Source: Nereida sp. MMG025 (lineage in GTDB: Bacteria; Pseudomonadota; Alphaproteobacteria; Rhodobacterales; Rhodobacteraceae). Taken from it: a stretch of DNA of 64,000 bases. Positions 1-64,000 of this stretch are shown here, one piece after another. Every line of letters starts with the position of its first letter. Positions within the stretch are counted from its first letter, which is position 1. The stretch is taken from assembly GCF_021654165.1 (NCBI RefSeq), contig NZ_JAKFZN010000003.1, positions 248,001 to 312,000 on the forward strand. The letters run 5' to 3'. Below the pieces are notes generated by a model. The model worked only from the letters and a program-made list of their open reading frames with translations, ran no database searches and was not told the DNA's origin. A program made the translations under genes and the position numbers.

Positions 1-2
1 AA

Positions 3-638
3 CACGCCCCCTTTGACCGCGCCCGAATGGATGCGTGTATGGCCATTGGCCGCGCACTTGATTTTCCGCTGTTGGTGCGTGTGGAAGACAGCAGCCCGCG
101 TGCGGTGTTACAAGCCTTGGACATGGGCGCCGTTGGCATTGTCTGCCCGCATGTGGACAGCGTTGAAAAGGCCCAAGAGGTGGCACGCGCGGCGCACTTC
201 GGGTTGGGCGGACGCGGTTATGCGGGATCGACCCGTTGGGCCGGTTTTGCAACCAGATCAATGCCTTGCGTGATGGACCAGGACGCGCAGACGATCGTGA
301 TTGCGCAAATCGAAGAACCGGCCGGTGTGGACGCGGCCCAAGACATTGCCGCTGTTGATGGCATCGACGGGCTGTTCATCGGTCCTGCGGATTTATCGGT
401 CGGCTATGGCTATGACCATCAGGCGAGCGACGAACTGACGGCCGCTTTGGCGCATGTCGGACAAGCGGCCAAGGCGCAGGGCAAAGCCTATATGTCATGG
501 GTGCCGAATGCCCAGAAAGCGCAGGAGTGGTCGGCCTATGGGATGAGCATGTTTTTCATTGGATCAGAACACGCGTGGATGCTGAACGGGGCGCGCGCTG
601 ATGCTGCGGGTGTTCACGAGATCGGGGGTGATGCATGA
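3..638 (+). CDS. HpcH/HpaI-family aldolase, 5' end cut by window edge
   Basis: The reading frame is already open at the window edge, so the start lies upstream; 211 residues are visible, against about 255 for the family. Class II pyruvate aldolases of this family cleave 2-keto-4-hydroxy acids into pyruvate and an aldehyde in the cytoplasm. Support comes from the early VRVED stretch, a Gly-rich GGRGYAGSTRWAG segment, and FIGPADLSVGYG near the C-terminal third, the usual phosphate/pyruvate loop. The stop overlaps the start of the next gene (ATGA), implying translational coupling with the FAH-type hydrolase. The true substrate (sugar-acid or aromatic catabolism) cannot be read from this fragment. 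Confidence 0.85.
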   Translation, partial: HAPFDRARMDACMAIGRALDFPLLVRVEDSSPRAVLQALDMGAVGIVCPHVDSVEKAQEVARAAHFGLGGRGYAGSTRWAGFATRSMPCVMDQDAQTIVIAQIEEPAGVDAAQDIAAVDGIDGLFIGPADLSVGYGYDHQASDELTAALAHVGQAAKAQGKAYMSWVPNAQKAQEWSAYGMSMFFIGSEHAWMLNGARADAAGVHEIGGDA

Positions 639-1450
639 GGTTTGTTCGCTTCGGAGACGCACGCGCGGAACGGTTTGGGGCCTTGGATACGGATGATGCG
701 CTGCGCGACATTTCGGGCCACGCACAGGTAAACGCCGATCTGAAAAGGGTTAAGCCAGCCGACATCTCAGTCGCCGCCAAGGTCGCGGATGCGCCGCGTC
801 TGGGGTGCCCTGTTTTGAACGTGGGCAAGATCATTTGCATTGGATTGAACTATCGCAGCCACGCAGTGGAGGCTGGTATGCCTGTGCCTGAAGAGCCGAT
901 TGTGTTCATGAAAGCGACCTCTGCGATATGTGGGCCGAATGACCCGCTGGAGTTGCCGCGCGGATCTGCCAAAACGGATTGGGAGGTCGAACTTGGCGTG
1001 GTGATTGGCAGCCATGCAAAATATGTAGATGAGGCTGATGCGCTGGCCCATGTTGCGGGATATGTCACCTGCAATGACGTGTCAGAACGCGCGTTTCAGA
1101 TTGAGCGCGGTGGCCAATGGACCAAAGGCAAAAGCTGCGACAGTTTTGCGCCAATCGGACCGTGGTTTGTGCCTGCCAACCAGATCGCCGATCCCCAGAA
1201 CCTTGCGTTGCGCGCCTGGGTGAATGGGGACATCGTTCAGGATGGCAACACCAGCGATATGATTTTCACCGTTGCCCAGATCATCAGCTATCTTAGCCAG
1301 ATGATGTCGCTACACCCCGGGGATGTGATCATGACAGGCACGCCCCCCGGCGTCGGCATGGGCATGACGCCGCCGCGGTATCTGGGCAAAGGCGATATTG
1401 TCGAGGTTGAGGTCGAAGGGCTTGGCCGCCAGAGACAGGTTGTGGTCTAG
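635..1450 (+). CDS. Fumarylacetoacetate hydrolase (FAH) family protein
   Basis: This 271-residue protein has the FAH fold signature: CIGLNYRSHA near residues 68-76, metal-ligand glutamates in DWEVELGVV (E117, E119), a downstream aspartate in CNDVSERAFQ, and TGTPPGVG near the C-terminus. Family members hydrolyse C-C bonds of 2,4-diketo acids or decarboxylate and isomerise 2-oxo acids using Mg2+. It overlaps the upstream aldolase by 4 bp, so the two probably form the end of one catabolic pathway, either meta-cleavage of aromatics or deoxy-sugar acid breakdown. It ends convergently with the next gene, sharing the CTAG at 1447-1450. Confidence 0.9.
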   Translation: MRFVRFGDARAERFGALDTDDALRDISGHAQVNADLKRVKPADISVAAKVADAPRLGCPVLNVGKIICIGLNYRSHAVEAGMPVPEEPIVFMKATSAICGPNDPLELPRGSAKTDWEVELGVVIGSHAKYVDEADALAHVAGYVTCNDVSERAFQIERGGQWTKGKSCDSFAPIGPWFVPANQIADPQNLALRAWVNGDIVQDGNTSDMIFTVAQIISYLSQMMSLHPGDVIMTGTPPGVGMGMTPPRYLGKGDIVEVEVEGLGRQRQVVV

Positions 1451-2379
1451 CCGTTCGCATCAAAGAGGTCAGCGCAGGCCGAAAGATAACCTTCGCGCGT
1501 TGTCGCGACCTCCATCATCAGCTCGTGTTCGCAATTGGTAAACACCTTCAGTTCACCATTTGGCCAGCGGGCCATGCGGTCATGCACGCGGGCAGGGTCC
1601 ACGATGCGTTCATTGTCGCCCAAGCCGCACAGCGTTGGCACATCGGGCGATTTCTTGGCCGCAAGGCTGCGCATTTCGATCAGCGCTTCGTTCAGCCAAT
1701 GCATCGTTGGCCCGCCAAGGGCCAGATCGGGTTGGTCGATTAGATGTTGGCGCATGTAGTCCACCATGTCTTTGTCGCGTGACAGGGTGTTGTCCTCAAA
1801 GGGGGCGACCATGATGTAGGGATCGGGCTTGGTGCCCGGGGCGTAGAGATCTGCAAACTGCAAGGGCCGCGCGATTGTGGTCAGCCCCCATGCAATCGGG
1901 CGCAGCGCTGGCGACATCAGGATGCCCCACATCGGCGCCGAAAAGGCAGCTGCGTTGACGTCCAGTTCTTCCATAAGCGCGCGCAGCCCGATACAGCCGC
2001 CCATCGAATGACCGATCATATAGTAGGGGCGGGGCAGGCCCAAATCGGTTGCGGCTTCGACCATTGCCAAAACATCGCGTTGATAGTCGCTGAATTTCTC
2101 GACGTGACCTTTGTTGCGGTCATCCAACAGACGGTCTGCAAGGCCCTGACCGCGCCAGTCGATTGTGATTGTGCCATACCCCCGCGCCAGAAGGCTTCGT
2201 GCTGCGCGACCATATTTTTCGACATATTCAGTGCGACCGGGAAACAGCAGAACCGTGCCGCGCGCACCTTTCTGCCAATGCGCAATGCGCAGGCGCACCC
2301 CGTCGTCAGCCGTGATCCAATAGGCGGCCCCTGCATCGGGGCCGTCTGCGGCTGCGCTGTCGAAAGGGGCGTTCTGCAT
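1447..2379 (-). CDS. Alpha/beta hydrolase, lysophospholipase (PldB-like)
   Basis: This 310-residue serine hydrolase carries the nucleophile elbow GHSMGG (residues 123-128, Ser125). The acid is probably the Asp of CGLGDNERIVDP near 254 and the base the His of NCEHELMME near 285. The LLFPGRTEYVEKYG and DWRGQGLADR segments are typical of lysophospholipase L2 or monoglyceride-lipase-like enzymes. There is no signal peptide, so a cytoplasmic role is inferred. It follows the SCP2-like gene on the same strand after 5 bp, suggesting a two-gene lipid-related operon. The substrate is unknown. Confidence 0.85.
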   Translation of the reverse strand: MQNAPFDSAAADGPDAGAAYWITADDGVRLRIAHWQKGARGTVLLFPGRTEYVEKYGRAARSLLARGYGTITIDWRGQGLADRLLDDRNKGHVEKFSDYQRDVLAMVEAATDLGLPRPYYMIGHSMGGCIGLRALMEELDVNAAAFSAPMWGILMSPALRPIAWGLTTIARPLQFADLYAPGTKPDPYIMVAPFEDNTLSRDKDMVDYMRQHLIDQPDLALGGPTMHWLNEALIEMRSLAAKKSPDVPTLCGLGDNERIVDPARVHDRMARWPNGELKVFTNCEHELMMEVATTREGYLSACADLFDANG

Positions 2380-2384
2380 GCGGG

Positions 2385-2675
2385 TTAGCCGAGGACCGAG
2401 GACAGGGCCATCGCTTTGCCCATGTCGCCATCAACCGACAGTTTGCCTGTCATAAATGCGGCGGTGGGGTTCATTTCACCGTCCAGGATGGCTTTGAAGG
2501 TGTCGGTGCTGGCGGTCAGTGTAACGTCTGCATCTTCATCGCCTGCGCGCGCGCCATCGCCATCAATCATGATCGCGCCTTCATCTTCGACCACAAATTT
2601 GGCCACGCCAGAAAACCCGCCATCGCCCATTTTTTCGTTCAGGGCTGCCACTGCTGTATCGATAACGTCGCTCAT
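2385..2675 (-). CDS. SCP2 sterol-binding domain protein
   Basis: This 96-residue protein matches the small bacterial SCP2 domain: an N-terminal helix, GVAKFVVEDEGAIMIDGDG, DVTLTAS, then GEMNPTAAFMTGKLSVDGDMGKAM. The domain forms a hydrophobic tunnel binding lipids or acyl-CoA. I chose the ATG at 2675 because AAGGAG lies 10 bases before it; a GTG at 2684 would leave only one base. It is probably co-transcribed with the lipase-like hydrolase and divergent from the TPR gene. The ligand is not known. Confidence 0.85.
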   Translation of the reverse strand: MSDVIDTAVAALNEKMGDGGFSGVAKFVVEDEGAIMIDGDGARAGDEDADVTLTASTDTFKAILDGEMNPTAAFMTGKLSVDGDMGKAMALSSVLG

Positions 2676-2760
2676 ATTTCTCACGCTCCTTCATATGTGA
2701 TGGCTGCAGATCAAATCGCCTCTCGCAAATCTGCGCAGCCGCGCTACACTCACATTTGTG

Positions 2761-3321
2761 ATGAAACAAACCAAGCGCAACCATCTTTCTATTGTGACGT
2801 GGGGTCTTTTGGCAGTGGGGATTTCCTTACCCGCGCTGGCCCAAGACACCGTGCCGCCCACCGCGTTGGAGCGTTTGCGCAACAGCACGCCTGAAACCTA
2901 CGCAGTGATAGAGCGCGAACTGATGAACGAATGGTCCCGTTCTGGCAGCCCTGCGATGGATTTGTTGCTGCAACGTGGCCGCGATGCTTTGGAAACGGGT
3001 GCATTTGAAGAAGCGATTGATCATTTCACCGCACTGACAGATCACGCGCCCGAATTTGCCGAAGGATACAACGGGCGGGCCACGGCCTATTTTCGCAAAG
3101 GGCTTTTTGGTCCTGCGCTGGATGACATTCGCCGGGCGCTGGTGCTTAATCCCAACCACTATCAGGCGATGATCGGCTTTGGCATTATTCTTGAAGAAAC
3201 GGGGCAGAAACGGGCAGCACTTGAGGCCTACCGCAAGGCGGCCTCTATACATCCCCACCGCGAGGACGTAGCAACAGCGATAGAGCGGTTGGAGCCTGCA
3301 GTGGCGGGCCAAGCTCTCTGA
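2761..3321 (+). CDS. TPR-repeat exported protein
   Basis: An N-terminal signal peptide (basic KQTKR, hydrophobic core to about residue 23, ALA-Q cleavage site) is followed by a charged linker and at least three TPR units from about residue 60. Examples are GRDALETGAFEEAIDHFTAL and AYFRKGLFGPALDDIRRALV, each with the Gly/Ala/Tyr spacing of the repeat. TPRs bind proteins, so a periplasmic scaffold is likely. A GTG directly before the ATG is possible but adds only one residue. The partner is unknown. The gene is divergent from the SCP2 gene and 27 bp ahead of the helicase. Confidence 0.8.
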   Translation: MKQTKRNHLSIVTWGLLAVGISLPALAQDTVPPTALERLRNSTPETYAVIERELMNEWSRSGSPAMDLLLQRGRDALETGAFEEAIDHFTALTDHAPEFAEGYNGRATAYFRKGLFGPALDDIRRALVLNPNHYQAMIGFGIILEETGQKRAALEAYRKAASIHPHREDVATAIERLEPAVAGQAL

Positions 3322-3348
3322 CCATTGGTGTGATGTAGGGGAAACGCA

Positions 3349-6057
3349 GTGACGATAACTGCGGTCTTGGGGCCGACCAACACGGGCAAAACCCACTATG
3401 CGATTGAACGGATGCTGGCCCATAAGACGGGGGTGATCGGGCTGCCGTTGCGCCTGCTGGCCCGCGAGGTCTATGACCGCATTGTTGCCATTCGTGGCCC
3501 CTCGGTTGTGGCCCTTGTCACGGGCGAGGAACGGATTGTCCCACCCCGCGCGGCCTATTGGGTATGCACGGTCGAGGCGATGCCCGATGGTATGGGCTGC
3601 GATTTTCTTGCGATTGACGAAATCCAGCTTTGCGCCGATCTGGACCGCGGGCATGTGTTTACCGACCGTCTTTTGCATGCGCGCGGGCTGCATGAAACGC
3701 TGTTTTTGGGGGCCGAAACCATGCGCCCCGCGATTGCAGCACTTGTGCCCAAAGCACAATTTCTCAAACGTGAACGATTTAGCACGCTGACCTATACAGG
3801 TTCGAAAAAGATAAGCCGTTTGCAGCCACGCACGGCGATTGTCGGGTTTTCGGTTGATAATGTGTATGCCATCGCAGAGCTGTTGCGCCGTCAAAAGGGT
3901 GGTGCTGCTGTGGTGATGGGCGCGTTGTCGCCGCGCACCCGCAATGCGCAGGTGGATATGTATCAAAATGGCGAGGTCGATTTTCTGGTGGCGACAGATG
4001 CCATCGGCATGGGGCTGAACCTTGATATCAATCACGTTGCCTTTTCCAGTCTGACCAAATTCGACGGCCGTCGCATGCGGCCTTTGCAGCCCAATGAATT
4101 GGCCCAGATCGCGGGGCGCGCCGGACGGCATATGAACAACGGCACCTTTGGGGTGACGGGCGAGGCAGGGCCAATCCATGAAGAAGTCGTCACCTCGATT
4201 TGCGACAGTCGGTTTATCCCGGTGCGCAAACTTCAATGGCGCAATTCGGCGCTACAGATGGGCACAGTGGATGCCCTGTTGCGCAGTCTGCAAGACCAGA
4301 CCAGCAACGAATGGTTGACCCGCGTGCGCGACAGCGATGATCTGATCGCGCTGAAAACGCTGGCCGAGGATGCCGAAGTGCGTGCGCGTGCGTCCAATGG
4401 CGCGTCGGTCAAACTTTTGTGGGATGTGTGCCGCATCCCCGATTTCAGGGGTATATCCGCGGCTGAACACGCCAGTTTGTTGATGCAAATATACACCTTT
4501 TTACACCAATCGGGCCGGATTTCCGCCGACTGGATGGCGCGGCAGGTCAAACGCACCGATAGGGTGGAGGGCGATATCGACACGCTGTCGAAACGTCTGG
4601 CCTACATCCGCACGTGGACATATGTCGCGCAGCGCAGCGGTTGGCTGGACGATATGGACCATTGGCGCGGGGAAACCCGTGCTGTAGAAGACCGCCTGTC
4701 AGATGCTCTGCACGAGCGTTTGACCCAAAGATTTGTTGATCGCCGTACATCTGTTTTGTTGCGGCGATTGAAGCAGAAGGAGGCCCTTGTGGCTGAGATT
4801 AACGACGCTGGTGAGATCACCGTAGAAGGCCAACTGATTGGCAAAATCGAAGGCTTCCGCTTTCAGCAAGACGCAAGTGCCACGCCCGATGAGGCCAAAA
4901 CGCTGCGTGCGGCGGCTTTGCAGGTTCTGGCGCCTGAATTTCATTTGCGGGCCGATCGGTTTTACAATGCGCCCGACACCGAGATTGATTTCACCGAACA
5001 AGGTGGCCTGATGTGGGGTACTTTTGCGGTTGGCAAACTTGTGACGGGCAGTGATGCGCTCAAGCCGCAGGTGCAAGCCTTTGTGGACGAAGAAGCAGGC
5101 GCCGATGTTGCCGCCAAAGTCCAACGCCGGTTGCAGCACTTTATTGATCGCAAAATCACGACGCTGTTTGAACCGCTTGAAAACCTGAAAAACGACGATG
5201 CGTTGCAAGGGCTGGCCAAGGGCTTTGCATTCCGCATGGTGGAAAACATGGGCGTGATCCCGCGCGGTGACGTAGCGGGCGAGGTCAAGGACCTTGATCA
5301 GGACGCGCGCGGTGCGCTGCGCAAACATGGCATCCGTTTTGGCCAGTTCACCATCTTCATGCCGCTTTTGCTGAAACCTGCGCCGACGCGTTTGCGTTTG
5401 GTGCTGTGGTCACTGGCGCAGAACCTGCAAGAGTTTCCAGAAAGCCCCCCCGCTGGTCTGGTCACAGTGCCTGCTGCCAAAGGCAATCCGCAAGGCTACC
5501 ATACAATGGCGGGCTACCGCGCTGCGGGTGAACGCGCGATCCGGATTGATATGCTGGAACGCCTTGCCGATATGCTGCGCGGCCAAGACACGCGGGCCGG
5601 TTTTGAAGCCAACCCCGATATGCTGTCGATCACGGGCATGACGCTTGAGCAGTTCGCAGATCTGATGCAAGGCCTTGGATACAAGGCGGAAAAAGGCGAG
5701 CGTGTGAAGGTAAAAGCCCCCGCCGAGCCTGCGAAAGACGCAACCACTGATGCGGGCGAGGCACAGGCCGAAGAAGCCCCTGTTGCGCCAACAGACACGG
5801 CAGTGCCCGATGCCCAAGAAGATGCCGCGCCAGAAATGGAAGTGTTTTATACCTTTGCGTGGGCGCCCCGTGGCGGCAACCGCGGCAGTGGCAAGCCCCG
5901 ACCCCAAGGCGACAAGCCGCGCAAAAAGGGCGGTAAACCGCAAGGCAAAGGTGGCAACAAGGCGCAGAAATTCAGCGCAAAACCTGCCCGCAAGGAAAAA
6001 GCCATTGATCCTGACAACCCGTTTGCAGCTGCCCTGATGGGTCTCAAGAAGGATTGA
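3349..6057 (+). CDS. Suv3-like superfamily 2 RNA helicase
   Basis: This 902-residue protein starts at a GTG and opens at once with Walker A GPTNTGKT (residues 8-15). The DEAD-like motif is IDEIQ, as in Suv3 helicases. Motif V is VATDAIGMGLNL and motif VI is QIAGRAGRH. A long helical middle region follows, then a C-terminal tail rich in Gly, Lys and Arg (about residues 845-890) that probably binds RNA. Mitochondrial Suv3 works with RNA-decay machinery; a role in RNA turnover here is inferred. The stop overlaps the TTG start of the S4-domain gene, so the two RNA-binding proteins are coupled. Confidence 0.9.
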   Translation: MTITAVLGPTNTGKTHYAIERMLAHKTGVIGLPLRLLAREVYDRIVAIRGPSVVALVTGEERIVPPRAAYWVCTVEAMPDGMGCDFLAIDEIQLCADLDRGHVFTDRLLHARGLHETLFLGAETMRPAIAALVPKAQFLKRERFSTLTYTGSKKISRLQPRTAIVGFSVDNVYAIAELLRRQKGGAAVVMGALSPRTRNAQVDMYQNGEVDFLVATDAIGMGLNLDINHVAFSSLTKFDGRRMRPLQPNELAQIAGRAGRHMNNGTFGVTGEAGPIHEEVVTSICDSRFIPVRKLQWRNSALQMGTVDALLRSLQDQTSNEWLTRVRDSDDLIALKTLAEDAEVRARASNGASVKLLWDVCRIPDFRGISAAEHASLLMQIYTFLHQSGRISADWMARQVKRTDRVEGDIDTLSKRLAYIRTWTYVAQRSGWLDDMDHWRGETRAVEDRLSDALHERLTQRFVDRRTSVLLRRLKQKEALVAEINDAGEITVEGQLIGKIEGFRFQQDASATPDEAKTLRAAALQVLAPEFHLRADRFYNAPDTEIDFTEQGGLMWGTFAVGKLVTGSDALKPQVQAFVDEEAGADVAAKVQRRLQHFIDRKITTLFEPLENLKNDDALQGLAKGFAFRMVENMGVIPRGDVAGEVKDLDQDARGALRKHGIRFGQFTIFMPLLLKPAPTRLRLVLWSLAQNLQEFPESPPAGLVTVPAAKGNPQGYHTMAGYRAAGERAIRIDMLERLADMLRGQDTRAGFEANPDMLSITGMTLEQFADLMQGLGYKAEKGERVKVKAPAEPAKDATTDAGEAQAEEAPVAPTDTAVPDAQEDAAPEMEVFYTFAWAPRGGNRGSGKPRPQGDKPRKKGGKPQGKGGNKAQKFSAKPARKEKAIDPDNPFAAALMGLKKD

Positions 6058-6437
6058 GCGATCAGATCCAAAGCCAACGGCTGGACAAATGGCTCTGGCA
6101 TGCGCGGTTTTTTAAAACCCGCACTTTGGCGGGTCGTGTGATCAGTGAAGGCAAGGTGCGGGTGGACGGGACCATCGTCTCCAAACCCTCTCGCGCAGTT
6201 AGAGCCGGTATGGTCCTGACGTTCACGCAGGCCAAAGAGGTGCGTGTTGTGTGCATCGAAGGTATTGGTGACAGACGTGGCCCCGCACCAGAGGCGCAGG
6301 CGCTTTACACCGATCTGACGCCGCCCAAACCGCCCAAAGACCCTGCGAAAATTGCGCCGCGCCCTGTTTACGAAGGGGGTGGGCGGCCGACAAAAAAGCA
6401 AAGGCGACAATTGGACCGCTTTGATGGTCTTGAATGA
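6054..6437 (+). CDS. S4-domain RNA-binding protein, Hsp15-like
   Basis: This 127-residue protein begins with the S4 fold: RLDKWLWHARFFKTRTLAGRVI, then GKVRVDGTIVSKPSRAVRAGMVLTF. A basic Pro-rich tail follows. Hsp15 (HslR) binds stalled 50S subunits carrying nascent chains; that role is inferred from similarity. The only sensible start is TTG at 6054, overlapping the helicase stop (TTGA), a typical coupled junction. It is followed after 51 bp by fdxA. Confidence 0.88.
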   Translation: MSDQIQSQRLDKWLWHARFFKTRTLAGRVISEGKVRVDGTIVSKPSRAVRAGMVLTFTQAKEVRVVCIEGIGDRRGPAPEAQALYTDLTPPKPPKDPAKIAPRPVYEGGGRPTKKQRRQLDRFDGLE

Positions 6438-6488
6438 TCCGCTGCCCTGATTTAGCTAGGCGATAACTTCACATCCTGGACCGCTTTT

Positions 6489-6827
6489 ATGACCTATATC
6501 GTCACTGACAACTGCATTGCTTGCAAATACACCGACTGTGTTGAAGTCTGCCCCGTTGATTGCTTTTACGAAGGCGAAAACATGCTGGTCATTCATCCGG
6601 ACGAATGCATCGACTGTGGTGTTTGTGAGCCTGAGTGCCCCGCTGATGCGATCCGCCCCGATACAGAGCCTGACATGGAAAAATGGGTTGAGTTCAACCG
6701 CAAGTATTCCGAAGCCTGGCCTGTGATCATCACCAAAAAAGATCAGCTTCCCGAAGCCGAAGAGCGCGATGGTGAAGAAGGCAAACTGGAGAAATACTTT
6801 AGTGAAGCCCCAGGCGAAGGCGGATAA
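6489..6827 (+). CDS. fdxA: 7Fe ferredoxin FdxA
   Basis: This 112-residue ferredoxin has the seven-iron pattern. C9, C17 and C50 would hold the 3Fe-4S cluster and C21, C40, C43 and C46 the 4Fe-4S cluster, with an extra C12 as in Azotobacter FdI-type proteins. The acidic C-terminal extension is usual for proteobacterial FdxA. It is a cytoplasmic electron carrier whose partner is unknown. It sits just ahead of carD and is followed by a strong terminator at 6895-6920. Confidence 0.95.
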
Positions 6828-6894
6828 GCGATTCGCCTGCTTACCTAAGGTAAGTGTGCCAAATCCTTTGTTTTTATGTCGAATCGTTCCAAGC

Positions 6895-6920
6895 GGTCGC
6901 CTTTCGGGCGGCCCTTTTTT
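6895..6920 (+). terminator. Rho-independent terminator after fdxA
   Basis: The stem GGTCGCC / GGCGGCC (7 bp, one G-U pair in RNA) has a TTTCG loop and is followed by C and six T. It lies about 70 bp after the fdxA stop and separates fdxA from carD. The same stem arms occur in the terminator after tRNA-Gly at 41498-41519. Confidence 0.85.
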
Positions 6921-7079
6921 GTGGTATGGTAATCCCACATCAGAGCCGCCCGCTTTGGTTCCGCCATCAGGTGATGGGTATGAAACGCTGCCGTTTCTTG
7001 GGACATCTGGACAGGGATGACGCTTCGCCAAACAGGTTTCGGCGAGGGGTTATTTTTTGGCGCGGCACGAAAGGAAAGA

Positions 7080-7604
7080 ATGAAGATGAGTAAGGCGAAG
7101 AAGCTGGATTTCAGCCCGAATGAATTTGTTGTTTATCCCGCACATGGTGTTGGAAAAATCGTTTCGGTCGAAGAACAAGAGGTTGCAGGCATGACGCTTG
7201 AGCTTTTTGTGATTGCGTTTGAAAAAGACAAGATGACATTGCGGGTGCCAACCAACAAAGCGGTTGATGTGGGCATGCGCAGCCTGTCCACAGGTGACGA
7301 GATCAGCCACGCAATGAAAATCCTCAAAGGCAAGGCCAAAGTCAAACGCGCGATGTGGTCACGCCGCGCACAGGAATATGAGCAAAAGATCAATTCCGGC
7401 GATCTGATCGCGATTGCAGAGGTGGTCCGCGATTTGCACCGCAACGACGACCAGCGCGAGCAAAGCTACTCTGAACGGCAGCTTTATGAGGCGGCCCTTG
7501 AACGACTGACCCGCGAAGTGGCCGCTGTGAGCGGTGAGGACGAAGGCGAAGCAGGCTCCAAGATTGAAGCCGTTTTGAACAGTCGGGCACCTGCTGCTGC
7601 ATAG
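7080..7604 (+). CDS. CarD-family transcriptional regulator
   Basis: The N-terminal CarD/TRCF RNA-polymerase-interacting domain is recognisable: FSPNEFVVYPAHGVGKIVSVEEQEV, then LRVPTNKAVDVGMRSL. A helical DNA-binding C-terminal half follows (RRAQEYEQKINSGDLIAIAEVVRDL). CarD proteins bind the RNAP beta subunit and stabilise open complexes, notably at rRNA promoters. I chose ATG 7080 because AAGGAAAG precedes it; ATG 7086 is also possible. Earlier in-frame codons lack a ribosome-binding site. A strong hairpin terminator follows. Confidence 0.92.
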   Translation: MKMSKAKKLDFSPNEFVVYPAHGVGKIVSVEEQEVAGMTLELFVIAFEKDKMTLRVPTNKAVDVGMRSLSTGDEISHAMKILKGKAKVKRAMWSRRAQEYEQKINSGDLIAIAEVVRDLHRNDDQREQSYSERQLYEAALERLTREVAAVSGEDEGEAGSKIEAVLNSRAPAAA

Positions 7605-7626
7605 GATTGATGACGCTGTAAAACGG

Positions 7627-7652
7627 AAAGGCGGGCCAAGGCCCGCCTTTTT
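7627..7652. terminator. Bidirectional rho-independent terminator between carD and cobS
   Basis: AAAGGCGGGC, loop CAAG, then GCCCGCCTTTTT forms a 10-bp near-perfect stem with A and T tails on both sides. It can stop carD transcripts on the plus strand and cobS transcripts on the minus strand. Confidence 0.9.
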
Positions 7653-7662
7653 GCATGTTTGG

Positions 7663-7710
7663 GTGGGGGCCAGCCCCCACACCCCCGAGGTATTTCAAGC
7701 AACAATGAAG
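7663..7710 (+). repeat. Dispersed hairpin repeat, copy 1
   Basis: The hairpin GTGGGGGC-CA-GCCCCCAC is followed by ACCCCCGAGGTATTT and CAACAATGAAG. The same core occurs at 60356-60403, and a partial one without the hairpin at 39763-39784. The closing pairs differ between copies 1 and 3 but stay complementary. The copy overlaps the last codons and stop of cobS. Confidence 0.8.
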
Positions 7711-8447
7711 ATCAAAAGGGCCACTTCGATCAGTTGTTGCGTGGCGCCCAATGTGTCACCTGTCTGACCGTTGATTTTGTTTTTTGCCAAGAGAATGCAG
7801 CCCAGTGAGATGATCACCATCACTGCAATTGCGACGGGTGTTAGCATGAAAGACGCCAAAGCGCCGATGGCCAGCGCGACCAGTGTTGCGTTGCGTTCGG
7901 GGCGGCCGACCTGATGGGACAGGCCCGATGACCGGGCATTTTGCACGCTATGCATGATGGTTGGAAGCGTGGCCCGGCTGATTGCGCCGATGGCTGCAAG
8001 TGTGAGGATCGGGTTTACGTCGGGCAAGAGACTGCCCAATGCGAGCCACCGAAGGCCAACGGAAAGGACAAGGGCCAACACGCCATATGTGCCGATTTGG
8101 CTGTCTTTCATGATCGCCAGGCGGCGTTCCACGGTATATCCGCCCCAAAACCCATCTGCGCAATCGGCCAATCCGTCCTCGTGCAGCGCGCCTGTGATGA
8201 GGATTGCAGCGCCAAGAGTGAGCCCCGCGCTGATCATCGCGGGAAGGCCGAGCCACAGACATAGCCATGCCACGCCACCCGCCAACGCACCGATGATCGC
8301 TCCTGCAACAGGGTAGGCCCAAGCACTTGCCGCGCTGCGCGCCATTGCGTGATCGGCATCAACGCGCACAGGCAAGCGGCTGAGCAATCCCAGACTTGCG
8401 GGGATATCGCGCAGATCAATCAGCGGCATGTCGGATTTATTGGTCAT
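7695..8447 (-). CDS. cobS: Adenosylcobinamide-GDP ribazoletransferase (cobalamin synthase)
   Basis: This 250-residue polytopic inner-membrane enzyme joins alpha-ribazole to adenosylcobinamide-GDP in the last steps of B12 assembly. Diagnostic features are the early LLSRLPVR, the conserved [17 protein letters not shown] with acidic metal ligands near residues 90-104, and several Gly/Ala/Leu-rich membrane helices. It is divergent from cobT, whose product supplies its alpha-ribazole-phosphate substrate. The spacing between the starts is 75 bp, leaving room for two promoters. The C-terminal codons lie inside a dispersed repeat. Confidence 0.93.
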
Positions 8448-8522
8448 TGCGGCTCATGTGCTGCGTTGCTCTTGGGTCACGAATGGGTAAACAGAAGTCG
8501 AACGATTAGCAACGAGGTCCCC

Positions 8523-9530
8523 ATGACGCAGTTTTCTTCCCTTTCCGATATTCGCCAAGCCTTGGCGGCGATGCCAATGGCTGATGAGAAGGCGCTTGAT
8601 GCGGCGCGTGCGCGTAACGGACAGTTGACGAAACCGCCTGGCGCCTTGGGGCGTTTGGAGGATCTGGCGTGTTGGTATGCCAGTTGGCGGGGGCAGGCCG
8701 CACCCGTTCTGGCGGCACCGCAGGTTTTGATTTTTGCGGGCAATCACGGGGTCACAGCACAGGGCGTTTCCGCTTTTCCTGCCGAGGTCACGGTGCAAAT
8801 GGTTGCAAATTTTGAACATGGCGGTGCGGCGATCAATCAACTGTCCAAGGCATTTGGGGCGCAAATGACGGTTCATCCGCTTGATTTGGATACCCCGACC
8901 GCAGATTTCACCACGGGGCCTGCAATGAGTGAGGCAGAGGTTGTTACCGCGTTTCAAACGGGATGGGACGCGGTGGACCCATTGTCCGATCTGGTGGTGA
9001 CGGGAGAGATGGGCATCGGCAATACGACATCAGCCGCCGCGATTTGCGCGGCCCTTTTGGGCGGAGATCCTGGCGATTGGACTGGGCGCGGCACGGGCGT
9101 GGATGACGACGGGCTGGCGTTGAAAACCCGTGTGGTGGCACAAGGGTTGGCTGCCAATGAAAGCCGTGATCCACTGCAGGTCCTGCGCTGTTTGGGCGGG
9201 CGCGAGCTTGCGGGGATGTGCGGTGCGATCGCGCGCGCACGCGCCGAACGGATCCCCGTTATCTTGGATGGCTTTATTTGTAGCGCTGCGGCCTTGTGTC
9301 TTGAGACAGCGGAAAAAGGCACGTTGGATCACTGTGTGGCAGGGCATCTGTCGGCAGAGGGTGCACATGAAGCCTTGCTTGATGCCTTGGGTAAATCGCC
9401 GTTGTTGTCGCTCGGGCTGCGCTTGGGCGAAGGATCGGGGGCGGCTTTGGCCATAGGTGTGTTAAAAGGCGCAATCGCATGCCATTCGGGTATGGCGACA
9501 TTTGCGCAAGCAGGGGTCGCAGAGGGCTAG
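8523..9530 (+). CDS. cobT: Nicotinate-nucleotide--dimethylbenzimidazole phosphoribosyltransferase
   Basis: This 335-residue protein makes alpha-ribazole phosphate from dimethylbenzimidazole and nicotinate mononucleotide. [13 protein letters not shown] near the N-terminus, [35 protein letters not shown] and the C-terminal [15 protein letters not shown] are all family signatures; the last contains the catalytic Glu. I chose ATG 8523, which gives the standard length; longer in-frame starts would overlap cobS. It shares 4 bp (CTAG) with the convergent antiporter gene. Confidence 0.95.
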
Positions 9531-11425
9531 GTATCAGGAGTTTTGCCCGCAATCGCTGCGTCTTCATCGGCGTCCAGTGATTGAACGAGGGCTGTCTCGA
9601 AATCCTTGTTCAATTCGCGGGCGCGTTCAATATAAGCCTTGTTTTTGGTGATGGGAATGTTGGGATCCCACAGTTCCGCCAATTCGCGCATCGCGCGCCG
9701 ATCAAGTTTGAAGAACGTATGTTCCGTTTCTGCGGCTTCAAAATCGGTGAGCCCCATGTTTTCCAGAACGTATCGGCCTGCGCGAAGCGAGCTGTCGAAC
9801 ATCTCGCGCACGATGTCATCCGCGCCCGCCTGATAGAGCGCATAGGTTTGCACGCGGTCGCGGGCGCGCGCGATGATGTGAAGATCAGGGCGTTCTTTTC
9901 GCGCGTATGTCACCAACTTGATTGCGGCGTCTTTGTCGTCCAGCGCGACCACCAAGACCTGGGCCGAAGATAGCCCCGCAGCATGCAGCATATCGGGGCG
10001 GGTTGGATCGCCAAAAAAGCCCCTGAACCCGAAGGTGCGCATCAGTTCTACGGTTTTGAGGTTGTTGTCTATTACAACGGTTTTGAAGCCTGCCATCTGA
10101 ACCAGGCGGTTGATGACTTGGCCAAATCGCCCGATCCCGGCAATGATGATGTGGGCGGCTTCATCTTGGTCAATGGTGTCATGGGGTGTGGTGTCGGCCT
10201 CTTCCATCCGGTGTTGCAACAGATCATAGGCGATAAACAACAGCGGTGTGATCAGCATGGACAGCGCCACGATCAGCAGCAGCCGATCCGCAAGAAAGGG
10301 TGGTAAGACATTTGTTTGCAACGAAAAGCTGATCAGGACAAAGCCGAATTCGCCAGCCTGCGCCAGCCCAAGTGTGAACAGCCATTGATCGCGCCCTTTA
10401 AGGTGAAAGAGCCGTCCCAAGAGATAAAGAACGGCGCCCTTGATCAGCATCACGGCAAGGGTAAGACCGATGATGGACAAAGGAGATTTGAAGAGCGTCG
10501 CAAAGTCGATGCCCGCGCCGACGGTAATAAAGAAAAGCCCCAAAAGCAGTCCCTTGAAGGGTTCAAGATCACTTTCGAGTTCGTGGCGAAATTCCGAGTT
10601 TGCCAAGACAACGCCTGCCAGAAACGTGCCCAAAGCGGGCGAAAGTCCGACCAGCCCCATCAATACGGCTGTGCCCACGACCATCAAAAGGGCCAGCGCG
10701 GTATACATCTCGCGCAGGCGCGCATGGTGGATATAGCGAAACACGGGACGGGTCAGATAGATGCCCGCCAGAACAACAGCGACCATCGCACCGATGGTCA
10801 CAAGGGTCACGCCCCATCCCGGCAGCCCATCGACAAGCGACATGGCGTGATGGCCGTGATCGTCGTCTTTGCCAAGGTTCATCGATCCATCGGGATTAAG
10901 CTGTGGTAACAGGGGCATTGCCAATAGGGGCAAAAAGGCCAGCATCGGGATCACTGCGATGTCTTGTGTCAGCAAGACCGAGAAGGTTGACCGTCCACCG
11001 CCCGTCTGCATCAGGCCCTTTTCGGCCAAGGTTTGCAGCACAATCGCAGTAGATGACAGGGCGAAGATCAACCCAATGGCCAGAGCGATTGTCCACGGTT
11101 GCCCAAGCGCCATTGCACCACCCATGATAAGAAGCGTGGTCACGCTCACTTGCAAGCCGCCCAGACCAATCAAACGGTCCCGCATGTCCCAAAGCGCACG
11201 GGGCTCAAGCTCTAGCCCGATCAGAAACAGCATCATCACAACGCCGAATTCCGCAAAGTGTTTAAGGTCTTCTGTCTCCGAGCCGACCAAGCCGAACAAG
11301 GGTCCAATCACGATACCCGCCAAAAGATATCCAAGCACAGAGCCAAGCCCCAGACGCGCCGCAAGAGGCACCGCAATGACCGCCGCCCCAAGATAGATCG
11401 TGGCTTGAAAGAGGAAACTTTCCAT
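9527..11425 (-). CDS. CPA2-family monovalent cation:proton antiporter (KefB/KefC-like)
   Basis: This 632-residue protein has about 12 membrane helices over residues 1-390, including [11 protein letters not shown]-like and [23 protein letters not shown] motifs of the CPA2 exchanger. A cytoplasmic RCK/TrkA-N Rossmann domain starts with [18 protein letters not shown] near residue 412. KefB/C proteins release K+ in exchange for H+ under electrophile stress, gated by glutathione adducts. No KefF/KefG-type ancillary gene is adjacent, so the ion and trigger are unproven. Confidence 0.88.
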
Positions 11426-11548
11426 TTAGGGGCCTTTGGGGATGAGTGCTATGACTGGCGCGGGCAGCGCGGTGAGTATGTCATGTGGTAGCGGACGTGC
11501 CTAGGTCTGTTTGCCCGCGAAATCACGTTTCGCGTGCATTTCGGCAGG

Positions 11549-13840
11549 TTAGCTGCTTGGGACTTTCAGGCGGATGGTTTCGCCGCGTTTGACGTAGCGC
11601 AATTCTGACTGGTTGATCGCAGCGACGCGGCCACCGTCCACGCGGTCTCCGACCTTAACCCGCACGTAACGTCCGTTTTTCAAGCGCACCAGCGCACGGC
11701 GCGAACTTGTTTTGCCGTACACGCCAATCAGGTTGATGCGCCGCAGGTTGATTTCATTTTTCAGCGTGGCATTGCGCGCGACCGACGACGGGGTTGTGCC
11801 TGATGGCCGCACAGTGCGAGGGGCAACAGATGCCACAGCACGCCCGCTATCGGCAGGGGCGGCTTGCTCTTTTTGGCGGGCGACACGGCGGTCAAAATTA
11901 CGGGGGCGGGGCTTTGGCGTGATCGAACGCGCAACCGCTTGGGCTGTGCCTTGTGGCTTGGGCGCAGGTGCCGTGGTCTCGGGCACATCTGCGGGCTTTG
12001 GATCGATGGGGACAAGCGACGGGTTGTTTGCGGGCGGCGCAACAGCCGCCACGGTGGGTTCGGGCGCAGGGTCTGGGGCGGGTGCGGGCACAAGGCCACT
12101 GGGGCGCAGCTGAGGCCGCAAGGCCGCCAGCTCTGAACGCGAATAGCCGCCCAAGACCTGCCGTTCGTTGGTATCGACCAGATTGCCGGGCCGCGCCTTT
12201 GGCCGCAAAGCTGCCAAGGCCGGGTCAACTTCGGGTTCTGGTGCCTCTGGCTGAACGGTGCGGACGGGCGGGACAACGGGTGGTTTGCCGGCAAAAACCG
12301 TGATGCCGTCCGGGCTGAGCGTGCCTTCGGGCGAGGGGGCCACCATCCCGTCCTCGCCCAGAACAAAGGCTTGGCCTGCGGCAGTCGGATTGCTCAGACG
12401 TCCCGGCAGATCATCACTCAGCAATCGGCGCACAGAGGGTAGGGCAACTGCATCGGAAATCCCCACCATTGGATCAAGGGACGCCACGTATAGGCTATCC
12501 AGCTCGGACGCGCCCGGGATAAGCTGCGGAGATGGCGCACGCTGCCAAATGCCCGTGTCGGCATAAGCCTGTCGCGCATCTTGCAAAGACATGGATGGCA
12601 CGCGGGCAGGCGGGTCGGACCGTTGAGGGCGCAACGGCAAGGCTTGCAATGTTGCTTCAACGGGCTGCGTGCTTGGAAGGCCGGGTTCGCTGACCGCATC
12701 AGTGAGTTCTTCACTGCTAGGGACAGCGAACGCGGGGTCACTTGGATCAAGACCTTCTTGGCTGGCGATTTCGGTGTCGGACGTCCACAGGCGGCTCAAG
12801 CTGGCGCTGTCCCAACCGCCTGCGATCAAAGCCACAATCAACAAAAACGCCAGCAAAACGCCTGTCAGAATAAGCGCAAGATAGCGCGATGCCCCACCGC
12901 GTGGTTTGGCAGCCAGCGGCACATCGGATTTTTTGGTTGCCATGGGTGTGGGCGCAGGCGTTTGCGCTGCGGCGTCAGGCAGGCCTGTGACGGGTGCTGC
13001 GCGTGTCGCAGCGGGGGGGTCTTGCGTGCCAAGCGGTGGTGTGGCCGCAACAGGTTGGGGGGTGCCTCGTGATGCGCCACCCAAGGTTGGGGTTTGCGCG
13101 GTTTCGCCGCGATCCGTGGCAATCGGTACGGCCACGGGAGCGGCCAATTTCGGCTCTAGATTTTCGTCCAGCGCAACCGTGCGTTTCGTGGCAAAGGCTA
13201 CATTTTGCGCGCTGTCTGCGTCGCCTTCTGTGCTTTCATCGGACGCGGCTTGCGCGGTCTGTGCAAGATAGTCGTTCAATGGCCCTGCGATAGGCAATAT
13301 CTGCGCATCCCGCGACACGGTTTCGCCCTTGTCCAAAAGGGAGGCCGCCGCTGCGGCGGTGCCAAAAAACGGCTCGGCTGTGCCATCAGTGTTGAGGAAT
13401 GTCCCGTCATCTGGAGTTGCGACAAAGCTGACGGGGTTCAGACCGTTTTCTGCAGCAAACCCTTCGGCTTCGCCCAGAGTTTCAAGCGCAACCGCCGCGA
13501 TATAGGTTTTGTCTGCCGTGCTTGCCCAATCTATTGCCAATTCATCGAGCATGTAAGGCGTTTGGCCTTCCATCGCGGCATTGACAGCAGCAAGCTGTTC
13601 GCTTTTGGACCCCTTAACCACAGGAATGGTGATATATTTGATTTGATCGTTTGGGATGATCAGTTTGGCGCGAAAAGGCGCATCAGTGGCTTTTTCGACG
13701 CTCTGGATCAATGGGGTGAGCGCCGCGCCCAGATCAGCGCTATCAAGGGGTACTTTTCCAGCTGTATACCATGCATCAGCCGTTCGGGCGTGCACGCTGA
13801 TCCCTTCAACCGATAAACCGACTAACGCGTTGGGTTTCAT
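11549..13840 (-). CDS. Large single-pass protein with PilM/GspL-like N-terminus and GspC/PilP-like C-terminus
   Basis: I do not recognise a named family for this 763-residue protein. Residues 1-190 (LVGLSVEGISVHARTADAWY, then paired sheet/helix segments) resemble the actin-like fold of PilM/GspL proteins. A Pro/Ala linker precedes one membrane helix at about 320-342. A long Pro/Ala-rich, presumably periplasmic, stretch follows. The last 65 residues (LIGVYGKTSSRRALVRLKNG, VGDRVDGGRVAAINQSELRY) look like the small beta domain of GspC or PilP. No pilus or type II secretion genes are nearby. The function is unknown; an envelope-spanning assembly role is inferred. Confidence 0.6.
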   Translation of the reverse strand: MKPNALVGLSVEGISVHARTADAWYTAGKVPLDSADLGAALTPLIQSVEKATDAPFRAKLIIPNDQIKYITIPVVKGSKSEQLAAVNAAMEGQTPYMLDELAIDWASTADKTYIAAVALETLGEAEGFAAENGLNPVSFVATPDDGTFLNTDGTAEPFFGTAAAAASLLDKGETVSRDAQILPIAGPLNDYLAQTAQAASDESTEGDADSAQNVAFATKRTVALDENLEPKLAAPVAVPIATDRGETAQTPTLGGASRGTPQPVAATPPLGTQDPPAATRAAPVTGLPDAAAQTPAPTPMATKKSDVPLAAKPRGGASRYLALILTGVLLAFLLIVALIAGGWDSASLSRLWTSDTEIASQEGLDPSDPAFAVPSSEELTDAVSEPGLPSTQPVEATLQALPLRPQRSDPPARVPSMSLQDARQAYADTGIWQRAPSPQLIPGASELDSLYVASLDPMVGISDAVALPSVRRLLSDDLPGRLSNPTAAGQAFVLGEDGMVAPSPEGTLSPDGITVFAGKPPVVPPVRTVQPEAPEPEVDPALAALRPKARPGNLVDTNERQVLGGYSRSELAALRPQLRPSGLVPAPAPDPAPEPTVAAVAPPANNPSLVPIDPKPADVPETTAPAPKPQGTAQAVARSITPKPRPRNFDRRVARQKEQAAPADSGRAVASVAPRTVRPSGTTPSSVARNATLKNEINLRRINLIGVYGKTSSRRALVRLKNGRYVRVKVGDRVDGGRVAAINQSELRYVKRGETIRLKVPSS

Positions 13841-13971
13841 ATTTTGCCCTGCTCACACTGCTGCTTTTTCCAATATTTACTATGTCTGCCGCCCAAGGGA
13901 AAGAAAAAGCCAAGGAATGGGCGGCGGTTTGCGTCATAACCTGTAGAAAGTGTCAAAAAGGAGTGGTCCAT

Positions 13972-14658
13972 ATGCGGATGCTATGCGCGTTTAGTTTCAT
14001 TTTTGTTATCCTTGCGAACGGTGTTTGGGCGCAAAGCGATCAGCGGTTCATGACAATCGAAGGCGTCGGCGTTGTCCAAGCAGTGCCCGATATGGCCGTG
14101 ATCCAGCTTGGGGTGACCACACAGGCGCCCACGGCAGAAGCCGCGCTTGCACAGGCATCTGCCAAGATGCAGGCCGCGATGGACAGTTTGGCGTCATTGG
14201 ACGTGGCCCGCGTGGACATGCAAACAAGCGATCTTTCGCTTTCGCCCATTTTTGACCGACAGCAAACGCGCGAGAATGCCCCGACAATCATTGGATATCA
14301 GACGGGCAACCGGCTGTCTGTCACTGTGCGTGATCTGGATAATCTAGGCGCGATCCTCGATGCGGTCGCGCGCGACGGGCTCAACCAGTTTTGGGGGCTC
14401 CAATTTTCATTGGCAGAGCCGCGCGCTGCAACAGATGACGCGCGCAAATTGGCGGTCGCCGATGCCCGTGCAAAGGCCGAGCTTTACGCGCAGGCGGCGG
14501 GCGTGACCCTTGGGGCATTAACCAATTTGGCGGAAGGTGGCGGCCAAGCGGCGCCAATGATGGTGCAGATGGAGGCGGCCCGCAGTGCGGTGCCAGTTGC
14601 CGAAGGGCAGGTCAGCCAAACCGCGCGGGTTCGCCTGACCTATGAGATTGTGGACTGA
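13972..14658 (+). CDS. SIMPL (DUF541) domain periplasmic protein
   Basis: This 228-residue protein has a clear signal peptide (MRMLCAFSFIFVILANGVWA-Q). It continues with ITIEGVG-like VVQAVPDMAVIQLGV and the family core YQTGNRLSVTVRDLDNLGAILDAV, then ARAKAELYAQAAGVTLG. SIMPL proteins (Brp/BP26 type) form periplasmic or outer-membrane assemblies of unclear function. I chose ATG 13972 because AAAAAGGAG lies just upstream and the signal peptide begins there. It is divergent from the 763-residue gene and ends one base before metY on the other strand. Confidence 0.88.
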   Translation: MRMLCAFSFIFVILANGVWAQSDQRFMTIEGVGVVQAVPDMAVIQLGVTTQAPTAEAALAQASAKMQAAMDSLASLDVARVDMQTSDLSLSPIFDRQQTRENAPTIIGYQTGNRLSVTVRDLDNLGAILDAVARDGLNQFWGLQFSLAEPRAATDDARKLAVADARAKAELYAQAAGVTLGALTNLAEGGGQAAPMMVQMEAARSAVPVAEGQVSQTARVRLTYEIVD

Positions 14659-14659
14659 A

Positions 14660-15958
14660 TTATGCAGTGGCTTTGGCCAGAGCCTGATCCAGATCGGCGA
14701 TGATGTCATCGGCGTCTTCCAGACCGATGGAGACGCGCACGACCTCGGGGGCGGCGCCTGCTGCTTTTTGTTGTTCGGCCGTCAGTTGGCGGTGGGTGGT
14801 GCTGGCCGAATGGATGATCAGCGACCGTGCATCGCCGAGGTTGGCGACGTGGCTGAAAATCTCAAGATTATCAACGAGCTTCACACATGCCTCATAGCCG
14901 CCTTTGACAGCAAAGGTGAACAAGGATGACGCACCGCGTGGGCAGATCTTTTCCACCAAATGGTTGTAGGGCGAGGACTTGAGGCCCGCATAGGTCACGT
15001 AGTCGATACGCGGATCGTTCTCCAGCCAGTTGGCCACTTTGACCGCGTTTTCAACATGACGGTCCATGCGCAGCGAAAGCGTTTCGATGCCCATCAACGT
15101 GTAATGCGCGGCTTGTGGGTTCATGGTCATGCCCAGATCACGCAGGCCGATGGCGATGCCGTGGAAGGTAAAGGCAAGCGGGCCAAAGGTTTCTGCAAAC
15201 TTCAGGCCGTGATAGGCGGGTTCGGGTTGCGACAGCGACGGGAATTTGTCGTTGGCGGCCCAATCGAACTTACCGCTGTCCACAACGCACCCCCCCGTGA
15301 CCGAGCCGTTGCCGGTCAGGTATTTCGTGGTCGAGTGAACGACCAGTGTTGCGCCGTGTTCAATCGGGCGACACAGGTAGGGGGTGGCGGTGGTGTTATC
15401 GACGATCAGCGGGATGCCCGCGGCGTCAGACACAGCCGAAATGGCATCAAGATCAGTGATGTGGCCACCTGGGTTGGCCACGGCTTCGCAGAACACCGCG
15501 CGGGTGTCGTCGTCGATGGCGTCTGCCACGGCCTTCGGATCGTCGAAGTCCACGAATTTGGCCGACCAGCCGAAGCGTTTGATCGTCTGGCTGAACTGGG
15601 TGACCGTGCCGCCGTAAAGCCGCGTGGAGACAACGACGTTCTTGCCCGGCGTCATCAGCGGGAACAGCGCCATGATCTGGGCCGCGTGCCCCGATGAACA
15701 GCATACCGCACCTGCGCCGCCTTCCAGTGTCGCGATGCGTTCTTGCAACACGGCCACGGTGGGATTGGTCAGTCGCGAATAGATGTAGCCGACTTCTTGC
15801 AGGTTGAACAATGCCGCTGCATGGTCTGCATCGCGGAACACATAAGCGGTGCTTTGGTAAATCGGTGTATTGCGCGCACCTGTTGCAGGGTCGGGGCGGG
15901 CACCTGCGTGAATTTGCAACGTGTCAAAGCCATAGGTTGGGCCATTTTGATCGGTCAT
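14660..15958 (-). CDS. metY: O-acetylhomoserine aminocarboxypropyltransferase / sulfhydrylase
   Basis: This 432-residue PLP enzyme of the Cys/Met-metabolism family converts O-acetylhomoserine and sulfide or methanethiol to homocysteine or methionine. FDTLQIHAG at the N-terminus, the YSRLTNPT segment, SSGHAAQ and the PLP-lysine motif HSTTKYLTGNGSVTGG are clear. The length above 420 fits MetY rather than MetB/MetZ. ATG 15958 has AAAGGAGAG about six bases upstream. No SAM riboswitch could be recognised in the 68 bp before it. Confidence 0.92.
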   Translation of the reverse strand: MTDQNGPTYGFDTLQIHAGARPDPATGARNTPIYQSTAYVFRDADHAAALFNLQEVGYIYSRLTNPTVAVLQERIATLEGGAGAVCCSSGHAAQIMALFPLMTPGKNVVVSTRLYGGTVTQFSQTIKRFGWSAKFVDFDDPKAVADAIDDDTRAVFCEAVANPGGHITDLDAISAVSDAAGIPLIVDNTTATPYLCRPIEHGATLVVHSTTKYLTGNGSVTGGCVVDSGKFDWAANDKFPSLSQPEPAYHGLKFAETFGPLAFTFHGIAIGLRDLGMTMNPQAAHYTLMGIETLSLRMDRHVENAVKVANWLENDPRIDYVTYAGLKSSPYNHLVEKICPRGASSLFTFAVKGGYEACVKLVDNLEIFSHVANLGDARSLIIHSASTTHRQLTAEQQKAAGAAPEVVRVSIGLEDADDIIADLDQALAKATA

Positions 15959-16026
15959 CGTGGTCTCTCCTTTACGTTGGAGCAACGCTTATGGCAGAAC
16001 CCTGTTAGGCTCAAGTGGAGGACCCG

Positions 16027-16440
16027 ATGCCACATCCGTTTCATCTGGCGATAAATGTTCATGATCTTGATGAGACCCGTGCGTTTTACGGCGGCGTTTT
16101 GGGGTGCACCGAAGGGCGCAGCACCGAAACTTGGGTTGATTTTGATATGTTCGGGCATCAGCTGAGCTTTCATCTGGGACCTGTTATGAAAACCCAAGCC
16201 ACCGGAAAGGTCGGTGCGCATCTGGTGCCGATGCCGCATTTCGGGTTGGTGTTGCCTTTAGAGGATTGGACGGCGCTTGCCGGACGATTGGAAGAGCATC
16301 AGACAGATTTCATCTTGTCACCGCAGGTGCGGTTTAAGGGCGAGCCCGGGGAGCAATGGACGATGTTTTTCCGCGACCCCAGTGGAAACCCCATCGAGGT
16401 GAAGGGGTATGCGCAGATGGACGGTGTTTTTGCCACTTAG
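16027..16440 (+). CDS. VOC-family (glyoxalase/dioxygenase fold) protein
   Basis: This 137-residue protein has the paired beta-alpha-beta-beta-beta modules of the vicinal oxygen chelate fold. It begins HPFHLAINVHDLDETRAFYGGVLGC and ends MFFRDPSGNPIEVKGY. H8, H47 (FGHQLSFHLG region) and the E of NPIEVKG are probable metal ligands. GGAGG lies five bases before ATG 16027. The substrate is unknown. It overlaps the stop of the convergent glycosyltransferase gene. Confidence 0.85.
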   Translation: MPHPFHLAINVHDLDETRAFYGGVLGCTEGRSTETWVDFDMFGHQLSFHLGPVMKTQATGKVGAHLVPMPHFGLVLPLEDWTALAGRLEEHQTDFILSPQVRFKGEPGEQWTMFFRDPSGNPIEVKGYAQMDGVFAT

Positions 16441-18011
16441 GTTTTCGGGCAGGTCCGGTGATATAGAAACAGCTTGATCGGGCGCTTTTCGATCACAGGG
16501 GACCACATGCCTGCATGTGCCTCGCGTGGGCGGTCATGCCATTCAAGGGCATAGCAGGCCTCAAATTCTGGCAATTCGTTCAGTTGATAATCCATGCGGA
16601 AGATCGGCAGCTCACTTGGCAGGCCCGTGGCCGTGCCGAAGATGATAATGTCGGGTTCGCGCGACAATACATAAGCCGCATCGCCCTTGGCATGGCCGGG
16701 GATGGCCATTGCCTCGCTCATGGCACCGACGGCATCTGACTTGGCGATATGCGGGTCATTTAGCCCAAGAGTGTCGATATAGGTGTGGTGCGTTGCAAAA
16801 TACGGGGTGGCGCCTGCTGTGGCGACCGCAATCAGTTTTGGGGCAGGTTCGGTGGTGTTCAAATGATCGCCCATGATGGCCCCAAGGGCCGCAGCGGGGT
16901 CGACGTATTCGGCGGGACGGATGGCCGAAACAACCACGCCAATGATCAAAAGGGCCGCAGCAAACCCCACGCGCATGTTGGGGGCCAGCTGTGCAAGGAC
17001 CGCTGCCGTTGACATGACAAGAAGGGGTGTCAGAGGCACCAGAAACCGCGCGTTGGGCATGTGATCACCGCCCGACCAAAGCACATAGACAAGGACCAAG
17101 GCGGCCACAGTCAAGCACGCCTTGAAGATGCGCCGCGCGTTTTGATCGCCCACCCCCGAGCGGTTCAAAAGACCGATCGCCAAAAGCCAGAGCGCAGGCA
17201 GCACCACAAGGCACATGCCAAGATAGGTGATCCCGCTGCTAAGCCGTTCGGCGGTATTCACACCGACTTTCGCGTAAAACGTCAAAGGCAAAAGCTCGCC
17301 GTAGACTTGCAAGCGGATGATGACATGGGTGATCAACACCAAGGCCGATACCGTGCCTATCGCAACGAAATGGGCGATGCGGCGTGCAGGGGAGACGGGC
17401 GCGAAGGCAAGAATTGCAAACCCCAGGCCCAGATTTGCAATCAGCGTGTCGGGGCGTGTCAGATACCCAAGGGCGAAAAATGCAGATGCCAGAAATGACA
17501 GCCACAAAGCATCGCGGCCCATCAATATCTGTTTGGCGCAAAGATATGCGGCGGCGGTAAAAACGGCCACCAACACGGCCTCTAGCCCGCCGAAAATCCA
17601 ACAGATGACAGGCACCGAGACGACAGATGACATCGCCGCCATCCGTGCGCCCATGCGCAAGTGAAACCCGTCTGTCAGGGCCCACGCCAGCGGGAGGAGG
17701 ACCGCAAAAGCGATCCAGTTGATGACTTGGGCCGCAAGCATGGGGTCCAGCCCGAAACGGATCAGCGCGGCGGACAACAAAACATGCAAAAGGTTGGTGT
17801 AGCCTTCCGTCATCTCGCCCAAATTCCAGGCCAATTCGCCGTGCAGGGCCAGGTTTCGGGCATATCGCAAGGAAATCAACGCATCATCGTGGAAGAAGGC
17901 CGCCATTTTCCATGTGGCAATGCCGAAAATCAGAACCAGAAGGAACAAAGCCGCCAGATCGAAGGTTCGGCTGAACCCGATAAGGCGGGGGGCGTCGGGC
18001 TGCCCGCTCAT
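16437..18011 (-). CDS. GT-C-type polytopic glycosyltransferase-like membrane protein
   Basis: This 524-residue protein has about 11-12 hydrophobic helices. The first loop holds DDALISLRYARNLALHGELA followed closely by a second acidic EGYTNLLH stretch; this DD...EGYTN signature is common to GT-C lipid-linked sugar transferases of the mannosyl/arabinosyl type. A soluble C-terminal region contains YIDTLGLNDPHIA. The ATG at 18011 overlaps the stop of the upstream gene (ATGA), so the two are coupled. The sugar donor and acceptor are unknown; envelope polysaccharide or glycolipid decoration is inferred. Confidence 0.75.
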   Translation of the reverse strand: MSGQPDAPRLIGFSRTFDLAALFLLVLIFGIATWKMAAFFHDDALISLRYARNLALHGELAWNLGEMTEGYTNLLHVLLSAALIRFGLDPMLAAQVINWIAFAVLLPLAWALTDGFHLRMGARMAAMSSVVSVPVICWIFGGLEAVLVAVFTAAAYLCAKQILMGRDALWLSFLASAFFALGYLTRPDTLIANLGLGFAILAFAPVSPARRIAHFVAIGTVSALVLITHVIIRLQVYGELLPLTFYAKVGVNTAERLSSGITYLGMCLVVLPALWLLAIGLLNRSGVGDQNARRIFKACLTVAALVLVYVLWSGGDHMPNARFLVPLTPLLVMSTAAVLAQLAPNMRVGFAAALLIIGVVVSAIRPAEYVDPAAALGAIMGDHLNTTEPAPKLIAVATAGATPYFATHHTYIDTLGLNDPHIAKSDAVGAMSEAMAIPGHAKGDAAYVLSREPDIIIFGTATGLPSELPIFRMDYQLNELPEFEACYALEWHDRPREAHAGMWSPVIEKRPIKLFLYHRTCPKT

Positions 18012-19012
18012 CGCATCCAATACCCTTCGCGTTTGAGCGCGTTGCGGATGGCTTGTTCGCGGCGTGGCAAATCGTTTTGATCAAAAAGGGCACGCGCTTT
18101 GTGGCCGCGTTTTTGATAGATCATCCGTTTCATCGGATCATACTGTTTGAGGATCTTTTTGATCTTGTTTGGTTCGCTCACGCGTTCAAGCACCTCAACC
18201 ACCGCATCGCTTTCGCGCGCATAGAGCAGCGGCAGAAGGCGGTAGTGACAGGTGATTTCGCCGTCCAAAAGGCCTTGTGGAAGTGCATCGCGCCTGCCGC
18301 CAAACGAATGGATGACAAGGGGCAATGCAACTTGGTCAAGCCATGGGTTTAATTCTTGCAAGACCAGTTCTTCTGGGCGGTCATCGCGTATCGCAAGCGC
18401 ATATTCCAAGAACCGTGCGCCGAATTGCTTTGGGCATTTGTAGTAAAAAAAGCCTGCGTTAAAATAGAGGTGGCGTTTCCAGTATTCCTCTGGTTGTCCC
18501 AGATCGAGGCTGCTTTCATAGTCCAGCCCGAACTTGTCATAAAGCGACTTCCATGTGGCGGCATAGCCCGGCCAATACAATTCCTCTTTTGGCCATGTCC
18601 CACTGACACGCGTGCTGGCGGATGGAACGTCAAAATCAAACGGTACGCGCGTCAGATCACCTGTGACCAACGTATCGGTATCAAAAAAGACAAAGGGTTC
18701 GCCGTCTGGCAGCACGCTTAGGCCTTCGATCTTGTTTCCGTATGGGTAGGCTTGACCGAAGTGTTTGGTCTCAAAGGGCACGATCTGGGCACCAAGCTCG
18801 ATCAAAGCTTGGCGCACGGGACCGTCAGGGATGCGCGGGTCGCCGTTCCACAGCGGCCCGTTTTGCGGCTCGGCCACAAACAGTTGTCCCGACCAGTCGG
18901 GTGAATTGGCGCGTAAAGAGGCCGCAAACAAAACAGCCTCATACATCAAGCGGCCGTTTTGCCCGACGATCATAATATTGAAGTTTGTAGTGCCTGTGTT
19001 GCCCTGCGCCAT
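18008..19012 (-). CDS. Nucleotide-sugar glycosyltransferase-like protein
   Basis: This 334-residue soluble protein opens with FNIMIVGQNGRLMYEAVLFAASL and carries FVFFDTDTLVTGDL, a DxD-type metal and nucleotide-sugar site, near residues 109-122. Later blocks (LYFNAGFFYYKCPKQFG) resemble GT-8-like GT-A transferases. It precedes and is translationally coupled to the GT-C membrane protein, suggesting a two-enzyme pathway. The specific family is not certain. Confidence 0.6.
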   Translation of the reverse strand: MAQGNTGTTNFNIMIVGQNGRLMYEAVLFAASLRANSPDWSGQLFVAEPQNGPLWNGDPRIPDGPVRQALIELGAQIVPFETKHFGQAYPYGNKIEGLSVLPDGEPFVFFDTDTLVTGDLTRVPFDFDVPSASTRVSGTWPKEELYWPGYAATWKSLYDKFGLDYESSLDLGQPEEYWKRHLYFNAGFFYYKCPKQFGARFLEYALAIRDDRPEELVLQELNPWLDQVALPLVIHSFGGRRDALPQGLLDGEITCHYRLLPLLYARESDAVVEVLERVSEPNKIKKILKQYDPMKRMIYQKRGHKARALFDQNDLPRREQAIRNALKREGYWMR

Positions 19013-19142
19013 TTGCCTGATCTTTCGAGCTGCTGCGCCTTACGTTATACGCGCTGACACGCGAATGTCATGGGACAATATGCACAATCTGCACCGCGGC
19101 TTCGAACTTGACCCCTTCGGCCTTTTCAATCACACAAACTGC

Positions 19143-19332
19143 GATGGTTCCCACACGCCGAATATGCGTTTGGGATGAAAAGGGAATACGGTGAGGAAGA
19201 GCCACTTCGCGCCAAATCCGTAGCTGCCCCCGCAACTGTGAGCGGTGAGTGACCCCGATAGATACCACTGGACCCGATCGGGTTTGGGAAGGTTCGGGCA
19301 AACTTTGATCCGCAAGTCAGGAGACCTGCCAT
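19143..19332 (+). promoter_or_regulatory. Cobalamin (adenosylcobalamin) riboswitch
   Basis: The sequence shows the conserved parts in order: GATGGTTCC at the 5' end, AAAGGGAATACGGTGAGG, GCTGCCCCCGCAACTGTGAGCGG, and the closing B12 box AGTCAGGAGACCTGCC at 19315-19330. It lies about 135 bp before the DUF1636 gene that opens the corrinoid-uptake operon. The established role is to switch off expression when coenzyme B12 is bound. Confidence 0.96.
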
Positions 19333-19467
19333 CTCGCGGCATGAAACTGCCGTTGTTTTAACTTTAGCCAGACGGGGGGTCTGGAAGGAAGGCCATGATG
19401 GACAGGCACGCCCCTTGTGTCTGCATCATGTCTGACTTTTCGCCCCGCCCGTATCGCGGAGGGCGAT

Positions 19468-19875
19468 ATGGACACCGATACCAAGCACCGAATTGCGGTT
19501 TGCACCTCGTGCAAGCACAAAGGCACACAGATTGGACCGGGTCATGCATTGATCGACACGTTGCGCAGTGCTTTGCGTGCGCATGGCGACCCTGCCGTGC
19601 AGTCTTTTGAGGTGTCTGCCGTTGCCTGCATGGCGGGCTGTGACCGGCCTTGTGCAGTGGCTTATCATGCGACGGGTAAGGCCAGTTATTTGTTTGGTGA
19701 TCTGGACCCCGAGACAGACATCCCAGATATGGTGCGCTTTGCCGGTGATTACGCGGCTATGGATGATGGCTGGTGCGCCTCTGTCGATCGTCCGGGCAAA
19801 TTGCGGACGTCGACGATTGCGCGCATTCCAACCCTGCTGTTTGACGCCCAATCGAAAAAGGTCAAAGCGTCATGA
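19468..19875 (+). CDS. DUF1636 cysteine-rich metal-binding protein
   Basis: This 135-residue protein matches DUF1636, with C12xxC15 followed by C54, C58 and C62 (ACMAGCDRPC). It probably binds a 2Fe-2S or other metal centre, as in thioredoxin-fold ferredoxins. I chose ATG 19468, preceded by GGAGGG. The gene is the first after a cobalamin riboswitch and overlaps the ABC ATPase by 4 bp, tying it to B12 or corrinoid metabolism. The biochemical function is not known. Confidence 0.85.
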   Translation: MDTDTKHRIAVCTSCKHKGTQIGPGHALIDTLRSALRAHGDPAVQSFEVSAVACMAGCDRPCAVAYHATGKASYLFGDLDPETDIPDMVRFAGDYAAMDDGWCASVDRPGKLRTSTIARIPTLLFDAQSKKVKAS

Positions 19876-20672
19876 CCGCCGCGGCGCTCTCTGTCCAAGG
19901 CGCAAGTTGGGCTGCCAAAACGTCGGAGGACGTGATTTTGCATCCAACGTCTTTTCAGGTCGAAGCAGGACATGTTTTGGGCGTTGTGGGACCAAACGGT
20001 GCGGGTAAGTCGACGTTGCTTCGTTTGCTGTACCGGTTCCAAAAACCGACATCTGGATCCATCCGTGTGGATGGCGTGGATATCTGGGATATGCCCGCAC
20101 GGGCCGTTGCCTGCCAGATCGCGGCTGTTTTGCAAGAACAGGCCTCTGCCTTTGGCTTGTCTGTGCGCGAGATTGTCCGCTTGGGCCGAACGCCTTATCG
20201 CGCGGGCTTGGGCAATACCCGCGGGGCAGGGCAAGGCATTGTTGACGACGTGCTGCGCAAGTTGGACCTGCAAGATCTGGCAGCGCGCGATTTTGCGACC
20301 CTGTCGGGCGGTGAAAAACAGCGGGTGATGATCGCGCGCGCCTTGGCGCAAGAGCCGAAAATCCTTGTGTTGGACGAACCGACCAACCACCTTGACGTGC
20401 GCCATCAGCTTGAGGTCATCTCTCTGATCCGCGATCTGGATGTGACAATCGTTGTCTCGCTTCATGATCTTAATGTGGCCAGTGGCATCTGCGATGATGT
20501 CTTGGTGCTGGACGGTGGCCACCCGCAAGGCTTTGGCCCGCCCCACACCGTATTGACCGATGCTTTGGTGTCAAAAACATTCCGCGTCGATGCACAACGC
20601 GAACATCTTGCGCCAAGTGGCACATCCCATTTTTCCTTCAATCTTCCAACGGATCGAGACCAACGCCTATGA
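19872..20672 (+). CDS. ABC transporter ATP-binding protein, BtuD-like
   Basis: The 266-residue ATPase has Walker A GPNGAGKST (residues 40-48), signature LSGGEKQRVMIARAL near 141-155 and Walker B ILVLDEPTNHLD. It belongs to the FecE/BtuD/HmuV group serving siderophore, heme and B12 importers. The riboswitch upstream points to corrinoid uptake. It overlaps its neighbours by 4 bp on both sides. Confidence 0.93.
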   Translation: MTAAALSVQGASWAAKTSEDVILHPTSFQVEAGHVLGVVGPNGAGKSTLLRLLYRFQKPTSGSIRVDGVDIWDMPARAVACQIAAVLQEQASAFGLSVREIVRLGRTPYRAGLGNTRGAGQGIVDDVLRKLDLQDLAARDFATLSGGEKQRVMIARALAQEPKILVLDEPTNHLDVRHQLEVISLIRDLDVTIVVSLHDLNVASGICDDVLVLDGGHPQGFGPPHTVLTDALVSKTFRVDAQREHLAPSGTSHFSFNLPTDRDQRL

Positions 20673-21604
20673 AACACGTCGCTTTCACGCTTTCTTTTCT
20701 TGCCATGGCAGGCCCTGCATTTGCCCAAACCACGGTACAAAGCTGCGACCGTGAGGTGACTTTTGAACGCCCGCCCCAATCAGCCGTTTCAAATGATGTG
20801 AACCTGACCGAAATGATGCTGGTTCTGGGGCTTGCGGACCGGATGGTTGGCTACACAGGCATTTCGGGGTGGAAAACGCTGGACGAAGATATGACGATGG
20901 GCGTGGAACAACTGCCCGAACTGTCGGCCAAATACCCGTCCAAAGAGGTGCTGATCGGTGCGGACGCCGATTTCTTCTTTGCGGGGTGGAATTACGGTAT
21001 GAAAGTGGGGGGGGAGGTCACGCCCGAAACGCTGGCGCCCTTTGGGATCAAGGTCTATGAGCTGACAGAAAGCTGTATCCATATCGGCCAAAAGGCTGCG
21101 GCATCGATGGAGGATATGTATAACGATCTGCGCAATCTGGGGGCCATTTTTGATGTGTCCGCGCGTGCCGAACGCCTGATCGATGGCTACAAGGCCGAGC
21201 TGTCTGAGTTTTTGGCGCAACAGCCTGCCTTGCAAACCGCGCCGCGTGTTTTCGTCTATGACAGCGGCGAAGATGTGCCTTTTACCGCAGGACGATATGC
21301 GATGCCCAACGCGTTGATCGAAGCGGCGGGCGGGACAAACATCATGAATGATTTTGAAAAAAGTTGGGCCACCGTCGGATGGGAAGCTGTGGTCGAGCGC
21401 AACCCGGAGGTCATCGTGATCGTGAACTACGGGGAGGTCACAGCCGATCAAAAGCGGGCATTCATGATGAACAATCCCGCTTTTTCCCAGATCGACGCAG
21501 TGAAAAACGACAGGTTTGTTGTGCTTGAATATGTTGAGGCCACACCCGGTCCGCGCAATATCAAAGCGGTAAAAACGCTCGCCGCTGCTTTGCGTGACAG
21601 GTAA
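20669..21604 (+). CDS. ABC transporter periplasmic binding protein, BtuF-like
   Basis: This 311-residue protein has a signal peptide (MKHVAFTLSFLAMAGPAFA-Q) and two lobes of the Fe3+/B12 periplasmic binding type. LTEMMLVLGLADRMVGYTG lies near the start, PSKEVLIGADADFFFAGWNYG in the middle, and NPEVIVIVNYGE in the second lobe. It delivers ligand to the FecCD-type permease encoded next. The ligand is inferred to be a corrinoid because of the riboswitch; a siderophore is the main alternative. Confidence 0.88.
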   Translation: MKHVAFTLSFLAMAGPAFAQTTVQSCDREVTFERPPQSAVSNDVNLTEMMLVLGLADRMVGYTGISGWKTLDEDMTMGVEQLPELSAKYPSKEVLIGADADFFFAGWNYGMKVGGEVTPETLAPFGIKVYELTESCIHIGQKAAASMEDMYNDLRNLGAIFDVSARAERLIDGYKAELSEFLAQQPALQTAPRVFVYDSGEDVPFTAGRYAMPNALIEAAGGTNIMNDFEKSWATVGWEAVVERNPEVIVIVNYGEVTADQKRAFMMNNPAFSQIDAVKNDRFVVLEYVEATPGPRNIKAVKTLAAALRDR

Positions 21605-21613
21605 GGGCGGGGG

Positions 21614-22648
21614 ATGACACCTTCGCAAAAGACAGGACCAAACGTTTGGCGCACGGCCAGCCTTGGCTTGGTTGGGCTGGTTTTGTCCATGTCATTTGCG
21701 GTGAGTGTGGGGGCGATCCATATCCCGATGGAGACTGTTTGGGGTGTGTTGATCAATAAGGCCGCGCCAAACGCCATCGCGCCTGATTGGTCAGCAGGGC
21801 GCGAAGCGATCGTTTGGGACATTCGTCTGCCCCGTGCGATTTTAGCCGCGCTTGTAGGGGCAGGGCTGGCCATGGTGGGTGCAAGTCTGCAAGCGGTCAC
21901 ACGTAACCCACTGGCCGACCCTCATCTGCTTGGGATTTCGGCCGGTGGCGCGTTTGGTGCCATTCTTGCTTTGTTGCACACAGGGCTTTTTATCGGGCTT
22001 TTGACAGTGCCCTTGATGGCGTTTCTGGGGTCGCTCGGCGCGACTCTGATCGTCTTGGCTGTGTCGCAGTTTGCGTCTGCCAGCAGCGCAGATCGTTTGG
22101 TTCTGGCGGGGGTGGCGGTGTCGTTCATCGTTATGTCTGCCGCGAATGTCCTGATCTTTCTGGGCGATCCGCGCGCCACGCATACGGTTGTGTTCTGGAT
22201 GCTTGGCGGGCTTGGGTTAGCACAATGGGATCAGCTCATTTACCCCGCAACTGTACTGGTGTTTTGTGGCGCATACCTTTGGTTTCAATCGGGCATGCTG
22301 AACGCCATGACCGTCGGCGATGAAACCGCAACAACGCTTGGTATTCCAGTGGCGCGGTTCCGTCTGACCGTGTTCGTCATCGGCGCCTTGATCACGGGGG
22401 TGATGGTCGCCTTTTCGGGCATCATCGGCTTTGTGGGCCTGATGATCCCGCATATCGTGCGTTTGCTGATTGGGGGCGATTACCGCCGACTGATCCCTAT
22501 GTCTGCGCTCTGCGGCGCGATTTTTCTGGTCTGGGCGGACATTATTGCCCGCACCATCATGGCACCCGATGATATGCCCATCGGGATTGTCACAGGGCTG
22601 ATCGGTGGCCTGTTCTTTGTGTGGTTGTTACGAAAACGGATCACCTAG
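21614..22648 (+). CDS. ABC transporter permease, FecCD/BtuC family
   Basis: This 344-residue permease has about ten membrane helices and the family marks RLPRAILAALVGAGLAMVGASLQAVTRNPLADPHLLGIS, split here by eye into RLPRAILAALVGAG and NPLADPHLLGIS blocks. It also has GFVGLMIPHIVRLLIGGDYR near the C-terminus. It forms the membrane channel of the importer. It is the last gene before the tRNA-Tyr-associated island, whose distal att copy lies 40 bp after its stop. Confidence 0.93.
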   Translation: MTPSQKTGPNVWRTASLGLVGLVLSMSFAVSVGAIHIPMETVWGVLINKAAPNAIAPDWSAGREAIVWDIRLPRAILAALVGAGLAMVGASLQAVTRNPLADPHLLGISAGGAFGAILALLHTGLFIGLLTVPLMAFLGSLGATLIVLAVSQFASASSADRLVLAGVAVSFIVMSAANVLIFLGDPRATHTVVFWMLGGLGLAQWDQLIYPATVLVFCGAYLWFQSGMLNAMTVGDETATTLGIPVARFRLTVFVIGALITGVMVAFSGIIGFVGLMIPHIVRLLIGGDYRRLIPMSALCGAIFLVWADIIARTIMAPDDMPIGIVTGLIGGLFFVWLLRKRIT

Positions 22649-22688
22649 TCCGGCGAACTTTGCTGCGAAAATAGCAATCATGGTGAAG

Positions 22689-22708
22689 TGGTGGGCGACC
22701 CTGGAATC
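22689..22708 (+). repeat. att site: distal 20-bp copy of the tRNA-Tyr 3' end
   Basis: It is identical over 20 bp to 32305-32324 and in the same orientation. Similarity stops abruptly at both edges, as expected for a recombination core. It lies 40 bp after the last gene of the corrinoid importer. AT-rich DNA follows inside the island. Confidence 0.85.
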
Positions 22709-22824
22709 CAGACTGATGCAAACTGTTGTAAGAGAATAATGTATATTTATCAGTTGTTTGAGTTGTTCGTGATACGCAGTCAGATCTTACCGGTGTGCAG
22801 AATTACCTTGGATTGCTCTGTCCG

Positions 22825-23208
22825 TTACCCAAGATAGTCGATGATCGGGCAATCGGGGCGGTGGTCGCCTCGGCATGATTTCACCAGGTGGGCCAGTTCG
22901 TCATGCAGTGACTGAAGCTCACGCTGTTTCTCTTCGATCTGCTCTAGCCTTGCCGACGCGATCTTCTTTACCTCTGCACTGTTTCGGTCCTGGTCCTGGT
23001 AGAGGTCCAGCAATTCACGGCATTCCTCGATTGTGAAGCCGAAAGCCCGTGAACGGCGGACAAAGGCCAATTTGCGAACGGCAGCGTCATCGTAACTTCG
23101 GTAGCCTACCTCTGTGCGAGAGGGTGCTTCGACCAACCCGATGTCGGCGTAGTAACGGACGGTCTTGACGGGCAAGCCTGCGGCCTTTGATGCGGCTGAA
23201 ATATTCAT
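22825..23208 (-). CDS. MerR-family copper-responsive regulator, CueR-like
   Basis: This 127-residue protein has the MerR winged helix (ISAASKAAGLPVKTVRYYADIGL) and a dimerisation helix. The metal site has Ser77 in place of the divalent-sensor Cys and a CX7C loop, CRGDHRPDC, near 110-120. These two traits mark Cu(I)/Ag(I)/Au(I) sensors. ATG 23208 has AAGGAG seven bases upstream; a TTG at 23214 is unlikely. It is divergent from the copper operon and likely activates it by twisting promoters with 19-bp spacers. Confidence 0.88.
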   Translation of the reverse strand: MNISAASKAAGLPVKTVRYYADIGLVEAPSRTEVGYRSYDDAAVRKLAFVRRSRAFGFTIEECRELLDLYQDQDRNSAEVKKIASARLEQIEEKQRELQSLHDELAHLVKSCRGDHRPDCPIIDYLG

Positions 23209-23223
23209 ATGCAAACTCCTTGG

Positions 23224-23242
23224 CCTTCTAGTTACTGGAAAG
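23224..23242 (-). promoter_or_regulatory. CueR-type operator upstream of the merR gene
   Basis: CCTTCTAGTTACTGGAAAG is an imperfect inverted repeat with the CCTTCC-N7-GGAAGG layout of CueR sites, 16 bp before the regulator start. The flanking -35/-10 elements are weak, fitting autoregulation. Confidence 0.55.
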
Positions 23243-23292
23243 ATTAAGTCAGATGCAAGAGATGAGAATTTGGGTAGCGACGGTCCATTTTT

Positions 23293-23323
23293 TTGGAACC
23301 CTCCTGCGCTGGAAGGTTGTTTT
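23293..23323 (+). promoter_or_regulatory. CueR-type promoter with 19-bp spacer, upstream of DUF305 gene
   Basis: A -35-like TTGGAA at 23293-23298 and a weak -10-like TGTTTT at 23318-23323 are 19 bp apart. The spacer holds the dyad ACCCTCC ... GGAAGGT (6 of 7 symmetric). The overlong spacer with a central dyad is the hallmark of MerR-activated promoters. Confidence 0.7.
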
Positions 23324-23352
23324 CCTCATGAACAATTAGATGGAGACCCAAA

Positions 23353-23820
23353 ATGCAGACCAATACACACACCTCATTCTACGGACGCTTCTTCGCGATG
23401 GTGGGCACCTCAACCGCAATCATGTTCGGTCTGATGTATCTGAACACATACGCACTAGGACACGTATTCTTTCGTGAAACCCGCTTTTACATGACGTTTG
23501 TGATGGGTGCTGTGATGGCCGTTGTGATGTTGACATTCATGTTGGGGATGTATCGCAACACAACCGTCAACGTTGTGATCTACGCAGGGTCAGCGTTGGT
23601 GTTCGCGGTGGCCCTCTGGCTCGTTCGATCACAGGAAACCGTGCAGGACGTAAGCTGGATGAAGGCGATGATCCCGCACCATTCCATTGCAATCCTCACC
23701 AGTGAGCGGGCGGAAATTTCCGACCCTCGTGTGCAGGAACTGGCGACTTCGATCATCGAAGCACAGCGCCGTGAGATCGACGAGATGACAGCCCTGATCG
23801 CTGACCTTGAACAACAGTAA
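23353..23820 (+). CDS. DUF305 membrane protein
   Basis: The 155-residue protein has three hydrophobic helices (about 14-34, 45-64 and 72-90). A C-terminal DUF305 segment follows, with WMKAMIPHHSIAI and a helix SDPRVQELATSIIEAQRREIDEM. The MIPHH histidines are the conserved part of DUF305 and probably bind metal. It is the first gene after a CueR-type promoter, so copper induction is inferred. The molecular function is not established. Confidence 0.85.
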   Translation: MQTNTHTSFYGRFFAMVGTSTAIMFGLMYLNTYALGHVFFRETRFYMTFVMGAVMAVVMLTFMLGMYRNTTVNVVIYAGSALVFAVALWLVRSQETVQDVSWMKAMIPHHSIAILTSERAEISDPRVQELATSIIEAQRREIDEMTALIADLEQQ

Positions 23821-23840
23821 TACCGACAACGGAGACCGCT

Positions 23841-24590
23841 ATGCCCAAAGATACCAATACAAAAACCGCCACCCTTTACCGAATGGTGATGGATAATCAC
23901 ACGTGCCCATACGGATTGAAGTCCAAGGACCTGCTGGAACGGCAGGATTACACCGTTGATGACATCCACCTAACCACGAGGGAGCAGACGGACGCATTCA
24001 AAGAGGAGCATGGGGTGCAGACAACTCCCCAGACCTTCGTCGGCGATGAACGGATTGGCGGCTACGACGATCTTGAGGTGTATTTCGGCAAGGCTGACCC
24101 CAATGCAGATGGCACGACATACCAACCTGTGATCGCATTGTTCTCGGTCGGTGCGTTGATGGCTATCGCGCTGACCTGGCTGGTCTATGGCACGGTGTTC
24201 ACAGGGCGCACGGTCGAGTGGTTCATCGCGATTTCTATGGTCCTGCTGGGTCTGCAAAAGCTTCAGGATGTCGAGAAGTTTTCAACGATGTTCTTGAACT
24301 ATGACCTGCGGGCGCAGCGGTGGGTGCGGTATGGCTACGTCTACCCCTTCGTTGAGACAGGGGCGGGCCTGCTGATGATGGCTGGTGTTCTGACGTGGTT
24401 GTCGGCACCTGCGGCGCTTTTCGTTGCGGGAATCGGTGCGGTGAGTGTGTTCAAGGCGGTCTACATCGACAAACGTGAACTCAAATGTGCCTGCGTCGGC
24501 GGTGACAGCAACGTGCCATTAGGGTTCGTATCCCTGACAGAGAATCTGATGATGATCGTGATGGCCATCTGGATGCTCTCGAAGCTGTGA
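23841..24590 (+). CDS. Glutaredoxin-MauE/DoxX fusion membrane protein
   Basis: This 249-residue protein fuses an N-terminal glutaredoxin domain (about 1-90; active site TCPYG; TTPQTFVGDERIGGYDDL) to a four-helix MauE/DoxX-like membrane domain. Near the end is the cysteine pair CAC followed by VPLGFVSLTENLMM, typical of MauE-type electron carriers. The active site has only one cysteine (CPYG, not CPYC), so a monothiol mechanism or use of the C-terminal cysteines is possible. It sits 20 bp after the DUF305 gene in the copper operon. A role in thiol redox at the membrane is inferred. Confidence 0.8.
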   Translation: MPKDTNTKTATLYRMVMDNHTCPYGLKSKDLLERQDYTVDDIHLTTREQTDAFKEEHGVQTTPQTFVGDERIGGYDDLEVYFGKADPNADGTTYQPVIALFSVGALMAIALTWLVYGTVFTGRTVEWFIAISMVLLGLQKLQDVEKFSTMFLNYDLRAQRWVRYGYVYPFVETGAGLLMMAGVLTWLSAPAALFVAGIGAVSVFKAVYIDKRELKCACVGGDSNVPLGFVSLTENLMMIVMAIWMLSKL

Positions 24591-24602
24591 TGCAAAACCG
24601 TG

Positions 24603-24633
24603 TTGACCCTCCATCTGCTGGAAGGATTACACC
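24603..24633 (+). promoter_or_regulatory. CueR-type promoter with 19-bp spacer, upstream of cytochrome/copC genes
   Basis: TTGACC (24603-24608) and TACACC (24628-24633) are separated by exactly 19 bp. The spacer holds the dyad ACCCTCC ... GGAAGGA, nearly identical to the site at 23293-23323. It should drive the cytochrome c, copC, copD, multicopper oxidase and cytochrome c genes. Confidence 0.75.
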
Positions 24634-24659
24634 GACAAAAACGATGTGAGGAGGCAGTG

Positions 24660-25094
24660 ATGGATCGGATGGTTTTGGTTGGATTGGCGGGGGTCGTCGC
24701 GGTCGCGGTCTTTGTGTTGGTGTCGGAACAGAGCGACCCGACCAATGACCTTGCATCTGCTGATGGGCAAGGTGGTGCGCTGGTTGAAATTGCCATGCCA
24801 GCGGAACTCTCGGCCAACGCCCAAATTGGGCAAACCGCCTATGAGGCCAAGTGTGCAGCCTGCCACGGGGTCAATGCGGTCGGTCAAGATGGCGTTGCTC
24901 CACCTTTGGTGCATATCATCTATGAGCCGAGCCACCATGGTGATGAAGCCTTTCAGCGGGCAGTTGCAATGGGGGTTCGGGGTCATCACTGGCCGTTTGG
25001 CAACATGCCCGCTGTTGAGGGGCTGACACGCGGTGATGTCGCTATGATCGTCGCCTACATCCGCGAATTGCAACAAGCCAACGGGATCAACTAA
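24660..25094 (+). CDS. Membrane-anchored c-type cytochrome
   Basis: This 144-residue protein has an N-terminal membrane helix (MVLVGLAGVVAVAVFVLV) and one heme site, CAACH, near residue 65. A distal Met candidate lies in FGNMPAVEGLT, and it ends with VAMIVAYIRELQ, the usual final helix of class I cytochromes c. ATG 24660 follows GAGGAGG. It faces the periplasm next to CopC, CopD and a multicopper oxidase, so it may accept electrons during Cu(I) oxidation; that is inference. Confidence 0.88.
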   Translation: MDRMVLVGLAGVVAVAVFVLVSEQSDPTNDLASADGQGGALVEIAMPAELSANAQIGQTAYEAKCAACHGVNAVGQDGVAPPLVHIIYEPSHHGDEAFQRAVAMGVRGHHWPFGNMPAVEGLTRGDVAMIVAYIRELQQANGIN

Positions 25095-25126
25095 CCCACA
25101 GTTTTACAAGAAAGAGATTTGAACGA

Positions 25127-25471
25127 ATGATGAAAAGTATACTCCTTGCTGGATTGGTCGCGTCCTGGGCCACAAGTGCACTGGCGCACTCTCCCTTGGA
25201 CAGCACGACGCCTGCGAACGAAGCTGTGGTCACACAGATGCCGACGGAGGTTCTGCTGGATTTCAAGGGTGACATCCGTTTGGCACGGGTGTCGATTATC
25301 CACGCAGACACGCACAGCATGGACATGGATTTGGGTGAGCAGACCGCTTTTACCCAGGAGTTCACGTTACCGATGCATGACATGGGCCCTGGCGAATACG
25401 TGATTGAATGGCGTGGTCTTGGTGATGACGGTCATGCCATGAATGGGACCTTCAGTTTTGTAGTAAAGTAG
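25127..25471 (+). CDS. copC: Copper resistance protein CopC
   Basis: This 114-residue precursor has a signal peptide cleaved before HSPLDSTTPAN, so mature CopC starts with His, the classical Cu(II) ligand. The beta-sandwich ends with GDDGHAMNGTFSFVV, providing the second conserved Asp/His pair. A Met/His stretch (THSMDMDLGEQ, PMHDMGPGEY) fits an additional Cu(I) site. It is a periplasmic copper carrier working with CopD, encoded two bases downstream. Confidence 0.93.
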   Translation: MMKSILLAGLVASWATSALAHSPLDSTTPANEAVVTQMPTEVLLDFKGDIRLARVSIIHADTHSMDMDLGEQTAFTQEFTLPMHDMGPGEYVIEWRGLGDDGHAMNGTFSFVVK

Positions 25472-25473
25472 CC

Positions 25474-26265
25474 TTGCCTGATGCTTTTGGACTGGCGGCA
25501 GCCATAGTCAAATTCGCGCTCTACCTTGGTTCGCTGACCGCTGCTGGCACAATATTCGCGACTATCCTGGTTCAGCTAGATCGAACACGTGGCCTTGCAA
25601 TCGGCTTCGCGGCCTTGGGGCTGGCCGCAGCCACACTCGATTTTTCGTTGCGCGGGGCCAACCTTACGGGTGACATCAGCGGGATGATCGACCGCGACAT
25701 GTTGGGACTGCTGTGGAGCACACCTGTTGGAACCGCCTTCCTACTACGCCTCGTGGGAATTGGGCTGATTGTAGTTGGACTGTTCATGGAACGCATCGGG
25801 TTCTGGGCGTCTGTTTTGGGCGGGCTCATGGCGCTGTGGTCCCTCAACCAAGTCGGGCATGTGTCTGCACGTGAGGACGTTCTCCTCAGTGCTGCACTGA
25901 CTGTGCACCTATTGGCAGTGGCGCTCTGGAACCGGGTGCTGACCCCGCTGAAACGCTTGGGGCTGCACTCTCGTGATCATAGATATGCGGCTCAAGTGGG
26001 ACATCGGTTTGGTGTCGTGGCCGGCGTCACTGTGCCAGTTCTGATCCTCCTTGGCGTCTACATGGGTTACCAACTTGTAGGTTCGGTCACAGCCCTTTTG
26101 GGTTTGGCCGTCGCGAACAAGCTGAAGTTCATACCCGCTTTACGCCAAGGGGATGCCACAGCCGCAAGGCATCTTTCCAATTCTATAACCGTGGAATGGG
26201 CGATCATCCTAGCCGTGCTGGCTGTGACTGCCGTTCTCACGACCAACCTGACTTTGCCATCATGA
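25474..26265 (+). CDS. copD: Copper resistance membrane protein CopD
   Basis: This 263-residue protein has eight or so membrane helices of the CopD type. It includes GDISGMIDRDMLGLLWSTPVGTAFLLRLVG and a central NQVGHVSAREDVLLSAALTVHLLAVALW block with conserved histidines, given here as two separate landmarks. It starts at TTG 25474, two bases after copC, which suggests translational coupling. Together they are thought to move copper across the inner membrane. The stop overlaps an ATG that is in frame with the multicopper oxidase. Confidence 0.88.
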   Translation: MPDAFGLAAAIVKFALYLGSLTAAGTIFATILVQLDRTRGLAIGFAALGLAAATLDFSLRGANLTGDISGMIDRDMLGLLWSTPVGTAFLLRLVGIGLIVVGLFMERIGFWASVLGGLMALWSLNQVGHVSAREDVLLSAALTVHLLAVALWNRVLTPLKRLGLHSRDHRYAAQVGHRFGVVAGVTVPVLILLGVYMGYQLVGSVTALLGLAVANKLKFIPALRQGDATAARHLSNSITVEWAIILAVLAVTAVLTTNLTLPS

Positions 26266-26273
26266 GGCTTCAT

Positions 26274-27572
26274 ATGAACAGACGACACTTCTTGGCCACT
26301 GCATCGGCTACTGCACTTTTGCCGATACCTTCATTCGCCGCACAGAATACGTTGCGACTAAAAGCTGAGGCCGTGACGCAGCAAATCCTTCCCCAAGGAG
26401 ACGGAGCAACATCCATGCTTGGGTTCAACGGGTCCATGCCGGGCCCTGAACTGCGGGTGAGGCGCGGTGAACGGGTGAGTATCGAGGTTGAAAACGGTCT
26501 TAAAGAAGGCACGGCGGTACATTGGCACGGCATCAGATTAGAAAACCAGATGGATGGGGTTCCCATGTTAACCCAAGATTTGATCAATCCTGCGGATACC
26601 AAAACCTACAGTTTTGTTCCGCCCGACGCTGGCACTTACTGGTATCACTCGCACTACATTTCACATGAACAGGTCGCACGGGGCATGATGGGGCCGTTAA
26701 TCGTCGAGGATGACCTGCCGCCCGATGTAGATCGCGACATCACGGTGCTTATGTCAGACTGGCGACTGCAAGAAGATGGTGCTTTGTCGGACGAGTTCAC
26801 GGACATGCATAGCGTCGCCCATGGTGGCTATATGGGCAACTTTGCCCGCGCATTCCTATCCCAAAATGAGGTGAAAGCGAATGATCGCGTTAGGTTGCGG
26901 CTTATCAATGGGGCCACGAACCGCATCTTCCCTATCGCCATCAGCGGCGTGAATGGATCAATCGTGGCCTTGGACGGGATGGCCTTGGCGCAGCCGCGAT
27001 CTATGGAAGAGATCGTTCTCGCGCCAGCACAGCGGGCTGACCTGATCGTAGACGTGAGCGGTCCAGTTGGCTTTAACATGATGACCCGCCAAGGCCCGTA
27101 TCGATTGGCGGACCTTGCAGTCGTCGGCACAAATGCGGATCGGGTCGCAAGCCCCATTCCTGCGTTGTCACAGCCTGATCTGCCAGCCCCAAGTGAGCCA
27201 ACTCAACATCTGACGCTGACAATGATGGGCGGGGCCATGGGTGGCCGCCACGGGGGTGATAACATCTGGGCATTCAACAACGTTTCGGATTTGCAGCCCG
27301 ACCCATTTGGGTCCTTCCAGCGCGGTGAAACAGTGCGGATTACGATGGTCAACGATACGTCCTTCCCGCACGGCATTCACTTACACGGTCACCATTTCTT
27401 TGAGGTAGATGGCAGTGGCGCATTGGGTGACATACGTGACACGACACTCGTGAATGCGGGTGAGAGCCGCGATATCATCTGCGTCTTCGACAATCCTGGA
27501 CGCTGGTTGTTGCATTGTCACATGCTTAGCCATGCAGTTGGTGGAATGCGCACCTGGGTGACGGTCGCATGA
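26274..27572 (+). CDS. Tat-exported multicopper oxidase (CueO/CopA-like)
   Basis: This 432-residue protein has a twin-arginine signal ([22 protein letters not shown]). The copper ligands appear in the usual order: HWHG and YWYHSHY near the N-terminal third, then [13 protein letters not shown] and [14 protein letters not shown] at the C-terminus (HCHxxxH type-1/type-3 bridge). [12 protein letters not shown] loop resembles the Met/His copper-binding insert of cuprous oxidases. It most likely oxidises Cu(I) in the periplasm. ATG 26274 has GAGG upstream; ATG 26262 is the alternative. Confidence 0.92.
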
Positions 27573-27994
27573 GACGTTTTCTTCCCTTTTTGCTGATTAC
27601 GGCGTCGCCTGCGATTTCGGATCACAACTGGGATCATCGCGACATCGATGCGGGCAGGACTCTATATGCGGATCAGTGTGCTGCCTGTCATGGTGCAAAC
27701 CTCGAGGGCCAGCCCGATTGGCGAACCGCAGGGCCCGACGGTGTGCTGCCAGCGCCGCCACATGATGGCTCAGGCCACACTTGGCATCACGATGACCAAC
27801 TGCTGTTCGACTACACAAAGTATGGTGGCGAGGTCACATTGGAGGCCATGGGGATTGCGGACTTCAACAGCGGTATGCCTGGATTTGAAGACACCCTGAC
27901 GGACGACGAGATATGGGATATCCTCGCCTACATCAGATCAACATGGACCGACCGCGAACGTGAGGTCCAGGCCAGTCGCAACCCAGAGCACTGA
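27569..27994 (+). CDS. Periplasmic c-type cytochrome
   Basis: This 141-residue precursor has a short signal peptide ([17 protein letters not shown]), then [21 protein letters not shown] with one CXXCH heme site, a candidate Met ligand in [16 protein letters not shown] and a final helix [11 protein letters not shown]. The stop of the multicopper oxidase overlaps its start by 4 bp. This is the second cytochrome bracketing the copper oxidase genes, supporting electron flow linked to copper detoxification. Confidence 0.9.
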
Positions 27995-28088
27995 TGTCAG
28001 GCGCTGCAATTTTACTAAATTGGACCAGCCCATCGGTGTCTGTTTGGACATCAGGTGCGGGATCATGTGTGTGCCATAAGTAACTTCG

Positions 28089-28523
28089 GTGGGACTATTC
28101 GTGAACCAGTTACCTGACACCCACCAGCACATCCTGGCCAGACACACGATCCCTGTGTGCAGCATCATCGGCCTCGGCTCACTTGCCATGCACATCTTCC
28201 TGCTACAGGACGTTTCACATGTCGTCGCAGCTATTCTTTTGGCCACCATAGTTGGGGTCTATATTGGCTTTGCAGCGAATGATGGGCGGATGTCACACAT
28301 AGTGGTCGAGGCGACCGTGGCTTGTCTCTTTGCAGCCTTCGCGACTTGGGCGTTGATCACGGCCCCATTGCTTTTGCCATTGGGTTATATTGCCCATGCT
28401 GGCTGAGATTTCCTACATCACACCCCACTGTTCAATGTGAAGATGCCGAAATGGTATGTACCTGCCTGTGTGATTTACGAAGTCGTCGTTGGTGTCGGCT
28501 TATGGCTCATCTGGTGGCTGTGA
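28089..28523 (+). pseudogene. DUF6010-like membrane protein interrupted by an in-frame TGA
   Basis: A frame opens at GTG 28089 and encodes three hydrophobic helices up to LGYIAHAG, then hits TGA at 28404-28406. The same frame continues in protein-like form (DFLHHTPLFNVKMPKWYVPA, then VIYEVVVGVGLWLIWWL) to a TGA at 28521-28523. Reading the internal TGA as TGG (Trp) restores AHAGWDFLHH, the WD..HH pattern of DUF6010-like proteins. One point mutation or a base-call error explains it. The last 49 bp overlap the convergent Crp-type gene. Confidence 0.6.
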
Positions 28524-29083
28524 CAGGGCATACTGACCACGCCCTGTTCGGACCTACGTCCATCATCACACAAGGCCCTGAGGGCGCGGTAACAAGCCTC
28601 ATGGGTGAGGGTTATGCGGGTCGCCAACTCCGTCACCGTTGCATCGAAATATCCAGCTTGCACAGCCGCCATGACCCGATCCTTGGCCGATGCAATGGCC
28701 AGCAGTTCAATATGCGCCCGATAGTGTTGAACTTGTATGGCCAGTAACCTGGTGAACCCTTCAGAGAAATCTGGAGTGGGCTTCATAGCGGCAAAGATAT
28801 CACTCTTGGCGATTTTGATGACGCTGCCACTTTCACTGCAAAGCGCATCGCAGTGATACACCGCCGAAAAGACAGACGCTTCGGCGAACAATCCGCCCGC
28901 GATAGCCCTGTGGAGGGTCATCACGTTTCCGTCTGGCCCCGTTCGTTGCAGCGTCACACAGCCAGAAACAACGCGGTATATACCTGAAGCGGGTTCGTTC
29001 TGACGAAAGAGCACATCACCCTTGATCATCCGTTGGATGCAGCGGGCCCTCGCAGGCAGATAGGAAAACGGATCATTCGACAT
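28475..29083 (-). CDS. Crp/Fnr-family transcriptional regulator
   Basis: This 202-residue protein has a cyclic-nucleotide-type beta-barrel (KGDVLFRQNEPASGIYRVVSG, AIAGGLFAEASVF), a dimer helix and a C-terminal helix-turn-helix (VTELATRITLTHEACYRALRAL). The N-terminus lacks an Fnr-style iron-sulfur cysteine cluster, so the signal is unknown. Several cysteines (C15, C42, and CDALC near 78-82) could sense metal or redox. ATG 29083 is preferred to TTG 29092. It is divergent from the His-rich secreted protein, with a perfect palindrome between them. Confidence 0.85.
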   Translation of the reverse strand: MSNDPFSYLPARARCIQRMIKGDVLFRQNEPASGIYRVVSGCVTLQRTGPDGNVMTLHRAIAGGLFAEASVFSAVYHCDALCSESGSVIKIAKSDIFAAMKPTPDFSEGFTRLLAIQVQHYRAHIELLAIASAKDRVMAAVQAGYFDATVTELATRITLTHEACYRALRALCDDGRRSEQGVVSMPCHSHQMSHKPTPTTTS

Positions 29084-29092
29084 ATGATTCAA

Positions 29093-29104
29093 ATCACATG
29101 TGAT
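29093..29104. promoter_or_regulatory. Perfect 12-bp palindrome, candidate Crp-type operator
   Basis: ATCACATGTGAT is fully self-complementary and lies 10 bp before the Crp-type gene and 44 bp before the divergent secreted-protein gene. Its halves (ATCACA) resemble Crp half-sites, but without the usual central spacer. Confidence 0.45.
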
Positions 29105-29147
29105 AGTATGCGCTAGGGGTAGCCTGATCTAGAAAAAGGCGTATCTC

Positions 29148-29669
29148 ATGAAACCAATTCTCGTCACAGTGTCACTCATCTTGGTCGCGACCAGCGCCAT
29201 CGCACAACATTCGCATCAGTCCACTGCGCCTGCCGAGACAGGCCAAGCGCAATTCGCAGCGATAGCCGAGATCGTGACCATGTTGCGTCACGATCCTGAC
29301 ACGGATTGGTCCAGTGTGGATATCGCAGCCTTGCGTGATCATCTGGTCGATATGGATAACGTAACCTCCATGGCATCGGTAGAAGTGATTGAAGATGGCT
29401 CAACCGTGACCTTCATAGTCACTGGTGAAGCAGAGGTTGCAGGGTCGATCCAACGCATGGTCTTAGCTCACAGCCCGATGTTAGCGCAGTCGGCAGGGTG
29501 GTCTGTGTCGGCAACGCCCGAGGACGATGGGGCATCAATGACAGTGCAGGTCCAATCGGAGCAAGAGTTGGATCAGGTTTTGGGTCTGGGCTTCTTTGGG
29601 TTGATGACTATTGGAGCCCATCACCAGCAACATCACTTCATGATTGCAACAGGTCGGTCGCCGCACTGA
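29148..29669 (+). CDS. His-rich secreted protein of unknown function
   Basis: I do not recognise this 173-residue protein. It has a signal peptide (MKPILVTVSLILVATSAIAQ). The mature N-terminus is HSHQSTAPAETG and the C-terminal region has GAHHQQHHFMIATGRSPH, so histidines cluster at both ends. The middle has alternating helix and strand segments, including a repeated-looking pair, SMASVEVIEDGSTVTFIV and AGWSVSATPEDDGASMTVQV. Periplasmic metal binding is inferred from composition and from its place between a Crp-type and a MerR-type regulator in a metal island. Confidence 0.75.
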   Translation: MKPILVTVSLILVATSAIAQHSHQSTAPAETGQAQFAAIAEIVTMLRHDPDTDWSSVDIAALRDHLVDMDNVTSMASVEVIEDGSTVTFIVTGEAEVAGSIQRMVLAHSPMLAQSAGWSVSATPEDDGASMTVQVQSEQELDQVLGLGFFGLMTIGAHHQQHHFMIATGRSPH

Positions 29670-29707
29670 TTGGATTGTTCATCACGGATTTCAGCGAATA
29701 GACAATT

Positions 29708-30124
29708 TCAGTGATCTGTGCGGCAGTGCTTATGGTCGGCTAGTGATGCCAAAACATAGCACTGTCCGGACACCCCGTCTCCATCACATCCGTCAGAAAT
29801 ACGGATCAGTTCCGCCTCCAGGGCTGACAGCCTCCGTAGCTTTTCTTGGACATCGGCCAGTTGATGTTTGGCGATTGCACTGGCGTCCGCACAAGACCGA
29901 TCAGGGTGCTGTTGAAGGTCTATGAGGGCGGTGATCGCTTCTATGGAGAAGCCGAGGTCACGGGCATGTTTGATAAAGCCAAGTCGTTCAACCCCGTCCT
30001 GGTCGTAGCGGCGTTGATTGCCATCGGTTCGCCCTGCCGACGCCAATACCCCCACCTGTTCATAGTAGCGGATTGTCGGAACCTTGACGCCAGTCGCCTT
30101 TGAAAGTTGCCCGATTGAATACAT
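29708..30124 (-). CDS. MerR-family divalent-metal regulator, ZntR/CadR-like
   Basis: This 138-residue protein begins MYSIGQLSKATGVKVPTIRY, the MerR winged helix. It has Cys78 in DRSC, the position occupied by Cys in divalent-metal sensors and by Ser in CueR. C113 and C122 (SDGCDGDGVSGQC) plus HKHC at the tail complete a Zn/Cd/Pb-type site. It is divergent from the transglutaminase operon, and the shared 46-72 bp region holds a perfect operator. Zn2+, Cd2+, Co2+ and Pb2+ are all possible inducers. Confidence 0.88.
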   Translation of the reverse strand: MYSIGQLSKATGVKVPTIRYYEQVGVLASAGRTDGNQRRYDQDGVERLGFIKHARDLGFSIEAITALIDLQQHPDRSCADASAIAKHQLADVQEKLRRLSALEAELIRISDGCDGDGVSGQCYVLASLADHKHCRTDH

Positions 30125-30136
30125 GAGAATAACCTC

Positions 30137-30167
30137 TTGAACCTCTAGTGACTAGAGGTTGTAGATA
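30137..30167 (+). promoter_or_regulatory. MerR-type promoter with a perfect 21-bp dyad
   Basis: TTGAAC (30137-30142) and TAGATA (30162-30167) are 19 bp apart. Across the spacer runs AACCTCTAGT, a central G at 30150, and its exact inverse to 30160. This is the arrangement seen at zntA/cadA-type promoters. The predicted transcript would start near 30174, which argues for the downstream ATG 30197 rather than ATG 30170. Confidence 0.85.
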
Positions 30168-30196
30168 GGATGGGACACAGAGAAAAGGTGATTCGT

Positions 30197-30967
30197 ATGT
30201 CCCGTGATCCACTGCTTAAAGAGACCGCACTCCTCGATTACTCCGATGCCCATATCCAAGCCCTGATAGCCCAACGCGGCTGGAGAGACTTGGCACCTGG
30301 TGACCGAGCACAAGCCGCATATCAATTCGTCAAAGATGAAATCACGTTCGGGTATAACCGCGATGATAACCTGCCAGCGTCAGCGGTCCTTCTGGATGGC
30401 TACGGTCAGTGCAACACCAAGACGACGTTGTTGATGGCATTGTTTCGCGCATTGGACATCAAATGCCAATTCCACGGGTTCACGATCCATAAGTCATTAC
30501 AACGCGGAATCGTCCCAGAGCTTGTCTATCCACTTGCACCAAACGACATCCTGCATTCATGGGTCGAAGCCTATGTTGAGGATGAGTGGTTGACCCTGGA
30601 GGGGTTCATTCTGGATGCTCCTGTCCTGTCTGCGTTAAAGGCCGCATACCCTGATAGCCAAAGCCTCTGCGCATATGGCGTCGGCACGGAGGCGCTCCAT
30701 GCCGACGCCACCGAATGGACAGGCGGGGACACCTTCATACAGAAGACTGGAATCAATCAGGACTTTGGGACCTTCCCGTCACCCGATGCATTCTATGCTG
30801 TGCATCGGCAACTGCGTGGTCTGAAGGGCGTATTATATCGCAGCTTCGTCAGGCACTGGATGAATGCCCGCGTCAGGCGCATCCGCCAAGGGATCGTTCC
30901 AGACATACCAGAGACTTCATTCACAGATGCCACCCTTTGCCACCCAGATCAAAAGGAGGCATTGTAA
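30197..30967 (+). CDS. Transglutaminase-like cysteine protease-fold protein
   Basis: This 256-residue protein has a transglutaminase core: the nucleophile Cys in DGYGQCNTKTTLLMALFRAL, His in LHSWVEAYVEDEW and Asp in EGFILDAPV, about residues 70, 120 and 135. There is no signal peptide. Bacterial members act as peptidases or amidases, or are inactive. It is the first gene of an operon driven by a MerR-type promoter, with a CDF transporter directly behind (overlapping TAATG). What it does in metal resistance is not known. Confidence 0.85.
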   Translation: MSRDPLLKETALLDYSDAHIQALIAQRGWRDLAPGDRAQAAYQFVKDEITFGYNRDDNLPASAVLLDGYGQCNTKTTLLMALFRALDIKCQFHGFTIHKSLQRGIVPELVYPLAPNDILHSWVEAYVEDEWLTLEGFILDAPVLSALKAAYPDSQSLCAYGVGTEALHADATEWTGGDTFIQKTGINQDFGTFPSPDAFYAVHRQLRGLKGVLYRSFVRHWMNARVRRIRQGIVPDIPETSFTDATLCHPDQKEAL

Positions 30968-31605
30968 TGACTGGATGCTGTGGACACGACGCCAAGTTCG
31001 AGGGTGTATCTGCTGATTACAAACGACGCCTTTGGATTGTCATCGCGTTGAACGCCGCGATGTTCATCGTCGAGATGACCGCAGGCCACTATGCCAAATC
31101 TCAGGCCCTACAAGCGGATGCATTGGACTTCCTGGGCGATGCATTAACCTATGGAATCTCGCTGGCTGTGATCGGGGCCTCTATAAGGGTGCGAACGACT
31201 GCTGCACTGGCCAAAGGCGTCAGTCTGCTGCTGATGGGATTATGGGTCTTCGGGTCAACCCTCTACCGAGTGTTTTATGTTGGTGTGCCAGAGGCAGAGA
31301 TCATGGGCGTCGTGGGTGCGTTGGCGCTGGCTACGAACCTGATAAGTGTCCTCTTGCTGGTCAGCTACAAGGACGGTGATGCCAATGTCAGGTCCGTTTG
31401 GCTCTGCTCACGTAACGATGCCATCGGGAACGTCGCGGTTATGTTTGCGGCATTGGGCGTTTGGGGAACATCGACAGGGTGGCCAGACCTCATTGTGGCG
31501 GCAATCATGGCAACACTGTTTTTGTCCTCCGCCTACCAGATCGTGCGTCAGGCGCTTCAGGAACGACAAGGCGCAGAGCCACACGTCCATGGTGAAGCAC
31601 GATGA
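30967..31605 (+). CDS. Short CDF-type cation efflux protein (CzcD-like)
   Basis: This 212-residue protein has six membrane helices and lacks the usual cytosolic C-terminal domain of CDF transporters. The N-terminus TGCCGHDAKFEG has a CC..H metal site. The transport-site positions read DALDFLGDA in helix 2 and SRNDAIGNV in helix 5, so Asp/Asn replace the usual His. It ends HVHGEAR. Export of Zn2+, Co2+ or Cd2+ into the periplasm is inferred from the family and the ZntR-like regulator. The start overlaps the stop of the transglutaminase gene. Confidence 0.85.
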   Translation: MTGCCGHDAKFEGVSADYKRRLWIVIALNAAMFIVEMTAGHYAKSQALQADALDFLGDALTYGISLAVIGASIRVRTTAALAKGVSLLLMGLWVFGSTLYRVFYVGVPEAEIMGVVGALALATNLISVLLLVSYKDGDANVRSVWLCSRNDAIGNVAVMFAALGVWGTSTGWPDLIVAAIMATLFLSSAYQIVRQALQERQGAEPHVHGEAR

Positions 31606-32150
31606 TACCGTTGCTGACCGCGTTAGGGCTATTGATCGCGTTTACGACATTGGTTGCCATCGGCTGGTCGGTCGCCAAGCCAGGACGAAGCCTCTGGCCT
31701 CCTCAACGCTATACCGCTGCAACCCCGTTCATCATATGGATTCCAACTTTCAGCCTCTTCGGCATCATCATCGCCCTGGGCGTTCTTGAATGGGGCACCA
31801 TTGGCATTCCTTTTGCTGTGAGGTTTCTGCTTGGTGTTCCGTTGATCGTAATGGGCAATCTGGGGGTGTGGCTTGAGGTGTCAAAGTTCGGCATCGACCA
31901 GACGGGAGGCGCACCAGGCTCACTGCGGACACAGGGGCTGTATCGCTATTCCCGAAACCCGCAATACGTGTCGGACATCATGATCGTAGTGGGCTGGCTC
32001 ATCCTTTGTGCCTCGCCAAGTGCCATGCTCGTTGGCAGTGCAGCAATTACCGTGCTGATCGCGGCCCCATTCTCGGAAGAGAAGTGGTTGGTCAGCCAGT
32101 ATGGTGACGACTACCTTGCTTACATGGGGCGGGTTAGGCGGTTTCTTTAG
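31602..32150 (+). CDS. Isoprenylcysteine carboxyl methyltransferase (ICMT/PEMT)-like membrane protein
   Basis: The 182-residue protein has four to five membrane helices. It ends with the SAM-binding ICMT/PEMT motifs GLYRYSRNPQYVSDIM, then EEKWLVSQYGDDYLAYMGRVRRFL given as its two halves around DDY. Such enzymes methylate prenylated proteins, lipids or other membrane substrates. It overlaps the CDF gene by 4 bp and closes the operon, next to the island end. Genes of this family are found beside CDF genes elsewhere; the substrate is not known. Confidence 0.82.
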   Translation: MIPLLTALGLLIAFTTLVAIGWSVAKPGRSLWPPQRYTAATPFIIWIPTFSLFGIIIALGVLEWGTIGIPFAVRFLLGVPLIVMGNLGVWLEVSKFGIDQTGGAPGSLRTQGLYRYSRNPQYVSDIMIVVGWLILCASPSAMLVGSAAITVLIAAPFSEEKWLVSQYGDDYLAYMGRVRRFL

Positions 32151-32304
32151 GGTTGGTTGTGTTTCTCATAAATGTTCGATCTTGAGGTAGGGAACCTTCA
32201 CTTCATCAGTCATTGTATCGAAATCACGTCTGTTTTTATCGAGTATGGGCGGCGTAAAGTGCTCAATAGCACAGAACAGCCAAAAAACAGTATGATAGGA
32301 AGGA

Positions 32305-32324
32305 TGGTGGGCGACCCTGGAATC
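32305..32324 (+). repeat. att site: proximal 20-bp direct repeat within tRNA-Tyr
   Basis: This copy of TGGTGGGCGACCCTGGAATC covers the encoded CCA, discriminator, acceptor strand and start of the T arm of tRNA-Tyr (on the minus strand). It is identical to 22689-22708. Confidence 0.85.
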
Positions 32325-32388
32325 GAACCAGGCGTGCGTCTCCGCGAGGGAGTTACAGTCCCCTGCCACACCTTGCGGCCTGTCGCCC
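32305..32388 (-). tRNA. tRNA-Tyr (anticodon GTA)
   Basis: The complement folds with acceptor GGGCGAC / GTCGCCC, discriminator A and encoded CCA. The anticodon GTA is at 32356-32354. A long variable arm, typical of bacterial tRNA-Tyr, precedes the TTCGATT T loop. Its 3' end is the integration site of the metal island. Confidence 0.96.
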
Positions 32389-32544
32389 ACTGGCGGGCGG
32401 GATACCCCCCGTTGCGCGGTGCGTCAATATCGAAAAGAGGGATTATGGGGCCAATGGCACAATTTCATTCTTTTTGCTCAAAAGAACCCGACTGGTTTTT
32501 TACACGCCAAGCCGATAGGGGTCACGCAAAGCGGAGATATCACG

Positions 32545-33321
32545 ATGAAAAAGCCAAAGTGGGTTGTCAAAAAAGAGCAAGACAAACGCGCCGCCGCCAA
32601 TGAAACGGTTTGGCTGTTCGGCCTGCATGCGGTGCGCGATGCACTTTTGAATCCGCGGCGCGTCAAACAACGGCTGGTGTTGACCCGCAATGCCGCAGAC
32701 CGTCTAGGCGATGCGGTCGGTCATTTCGAAGGCACACCCGAGATTTGTGATCCGCGCAAATTTGCCGCCCCCCTAGACCCGCAATCTGTGCACCAAGGTG
32801 CCGCACTTGAGGTGAAGCCGCTGGATTGGGGCGCATTTGACGAGGTGGTTCTGACGGGCGAAGGCACCCCACGTCTGGTGCTGCTGGACCGCGTGACGGA
32901 TCCGCATAATGTAGGTGCGATCCTGCGCTCGGCCGAGGTTTTTGGCGCAAGCGCAGTGATTGGAACGCAGCGCGGTTCGGCGCCTGAAACGGGTGCGCTT
33001 GCCAAAACCGCCAGTGGTGCGCTGGAACGCCAGCCCTATCTTCGGGTGCGCAACCTGGCCGACACAATCATGCATCTGCAAAACATGGGGTTTGTTGTGC
33101 TTGGACTTGATGGGGCGGCAGACCAAAGCATTGACGCTGTGATGCCTGATATTCGGGACCGGCCTGTTGCGCTTGTTTTCGGCGCAGAAGGTCCCGGGCT
33201 GCGTGACAAGACAAAAGAAACCTGTGACCAACTTGTCAAAATCGACTTTGCGGGTGCCTTTGGATCGCTCAACGTCTCAAATGCAGCGGCGGTTGCCCTA
33301 TATGCAAGTAGACCTGCATAA
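32545..33321 (+). CDS. rlmB: TrmH-family 23S rRNA 2'-O-ribose methyltransferase (RlmB-like)
   Basis: This 258-residue SPOUT methyltransferase has a small N-terminal substrate-binding domain (ETVWLFGLHAVRDALLNPRR). The knotted SAM domain has motif 1 DPHNVGAILRSAEVFGASAV, motif 2 VALVFGAEGPGL and motif 3 GSLNVSNAAAVALY. RlmB methylates G2251 of 23S rRNA. I chose ATG 32545, with GGAG upstream; an earlier in-frame start would run towards the tRNA. Confidence 0.88.
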   Translation: MKKPKWVVKKEQDKRAAANETVWLFGLHAVRDALLNPRRVKQRLVLTRNAADRLGDAVGHFEGTPEICDPRKFAAPLDPQSVHQGAALEVKPLDWGAFDEVVLTGEGTPRLVLLDRVTDPHNVGAILRSAEVFGASAVIGTQRGSAPETGALAKTASGALERQPYLRVRNLADTIMHLQNMGFVVLGLDGAADQSIDAVMPDIRDRPVALVFGAEGPGLRDKTKETCDQLVKIDFAGAFGSLNVSNAAAVALYASRPA

Positions 33322-33333
33322 AGGAAAGCGCCT

Positions 33334-33657
33334 ATGCCAGCCCAGAAAATTGCCACTTGCTGTTATTGCGGCACCCGTGCGGCGCTTGTCCTGAAAGGCC
33401 AAGACCGTCACGAACTGTCATGTTCGAACTGCGGCGCGCCGTTGCATGATCTGAAAATGCTGCCCAAGGCGGATTTGGGACAAAAACGGGAATTGATCCG
33501 TCCGAACCCTGTTCGCACCGACCCTGATCGCTACGTCAAAAAGCCCAAAGCGAAAAAGGGCAAGCGGCGGAAATCGACGTTCAAACGCTTTTTATCAAAG
33601 GCATGGGACAGGATTGAAGACGCCGTTGAAGATGTGGTGGATGAGATTTTCGACTAG
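33334..33657 (+). CDS. Small zinc-ribbon protein with basic tail
   Basis: This 107-residue protein has two CxxC knuckles, CCYCG (about residues 9-13) and CSNCG (about 30-34), forming a zinc ribbon. A Lys/Arg-rich stretch (KKPKAKKGKRRKSTFKRFL) and an acidic amphipathic helix follow. It lies 12 bp after rlmB and may be co-transcribed. Nucleic-acid binding is inferred. The family is not recognised. Confidence 0.75.
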   Translation: MPAQKIATCCYCGTRAALVLKGQDRHELSCSNCGAPLHDLKMLPKADLGQKRELIRPNPVRTDPDRYVKKPKAKKGKRRKSTFKRFLSKAWDRIEDAVEDVVDEIFD

Positions 33658-33751
33658 CTGTAACGCTTTTGACAAGCGCGTGTGTGGGGTTTCACGGGGC
33701 AGGGCTCGGGGGCATATTAGGCCCAACGCAACACTTTAAGGACCCTGACCA

Positions 33752-34213
33752 ATGTTTACACGACGCGCACTTCTTGGTGCTGCCATCGCAGCACCGCTTC
33801 TCCCGACCCTGACCACAGGGGTGGCCATGGCGGCCGAGCCCGCTGTCTTTGCCACCGACGGTGTGGCGATTAACGGCTATGATCCCGTGGCCTATTTCAC
33901 CCAAAGCATGCCAGTCCAAGGATCGGCGCAGATCACAGCATCCCATGACGGCGCGACCTTCCGGTTTGCAAGTGAAGGCAACAAAGCCATGTTTTTGGCC
34001 GAACCCGCGAAATTTGCGCCGCAATACGGTGGGTATTGTGCCTATGCCGTATCCAAAGGCTATACCGCGACAACCAGCCCCAACGCGTGGACCGTGCACG
34101 ATGGCAAGCTGTATCTGAATTTCAACCGCGCGGTGCGCGGCATCTGGAGCCGCGATATTCCCGGCAACGTCAAAAAAGGCGATGCGAATTGGCCATCTGT
34201 TCTATCCGCCTAG
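33752..34213 (+). CDS. Tat-exported YHS-domain protein
   Basis: This 153-residue precursor has a twin-arginine signal (MFTRRALLGAAIAAPLL) cleaved near AMA-AE. The mature part has the YHS-like arrangement AINGYDPVAYFTQ, then FASEGNKAMFLAEPAKFAPQYGGYCAYAV, with DGKLYLNFNRAV near the end. YHS domains often bind metal through the Tyr/His/Ser or Cys positions. The periplasmic role is unknown. Confidence 0.82.
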   Translation: MFTRRALLGAAIAAPLLPTLTTGVAMAAEPAVFATDGVAINGYDPVAYFTQSMPVQGSAQITASHDGATFRFASEGNKAMFLAEPAKFAPQYGGYCAYAVSKGYTATTSPNAWTVHDGKLYLNFNRAVRGIWSRDIPGNVKKGDANWPSVLSA

Positions 34214-34437
34214 AAAAAGATGTGGATAAGGCGCAGCAGCGAACGGTGGGTTAACGGCTTGTTCACGAAGTTGCTACATTCTCTTTAACCAGAGAACGTC
34301 TTGCCTATGTTCTTTTAAGAGATGCAGCACCGGAACTGCTGCGTTTCATTTCACTGTCCCTCGTTCCGCGACTTGCGCCCTTGGTTCGCTGGCATCTGCC
34401 TGTTGACTGGGGGCGCTTTTTTCTTCTTGCTGCGGGC

Positions 34438-34908
34438 ATGGATTATTCGGATGCAGCCTTTAACCAGATATTTGACACCGTCAAAACGATCGCTGTTGTG
34501 GGCGTGTCGGCCAATCCTGTACGGCCAAGTTACTATGTGGCGCGGTATCTGGCGCTCAAAGGGTATACCGTTATCCCCGTGAACCCGCGCGAGGTGGGAA
34601 AAACGCTGTTCGGTCAAACCTGTGTGGGATCGCTAAACGACATTTTGTGCAAGGTGGACATGGTTGATATCTTTCGCCGTCCCGAATTTGTGCCTGACAT
34701 TGTGGATGCCGCAATCAGTGCCTTTCCCGATCTCAAGGTGATCTGGATGCAGATCGGGGTTGAGCATGGACAAGCGGCTGAAAAAGCCCGTGCGCATGGG
34801 ATCACAGTGGTTGAAAATCGCTGTCCCAAGATCGAATACCAACGCTTGCGCGGCGAATTGCGGATGGGCGGTTTTGCGACGGGCGTTATATCGTCAAAGC
34901 TGCCTTAG
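34438..34908 (+). CDS. CoA-binding domain protein (YccU-like)
   Basis: This 156-residue Rossmann-fold protein has IAVVGVSANPVRPSYYVARY near residue 17 and VIPVNPREVGKTLFG, then VDMVDIFRRPEFV and IGVEHGQAAEKARAHGI. These match stand-alone CoA-binding proteins related to succinyl-CoA synthetase alpha. ATG 34438 gives the usual length. It overlaps the convergent Dabb gene by 4 bp. The 224 bp before it hold only small hairpins (for example GCAGCA/TGCTGC at 34323-34341) and no gene. Confidence 0.88.
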   Translation: MDYSDAAFNQIFDTVKTIAVVGVSANPVRPSYYVARYLALKGYTVIPVNPREVGKTLFGQTCVGSLNDILCKVDMVDIFRRPEFVPDIVDAAISAFPDLKVIWMQIGVEHGQAAEKARAHGITVVENRCPKIEYQRLRGELRMGGFATGVISSKLP

Positions 34909-35198
34909 ACATCGATCACAATATCGGCGGCCACGCGAATATCGCGCAAAGGGCGCACACGGCGAATGGATTCGGCGTAAAGCGGGTGGGCTTTGTAGGC
35001 CGCCAGTTCGGTTTCATCGGCAATGTCAGCCATTACAATGAAATCAGGGTGGGGACCGGGGATTTCATCCAGTTTGAGATTGCGGTGAACCGCAAATTGC
35101 AAGGCATGGGGGTTGTCTTTGAGAACCCACAGCCCGTCTTCGATGGCGTCCAGATCTTTGGGATCAATGGCCGAGAAAAACGCGATATGACGGATCAT
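34905..35198 (-). CDS. Dabb (stress-responsive A/B barrel) domain protein
   Basis: This 97-residue protein fits the dimeric alpha-beta barrel fold: [12 protein letters not shown], a helix, LQFAVHRNLKLDEIPGPHPDFIVMAD as strands, then YKAHPLYAESIRRVRPL. The function is unknown in this context. It overlaps hisE by 4 bp and is likely the last gene of the his operon. Confidence 0.85.
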   Translation of the reverse strand: MIRHIAFFSAIDPKDLDAIEDGLWVLKDNPHALQFAVHRNLKLDEIPGPHPDFIVMADIADETELAAYKAHPLYAESIRRVRPLRDIRVAADIVIDV

Positions 35199-35497
35199 CG
35201 GCTGGCCTTTTCGGCAACACCGGACTGGTGTGTGCGGCGGGCCAGCTCGGCTTCAATATCGGCAAGTGACACGTTGTTGGCCGCACACATGACAAGCAGG
35301 TGATAGATCACATCCGCCGCCTCGCTTGTCAGCCGTGCAGCATCGCCTTTGGTTGCTTCGATAATGGCCTCAACAGCTTCTTCCCCAAATTTTTCGGCAG
35401 CCTTGTCCTTGTTTGCAAGCAGCTTGGCAGTCCAGCTCTCGCTTGGGTCAGCGCCTTGGCGCGCGGCAATTGTGGCGGCAAGATCGGTGATGCTCAT
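35195..35497 (-). CDS. hisE: Phosphoribosyl-ATP pyrophosphatase
   Basis: This 100-residue protein is the second enzyme of histidine synthesis, hydrolysing PR-ATP to PR-AMP. The MazG-like all-alpha fold shows [25 protein letters not shown] and [15 protein letters not shown], whose acidic residues bind Mg2+. It overlaps hisF upstream and the Dabb gene downstream by 4 bp each. Confidence 0.95.
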
Positions 35498-36255
35498 GTC
35501 ATCCTCATCGGTATGCCTGCGGCCTGCATATGCGCTTTGGCCTCGGCGATTGTGTAGGTGCCAAAATGGAAAATGGATGCCGCCAGCACAGCCGATGCGC
35601 CGCCTTCGGTCACGCCTTCAACCAGGTGATCCAACGTGCCAACGCCACCAGAGGCGATAACAGGGACGGCCACGGCGTCGCTGATCGCGCGGGTCAGGGG
35701 CAGATTGAACCCCTGTTTGGTACCATCGCGATCCATTGAGGTCAGCAGGATTTCACCAGCACCTTTGGCCACAACGGTCTTTGCAAATTCCACCGCATCA
35801 ATGCCTGTCGCTTTGCGCCCGCCGTGGGTGAAAATCTCCCATTTGCCAGGGCTGACTGTTTTAGCGTCAATCGCCACGACAATGCACTGGCTGCCAAAAC
35901 GGTTCGCGGCCTCGGCCACCACATCGGGGTTCGCAACGGCCGCTGAATTAAAGCTGACCTTATCGGCCCCCGCCAGCAGCAGTTTGCGCACATCCTCATG
36001 GGTGCGCACACCGCCGCCCACGGTCAGCGGCATAAAGCAGTGTTCTGCCGTGCGTTGCGCCAGATCATAAAGCGTGCCGCGGTTTTCGTGGGTGGCTTTG
36101 ATATCCAGAAAACACAGCTCGTCGGCGCCTGCGGCGTCATAGGCCTTGGCCTGTTCAACAGGATCACCTGCATCAATCAGATCAACGAAATTCACACCTT
36201 TGACGGTGCGCCCTTCGGCGACATCAAGGCAGGGGATGATGCGTATTTTCAACAT
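35494..36255 (-). CDS. hisF: Imidazole glycerol phosphate synthase cyclase subunit
   Basis: This 253-residue (beta/alpha)8 barrel makes imidazole glycerol phosphate and AICAR with HisH. It begins [20 protein letters not shown], with catalytic Asp in CLDV and a second in TGIDAVEF. Phosphate loops are GGGVRT and ASGGVGT. ATG 36255 matches the conserved start; a longer frame to 36291 is not expected. Confidence 0.96.
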
Positions 36256-36291
36256 GCCCGCAGCTATAGCCGCGGGGCAGGGCGGTGGCAA

Positions 36292-36684
36292 TCACTGGCT
36301 GCTCTGCGCACGTCTTTGCATAAGGGCTGCGACCACTACGACCGCGATCATGGCGATCAGTGCAAGTGGCGTTCCCAAAAGGAACGAAGGCAAAGAGAGA
36401 TCAGCAATGTGCTTTGGGATCAGGCTGCACTCGCGATACCCATAGAGCATATTGCCCGTGCAGGTCACCAGCGAGACACAGATCAGGACATATATGACCC
36501 CCAGTATCCCACCGATGACATTGGCGGATTGGCGGATCAAACGCTGGCCCCTGTCCTTAAAGGCCCGCGCTGCCCCGAAATAGAATACCGCCCACACCAC
36601 AAGCAGAGGGATCAAAAGGACGCTGGCCAAAAGCAGGCCATCAAGGATACGAGGGTTTTCCATACCAATTACATGGGGCGTCAT
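36292..36684 (-). CDS. Small four-helix membrane protein in his cluster, unknown
   Basis: This 130-residue protein has membrane helices at about 14-36, 55-75 and 100-122, with a central CTGNMLYGYRECSLI segment. I do not recognise a family. It lies between hisA and hisF on the same strand, so it is probably co-transcribed. The start is uncertain: ATG 36684 or ATG 36663 (MENPRIL), neither with a clear ribosome-binding site. Confidence 0.65.
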   Translation of the reverse strand: MTPHVIGMENPRILDGLLLASVLLIPLLVVWAVFYFGAARAFKDRGQRLIRQSANVIGGILGVIYVLICVSLVTCTGNMLYGYRECSLIPKHIADLSLPSFLLGTPLALIAMIAVVVVAALMQRRAQSSQ

Positions 36685-36711
36685 TGCACCAGATGAAAGG
36701 TCGGGAATACC

Positions 36712-37428
36712 TTACCGCAAAGCGGCAAGTGCGGCTTTCAAATCAATCGCCCCATCATAAAGCGCACGCCCAGAGATCGCACCACTGATCACGCCTGTGG
36801 CTTTCAGTGCGGTCAGATCGGCCATCGACGAAACCCCGCCCGAGGCAATGACGGGGATGGAAACCGCGCGCGCCAACTCTGCGGTTGCGGCGATGTTCGG
36901 CCCCTTCATGGCCCCGTCGCGCATGATGTCGGTATAGATGATTGCCGCGATGCCTGCGTCCTCAAATTGTTTGGCAAGGTCCGTGACTTGGATGTCGGTT
37001 TCTTCGGCCCACCCGCGGGTCGCAATAAAGCCGTTGCGCGCATCCAGACCGACGGCCACTTGTCCCGGAAAGGCGCGGGCGGCCTGTCGCACAAGATCGG
37101 GGTTTTCGACAGCCACGGTCCCAAGGATGACGCGGGCCAACCCCTTGTCGAGCCAGCGTTCAATCGTCGCCATATCGCGGATACCGCCGCCCAATTGGGC
37201 GGGCACATCTGTCTGGCTCAAGATCGCCTCGACGGGGGCAGCGTTCACAGGCTCGCCCTCGAATGCGCCATTCAGGTCGACCAAGTGCAGCCATTCGCAG
37301 CCTGCTTTGACAAACTCAAGCGCCTGCGCGGCGGGGTTGTCGTTGAACACGGTGGTCTGGTCCATATCGCCATGCACAAGGCGCACCGCCTGGCCATCTT
37401 TGAGGTCAATCGCAGGATAGAGGATCAT
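36712..37428 (-). CDS. hisA: ProFAR isomerase
   Basis: This 238-residue (beta/alpha)8 barrel isomerises ProFAR to [25 protein letters not shown] holds the catalytic Asp8, [10 protein letters not shown] and [10 protein letters not shown] are the phosphate loops, and [14 protein letters not shown] holds the second catalytic Asp. ATG 37428 matches the family start. Confidence 0.95.
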
Positions 37429-37553
37429 CGGGTCGGGCCTTTCAAAACGTGTTGCGCGCCTTATAGGGCAACGATCTTGCAACGCAACGTCAGGCTTGCG
37501 CGATTTATGCGCGCTCGGGCAGGGTAGGCCAACTTCAAAGGGAGGAGTTCAAA

Positions 37554-37937
37554 ATGAAAAAGACATTCACACTGGCAGCCGCTTTGGTGGGCCTTGCGGG
37601 TATGGCCAGCGCCGATCCTGTCTTGGGCACATGGAAAACCCAAGTCGATGATGGCAATTACGCCCACGTGAAGATGAGCAAATGCGGTAGCAAGATCTGT
37701 GGCACGATCGCACAGGCCTACAATGCGCAAGGCGCCTGGGAGAGCGACAACGAGGGCAAGAAACTGGTCTGGGACATGGTCGCAGATGGGTCGGGGAACT
37801 ACAGCTCTGGCAAGATTTGGCAGCCTTCCACAGACAAGACCTATCGTTCGAAAATGAGCCTTTCGGGAAATACCCTGAAGGTGTCGGGATGTGTCGGCCC
37901 GATTTGCAAAAAGCAAACATGGAGCCGCGTGAACTAA
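37554..37937 (+). CDS. DUF2147 secreted protein, paralogue 1
   Basis: This 127-residue protein has a signal peptide (MKKTFTLAAALVGLAGMASA-D) and the DUF2147 core: VLGTWKTQVDDGNYAHVKMSKCGSKICGTI, then GKIWQPSTDKTYRSKMSL and CVGPICKKQTWSRV, with two cysteine pairs. GGGAGGAG precedes the start. It lies on the opposite strand inside the his cluster and ends with a strong terminator. The function is unknown. Confidence 0.88.
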   Translation: MKKTFTLAAALVGLAGMASADPVLGTWKTQVDDGNYAHVKMSKCGSKICGTIAQAYNAQGAWESDNEGKKLVWDMVADGSGNYSSGKIWQPSTDKTYRSKMSLSGNTLKVSGCVGPICKKQTWSRVN

Positions 37938-37960
37938 GCGCCTTTCCACCGCAATTCATG

Positions 37961-38005
37961 CGCCCTGCGAGATGTATTCGACATTTCGTGGGGCGTTTCT
38001 ATTTT
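37961..38005 (+). terminator. Long-stem terminator after the first DUF2147 gene
   Basis: CGCCCTGCGAGATG pairs with CATTTCGTGGGGCG over 14 positions (three G-U pairs in RNA) around a TATTCGA loop, followed by TTTCTATTTT. It separates the two DUF2147 genes. Confidence 0.8.
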
Positions 38006-38038
38006 ATAGACAAGGTTTGATGTGATGGGAGAGGGTTA

Positions 38039-38437
38039 ATGCGGCTGAAGAAAACTCTTTTGGCCTTTTTGTTTTATGGCACGCTTGGCGTGCCTGCCTT
38101 GGCTGAAACGTCGGTCATCGGCATTTGGAAAACCGAACCCGACCGCAAGGATTATACCGCCCATATCGAAATCTCCAAATGTGCCGACAGCTATTGTGGC
38201 AAGGTGCTGCGGGCCTTTGATGCCAATGGAAACCCCGCAGTCACACCCAATGTCGGGCGGCAGATATTCTGGGATGTCAAAGCGCTTGGCGATAACGAAT
38301 ACGGCGCGGGGCGCGTCTGGGTGCCGATGCTGGATACAAGTGCCAAGGCCAGCATGAAGCTCGAAGGCCAAGCGCTGCGAGTGCGCGGATGCAAAGGCCC
38401 CGTCTGCGACAGTCAGGTCTGGCAGCGCGTTCAGTGA
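38039..38437 (+). CDS. DUF2147 secreted protein, paralogue 2
   Basis: This 132-residue protein has a signal peptide (LLAFLFYGTLGVPALA-E) and the same core as its neighbour: VIGIWKTEPDRKDYTAHIEISKCADSYCGKV, GRVWVPMLDTSAKASMKLEG, GCKGPVCDSQVWQRV. The two are tandem paralogues separated by a terminator, so they are likely expressed independently. It converges on hisH. Confidence 0.87.
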   Translation: MRLKKTLLAFLFYGTLGVPALAETSVIGIWKTEPDRKDYTAHIEISKCADSYCGKVLRAFDANGNPAVTPNVGRQIFWDVKALGDNEYGAGRVWVPMLDTSAKASMKLEGQALRVRGCKGPVCDSQVWQRVQ

Positions 38438-38452
38438 CGCGGTTTTTAGGTC

Positions 38453-39091
38453 TCAGGGTTTCCAGCTGAGGAAGTTGGCAATCATTTGCAGGCCAGCGCC
38501 TTGGCTTTTTTCGGGATGAAATTGCGCCCCGATTTTCGTGCCGGTCCCGACAATCGCTGTAACGTCTCCGCCGTAATCGACATGGGCAAGCCGTTGCGCG
38601 GGGCTTGCGACTTGCATTTGATAGCTGTGAACGAAATAGGCGTGATCGCCTGTTTTTAGCCCGTCCAGCACAGGGTGGTCGCTGTCGATGATCAGATCAT
38701 TCCAGCCCATGTGCGGAATCTTAAGGCTGGCATCGATGGGCGCAATTTTGTGAACTTCGCCGTCGATCCAGCCAAAGCCGTCGACGCGTTCATATTCAAA
38801 CCCTTGTTTGGCCATAAGCTGCATGCCCACACAAATCCCAAAGAATGGGCGGGCCTTCTGCGTCACAGCTTCGTCCAAGGCCTCAAACAGCCCGCTTCGA
38901 TCAAAGAGTTGGGCACGGCAGGCCGGAAAAGCGCCATCGCCCGGCAAAACAATGCGGTCGGCCGCTGCGACGTCTTCTGGTTTGTCGCTGACAATCACAG
39001 ACCCCGCGCCGACCTCTAAGGCCATGCGTTGAAAGGCTTTTTCAGCAGAATGAAGATTGCCGCTATCGTAATCGATCAGAACCGTGGTCAC
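38453..39091 (-). CDS. hisH: Imidazole glycerol phosphate synthase glutaminase subunit
   Basis: This 212-residue class I glutamine amidotransferase feeds ammonia to HisF. The nucleophile is in [11 protein letters not shown] near residue 84; His and Glu are in [14 protein letters not shown] near the C-terminus. The N-terminus [17 protein letters not shown] is typical. It overlaps hisB by 4 bp. Confidence 0.95.
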
Positions 39092-39675
39092 AGGCTGCCC
39101 TTTGTGGAGGGGATGGCATCAGCCGTTCTGGGGTCGACTTCAAAGGCCACGCGCAAGGCGCGCGCGACCGCTTTGAAGGCGGCTTCTGCGATGTGGTGGC
39201 TGTTGAAACCGTGCAGCTGGTCGATGTGCAATGTGATGCCGCCGTGGGTGGACAGGGCCTGAAAAAATTCACGCACCAATTCGGTGTCAAAGGTGCCGAT
39301 TTTCTGGGTGGGCATGTTGAGATTGCAGATCAGATAGGGGCGCCCCGACAGATCGAGCGCGCAGCGGATCTGGGCGTCGTCCATGGCGAGGGTGCAATCG
39401 GCGTAGCGGCGGATTCCGCGTTTGTCACCAATAGCTTGCGCGATGGCCTGGCCTATGGCGATGCCCACATCCTCGACCGTGTGGTGATCATCAATGTGCA
39501 GATCGCCAGCGCATCGCACCGTCATATCCATCAGCGCGTGACGGGCCAGTTGATCAAGCATGTGGTCGAAAAAACCCACGCCAGTTTGATTGTCGTAAGT
39601 GCCTGATCCGTCAACATTTAATTCGACGGAAATGTCTGTTTCTGCAGTCTTGCGGGTCACGGTTGCTGTGCGCAT
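39088..39675 (-). CDS. hisB: Imidazoleglycerol-phosphate dehydratase
   Basis: This 195-residue monofunctional enzyme shows the duplicated fold with Mn-binding HHxxE-type motifs [11 protein letters not shown] and [13 protein letters not shown], and the early [12 protein letters not shown]. No phosphatase domain is fused. It is the first gene of the his run, whose promoter should lie in the repeat-containing 39676-39880 stretch. Confidence 0.95.
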
Positions 39676-39762
39676 GGGCTGGCTCTTTGCTGATGTGTTT
39701 GGCCCCGTTTACGGTGTTTTGCGCGATGGGCCAAGGGGCGCGCGGCGTGGCATTGGTGGATT

Positions 39763-39784
39763 AGGTATTTGGGCAACAATGAAG
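39763..39784 (+). repeat. Dispersed repeat, partial copy 2 (no hairpin)
   Basis: AGGTATTTGGGCAACAATGAAG matches the 3' half of the repeats at 7663-7710 and 60356-60403. The GC-rich hairpin half is missing here. Confidence 0.7.
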
Positions 39785-39817
39785 GCCCATGGGGCGCAAA
39801 TTTGCGTCGGACAGGGC

Positions 39818-39874
39818 GTATGGCCTAGCGTCTGCTACGGGTATGGCAATGCGTCAGACGTTTTGCCCGATTTG
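39818..39874 (+). repeat. 57-bp dispersed element, copy A
   Basis: It matches the reverse complement of 61885-61941 at 53 of 57 positions by hand alignment. Inside, AGCGTCTG (39827-39834) can pair with CAGACGTT (39855-39862). It lies 6 bp after the pit stop. One frame reads WPSVC..YGNASDVLPDL in both copies. Confidence 0.85.
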
Positions 39875-39880
39875 CGCCTT

Positions 39881-41371
39881 TTAGGCTGTGCCCACGACGA
39901 ATGTGATCAGCAGGAAAAGCGCGCCCGACAAAAGAGCGGCGGCAGGCACTGTGATCAGCCAGGCGGCGATGATCGTCATGAAGTGCGAGCGGCGCACCAA
40001 TTTGCGGCGGCGGCGTTCTTCGGGGGCATAGACGGGGCGATCGGGCATGGTCAGACGCGCTTTGCGGATGCGGCGTTCGGCGTCCCATTCACGAAAGAAG
40101 CCCACGCCGAACACACCGCCCACAGCGATATGCGTGGAGCTGACGGGCAGACCAAGCCAGCTGGCCATAATGACGGTGATCGCGGCCGACAGGGCGACGC
40201 AATAGGCGCGCATCGGGTTCAGTTTGGTGATTTGACTGCCGACCATGCGGATCAGTTTCGGACCAAAGAGAAAGAGACCAAAGGAAATGCCGAATGCACC
40301 AATGACCATCACCCAGAACGGGATGCTGACGGCGGCGGTGAAATCGCCTGATTGCGAGGCCTGCACGATGGCCGCAAGCGGGCCGACGGCGTTGGCGACA
40401 TCATTGGCGCCATGGGCAAAGCTAAGAAGGGCGGCGGAGACAACAAGCGGGATGCCAAAGAGCAACTTGAGCGATTTGTTGCGGTTTTCCAGCCCTTCTG
40501 ACTGGCGGCGGATCACGGGGATCATCACAGCCCAGACACAAAGGCCGATGGCGGCACCGATCATGACGGCTGTGGACAGATCGATAGAGATGATTTTCTT
40601 GAGACCTTTGAGAGCCAGATAGGTGGCGAATGTCCCCGCCATGATGCCTACAAGCACGGGCACCCATTTGCGTGCGGCTGCGATTTTATCGTCGCGGTAG
40701 ATGATGCGCGATTTGATGACCCACAAAAACAGGGCTGCGATAACACCGCCCAAGACGGGCGAGATCACCCAACTGGCGGCGATTTTGGTCATGGTGGGCC
40801 AGTTTACGGCGGCAAAGCCAGCCGCGGCGATCCCTGCGCCCATCACGCCGCCCACGACCGAATGGGTTGTCGACACAGGTGCGCCGACCCATGTGGCCAG
40901 ATTGACCCAAAGCGCCGCAGACAAAAGGGCAGCCATCATGGCCCAGATGAATATTTCGGCTGTGCCCATCGTTTCGGGGGCGATGATGCCTTTGGCCACC
41001 GTCGACACAACGTCACCGCCTGCAATCAATGCGCCTGCGCTTTCAAAGACCACCGCAATGGCAATCGCGCCGCCCATGCTGAGGGCATTGGCGCCAACGG
41101 CTGGCCCCATGTTGTTGGCCACGTCATTGGCCCCGATGTTCAACGCCATATATGCCCCGAAGCACGCAGCGATGATCACAATGAGCGCATTGTCGGCCTG
41201 CCCGAAAAAGAGGGCTGCCGCGATACCTGCAAGGGCGACAAAGACCAGCGAAATTCCCGGCCCGACAAGGGGGCGGCTGACATAGCTGGTGGCACGTTCG
41301 AGATTGGAAAAGCGCGCAAGATCGCGGTCCAGCGTTTCAAGGTGGCGCGGATCGCCTTGTTGGTTGCTCAT
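39881..41371 (-). CDS. Inorganic phosphate transporter, Pit family
   Basis: This 496-residue membrane protein carries the duplicated Pit signature: MALNIGANDVANNMGPAVGA in the first half and LLSFAHGANDVANAVGPLAA in the second, each GANDVAN with flanking helices. A charged cytoplasmic loop lies between. It imports phosphate, usually as metal-phosphate, with H+. I chose ATG 41371 (MSNQQGD); no gene for a PhoU-like partner is adjacent. Confidence 0.93.
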   Translation of the reverse strand: MSNQQGDPRHLETLDRDLARFSNLERATSYVSRPLVGPGISLVFVALAGIAAALFFGQADNALIVIIAACFGAYMALNIGANDVANNMGPAVGANALSMGGAIAIAVVFESAGALIAGGDVVSTVAKGIIAPETMGTAEIFIWAMMAALLSAALWVNLATWVGAPVSTTHSVVGGVMGAGIAAAGFAAVNWPTMTKIAASWVISPVLGGVIAALFLWVIKSRIIYRDDKIAAARKWVPVLVGIMAGTFATYLALKGLKKIISIDLSTAVMIGAAIGLCVWAVMIPVIRRQSEGLENRNKSLKLLFGIPLVVSAALLSFAHGANDVANAVGPLAAIVQASQSGDFTAAVSIPFWVMVIGAFGISFGLFLFGPKLIRMVGSQITKLNPMRAYCVALSAAITVIMASWLGLPVSSTHIAVGGVFGVGFFREWDAERRIRKARLTMPDRPVYAPEERRRRKLVRRSHFMTIIAAWLITVPAAALLSGALFLLITFVVGTA

Positions 41372-41497
41372 GATGGATCCCCCGGCTGTGCTGCGCCTGT
41401 CTAGCCCTGAGGCGCGACAATAATCAATCGGGGGGATGCACATTTACGTAAGGGCAGATCGGCGCAGAGTGGCGCAAGTTCTGATCCCTATACACAA

Positions 41498-41519
41498 CAA
41501 AGGCCGCCCGAAGGCGACC
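41498..41519 (-). terminator. Terminator downstream of tRNA-Gly
   Basis: On the minus strand GGTCGCC, loop TTCG, GGCGGCC is followed by TTTG. It lies 36 bp after the tRNA 3' end. Confidence 0.75.
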
Positions 41520-41554
41520 TGTTGATCTGTCCACAAGGGGTGTTGTGGTCCAAT

Positions 41555-41629
41555 TGGAGCGGGCGATGAGATTCGAACTCACGACCCTAACCTTGGCAAG
41601 GTTATGCTCTACCCCTGAGCTACGCCCGC
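41555..41629 (-). tRNA. tRNA-Gly (anticodon GCC)
   Basis: The complement folds with acceptor GCGGGCG / CGCCCGC, discriminator T and encoded CCA. The anticodon loop CTTGCCAAG gives GCC at 41597-41595, and the T loop TTCGAAT is present. Confidence 0.96.
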
Positions 41630-41748
41630 ATCCGTTGGATAGCGGTGATCTAAGGTTTTGGGCCAAAGGCTGCAAGAGGAAAAATTTGATTTCGACAAGT
41701 TTTTTCCGCTTGTTTTGGCGGGGTGGCGTTTTGGCCTTTGTTAAATGG

Positions 41749-41774
41749 CGGGGCCTGCTTTGGTGCAGGCCCCG
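41749..41774 (-). terminator. GC-rich hairpin after pyruvate carboxylase
   Basis: A perfect 10-bp stem, CGGGGCCTGC / GCAGGCCCCG with a 6-nt loop, starts 7 bp after the stop codon. There is only a short ATTTAAC tail, so termination may be weak or the hairpin may protect the mRNA 3' end. Confidence 0.55.
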
Positions 41775-41780
41775 ATCTGA

Positions 41781-44700
41781 TTACTCAAACTCGACCAGCA
41801 GGTCTTTGGCGTCGATCTGCCCGCCTGCGGTGACGTGGACGGCTTTGACCACCGCGTCATGTTCGGCGTGGATGCCTGTTTCCATTTTCATGGCCTCGAT
41901 CGTCAGCAACAAGTCGCCTTCGCAGACCTTTTGGCCCGCCGCCACACCAACGCTGGCCACAACGCCTGGCATCGGGGCGCCGACGTGGTTGTCGTTGCCA
42001 AGTTCGGCCTTGGGGCGTGCGGCTGTGGTCGCTTTGATCGCGCGGTTTGGCACGCGGATGTTGCGGGGCTGGCCGTTAAGCTCGAAGAACACTTTGACTT
42101 CGCCTTCAGCGTTTGTGTCGCCGATGGCTTGCAGGCGCACTTCGAGGGTTTTGCCGGGGTCGATCTCGGCACTGATTTCGTCGCCGGGTTTCATGCCATA
42201 GAAGAACGTGGGCGTGGGCAGGGTGCGCACGGGGCCGTATTGTTCGTGGCGGTTGGCGTAATCGGTAAAGACCTTGGGATACATCAGGTAGCCTGCCAGA
42301 TCTTCGTCGTCGATGGTGACGCCGCCGCAGGCCTCAGACGCCGCTTTGCGTTCGGCTTCGAGATCAGCGGCGGGCAGGTGTTTGCCGGGCCGTTCAAGGT
42401 TGGGTTTTTCGCCTTTGAGCGCCTTGGCCACGATCAGATCGGGGAAGCCGCCTTTGGGCTGGCCCAGATTGCCGCGCATCATGTCGATCACGCTGTCGGG
42501 GAAGGCCACGTCCTTGTCGGGGTTTTCCACATCTGCGCGGCTGAGACCCTGGGACACCATCATTAGGGCCATGTCGCCGACAACTTTGGAGCTTGGCGTC
42601 ACCTTTACGATATCGCCGAACATCTGGTTCACATCGGCGTAGGTCTGGGCGACCTCGTGCCAGCGGTCTTCAAGGCCCAGGCTGCGGGCCTGCGCTTTGA
42701 GGTTGGTGAATTGCCCGCCGGGCATTTCGTGCAGATAAACCTCGGAGGCGGGGGCCTGAAGGCCGCTTTCAAAGGCGGCGTATTGGGCGCGGACGGCCTC
42801 GAAGTAATCGCTGATTTCGCGGATAGCGGCGATATCCAGCCCTGTATCACGATCTGTGTTTTTCAGGGCTTCGACCACAGTGCCAAGGGTGGCTTGCGAT
42901 GTATTGCCCGAGAAGCTGTCCATCGCGCAATCCACTGCGTCAACGCCCGCGGCAGAGGCCGCAAGGATGGTGGCCACAGCCGATCCTGCGGTGTCATGGG
43001 TGTGATAGTGGATTGGCAGGCCGACCTCTTCTTTGAGGGCTTTGATCAGGATGCTGGCCGAGGCGGGTTTCATCAGACCCGCCATGTCCTTGAGGCCCAG
43101 AACATGGGCGCCTGCTGCTTTCAGCTCTTTGCCCATATCGACGTAATACTTCAGGTCGTATTTGCTGCGTTCGGGGTTCAGCAGGTCGCCCGTGTAGCAG
43201 ATGGTGCCTTCGCAGACCTTGTTGCTTTCGATCACGGCGTCCATGGCGACGCGCATGTTTTCCACCCAGTTCAGGCTGTCGAACACGCGGAACACGTCAA
43301 CGCCGCTGGTGGCGGCCCGTTTGACGAAATATTCCACGACATTGTCGGGGTAGTTTGTGTAGCCCACGCCGTTGGAGGCGCGCAGCAGCATTTGCGTCAT
43401 CAGGTTGGGCATTTTTTCGCGGATGTCGCGCAGGCGTTGCCACGGACATTCCTGCAAGAAACGATAGGCCACATCAAACGTGGCACCACCCCAACATTCA
43501 ACCGAGAAGAGCCCCGACAGGTTTTCGGCATAGGCGGGCGCGGCTTTGATCATATCGATGGAGCGCATTCGCGTGGCCAGAAGCGATTGGTGGCCATCGC
43601 GCATGGTGGTGTCGGTGATCAGCAGGTGTTTCTGGTCTGCCATCCAGTCGGCCACAGCTTGGGGGCCGTGATCGTCCAGAATGTTGCGCGTGCCGTGCGG
43701 GATGGTTTCGGCCAGCATCACAGGCGGCTTGGGCGCGCGGGCCTCGGCCGATGGTTTTGGCCGATCGGTGGTTTCGGGGTGCCCGTTGACGGTGATGTCG
43801 GCGATATAGGTCAGAATTTTTGTAGCGCGGTCGCGGCGCTTTTTGAAATCAAACAGCGCAGGTGTCTCGTCAATGAATTTGGTGGTATATTCATTGTTCA
43901 GGAAGGTCGGGTGCTTGAGCAGGTTTTCCACGAAGGCGATGTTGGTGCTGACGCCGCGGATGCGGAATTCGCGCAACGCGCGGTCCATGCGGGCAATCGC
44001 GGCTTCGGGTGTGGGGGCCCATGCGGTAACTTTTTCCAGCAAGCTGTCGTAATAGCGCGTGATGACCGCGCCCGAATAGGCGGTGCCGCCGTCCAGACGG
44101 ATGCCCATGCCGGTGGCGCCGCGGTAGGCGGTGATGCGGCCGTAGTCAGGGATAAAGTTGTTTTGCGGGTCTTCGGTGGTGACGCGGCACTGGATCGCGT
44201 GGCCGTCCAGTTTGACGTCATATTGGCTGGCGGTGCCTGTGGCCATCGCAAGGCTGCGGCCTTCGGCAATCAGGATCTGGGCGCGCACGATGTCGATGCC
44301 TGTGACCTCTTCTGTCACAGTGTGCTCCACTTGGACGCGCGGGTTTACTTCGATGAAGTAAAATTCGCCGGAGTTCATATCCATCAGGAATTCGACCGTG
44401 CCCGCACATTCGTAATTCACATGGGCACAGATTTTCTTGCCCAGATTACAGATTTGTTCACGTTGGGTGCCAGACAGATAAGGGGCAGGGGCGCGTTCCA
44501 CGACCTTTTGATTGCGGCGCTGGACCGAGCAGTCGCGTTCATAGAGGTGGTAAATCTCGCCCATTTTGTCGCCAAGCACCTGCACTTCGACGTGACGGGC
44601 CTGTGTGATCATCTTTTCCAGATAGCCTTCGCCGTTGCCAAAAGCGGCTTCGGCTTCGCGGCGGCCTTCCAGCACTTTTTCTTCCAGCTCGTCCTCGCTG

Positions 44701-45224
44701 AAGATCGGGCGCATGCCGCGCCCGCCGCCGCCCCATGAGGCTTTGAGCATCAGCGGATAGCCCACTTCGGCGGCCTGTTTCTTGATCAGCGCCATATCAT
44801 CGCCCAGAACTTCCGTGGCGGGAATGACAGGCACGCCTGCTTCAATGGCGACTTTACGGGCGCTGGCCTTGTCGCCCAGTTTGCGCATGGTTTCCGCCTT
44901 GGGACCGATAAAGGTGATGCCAGCATTTGTGCAAGCGTCCACAAAGTCGGGGTTTTCCGACAGCAGGCCGTAGCCCGGGTGGATTGCATCTGCGCCCGAT
45001 TGTTTGGCCACACGAATGATTTCCTCGATGCTGAGGTAAGCGGCAACAGGCCCCATGCCTTCGCCGATGCGGTAGGCTTCATCGGCCTTGAAGCGGTGCA
45101 GGCCCAATTTATCCTCCTCGGCGTAGACGGCGACCGTCTTTTTGCCAAGCTCGTTGGCGGCGCGCATGATGCGGATGGCGATTTCGCCACGGTTTGCGAT
45201 GAGGATTTTCTGGAAGTCGGCCAT
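41781..45224 (-). CDS. pyc: Pyruvate carboxylase
   Basis: This 1147-residue biotin enzyme makes oxaloacetate from pyruvate, ATP and bicarbonate. Domains run in order: biotin carboxylase (about 1-460; KILIANRGEIAIRI, GGGGRGM ATP loop, EVNPRVQVEHTVTE), carboxyltransferase (about 530-830; LITDTTMRDGHQSLLATRMR), the PYC tetramerisation domain, and a C-terminal biotinyl domain with EAMKMETG, whose Lys carries biotin. ATG 45224 follows an AAAGGA; ATG 45242 is the alternative. The gene stands alone. Confidence 0.97.
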   Translation of the reverse strand: MADFQKILIANRGEIAIRIMRAANELGKKTVAVYAEEDKLGLHRFKADEAYRIGEGMGPVAAYLSIEEIIRVAKQSGADAIHPGYGLLSENPDFVDACTNAGITFIGPKAETMRKLGDKASARKVAIEAGVPVIPATEVLGDDMALIKKQAAEVGYPLMLKASWGGGGRGMRPIFSEDELEEKVLEGRREAEAAFGNGEGYLEKMITQARHVEVQVLGDKMGEIYHLYERDCSVQRRNQKVVERAPAPYLSGTQREQICNLGKKICAHVNYECAGTVEFLMDMNSGEFYFIEVNPRVQVEHTVTEEVTGIDIVRAQILIAEGRSLAMATGTASQYDVKLDGHAIQCRVTTEDPQNNFIPDYGRITAYRGATGMGIRLDGGTAYSGAVITRYYDSLLEKVTAWAPTPEAAIARMDRALREFRIRGVSTNIAFVENLLKHPTFLNNEYTTKFIDETPALFDFKKRRDRATKILTYIADITVNGHPETTDRPKPSAEARAPKPPVMLAETIPHGTRNILDDHGPQAVADWMADQKHLLITDTTMRDGHQSLLATRMRSIDMIKAAPAYAENLSGLFSVECWGGATFDVAYRFLQECPWQRLRDIREKMPNLMTQMLLRASNGVGYTNYPDNVVEYFVKRAATSGVDVFRVFDSLNWVENMRVAMDAVIESNKVCEGTICYTGDLLNPERSKYDLKYYVDMGKELKAAGAHVLGLKDMAGLMKPASASILIKALKEEVGLPIHYHTHDTAGSAVATILAASAAGVDAVDCAMDSFSGNTSQATLGTVVEALKNTDRDTGLDIAAIREISDYFEAVRAQYAAFESGLQAPASEVYLHEMPGGQFTNLKAQARSLGLEDRWHEVAQTYADVNQMFGDIVKVTPSSKVVGDMALMMVSQGLSRADVENPDKDVAFPDSVIDMMRGNLGQPKGGFPDLIVAKALKGEKPNLERPGKHLPAADLEAERKAASEACGGVTIDDEDLAGYLMYPKVFTDYANRHEQYGPVRTLPTPTFFYGMKPGDEISAEIDPGKTLEVRLQAIGDTNAEGEVKVFFELNGQPRNIRVPNRAIKATTAARPKAELGNDNHVGAPMPGVVASVGVAAGQKVCEGDLLLTIEAMKMETGIHAEHDAVVKAVHVTAGGQIDAKDLLVEFE

Positions 45225-45443
45225 GGCAGGGTCCTTTGTCATGGGGCATCCGCGTCGGGCAGAGTGACGCGCACGTAAGTTCAGTATACGGGGCCATCCC
45301 GTCCTGAGCCTTCTAAGTCATAGGTTTTGAAGCGTAAACACGTAGTACTGGGTAGATGGCGGTAACATCGTCGCGGGGGCATGGAACAAATCGGCGGGGC
45401 TGCGGCGTTGAAGGGTAACGCAACGCAACCACAGGAGCACGAT

Positions 45444-46187
45444 ATGTCACGGTTTGAGGGAAAACGCATTTTGATTACGGGCGGGACCAGCGGGATCGGC
45501 TTTGCCACCGCCCAACGCATTGTAGACGAAGGCGGAGAGGTGGCCGTCACAGGCACTACGCAAGACCATCTGGACGAGGCGGGACGCACATTGCCCTCGG
45601 GCTCGCTTGTGCTGCGCAATGATGCCGGTGATCCGAAGGAGGCCAGGATTTTGGCCGAAAAGATCAAGAATCAGATGGGGGAAATCGATGGCGCGTTCCT
45701 GAATGCGGGCTTTGGTCAGAATATGGCAACGGAAGAGGTGGACGCTGAAGGCTTTGACGCCATGATGAATGTGAATGTGCGCGGACCTGCGCTGCAAATG
45801 GCGCATCTCAAACCACTGATTTCGGATGGGGGCGCGGTGGTGTTGACGGCATCGGTGGCGCCTTATCTGGGCGGCGCGAAAGGTGCCATCTATGCGGCCA
45901 CCAAAGCCAGTTGTGCGGCCATGGCGCGATCGTGGGCAAAGGATTTGGCAGGGCGTGGCATTCGGGTAAACTCGGTTGCGCCGGGCCCCATTGAGACAAA
46001 CTTCTTTGATGATCTTGGCACCGAAGACGGCGGCGATCTGAAAGAACAAATTGCCCAAGCGGTGCCACTGGGGCGGATGGGGCGCGCCCAAGAGGTTGCA
46101 GCGGTGGCCACATTTTTGCTGTCGGAGGATGCCAGCTATGTCTCGGGCAGTGAATATATGGTCGATGGCGGTATGACACTGCGGTAG
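45444..46187 (+). CDS. Short-chain dehydrogenase/reductase
   Basis: This 247-residue classical SDR has the cofactor motif TGGTSGIGFA near residue 12, NAG at 82-84 (LNAGFG), Ser in LTASVAPY and the catalytic YAATK near 151-155, with the C-terminal VSGSEYMVDGG. ATG 45444 follows CAGGAG. The substrate is unknown. Two perfect hairpins follow its stop. Confidence 0.92.
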   Translation: MSRFEGKRILITGGTSGIGFATAQRIVDEGGEVAVTGTTQDHLDEAGRTLPSGSLVLRNDAGDPKEARILAEKIKNQMGEIDGAFLNAGFGQNMATEEVDAEGFDAMMNVNVRGPALQMAHLKPLISDGGAVVLTASVAPYLGGAKGAIYAATKASCAAMARSWAKDLAGRGIRVNSVAPGPIETNFFDDLGTEDGGDLKEQIAQAVPLGRMGRAQEVAAVATFLLSEDASYVSGSEYMVDGGMTLR

Positions 46188-46191
46188 CAGG

Positions 46192-46213
46192 CAGATTTTT
46201 CTGGAAAAATCTG
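46192..46213. terminator. Perfect AT-rich hairpin 1 after the SDR gene
   Basis: CAGATTTTTC, loop TG, GAAAAATCTG is a perfect 10-bp stem, five bases after the SDR stop. It works in both orientations and carries its own T and A runs. Confidence 0.6.
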
Positions 46214-46219
46214 GGGGGC

Positions 46220-46243
46220 GATGAATTTTCTGGAAAATTCATC
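46220..46243. terminator. Perfect AT-rich hairpin 2 after the SDR gene
   Basis: GATGAATTTTC, loop TG, GAAAATTCATC is a perfect 11-bp stem with the same TTTTC-TG-GAAAA apex as the preceding hairpin, six bases away. Confidence 0.6.
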
Positions 46244-46306
46244 CGCTTTGGAACAGAGCGCGAACACGGCTTTTCAACGGGTGTGTTTGGCGCTAGGTTG
46301 TGGGGT

Positions 46307-48670
<2,364 letters not shown>

Positions 48671-48680
48671 AGCGCCATGC

Positions 48681-49271
48681 CTAAAGCGCGGTGCGCCAAA
48701 TCGGGATCAGGCTGGCCACCAATAGGGCAGCCATTGCCACGTTGAACAGCTGCAAGAGCCGCGGTGTCCGGAGCCACGTTTTCAGTGTCGCCCCAAGGAG
48801 GGCCCAGAGTGTCACGCAAGGTGTGTTGATCAGCGGTAAGACCACTGCGACCAAAACAACTCCGCCCCATGCGGTTTCAGGCGGGGCAAACAGGGCCAAT
48901 GCGTTCAGATGCATGGCCCATGCTTTGGGGTTCACCCATTGAAATGTTGCAGCCTGCACAAAGCTGAAGGGCTGCCCGCGTGTCTGCGCTGTCGAAGGCG
49001 GTGCGGCTGTGGCGACGCGGTAGGCCAGCCATAGCAAATAGGCTGTCGCTCCCGATTTCAGGACCAGATGCGCAGCGGGCATGATGGCAAAAACCTGCAT
49101 CAGCCCCGCGCCCAAGCCCAGAATCATCACCGCGTGTCCAAAGCTGACGCCCAAAATATGCGGCACCGTGCGGCGCAGACCGAAGTTTGCGCCGCTGGCA
49201 AAAAGCATCACGTTATTGGGGCCGGGGGTCACCGTGCTTGCGATGGAATAGGTGATCAAGGGCCAGAGCAT
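48681..49271 (-). CDS. LysE/RhtB-family amino acid exporter, paralogue 1
   Basis: This 196-residue protein has six helices and the LysE signature TPGPNNVMLFASGANFGLRRTVPHILG near residues 15-40 (PGPNN core), then FQWVNPKAWAMHL. It is directly behind a second, similar gene in the same orientation (6 bp gap). Both probably export amino acids or derivatives; the substrates are unknown. Confidence 0.9.
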   Translation of the reverse strand: MLWPLITYSIASTVTPGPNNVMLFASGANFGLRRTVPHILGVSFGHAVMILGLGAGLMQVFAIMPAAHLVLKSGATAYLLWLAYRVATAAPPSTAQTRGQPFSFVQAATFQWVNPKAWAMHLNALALFAPPETAWGGVVLVAVVLPLINTPCVTLWALLGATLKTWLRTPRLLQLFNVAMAALLVASLIPIWRTAL

Positions 49272-49277
49272 GCAGCT

Positions 49278-49889
49278 TTAGTGCGGGGCAGACAGCCCTG
49301 TCGTCAACATCGGATACAGCGTGGCCACCAGCAAAAGCGCCATCGTTATATTAAACGCACGCAGGCGGGCGGGGGTGCCAAGCCAGGCTTTGACCTGCAC
49401 GCCGAGATAGGCCCAGGCGCTGACAGACGGAAAATTCACCGCCGCAAAAACAACGGCCACAGCGACGGCGCCCCATGCGCCCCATTCAAGCGGGGCGAAT
49501 TGGGTCTGTGCGGTCAGGGCCATATACCACGCTTTGGGGTTGACCCATTGAAAGGCGGCCGCCTGCAAGAAGGTAAAGGGTGTCGCGGTTGCCTCTTTGT
49601 GCGCGGGTGGTGCGGCATTGGCCACTTTCCATGCCAAAAACAACAAATAGGCGGCCGAGGCGACTTTCATAATTGTGTAGGTGACAGGAAAGGCTTCGAA
49701 CAGTTGCAACAACCCAAGCCCCACAAGGCTGACCATGAATGCGTGGCCAAGCGAAATACCTGCCATATGCGGCAGCGTGCGGCGAAATCCGAAATTCGCC
49801 CCGCTGGCCAGCAACATCAAGTTGTTCGGACCAGGTGTGATGGAAGACGCAACGGCAAAGCCTGCCAGCGGAAGGATAAAACTAAACAT
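49278..49889 (-). CDS. LysE/RhtB-family amino acid exporter, paralogue 2
   Basis: This 203-residue protein has the same SITPGPNNLMLLASGANFGF and FQWVNPKAWYMAL blocks as its downstream neighbour, indicating a tandem duplication or a two-subunit exporter. It is divergent from an Lrp-type gene 72 bp away, a common regulator for such exporters. Confidence 0.9.
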   Translation of the reverse strand: MFSFILPLAGFAVASSITPGPNNLMLLASGANFGFRRTLPHMAGISLGHAFMVSLVGLGLLQLFEAFPVTYTIMKVASAAYLLFLAWKVANAAPPAHKEATATPFTFLQAAAFQWVNPKAWYMALTAQTQFAPLEWGAWGAVAVAVVFAAVNFPSVSAWAYLGVQVKAWLGTPARLRAFNITMALLLVATLYPMLTTGLSAPH

Positions 49890-49961
49890 GGCACAACTCT
49901 AGAAGGCTATATGCGCAATAGGGTTGTGAAGATGCGGTAAGTGACGTTACTTTCGCAATGA

Positions 49962-50414
49962 ATGACGGATTTTGACCAAATTGACCGCAAGATATTGCGC
50001 GCCCTTTTAACCGATGGGCGGATAAGCAATCTGCATCTGGCTGAAAAAGTCGGGCTTTCGCCCTCTGCATGTTTGCGCCGTGTGCAGGAACTTGAACGGA
50101 TCGGAGTGATCAAAGGGTATCGTACTGTTCTGGACGGTGCGCAGATGGGGGTGGGGTTTGTGGCCTATATCGCCGTGGGGCTGTCAAACCATACCAAGGC
50201 CAGCCAAGAGGCGTTTGAACGCTCGATCAGTCGCGCCCCAGAGGTGGTCGAATGCCACAATATCACAGGCACGGTGGAATATCTGTTGCGGGTCGAGGCC
50301 AGCGACCTGACCGCTTACAAGCATTTTCATACGGAGGTTTTGGGGGTTCTGCCGCAAGTGAACGCCATCACATCATATGTGGTCATGGGCTCGCCCAAAG
50401 ATCTGCGGGCATAG
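49962..50414 (+). CDS. Lrp/AsnC-family transcriptional regulator
   Basis: This 150-residue protein has an N-terminal helix-turn-helix (FDQIDRKILRALLTDGRISN, VGLSPSACLRRVQELERIGVI) and a RAM effector domain (FVAYIAVGL, VVECHNITGTVEYLLRVEASDL). It is divergent from the LysE pair and probably activates it in response to an amino acid. Confidence 0.93.
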   Translation: MTDFDQIDRKILRALLTDGRISNLHLAEKVGLSPSACLRRVQELERIGVIKGYRTVLDGAQMGVGFVAYIAVGLSNHTKASQEAFERSISRAPEVVECHNITGTVEYLLRVEASDLTAYKHFHTEVLGVLPQVNAITSYVVMGSPKDLRA

Positions 50415-50423
50415 GGCGGACAT

Positions 50424-50517
50424 AAAAAAAGCGGCGATGCTAGGGAGGAGGAAAGCATCGCCGCTGTTGAACAGAACTACCCTAGGGAGGAGGAAAAGGG
50501 GCTCTGATCTGAAAAAC
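50424..50517 (-). ncRNA. CcsR/cuckoo-like small RNA with two CCUCCUCCC loops
   Basis: On the minus strand, just after the DUF1127 stop, are two hairpins. The first (50506-50472) pairs CAGAGC and CCCT with AGGG and GTTCTG around a loop with TTTCCTCCTCCCT. The second (50464-50431) is a perfect 11-bp stem GCGGCGATGCT / AGCATCGCCGC around TTCCTCCTCCCT, followed by seven T. In Rhodobacter sphaeroides the CcsR sRNAs, with CCUCCUCCC loop motifs, are co-transcribed with a DUF1127 gene. Motif, structure and neighbour all agree. Confidence 0.85.
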
Positions 50518-50733
50518 TTATTTGCCGTAGGCCGCTTCGAATGCGACCGACTTGATCATGCCGCGGTTCAGGCCAAGATCGGCTAGATCCGCACTCGACA
50601 ACATGCCAAGCTCGTTTAGGGTGTTGCGATACAGGCGATACTTTGTGTAGCGCGTTGTCAGTGTTTGTTTCGCGTCACGCAGAAAATCGACCAGTGGGCT
50701 GTAGCCCTGTGTATTTGTATTTGTATGTGCCAT
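50518..50733 (-). CDS. DUF1127 small protein (CcaF1-like)
   Basis: This 71-residue protein has a basic helical segment (RDAKQTLTTRYTKYRLYRNTLNEL in two parts around YTKYR) and the DUF1127 core LGMLSSADLADLGLNRGMI. Small DUF1127 proteins bind RNA in several alphaproteobacteria; CcaF1 of Rhodobacter sphaeroides affects maturation of the linked CcsR sRNAs. The same arrangement here supports this role. A stress (RpoH-type) promoter would be expected upstream, but I could not identify one confidently. Confidence 0.88.
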   Translation of the reverse strand: MAHTNTNTQGYSPLVDFLRDAKQTLTTRYTKYRLYRNTLNELGMLSSADLADLGLNRGMIKSVAFEAAYGK

Positions 50734-50936
50734 GTCTTTTACCTCAGTGCAGTGTGTTTCGCTGCTGTTGATCCGAAGTTAGGGTGCATGCTGCGATTGC
50801 ACAACTGACAATGCTGCATTGCAGCTATGCGCCTTGTGCAAACCACAAATTTACAAAATGCCCAATAAATCAGCACCTGCTGCCTTGCGGTGCCAGCACC
50901 AGCCGCTACATGCAAATGGACAAACGGAGCATGCGC

Positions 50937-52022
50937 ATGGCCACTAAAGATGACGTAACCAAAGCCCTTGAAACCCTGACACTTCCCGATGGTGGCAATC
51001 TGGTCAGCCGCGATATGATCCGCGCGTTGGTGGTGAATGACGGGGTGGTTCGGTTTGTCATTGAGGCGCCAGATCCCGAAACGGCGGCCAAGATGGAAGG
51101 GGTGCGCCGCGCAGCCGAAGCTGTGGTTGGCAAGGTTGCAGGCGTTGGCCAGGTCAGCGTTGCGCTGACGGCCCATGGCCCCGCGCCCAAAGCGCCTGCG
51201 ACTTCTGCGCCGCCCCCAAGCCTTAAAATCGGCGGGCACCCCAAGCCGCAGCAGGGTGGTCCTGCGCCCGTGTCGGGTGTGGACCGCATTTTGGCCATCG
51301 GCTCTGGCAAGGGCGGTGTGGGCAAATCGACAGTATCGTCAAACCTTGCCGTTGCGCTGGCTAAACAGGGGCGCAAGGTCGGATTGCTGGACGCGGATAT
51401 CTACGGCCCAAGCCAGCCCCGAATGATGGGGGTGAGCAAACGCCCGGCCAGTCCTGACGGCAAAAAGATCATCCCGCTGCAGGCGCATGGCGTTACGATG
51501 ATGTCCATCGGTCTGATGCTGGAGCCTGAAAAGGCCGTTGTCTGGCGCGGCCCGATGTTGATGGGCGCGTTGCAGCAAATGCTTGGTCAGGTTGAATGGG
51601 GCAAGTTGGATGTGTTGATCGTTGATCTGCCCCCGGGGACGGGCGATGTGCAGCTGACCTTATGTCAACGCACAGCCGTGACGGGCGCCATCGTTGTCAG
51701 CACCCCGCAAGACGTGGCGCTTTTGGATGCACGTAAAGCGCTGGATATGTTCAACACGCTCAAAACCCCCGTTTTGGGCCTGATTGAGAATATGAGCACC
51801 TATGTCTGCCCCGAATGTGGCCATGAAGCACATCTGTTTGGGCACGGCGGAGTCGAGGTGGAAGCCAAACGGATCGGCGCACCTTTCCTTGGATCGTTGC
51901 CGCTGGATCTGGACACGCGCCTTGCGGGCGACGGTGGAACGCCGATTGCTGCGGGCGACAGCCCGATGGCGCAGGCCTATGGGCAGCTTGCCAAACGTCT
52001 GGTTGATGGCGGCATGGCCTAG
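50937..52022 (+). CDS. apbC: Mrp/NBP35-family iron-sulfur carrier ATPase (ApbC)
   Basis: This 361-residue protein has an N-terminal MIP18-like domain ([19 protein letters not shown]) and a deviant Walker A P-loop GKGGVGKST near residue 125. It also has [14 protein letters not shown] and the C-terminal CPECG cysteine pair that binds a bridging 4Fe-4S cluster. It delivers Fe-S clusters to target proteins. ATG 50937 has GGAG seven bases upstream; the earlier in-frame ATG would lose that spacing. Confidence 0.93.
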
Positions 52023-52178
52023 GGCAGGGCGCCAAGGTGTGGCTTCGACCTATGGGAAATCATGGGTCGGGGGTGGCTTTCTGCCCAAAGTGATTCGTTA
52101 AATTGCCGGTTTTTGCATCTGTTTTCCGCCAAGTGCGTGAGAACAAAAGAAAAACACCTGCGTAAGTCTCAAAATAAA

Positions 52179-52203
52179 TGGGATTTTTTGGGCGTGGATG
52201 GGA
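52179..52203 (+). promoter_or_regulatory. MraZ operator: three TGGGN boxes at 10-bp spacing
   Basis: TGGGA (52179-52183), TGGGC (52189-52193) and TGGGA (52199-52203) are each separated by 5 bp. This is the direct-repeat layout that MraZ binds to repress its own dcw operon. It lies 440 bp before mraZ, so the operon promoter is probably just downstream, near the AT-rich 52220-52266 stretch (for example TAAAAT at 52261). Confidence 0.8.
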
Positions 52204-52269
52204 ACGCTGCGCTTCCTCTACATATTGTATAGCCTTGCAGTCATCACACAATAAGTTGGCTAAAATAGG

Positions 52270-52587
52270 GTCGCGTCCTGTCTAGATGTGGTATCTGACC
52301 CCTCTAGGACACAAGGTATTCCCGCATTAGCCCACACAAAACCATTGCGTCCCATAATATCCCATGCCATTCATAGTTCATCGAAAGAACGGGCATACAC
52401 AAAACAAGGGGCATTCATAAGAACCCCACATAGGCGAACCGAAAAGGTTTCATACAGGCACCCGCTTTTTTCGAACAAAGAGATCCGGCGCGCGAGCGAG
52501 CAGACATCCCCCCAGGTGGCGCGCGCAGTCGGACATCCCGCGAGGGACCGGCGGATCGATCAGTGGCAGCAGATCGATCCGCCTTTT
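52270..52587 (+). ncRNA. UpsM-like leader RNA of the dcw operon
   Basis: The 620 bp between apbC and mraZ hold no gene. The dcw transcript should start shortly after the MraZ boxes and run through this leader to a strong terminator before mraZ. In Rhodobacter sphaeroides the long dcw leader yields the abundant sRNA UpsM by such premature termination. Position, leader length and terminator match. The 5' end is a guess. The 52490-52550 part has further GC-rich inverted repeats and two GACATCCC copies. Confidence 0.65.
52550..52587 (+). terminator. Terminator in the mraZ leader
   Basis: A perfect 12-bp stem, GGCGGATCGATC / GATCGATCCGCC with a 10-nt loop, is followed by TTTT. It ends 55 bp before the mraZ start, so dcw expression needs readthrough. 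Confidence 0.85.
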
Positions 52588-52642
52588 CATTTTCAGGGCC
52601 CTGATTGCAAGCGCGGCCCGACAATTAAGGAGCCGATACCAG

Positions 52643-53140
52643 ATGGTTAAGGCGTTCAGAGGCGAATTCCACCAGAAGGTGGATGCAAAGGGCAGGGTCT
52701 CGATACCCGCGTCCTTTCGTCGTGTTCTGGAGGCTGGTGACCCGAATTGGGAAACAGGCAAGCTGCCCGAATTCGTTTTGGTCTACGGTGACGAAAAGCG
52801 CAATTTTCTGGAATGTTTCACTCGCGAGGAAATGGCGCGTGTGGATGCCAAGATTGCCAAGCAACCGCGCGGTTCGGCCAAGCGTCGTGCCATGTCGCGT
52901 CTTTACAGCGGGCAATCGATGGATGTGACCGTGGATGATACGGGCCGCATCGTTCTGTCCGCCAAGCTGCGCAATAAAATCGGGCTTGAGGGCGAGGCCT
53001 TCTTTATCGCCAACACCGACACGTTTGAGATCTGGAAGCCCGAGACCTTCGACGCCGAAAACGATCTGAACCTGGCCGAAGATGATGATTTCGACCCCAA
53101 CCTTGATCCATCCGTCTATCTTGACGGCGACGAGGACTAA
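52643..53140 (+). CDS. mraZ: Transcriptional regulator MraZ
   Basis: This 165-residue protein has two AbrB-like halves: FRGEFHQKVDAKGRVSIPASFR and MDVTVDDTGRIVLSAKLR, each with the DxKGR/DxxGR signature. An acidic C-terminal tail is present. MraZ binds the TGGGN boxes upstream and represses the dcw cluster. It leads the operon, with rsmH starting 3 bp after its stop. Confidence 0.95.
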   Translation: MVKAFRGEFHQKVDAKGRVSIPASFRRVLEAGDPNWETGKLPEFVLVYGDEKRNFLECFTREEMARVDAKIAKQPRGSAKRRAMSRLYSGQSMDVTVDDTGRIVLSAKLRNKIGLEGEAFFIANTDTFEIWKPETFDAENDLNLAEDDDFDPNLDPSVYLDGDED

Positions 53141-53143
53141 GTC

Positions 53144-54127
53144 ATGGGCGCTGCCACGCCATCCCCCGCTGATCCCCATATTCCTGTCCTGCTGCGTCCA
53201 CTGATCGCGGCCTGTGCGCCCATTTCGGGCACTTGGCTGGACGGCACGCTTGGCGCAGGCGGCTACACCCGTGGCTTGCTGGAGGCGGGTGCAGATAAGG
53301 TGATCGGCGTGGATCAGGATCCGCTGGCGCTGGATATGGCGCGCGACTGGGCGGATGACCGTGTTGATCTGGTCGCAGGCAATTTCGCACAGATGGATGA
53401 TTACGGGCAGCACCTGGACGGTGTTGTGTTGGACCTTGGCGTATCGTCGATGCAGCTGGATCAGGCCGAACGCGGGTTTTCGTTTATGCGCGACGGACCG
53501 CTGGATATGCGGATGTCGCAAAGCGGCCCCACAGCGGCCGATGTGGTGGCAGACGCCACCGAAGAGGCGCTGGCCAACATCCTTTATGTCTATGGCGAGG
53601 AACGCGCATCGCGCCGCATTGCACGCGCCATTGTCAAAGAACGGGCGGTCGCTCCCATCACCACGACCTTACATCTGGCCGAGATCATCGCCGCGCAACT
53701 GCCGCGCCCCAAGCCTGGGCAAAGCCATCCCGCGACGCGCAGTTTTCAGGCCATCCGCATTGCGGTGAATGGCGAATATGACGCGCTTTATCAAGGGCTT
53801 ATGGCTGCAGAGCGGGCATTGAAACCGGGCGGAAAGCTGGCTGTTGTCACCTTTCATTCCACCGAGGACCGCATGGTCAAACGCTTCTTGCAGACCCGCG
53901 CGGGCACCCTTGGCAATGCCAACCGCTACGCGCCCGAAACCCACGCCGAGGCCCCCGCCTTTACGTTGCCATCGCGCAAGGCCACAGCACCAGACGCCGA
54001 AGAGCTGGCCCAAAACCCACGCGCCCGCAGCGCCAAGCTGCGCGTTGCCATTCGCACAGATGCCCCCGCTGGCAGCCTGTCCGCCAAAGACATCGGCCTG
54101 CCACAAGCCAAAGGATCGCTGACATGA
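53144..54127 (+). CDS. rsmH: 16S rRNA (cytosine1402-N4)-methyltransferase
   Basis: The 327-residue SAM methyltransferase has [15 protein letters not shown] at the start, [17 protein letters not shown] as the SAM loop, [20 protein letters not shown] and the C-terminal [15 protein letters not shown]. It is coupled to ftsL by an ATGA overlap. Confidence 0.96.
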
Positions 54128-54474
54128 GAACGCTTCTTTATATCACCACAGGTTTGGCCGTTATGGGGCTGGCGTTCTGGGCGTATCAGGAAAACTACCG
54201 CACCCAGGAGGCGCTCAAAGAGGTGCGCAAGCTGCAGCGCGAGATCGCAGCGGAGCGCAATCGCCTGGAAATCTTGCGCGCCGAATGGGCCTATCTGAAC
54301 CGCCCCGACCGTCTGCGCGATCTGGCCGAAGTGAACTTCGATCTTCTGGGGCTGTTGCCTATGGAGCCCACGCAATTCGGGCAGGTCGATCAGGTCAGTT
54401 TCCCACCCGCCAATAGCCTGCCGCCCGTAACGGGTGCTGTCGATACGATGGCCACCACAGGAGATGCGCAATGA
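54124..54474 (+). CDS. ftsL: Cell division protein FtsL
   Basis: This 116-residue bitopic protein has one N-terminal membrane helix ([20 protein letters not shown]) followed by a coiled coil ([20 protein letters not shown]) and the typical [16 protein letters not shown]. It forms the FtsQBL complex at the septum. It overlaps both neighbours by 4 bp. Confidence 0.9.
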
Positions 54475-56267
54475 TCCGCACGCCCCTTCGCCCGCTTGCC
54501 CGTATTCTCAAAGCCCGCGATCGCGGGGAAAACCCCCAAGCGATTGAGCGCGAAAACCTGCGTCTGCGCCATGAAAACATGCGCGATCAGGCGCGGCTGC
54601 GTGCCGAAAGCCGTTTGTTTGTGTTGGGTGTGTTTTTCCTTGGGGCGTTTCTGGCCGTCGGCGGGCGCATGGGCGTTCTGGCCAATTCCGACCCGTTAGA
54701 GCCGCGCAGTTCTGTCATTGGTGCGGATATCTTGTCGACGCGTGCCGATATCGTGGATCGCCGTGGTCGTATCTTGGCCAAAAACCTTGATACCCATTCG
54801 CTTTATGCCCAACCCCATACGATGATTGATCCCGAAGGGGCCGCGCAAAAACTGGCGCAGATTTTCCCCGATCTGGACGCCGATGCGTTGCTTGAGGATT
54901 TCACAGGCAAGCGTAAGTTCCTGTGGATCAAGAAAAAACTCAGCCCCGAACAAAAGCAGGCCGTCCATGATATTGGCGAGCCGGGTTTGCTCTTTGGCCC
55001 GCGCGAGATGCGTTTGTATCCCAACGGGGCGATTGCTGCGCATGTGTTGGGCGGGGCCAGCTTTGGTCGTGAAGGGGTCAGCAGCGCCGAGGTCATAGGC
55101 GTGGCAGGCGTCGAAAAACACTTTGACGATTATCTGCGCGACCCTGCCAACGGCCACAAACCGTTGCAGCTTTCGCTGGATCTGACAGTGCAAGCCGCCG
55201 CAGAAGAAGTGCTGCACGGCGGCATGAAAATCATGAATGCCAAGGGTGCTTCATCGGTTTTGATGGATATTCACACAGGCGAAATCATCAGCGTCGTCAG
55301 CCTGCCTGATTTTGATCCCAACAATCGCCCGCGCCCCCTGACGGCGGCCGATAAAGACAAGGATCAATCCGACAGCCCGCTGTTTAACCGCGCCATCCAA
55401 GGGGTTTACGAGCTTGGGTCGACCTTCAAGATTTTCACCGCTGCCCAAGCGGTTGATCTGCGCCTTGTGAACCCCTCAACGGTGATCGAGACAAAAGGCC
55501 CGATGAAGGTTGGGGGGCGCACCATTGGTGAGTTCCAGAACAAAAACTACGGGCCCCTGTCGGTTGAAGATATCATCGTCAAGTCGTCCAACCGCGGCAC
55601 GGGGCGTCTGGCCCTGCAAATCGGCGTGAAGCGTCAAAAAGAGTTTTTGGACAGCCTTGGCTTTTTCCAACCCACCCCCATCGAGATGGTCGAAGCCTCT
55701 GGCGGGCGTCCGCTGTTGCCTGCGCGCTGGACGGATTTATCAGCCGTTACAATCAGTTACGGTCACGGGCTGTCGTCATCGCCTATGCATCTGGCCGCGG
55801 GTTATGCATCGCTTCTCAACGGTGGCACACGGGTTGAGCCGACCTTGCTGAAACAAGACGGCCCGCAAAACGGCCCACGCATCGTGTCGCCGCAAACCAG
55901 CCAAGCGGCTGTCAAAATGTTGCGCAAGGTTGTCACAGATGGCACCGCCAGCTTTGGCGAGGTCCCGGGCTATCAGGTTGGCGGCAAGACCGGCACAGCC
56001 GACAAACCCAAGCCACGGGGCGGCTATTACGAGGACAAGGTGATCGCCACCTTTGCCACGGTTTTCCCTGCGAGTGATCCCAAATATGTGCTGATCGTCA
56101 CGCTGGACGAACCCGAAATCATCGGCCTTGGCAAAAAACGCCGCACAGCGGGTTGGACAGCTGTTCCCGTCACCTCGCAAATGATCAGCCGCATCGCACC
56201 GCTCATGGGGCTTAGACCAGTGGTTGAACCTGCCACGCTCACGGGTGTAACACTGACCTCACAATAA
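54471..56267 (+). CDS. ftsI: Septal peptidoglycan transpeptidase FtsI (PBP3)
   Basis: This 598-residue class B penicillin-binding protein has an N-terminal membrane helix (near residues 45-63) and a pedestal domain beginning with RADIVDRRGRILAKNL. Transpeptidase motifs are STFK (ELGSTFKIFTAAQ, active Ser), SSN (VKSSNRGTG) and KTGT (GGKTGTADKP). It cross-links septal peptidoglycan. Confidence 0.96.
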   Translation: MIRTPLRPLARILKARDRGENPQAIERENLRLRHENMRDQARLRAESRLFVLGVFFLGAFLAVGGRMGVLANSDPLEPRSSVIGADILSTRADIVDRRGRILAKNLDTHSLYAQPHTMIDPEGAAQKLAQIFPDLDADALLEDFTGKRKFLWIKKKLSPEQKQAVHDIGEPGLLFGPREMRLYPNGAIAAHVLGGASFGREGVSSAEVIGVAGVEKHFDDYLRDPANGHKPLQLSLDLTVQAAAEEVLHGGMKIMNAKGASSVLMDIHTGEIISVVSLPDFDPNNRPRPLTAADKDKDQSDSPLFNRAIQGVYELGSTFKIFTAAQAVDLRLVNPSTVIETKGPMKVGGRTIGEFQNKNYGPLSVEDIIVKSSNRGTGRLALQIGVKRQKEFLDSLGFFQPTPIEMVEASGGRPLLPARWTDLSAVTISYGHGLSSSPMHLAAGYASLLNGGTRVEPTLLKQDGPQNGPRIVSPQTSQAAVKMLRKVVTDGTASFGEVPGYQVGGKTGTADKPKPRGGYYEDKVIATFATVFPASDPKYVLIVTLDEPEIIGLGKKRRTAGWTAVPVTSQMISRIAPLMGLRPVVEPATLTGVTLTSQ

Positions 56268-56285
56268 TCACGTGGGGCGGACGGC

Positions 56286-57773
56286 ATGACGCAGACAGAT
56301 GCGCAGGTCAAAAAACTAAGCGAACTGGGCCTGACGGTCGCACAAGACGTGGCCATCACGGGTGTTGCCATCGACAGCCGCGAGGTGCGCAAAGGGTTTT
56401 TGTTTGCCGCCGTGGCAGGCAGCACCGTGCACGGGGGCGAATTTATCCAATACGCCCTGCGCCAAGGCGCTGCTGCAGTGCTGACCGACGCGACAGGCGC
56501 ACAGATTGCACAGGCCGAATTGGCCGCCTCGGATGCGGTGCTGATCGTGGTGGATGAACCACGCGAGACCCTTGCCTACATCTGCGCACTTTGGTTCGGT
56601 GGCCAACCCGACACGCTGATCGCGGTGACAGGGACCAACGGCAAAACATCTGTCAGCACTTTCACCCGTATGATCTGGGAAGAAATGGGTCTGCCAGCGG
56701 TCAACCTTGGCACCACGGGCGTCGAAGGCTGCTGGACCGCGCCTTTGCAGCACACCACCCCTGATCCGATCACCTTGCACCGCGCTTTGGCGGCGGCACG
56801 CGAAAACGGTGTCACCCATGCCGCGATGGAGGCCTCAAGCCACGGGCTGGATCAATACCGCCTGGATGGCTGTCAGCTGTGCGCGGCAGGCTTTACCAAT
56901 TTCACCCAAGACCACCTTGATTATCACAAGACGTTCGAGGCCTATTTCGCCGCCAAAGCCAGCCTTTTTACCCGCGTTCTGGCCGAAGATGGCACAGCCG
57001 TGATCAACATCGACGATCCCAAAGGATGGGACGTGGTGGCACTGACCACCCCGCGCGGGATCAAAACCTTGCTTGTGGGGCGCGGTGCAGATGCGGATTT
57101 GCAGATCAAATCGGTGCGCGTCGATGATACGGGTCAGACGGTGCAAATCGAATGGCAGGGCAAGCCGCGCCAAATCCGCCTGAACCTGATTGGCACGTTC
57201 CAAGTGGAAAATGCGCTGATGGCGGCAGGGCTTGTCATCGCCAGCGGGGCCGACGTGCAAGAGGTGTTTGACACGCTGCCCCACCTGAAAACCGTGCGCG
57301 GGCGGATGGAACTGGCAGGCAAGCGCGACAACGGCGCGGCGGTGTTTGTAGACTACGCCCATACGCCTGATGCCATCGCCTCTGCGCTGAAATCCATGCG
57401 CCCGCATGTCATGGGCAAACTGGTCGCAGTGATCGGGGCAGGCGGCGATCGTGACACCACCAAACGTCCCCTGATGGGCGCCGAGGCGGGCAAACACGCG
57501 GATGTGGTTTTTGTCACCGACGACAACCCGCGCACCGAAAACCCCGCGCTGATCCGTCAGGCGGTTATCGGCGGCTGTCCTGACGGGATCGAGGTCGCAG
57601 ACCGTGCCGAAGCGATTTTACGCGCCGTTGACACGCTAGAGGCGGGCGACGCCCTTTTGATCGCGGGCAAGGGGCATGAAACAGGGCAGATCGTCGGCAA
57701 GGACGTGCTGCCCTTTGATGATGTAGAACAGGCGAGCATTGCCATCGCCGCTTTGGATGGAACGCTGCAATGA
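56286..57773 (+). CDS. murE: UDP-MurNAc-tripeptide synthetase (meso-DAP adding)
   Basis: This 495-residue Mur ligase has the ATP loop [26 protein letters not shown], and DNPRTENP. The DNPR motif is the mark of the meso-diaminopimelate-adding enzyme. It acts in the cytoplasm on UDP-MurNAc-dipeptide and overlaps murF by 4 bp. Confidence 0.96.
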
Positions 57774-59197
57774 CCCTCTGGACCTCGCATGACGCCGCAA
57801 TCGCTACGGGCGGGACAAGCACCACAAAATGGGCCGCGACGGGCGTATCGATTGATACGCGCACGCTGGAACAGGGCGATCTTTTTGTGGCGCTCAGGGA
57901 TGTGCGGGACGGCCATGATTTTGTTGCAGCGGCTTTGGAAAAAGGCGCGGCGGCCGCCCTTGTCACTCACCGCCCCGATGGCGTGGCCGAAGATGCACCG
58001 CTTTTGATCGTGCAAGACGTGCTGCGCGCGTTGGAAGATCTGGGCCGTGCAGGCCGTGCGCGCACCAAGGCGCGTGTTGTGGGGGTGACGGGCAGTGTGG
58101 GCAAGACCTCGACCAAGGAAATGCTGCGCGATGTGCTGTCGGCACAGGGCAAAACACACGCATCCGTGGCCAGCTACAACAACCACTGGGGGGTGCCGCT
58201 GACATTGGCGCGTATGCCTGCCGACACCGATTTTGCGGTGATCGAGATCGGCATGAATGCACCGGGCGAAATTGCGCCCCTGTCACGCATGGCCGCGCCC
58301 CATGTCGCAATGATCACCACAGTTGCGGCCGCCCATCTTGAGGCCTTTGAAAGCATCGAAGGGATCGCCCGTGAAAAGGCCAGCATCATCGACGGTCTGT
58401 CCACGACAGGCACGGCCGTGCTGAACGCCGACATCGGCACGTCAGAAATCTTGCGAAACTGGGCGGCCAAACGGGGCGTGAAAACCATCCTCTTTGGGCA
58501 GATGGCCCCTGATTACCGCCTGACCTCGGTCAAGATCGTGGGCGACAGCACCATTGTGCAGGCCGAAATGCAGGGCCAGCCTGTTTTGTTCAAAGTCATG
58601 TCAGCAGGCGGGCATTTCGCGATGAACGCCCTTGGCAGTCTGGCTGTGGTCGATGCCTTGGGCGGCGATGCAGGCCGCGCGGCTGTGGATATGGCCCGCT
58701 GGTCGCCCCCCGCAGGACGGGGCAAGCGCGAACGGTTGCAACTGGATATCGTGGAAGACGCCTTTATCATCGATCTGATTGATGACGCCTATAACGCCAA
58801 CCCCACGTCGATGGCTGCCGCCCTTGAGGTGCTGGCCGCCGCCGAGCCGCAAGATGACCTTGGCCGCGTCTCGAAAGGCCGCCGCATTGCGATACTTGGC
58901 GATATGCTGGAACTGGGCGATGATGAAGCCGCGATGCACGCCGCGATCGCAGAGCTGGAAAGCATGGCGCGGATCACCAAGGTGCATTGCGTGGGGCCGC
59001 GGATGCGCGCGCTTTATGACGCGCTGCCCGCCCCGCAACGCGGGCTTGCGGTGGATGCAGCCAGTGAACTGGCCACACAAATCGGGCAACTTGTGGACGC
59101 AGGCGATGTGGTCTTGGTCAAGGGTTCACTAGGCAGCAAGGTCACGCAAATCGTTGACGCCATCCGCAAATTGGGCCACCCCGTAACCGAAGGCTGA
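57770..59197 (+). CDS. murF: UDP-MurNAc-tripeptide--D-Ala-D-Ala ligase
   Basis: This 475-residue Mur ligase has [15 protein letters not shown] as ATP loop, [34 protein letters not shown] and [16 protein letters not shown], the last two typical of MurF. It completes the pentapeptide precursor used by MraY. Confidence 0.95.
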
Positions 59198-59237
59198 GCC
59201 TTGGGCGCGCGACAGAACGAATAACAGGGACGAATAC

Positions 59238-60320
59238 ATGCTTTATTGGTTAACCGCGCTGTCGGACGGTGGCGATTTCTTCAACCTCTTTCGCTACATC
59301 ACGTTTCGGGCAGGCGGGGCGTTTCTGACCGCACTGGTGTTTGGTTTTATCTTTGGACCCACGCTGATCAACGTGTTGCGCCGCAAACAGGGCAAGGGCC
59401 AGCCGATCCGCGACGATGGTCCCGAAGGGCATTTTGCCAAGGCAGGCACGCCCACAATGGGCGGTTTGCTGATCCTGAGCGCGGTTCTGGTCAGCACGCT
59501 GATCTGGGCGCGGTGGGACAATCCCTTTGTCTGGATCGTGCTGTTTGTCACCATGAGCTTCGGGCTGATCGGGTTTGCCGACGACTATGCAAAAGTGGCC
59601 AAACAAAACACCGACGGGGTCAGTGGCAAGATCCGCCTGGGTGTTGGGTTTCTGGTCGCGGCCATCGCGGCCTATTGGGCCAGTGTCTACCACCCCGATC
59701 AGCTGACAAACCAACTGGCCTTGCCGATTTTCAAGGACACGCTGATCAATCTGGGGTTTTTGTTTGTGCCCTTTGCGATGATCGTCATCGTTGGCGCGGC
59801 CAATGCCGTAAACCTGACAGATGGTCTGGACGGGCTTGCAATCATGCCTGTGATGATTGCCGCAGGTACATTGGGCGTGATTGCCTATGCGGTGGGGCGC
59901 GTCGATTTCACCGAATATCTGGACGTGCATTATGTGCCCGGCACGGGCGAAATCCTGATCTTCACGGCGGCGCTTTTTGGCGGGGGGCTTGGCTTTTTGT
60001 GGTATAACGCGCCGCCTGCGGCGGTGTTTATGGGGGATACAGGATCGCTTGCACTTGGCGGCGCGCTTGGCGCGATTGCGGTCAGCACCAAACACGAATT
60101 GGTTTTGGGCATTGTTGGGGGGCTGTTTGTGGTCGAGGCGCTGTCTGTGATCATTCAGGTGTTGTATTTCAAGCGCACGGGCAAACGCGTGTTCCTGATG
60201 GCGCCGATCCATCACCACTACGAGAAAAAAGGATGGGCCGAGCCGCAGATCGTGATCCGTTTCTGGATCATCTCTTTGATCCTGGCGATCATCGGGCTCG
60301 CGACGTTGAAGGTGCGCTAG
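59238..60320 (+). CDS. mraY: Phospho-MurNAc-pentapeptide transferase
   Basis: This 360-residue enzyme has ten membrane helices. Signatures are [12 protein letters not shown], the Asp pair in [21 protein letters not shown] and the histidine-rich [12 protein letters not shown]. It makes lipid I at the inner membrane. Confidence 0.97.
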
Positions 60321-60355
60321 ATCAGGTTTTGCGCCCGCTGACGCGGTCGCCCGTG

Positions 60356-60403
60356 TTGGGGGCGCTGCCCCCAAACCCCCGAGGTATTTGGACAACAATG
60401 AAG
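60356..60403 (+). repeat. Dispersed hairpin repeat, copy 3, in the murD leader
   Basis: TTGGGGGC-GCT-GCCCCCAA is followed by ACCCCCGAGGTATTT and CAACAATGAAG. The top pairs (TT/AA) differ from copy 1 (GT/AC) yet remain complementary. Its end (AAGGA at 60401-60405) lies close to the murD start and may act as ribosome-binding site. Confidence 0.8.
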
Positions 60404-60417
60404 GAAAGACAGGCGCG

Positions 60418-61821
60418 ATGATACCAGTGCGCGGATATGACGGGCAAAAGGTTGCGGTGCTTGGGCTTGGACGCTCTGGTCTTGCCGCGGCCCATGCGTT
60501 GGAAGCGGGCGGGGCGCAGGCCCTGTGTTGGGACGACAGCGCGCAGGGCCGTGAGCGGGCCGAGGGGCAGGGGCTGATCATTCATGATTTGACCACGCAA
60601 GGCGCGTTCGACGGGGTGGCGGCGCTGGTTGTCTCTCCGGGTATTCCGCATCTTTATCCTGCGCCCAATCCTGTGATCGCCGCGGCCTGGGATGCAGGGG
60701 TGCCTGTCGACAATGATATCGGGCTGTTCTTTCGCAGTTACGCCACAAGCGAATGGGACGGTTTTGACACCACGCCACGGGTGGTGGCTGTGACGGGGTC
60801 GAACGGCAAATCCACCACATCGGCGCTCATCCATCATATTCTGACGCAAGCGGGCCGCCCTACGCAACTGGCAGGCAACATTGGTCGGGGCGTGCTGGAC
60901 ATCGATCCTGCCCATGACGGCGAGGTGATCGTGTTGGAGCTGTCGTCGTATCAAACGGATCTGGCCCGCGCGCTGACGCCTGATGTGGCCGTCTGGACAA
61001 ACCTGAGCCCTGATCATCTGGACCGCCACGCCGGTATGGGCGGCTATTTTGCGGCTAAGCGGCGTTTGTTTGCTGAAGGCGGCCCTGACCGCGCGGTCAT
61101 TGGTGTGGACGAAATAGAAGGGCGATATATTGCCAACCAACTGGCTGGCAGCGCCGAAGAGGACCGGGTGATCCAAGTGAGTGTGGATCGCAAACTATCT
61201 GGCAATGGATGGGGCGTTTTTGCGCGCAAGGGGTTTTTGAGTGAATGGCGCAAGGGGCGGCAGATCGGATCGATTGACCTGCGCGATATCGCGGGTCTGC
61301 CCGGTGCGCATAACCATCAAAACGCCTGCGCGGCCTATGCGGCATGTCGCGCCCTCGGGCTTGGGCCACGCCAGATTGAGGGCGGGTTGCGCAGCTTTGG
61401 CGGCTTGCCCCACCGCAGCCAGACCATCGCCACCGCGCGCGGGCTGCGCTTTGTCAACGACAGCAAGGCGACCAATGTCGACAGTGCGGCCAAAGCGCTG
61501 CAAGCCTTTGACAACATCCGCTGGATTTGCGGCGGTTTGGAAAAAGAAGGTGGCTTGGACGCGCTGACCCCGCATCTAGGCAGGGTGAAAAAAGCCTATG
61601 TGATCGGGCGCGAAGCCGATCAATTTGCTATGAAGCTGGACTGTGAAACAGACGTCTGCACCACCATGCAACGCGCTGTTGAACAGGCTGTTTCAGAGGC
61701 GCAGGACGGCGATGTGGTCTTGCTTGCACCCGCCGCGGCCAGCTTTGATCAATATGACAGCTTTGAAAAACGCGGCGATGATTTTGTGGCCAAGGTAAAG
61801 GCGCTGATCGCGTCGGGGTAG
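60418..61821 (+). CDS. murD: UDP-MurNAc-L-alanine--D-glutamate ligase
   Basis: This 467-residue Mur ligase has [17 protein letters not shown] at the N-terminus, ATP loop [33 protein letters not shown], and [17 protein letters not shown] near the C-terminal domain. ATG 60418 gives the usual length. The 97 bp between mraY and murD hold the dispersed hairpin repeat. Confidence 0.96.
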
Positions 61822-61884
61822 GCCCCCTTCACTATCATTAATGCACTGGATTGCGTGGGGGCTGCGTGCGCATGGGTTTTTCAT

Positions 61885-61941
61885 CAAATCAGGCAAAACG
61901 TCTGACGCATTGCCATACCGTGAGCAGACGCTAGGCCATAC
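61885..61941 (-). repeat. 57-bp dispersed element, copy B (inverted)
   Basis: It is the inverted counterpart of 39818-39874 (53 of 57 positions equal). It lies between the convergent murD and flavoprotein genes. It keeps the CGTCTG / CAGACG arms. Confidence 0.85.
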
Positions 61942-61967
61942 ACGGGTTGGCAGGCAAAAACGGCAGG

Positions 61968-63152
61968 CTAGACGCGCCCTGCGATGGCCTGTCCCGCAGC
62001 CCATCCCGACGACCACGCCCACTGGAAATTGTAGCCACCAAGCCAGCCGGTGACGTCCACAACCTCGCCGATGAAATACAGGCCATCGACGCCCTTGGCC
62101 TGTAGGGTGCGGGCATCCAGATCGCTGGTATCCACACCGCCCAAGGTGACCTCGGCCGTGCGGTACCCTTCGGAGCCCGATGGCTTGAGCGTTAGCTGCG
62201 TCAGCACCATTTCAAGCTTTGATAAATCCATGTCGGATTGATCGGCAAGATTTCCTGAAAGGCCTGCAATTTCAGTAAGATAGGCGGCCAGGCGTGCAGG
62301 CAAATGGGCGCCAAGCGCTGTGGTAAGGGCCATGCGGCCCGCCTTGCTGCGCTGCGTTTTCAGCGCTGCGATAATATCGGTGCTCGGTTCGAAATGCAGC
62401 ATAATCTCGTCGCGTTCCTGCCAATAGCTGCTGACTTGCAAGATGCTTGGTCCCGACAGGCCACGGTGCGTGATCAAGAGCCCTTCTTCAAACCCCGTGC
62501 CATTGCTGCTGACCCGTGCGTTTACCGACAGCCCCGCCATGGGTTTCAGCGCCTCCATGACATCTGCGCCAAACGTCAGCGGAACCAGCCCTGCTCGGGT
62601 CTGTGTAACTGCCAGTCCGAACTGCTGCGCCACCTGATAGCCAAACCCTGTGGCACCCATTTTCGGAATGGATTTACCGCCCGACGCGATGACCAGATTT
62701 CTGGCGTGTACAGACTGTATTTTACCATCTGATTGCAAAGCGATATCAAAGCCTTGCGGCGTTTTGTTAATCTGTTCAACGGATGTATTCAACCGCAGAT
62801 CAGCACCGCGCATTTCTGACGTGAGAAGGCGGATAATATCCTTGGCAGATGTATCGCAGAAAAGCTGTCCAAGCGTCTTTTCGTGGTAGGGGATACCCGC
62901 TTTTGCGACCAGATCAACAAAGTCCCATTGGGTGTATCTTGCCAGCGCGGATTTGCAGAAATGCGGGTTCTGCGACAAGAAGTTTTCAGGTGCAGCATAC
63001 ATATTGGTAAAATTGCAGCGCCCGCCGCCCGAGATGCGGATTTTTTCACCCGCCGCCTTTGCGTGATCGACGATCATCACATCGCGCCCTGCATGGGCGG
63101 CACACATCATGCCTGCGGCACCAGCGCCGATAATAAGAGTGTTCACCTGCAT
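61968..63152 (-). CDS. HI0933-family FAD-dependent oxidoreductase
   Basis: This 394-residue flavoprotein begins with the FAD-binding VNTLIIGAGAAGMMCAAHAG and has the HI0933/BaiN-family GEKIRISGGGRCNFTN, then IASGGKSIPKMGATGFGYQ and a C-terminal LYFIGEVVDVTGWLGGYNFQ. The reaction is unknown for most members. It sits antisense between murD and ftsW, interrupting the dcw cluster. ATG 63152 was chosen. Confidence 0.9.
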   Translation of the reverse strand: MQVNTLIIGAGAAGMMCAAHAGRDVMIVDHAKAAGEKIRISGGGRCNFTNMYAAPENFLSQNPHFCKSALARYTQWDFVDLVAKAGIPYHEKTLGQLFCDTSAKDIIRLLTSEMRGADLRLNTSVEQINKTPQGFDIALQSDGKIQSVHARNLVIASGGKSIPKMGATGFGYQVAQQFGLAVTQTRAGLVPLTFGADVMEALKPMAGLSVNARVSSNGTGFEEGLLITHRGLSGPSILQVSSYWQERDEIMLHFEPSTDIIAALKTQRSKAGRMALTTALGAHLPARLAAYLTEIAGLSGNLADQSDMDLSKLEMVLTQLTLKPSGSEGYRTAEVTLGGVDTSDLDARTLQAKGVDGLYFIGEVVDVTGWLGGYNFQWAWSSGWAAGQAIAGRV

Positions 63153-63332
63153 AGTCGCCTCAATGGGCAATAGGGCGCGTTTTGGCAAGTTGCCGATTAA
63201 GGAAATAGAAACCAACTTCGCCTATCCTGCGAGAGCGGCCGATTTTTACGTGGAATTTTCCAATAGGTGCCGTTAAGGTTAATCAACAGACCCCGTAAAG
63301 GGGCGGTTTTGAGGCATAGGTAGTAGTATTCC

Positions 63333-64000
63333 ATGACGGAAATGGTCTATGGCACGGTCCCCGTGCAATCTGGCGATCCTGTGTTGCCGCGTTGGTGGCG
63401 CACAATCGATAAATGGACGATGTCCTGCATTCTGATGCTGTTTGGCGTCGGTCTGTTGCTTGGGCTTGCCGCATCCCCACCGCTGGCCGCGAAAAACGGG
63501 TTTGAGCCCTTTCACTATGTGCAGCGCCAGATGTTTTTTGGTGGTCTGGCGATGATTGCCATGTTGATCACGTCGATGATGCAGCCTTCGCTGGTGCGCC
63601 GTTTGGCGGTGATGGCGTTTGGTGTCTCGCTGGTGGCGGTTATGCTTCTGCCGTTCTTTGGTACCGACTTCGGAAAAGGTGCGGTGCGGTGGTATTCACT
63701 TGGCTTTGCGTCGCTTCAGCCGTCGGAATTTCTCAAACCCGCATTCGTGGTGACAGCCGCCTGGATGATGGCGGCCAGCCAGGATTTGAACGGGCCACCC
63801 GGCAAATCCATATCGTTCATGTTTTGCACGTTCATCGTTGTTCTTTTGGCGCTGCAACCTGACTTTGGCCAAGCCTGCTTGGTTCTTTTCGGATGGGGTG
63901 TGATGTGGTTTGTGGCGGGCGCACCGTTGGGGTTGCTCATCTGTTTGGCGGGTGTGGTCGTGCTGGCAGGTGCTGTGGCCTACAATAATTCCGAACACTT
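63333..64000 (+). CDS. ftsW: Septal peptidoglycan glycosyltransferase FtsW (3' end beyond window)
   Basis: The frame is open to the window edge (222 residues seen of about 385). SEDS-family features are an N-terminal cytoplasmic stretch, LMLFGVGLLLGLAASPP, FHYVQRQMFFGGLA, GAVRWYSLGFASLQPSEFLKPAFV and LALQPDFGQACLVLFGWG. It polymerises septal glycan with FtsI. The start at ATG 63333 lies 180 bp from the divergent flavoprotein gene, so it likely has its own promoter. Confidence 0.93.
   Translation, partial: MTEMVYGTVPVQSGDPVLPRWWRTIDKWTMSCILMLFGVGLLLGLAASPPLAAKNGFEPFHYVQRQMFFGGLAMIAMLITSMMQPSLVRRLAVMAFGVSLVAVMLLPFFGTDFGKGAVRWYSLGFASLQPSEFLKPAFVVTAAWMMAASQDLNGPPGKSISFMFCTFIVVLLALQPDFGQACLVLFGWGVMWFVAGAPLGLLICLAGVVVLAGAVAYNNSEH

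Follow-up and report, generated by a model that had tools for sequence, protein, structure and literature searches.

Is the short stretch behind a DUF1127 gene in this DNA a small RNA of the CcsR/cuckoo kind, and what would control its synthesis? The first part of the question goes back to a first-pass annotation, which described two hairpins with CCUCCUCCC in their loops right after a DUF1127 gene. In the window (the whole 64-kb stretch of DNA that was analysed), the motif positions and the fold bear out this description, and the locus is laid out as follows:

50827-50840, minus strand: upstream LysR-site-like element TGCACAAGGCGCAT, of the form TGCA-N6-GCAT, which runs on as GCATAGCTGCAAT to 50818
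50788-50801, minus strand: second element TGCAATCGCAGCAT, also TGCA-N6-GCAT, 39 bp downstream of the first and overlapping the -35 element and the spacer
50776-50804, minus strand: predicted RpoH-like core promoter, with TTGTGC at 50804-50799 and CCTAACTT at 50783-50776 (alignment of relatives)
50518-50733, minus strand: DUF1127 gene of 71 aa, ccaF1-like (PF06568, 37.6 bits against a cut-off of 23.3)
50424-50517, minus strand: predicted ~90-nt sRNA within the 3' UTR that follows the DUF1127 gene, with probable ends (Rfam alignments, covariance model R2)
50472-50506, minus strand: hairpin 1, with CCUCCUCCC in the loop at 50493-50485 (fold, and covariation in six predicted pairs)
50430-50465, minus strand: hairpin 2, an intrinsic terminator with a 12-bp stem and the loop CCUCCUCCC at 50451-50443 (fold z -7.2, covariation)
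50423-50429, minus strand: T tract of the terminator (sequence)

The short DUF1127 gene and the sRNA unit share a strand, and the first CCTCCTCCC motif begins 24 nt past the stop codon of the gene. A genome scan with the window's DUF1127 protein as the query found no relative. On the far side of the terminator lies the gene of an AsnC/Lrp regulator (49962-50414, plus strand), whose stop codon is ~10 bases from the sRNA end, so that the gene and the sRNA are convergent. The same gene is divergent from a LysE-type exporter gene, which stands in tandem with a similar ORF at 48681-49889 on the minus strand. About 600 bases separate mrp from mraZ (52023-52642, plus strand); in R. sphaeroides, the sRNA UpsM is reported to arise from a 5' UTR in front of the dcw genes. 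A cobalamin riboswitch (Rfam RF00174, 130.9 bits) is also present in the window, at 19128-19347 on the plus strand.

The CCTCCTCCC motif occurs on the minus strand of the locus at 50493-50485 and 50451-50443, and its count of three in the window compares with an expectation of 0.33 and was reached by 0 of 100 shuffles. In the 3.13-Mb genome TCCTCCTCCC is found only three times, always in the window and twice at this locus; by the exact motif, therefore, the genome holds one unit, and the single unit of two hairpins in the first-pass annotation was counted correctly. The third TCCTCCTCCC (17701-17692, with CCTCCTCCC at 17700-17692) has no motif repeat in its neighbourhood and was rejected as a chance occurrence. 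A covariance model with the window in its training set (R1) gave one genome match at E <= 0.01, with 150 of the 560 first-look candidates scored. The 98 nt from 50517 to 50420 fold into two hairpins that expose the motifs in their loops, with -35.2 kcal/mol and a z of -8.2, which none of 200 shuffles equals. Taken by itself, hairpin 2 has a z of -7.2 and its 12-bp stem is followed by 7 T, which makes it the strong terminator that had been proposed; hairpin 1 alone is modest (z -1.8, with 11 of 200 shuffles equally good).

In a permissive search of 471 bases, two Rfam models align over their full length with the predicted sRNA: ar14 (RF02344) at 50517-50425, with 42.2 bits against a cut-off of 58.8 (E 1.5e-6), and CcsR1 (RF02791) at 50515-50426, with 41.4 bits against a cut-off of 65.3 (E 7.7e-9). 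Neither ar14 nor CcsR1 is listed for the window at the curated Rfam gathering cut-offs, and because both cut-offs are missed we file the locus under the wider cuckoo/CIN1 kind only. The three-hairpin layout described for ar14 members is not seen here, where two hairpins are folded. Matches of ar7 (29.0 bits against 60) and sX13 (16.8 bits against 50) at the same place are weak and were taken as shared loop sequence, and weaker ar14 matches at two other places in the genome (L002 and L003), which have neither CCTCCTCCC nor an R2 match, were discarded as chance. The locus does have the features of the cuckoo/CIN1 kind, that is, CCUCCUCCC anti-Shine-Dalgarno loops in both hairpins, stems of variable sequence and a short DUF1127 gene preceding them. 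In R. sphaeroides, the CcsR RNAs are reported to be co-transcribed with the 71-aa DUF1127 protein CcaF1, an association labelled CIN1 (PMC10253847). The proposed CcsR/cuckoo identity is thus supported by the architecture, the loop motif, the gene linkage and covariation, and, as judged from its sequence, the locus is a one-unit member of this already known CcsR/cuckoo (CIN1) kind.

The covariation was obtained from alignment A1, which comprises the window and 21 of 30 relative loci; L013, L016, L017, L018, L020, L027, L029, L033 and L040 were omitted as secondary places, for unusual order, or as incomplete or of doubtful orthology. Among the resulting 22 units, 16 of the 17 predicted pairs show compensatory change, a pair being counted when at least one sequence has both sides altered with pairing kept. 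Because the exact motif served to fetch the relatives, the loops are in part bound to look invariant in the alignments, but the stems are unaffected by this choice. Model R2 was trained on the 21 relatives with the window left out to avoid circularity, and it matches the window at 50519-50416 on the minus strand with 72.9 bits (E 4.6e-18 over 125 kb), and no other place in the 64-kb window reaches E <= 0.1. The stems thus vary while the structure is kept, both by covariation and by R2. In the covariance-model check suggested at the outset, R2 and the full-length Rfam alignments agree with the cuckoo reading, but the ar14 and CcsR1 cut-offs of Rfam are not reached. R2 also detects units in loci of Cereibacter changlensis, Rhodobacter kunshanensis and Paracoccus, and in a genome of the same genus (G081) that keeps the operon and was missed by the exact pattern because its second loop is altered. 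An Aurantimonadaceae MAG (L106) has a weak R2 match of 27.2 bits behind a DUF1127 gene; the weak matches in L105 (minus strand, 17.2 bits) and L118 are noise or degenerate units.

Paired exact motifs occur in 217 of the 295 family genomes, which bears on the conservation of the loop motif in relatives expected in the first-pass annotation; in G081 the second loop is altered. The reversed control of the paired-motif pattern has matches in 41 of the 295 genomes (hand count), mostly those with many units; CCCTCCTCC is contained in the CCCTCCTCCTCCC loops, which bears on these matches, and G058 has a reversed-control match but no pair. The number of exact pairs per positive genome ranges from 1 (53 of 217, hand count) to 25 (G165). 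Three of the seven fetched one-pair loci have just two motifs (L011, L012 and L038), which shows that one-unit loci are present elsewhere in the family, while L017, L031 and L033 hold 3 to 5 motifs, so that one exact pair is not always one unit; the seventh, L040, is cut by a contig end. The linkage to the protein gene is also widespread: a DUF1127 match was found in 27 of the 30 fetched cuckoo loci (tblastn E<1e-3, with the search confined to the fetched loci), gene and units are same-stranded in 23 of 23 measured loci, and the first loop lies 18-33 nt past the stop codon in 19 of these 23. The order differs in L027 and L037. As in the window, mrp is nearby in 17 of the 30 fetched loci.

As to control, the aligned upstream regions contain a conserved block in front of the DUF1127 genes that was absent from the first-pass annotation. 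The consensus over 20 rows reads TGCA-N6-GCAT-n-GCaGCAtTg, 12-13 nt, TTGTGCA-N2-cGCAGCAT and a loose -10 element, and in the window the block occupies 50842-50776 on the minus strand. The form TGCA-N6-GCAT is present in 24 of 28 upstream regions against 0.085 expected from letter shuffles. Two copies are found in 15 of the 28 rows (the window and 14 of 27 relatives), always 39 or 40 bp apart; those of the window (50840-50827 and 50801-50788) have the 39-bp distance. Across the whole window the form is counted eight times, with two of these in the block. The strict upstream pattern fits 20 of the 28 rows, window included, in regions taken from script-chosen start codons (a distant start was chosen for L015). 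Among the eight rows that fail, a genome-wide pattern match lies beside the cuckoo locus in the genomes of L012, L015, L020 and L034; no such match is seen for L017, L027, L033 and L037.

The genome-wide pattern, GCATRGCNGCAWTG-N9-15-TTGTGC, occurs in 173 of the 295 family genomes, mostly once, and once in the window's genome; the reversed pattern occurs in none. Block and pair are found together in 150 genomes, the pair only in 67, the block only in 23 and neither in 55 (Fisher p 1.6e-9, uncorrected for phylogeny). In all 27 genomes for which both places are listed, the block and the cuckoo locus lie within 2 kb on one contig, and the strict block pattern is missing in 15 of the 42 genomes with listed cuckoo places. 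Five named Rhodobacteraceae loci carry the block, and the DUF1127 gene, cuckoo units and block are combined in Cereibacter changlensis, Rhodobacter kunshanensis, two Paracoccus and one Rhodobacteraceae MAG; the pattern was not found in the two named loci outside the Rhodobacteraceae. In G128 (L125, L031), a block is followed by a cuckoo array in a locus without a DUF1127 match, so that the block accompanies the RNA even without the protein gene. Five genomes (G048, G094, G168, G215 and G258) have two or three block-pattern matches each, which may point to other genes that carry the element.

A site of the TGCA-N6-GCAT form has been described for a LysR-type regulator at a related sRNA. Sinorhizobium LsrB is reported to activate NfeR1, the founding ar14 RNA, from such a site at -72 to -60 or -57 (PMC10746234), and here a start placed by assumption near 50770, seven bases past the -10 element, would put the upstream site at about -70 to -57. 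The Brucella VtlR motif is given as CAATGCAGCCATGCA, and VtlR is reported to act on DUF1127 genes there (PMC12595884); of the 15 positions in the reverse complement of this motif, TGCATGGCTGCATTG, 14 match the family consensus and 12 match the window. The box reported for Agrobacterium VtlR, GCAT-N3-TG-N3-T (PMC7486931), fits the window at 50830-50818, but it is exact in only 2 of 28 rows, window included, and is counted 10 times across the window. We consider it fairly probable that a VtlR/LsrB-type LysR regulator directly targets the ccaF1-CcsR (CIN1) operon across the Rhodobacteraceae through the two TGCA-N6-GCAT sites. A LysR regulator that drives anti-Shine-Dalgarno sRNAs and DUF1127 proteins would then be an old alphaproteobacterial circuit, its two kinds of target here united in one operon and coupled to an RpoH-like promoter. 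That the exact LsrB form is found in two copies with constant spacing strengthens this reading. A limited literature search, which did not include the main CcsR papers, found no LysR control of ccaF1-CcsR, although such control may be in print.

A LysR protein of this genome, encoded at 526710-527615 of contig C1, is 51% identical to the trxB-linked LysR protein of another alphaproteobacterium, the next best LysR protein of the genome reaching 34%, and this LsrB-like protein carries LysR domains. Its gene is not beside trxB in this genome, as a synteny test showed, unlike the arrangement reported for the VtlR class (PMC7486931), and the LysR tree, which includes 2 of the 8 LysR loci of the genome, is poorly resolved. 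The LsrB-like gene is found in 288 of the 295 family genomes, so that its presence discriminates little. Of 31 genomes whose LsrB-like copy is diverged (best E weaker than 1e-135), 26 lack cuckoo pairs, which is likely a matter of phylogeny.

The core promoter may suffice without such a regulator. The sRNA could be real and the promoter depend on RpoHI/RpoHII alone, with the block serving another protein or an extended promoter contact rather than a VtlR/LsrB-like site. An RpoHI/RpoHII promoter is indeed reported for ccaF1-CcsR of R. sphaeroides (PMC10253847), the core GTTGTG-N16-CCTAACT resembles the RpoH2 consensus of Sinorhizobium, CTTGCC-N15-16-CCTATCT (PMC4843759), and the rarity of the exact Agrobacterium/Brucella box form points the same way. 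However, the block begins 38 bp upstream of the TTG and extends into the spacer, and the paired sites at their fixed distance of 39-40 bp in 15 of 28 rows have the form reported for LsrB (PMC10746234). We regard control by RpoHI/RpoHII alone as unlikely.

Overall, the locus is very probably an operon of the ccaF1-CcsR type (CIN1) in its one-unit form; its expression, processing, sigma factor, regulator and targets we infer as follows. One promoter, joining the RpoH-like core (TTGTG-N16-CCTAACT) to a pair of TGCA-N6-GCAT sites, of which the first is centred upstream and the second over the -35 element, would give the DUF1127 transcript, whose 3' UTR would hold the two hairpins and end at the second, and a VtlR/LsrB-type LysR regulator would act at both sites. 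RNase E, with some role for the DUF1127 protein, would cut near the stop codon and release the sRNA of ~90 nt. The anti-Shine-Dalgarno sequence of each loop would block the translation of other mRNAs by pairing with their GGAGG-rich ribosome-binding sites. The course would thus run from induced transcription through cleavage to a two-loop sRNA that occludes strong Shine-Dalgarno sequences. The CcsR RNAs are reported to be cut from the ccaF1 transcript by RNase E, and the sources differ on the effect of CcaF1, which is said to promote CcsR maturation (PMC10253847) and, in excess, to interfere with it.

Possible targets were sought in the window, among the 97 start regions of ATG ORFs of at least 120 aa, real or not, with a query string that includes stem bases of hairpin 1 besides the loop and so favours some lower-ranked duplexes. 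The best in-window duplex (-18.4 kcal/mol, nine pairs, against a median of -7.4) is formed with the DUF2147 gene at 37554 on the plus strand, in whose Shine-Dalgarno sequence AGGGAGGAG nine bases are complementary to the loops. We suggest this gene as the best candidate target in the window. The DUF1127 gene's own start gives a duplex of -9.6 kcal/mol.

The loops might also act as general decoy anti-Shine-Dalgarno sequences, or as landing sites of the DUF1127 protein, instead of repressing particular mRNAs. Their sequence resembles the ribosomal anti-Shine-Dalgarno sequence and recurs in the units, and CcaF1 is reported to be an RNA-binding protein (PMC10253847). However, the loops of NfeR1, which carry the same motif, are reported to pair with the translation start region and to silence ntrB and two ABC-transporter mRNAs through that motif, independently of Hfq, and the CcsR RNAs are said to target flhR mRNA and to interact with Hfq. 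We consider a decoy or landing function rather improbable. We find it very improbable that no trans-acting sRNA exists and that the hairpins only close the DUF1127 mRNA, one as a stabilising stem and the other as a terminator, as the strong terminator directly behind the gene would allow. Against this, the stems vary in a compensatory way and the loop motif keeps returning, the units are multiplied to as many as 26 motifs in one fetched locus (L020), and the G128 array follows the promoter block, with 148 nt to its first loop, in a locus with no DUF1127 match.

Among the known systems, CcsR1-4 of Rhodobacter (Cereibacter) sphaeroides with ccaF1 share with this operon the two CCUCCUCCC-loop hairpins that immediately follow a same-stranded DUF1127 gene of 71 aa. 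Here the CcsR1 model (RF02791) aligns from end to end but stays at 41.4 bits against its cut-off of 65.3, and there is one unit here in contrast to four in R. sphaeroides. Cereibacter changlensis, a congener of R. sphaeroides, has 12 motifs and the promoter block. In L020, the locus of G165, most of the 26 CCTCCTCCC motifs form an array at ~1501-2671 with a hairpin every ~140 nt, an extreme expansion. NfeR1/alpha-r14 of Sinorhizobium meliloti (RF02344) has the same loop motif in each hairpin, and the TGCA-N6-GCAT form from which LsrB is reported to activate it (PMC10746234) is found twice before the operon here. Unlike this operon, NfeR1 has three hairpins and a reported sigma-70 signature, and DUF1127 has 0 occurrences in the main text of the NfeR1 paper (PMC10746234). 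In the VtlR/LsrB regulon of Agrobacterium and Brucella, a LysR regulator is reported to act on sRNAs and DUF1127 genes, and GCATAGCTGCAAT of the window may be a counterpart of the boxes GCAT-N3-TG-N3-T (PMC7486931) and CAATGCAGCCATGCA (PMC12595884). The AbcR RNAs and DUF1127 genes are reported as separate targets there, whereas the sRNA and the DUF1127 gene form one operon here.

With this sRNA, a known family gains one more genome, and a one-unit genome offers a simpler setting for the function of the loops than a four-unit cluster. Through the promoter block it can be tested directly whether the anti-Shine-Dalgarno sRNAs of the Rhodobacteraceae are under one LysR regulator, in the way that LsrB acts in Sinorhizobium. 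If the LysR reading is true, redox or metabolic control would be placed on top of the stress sigma factors, and the length of the array would set the dose.
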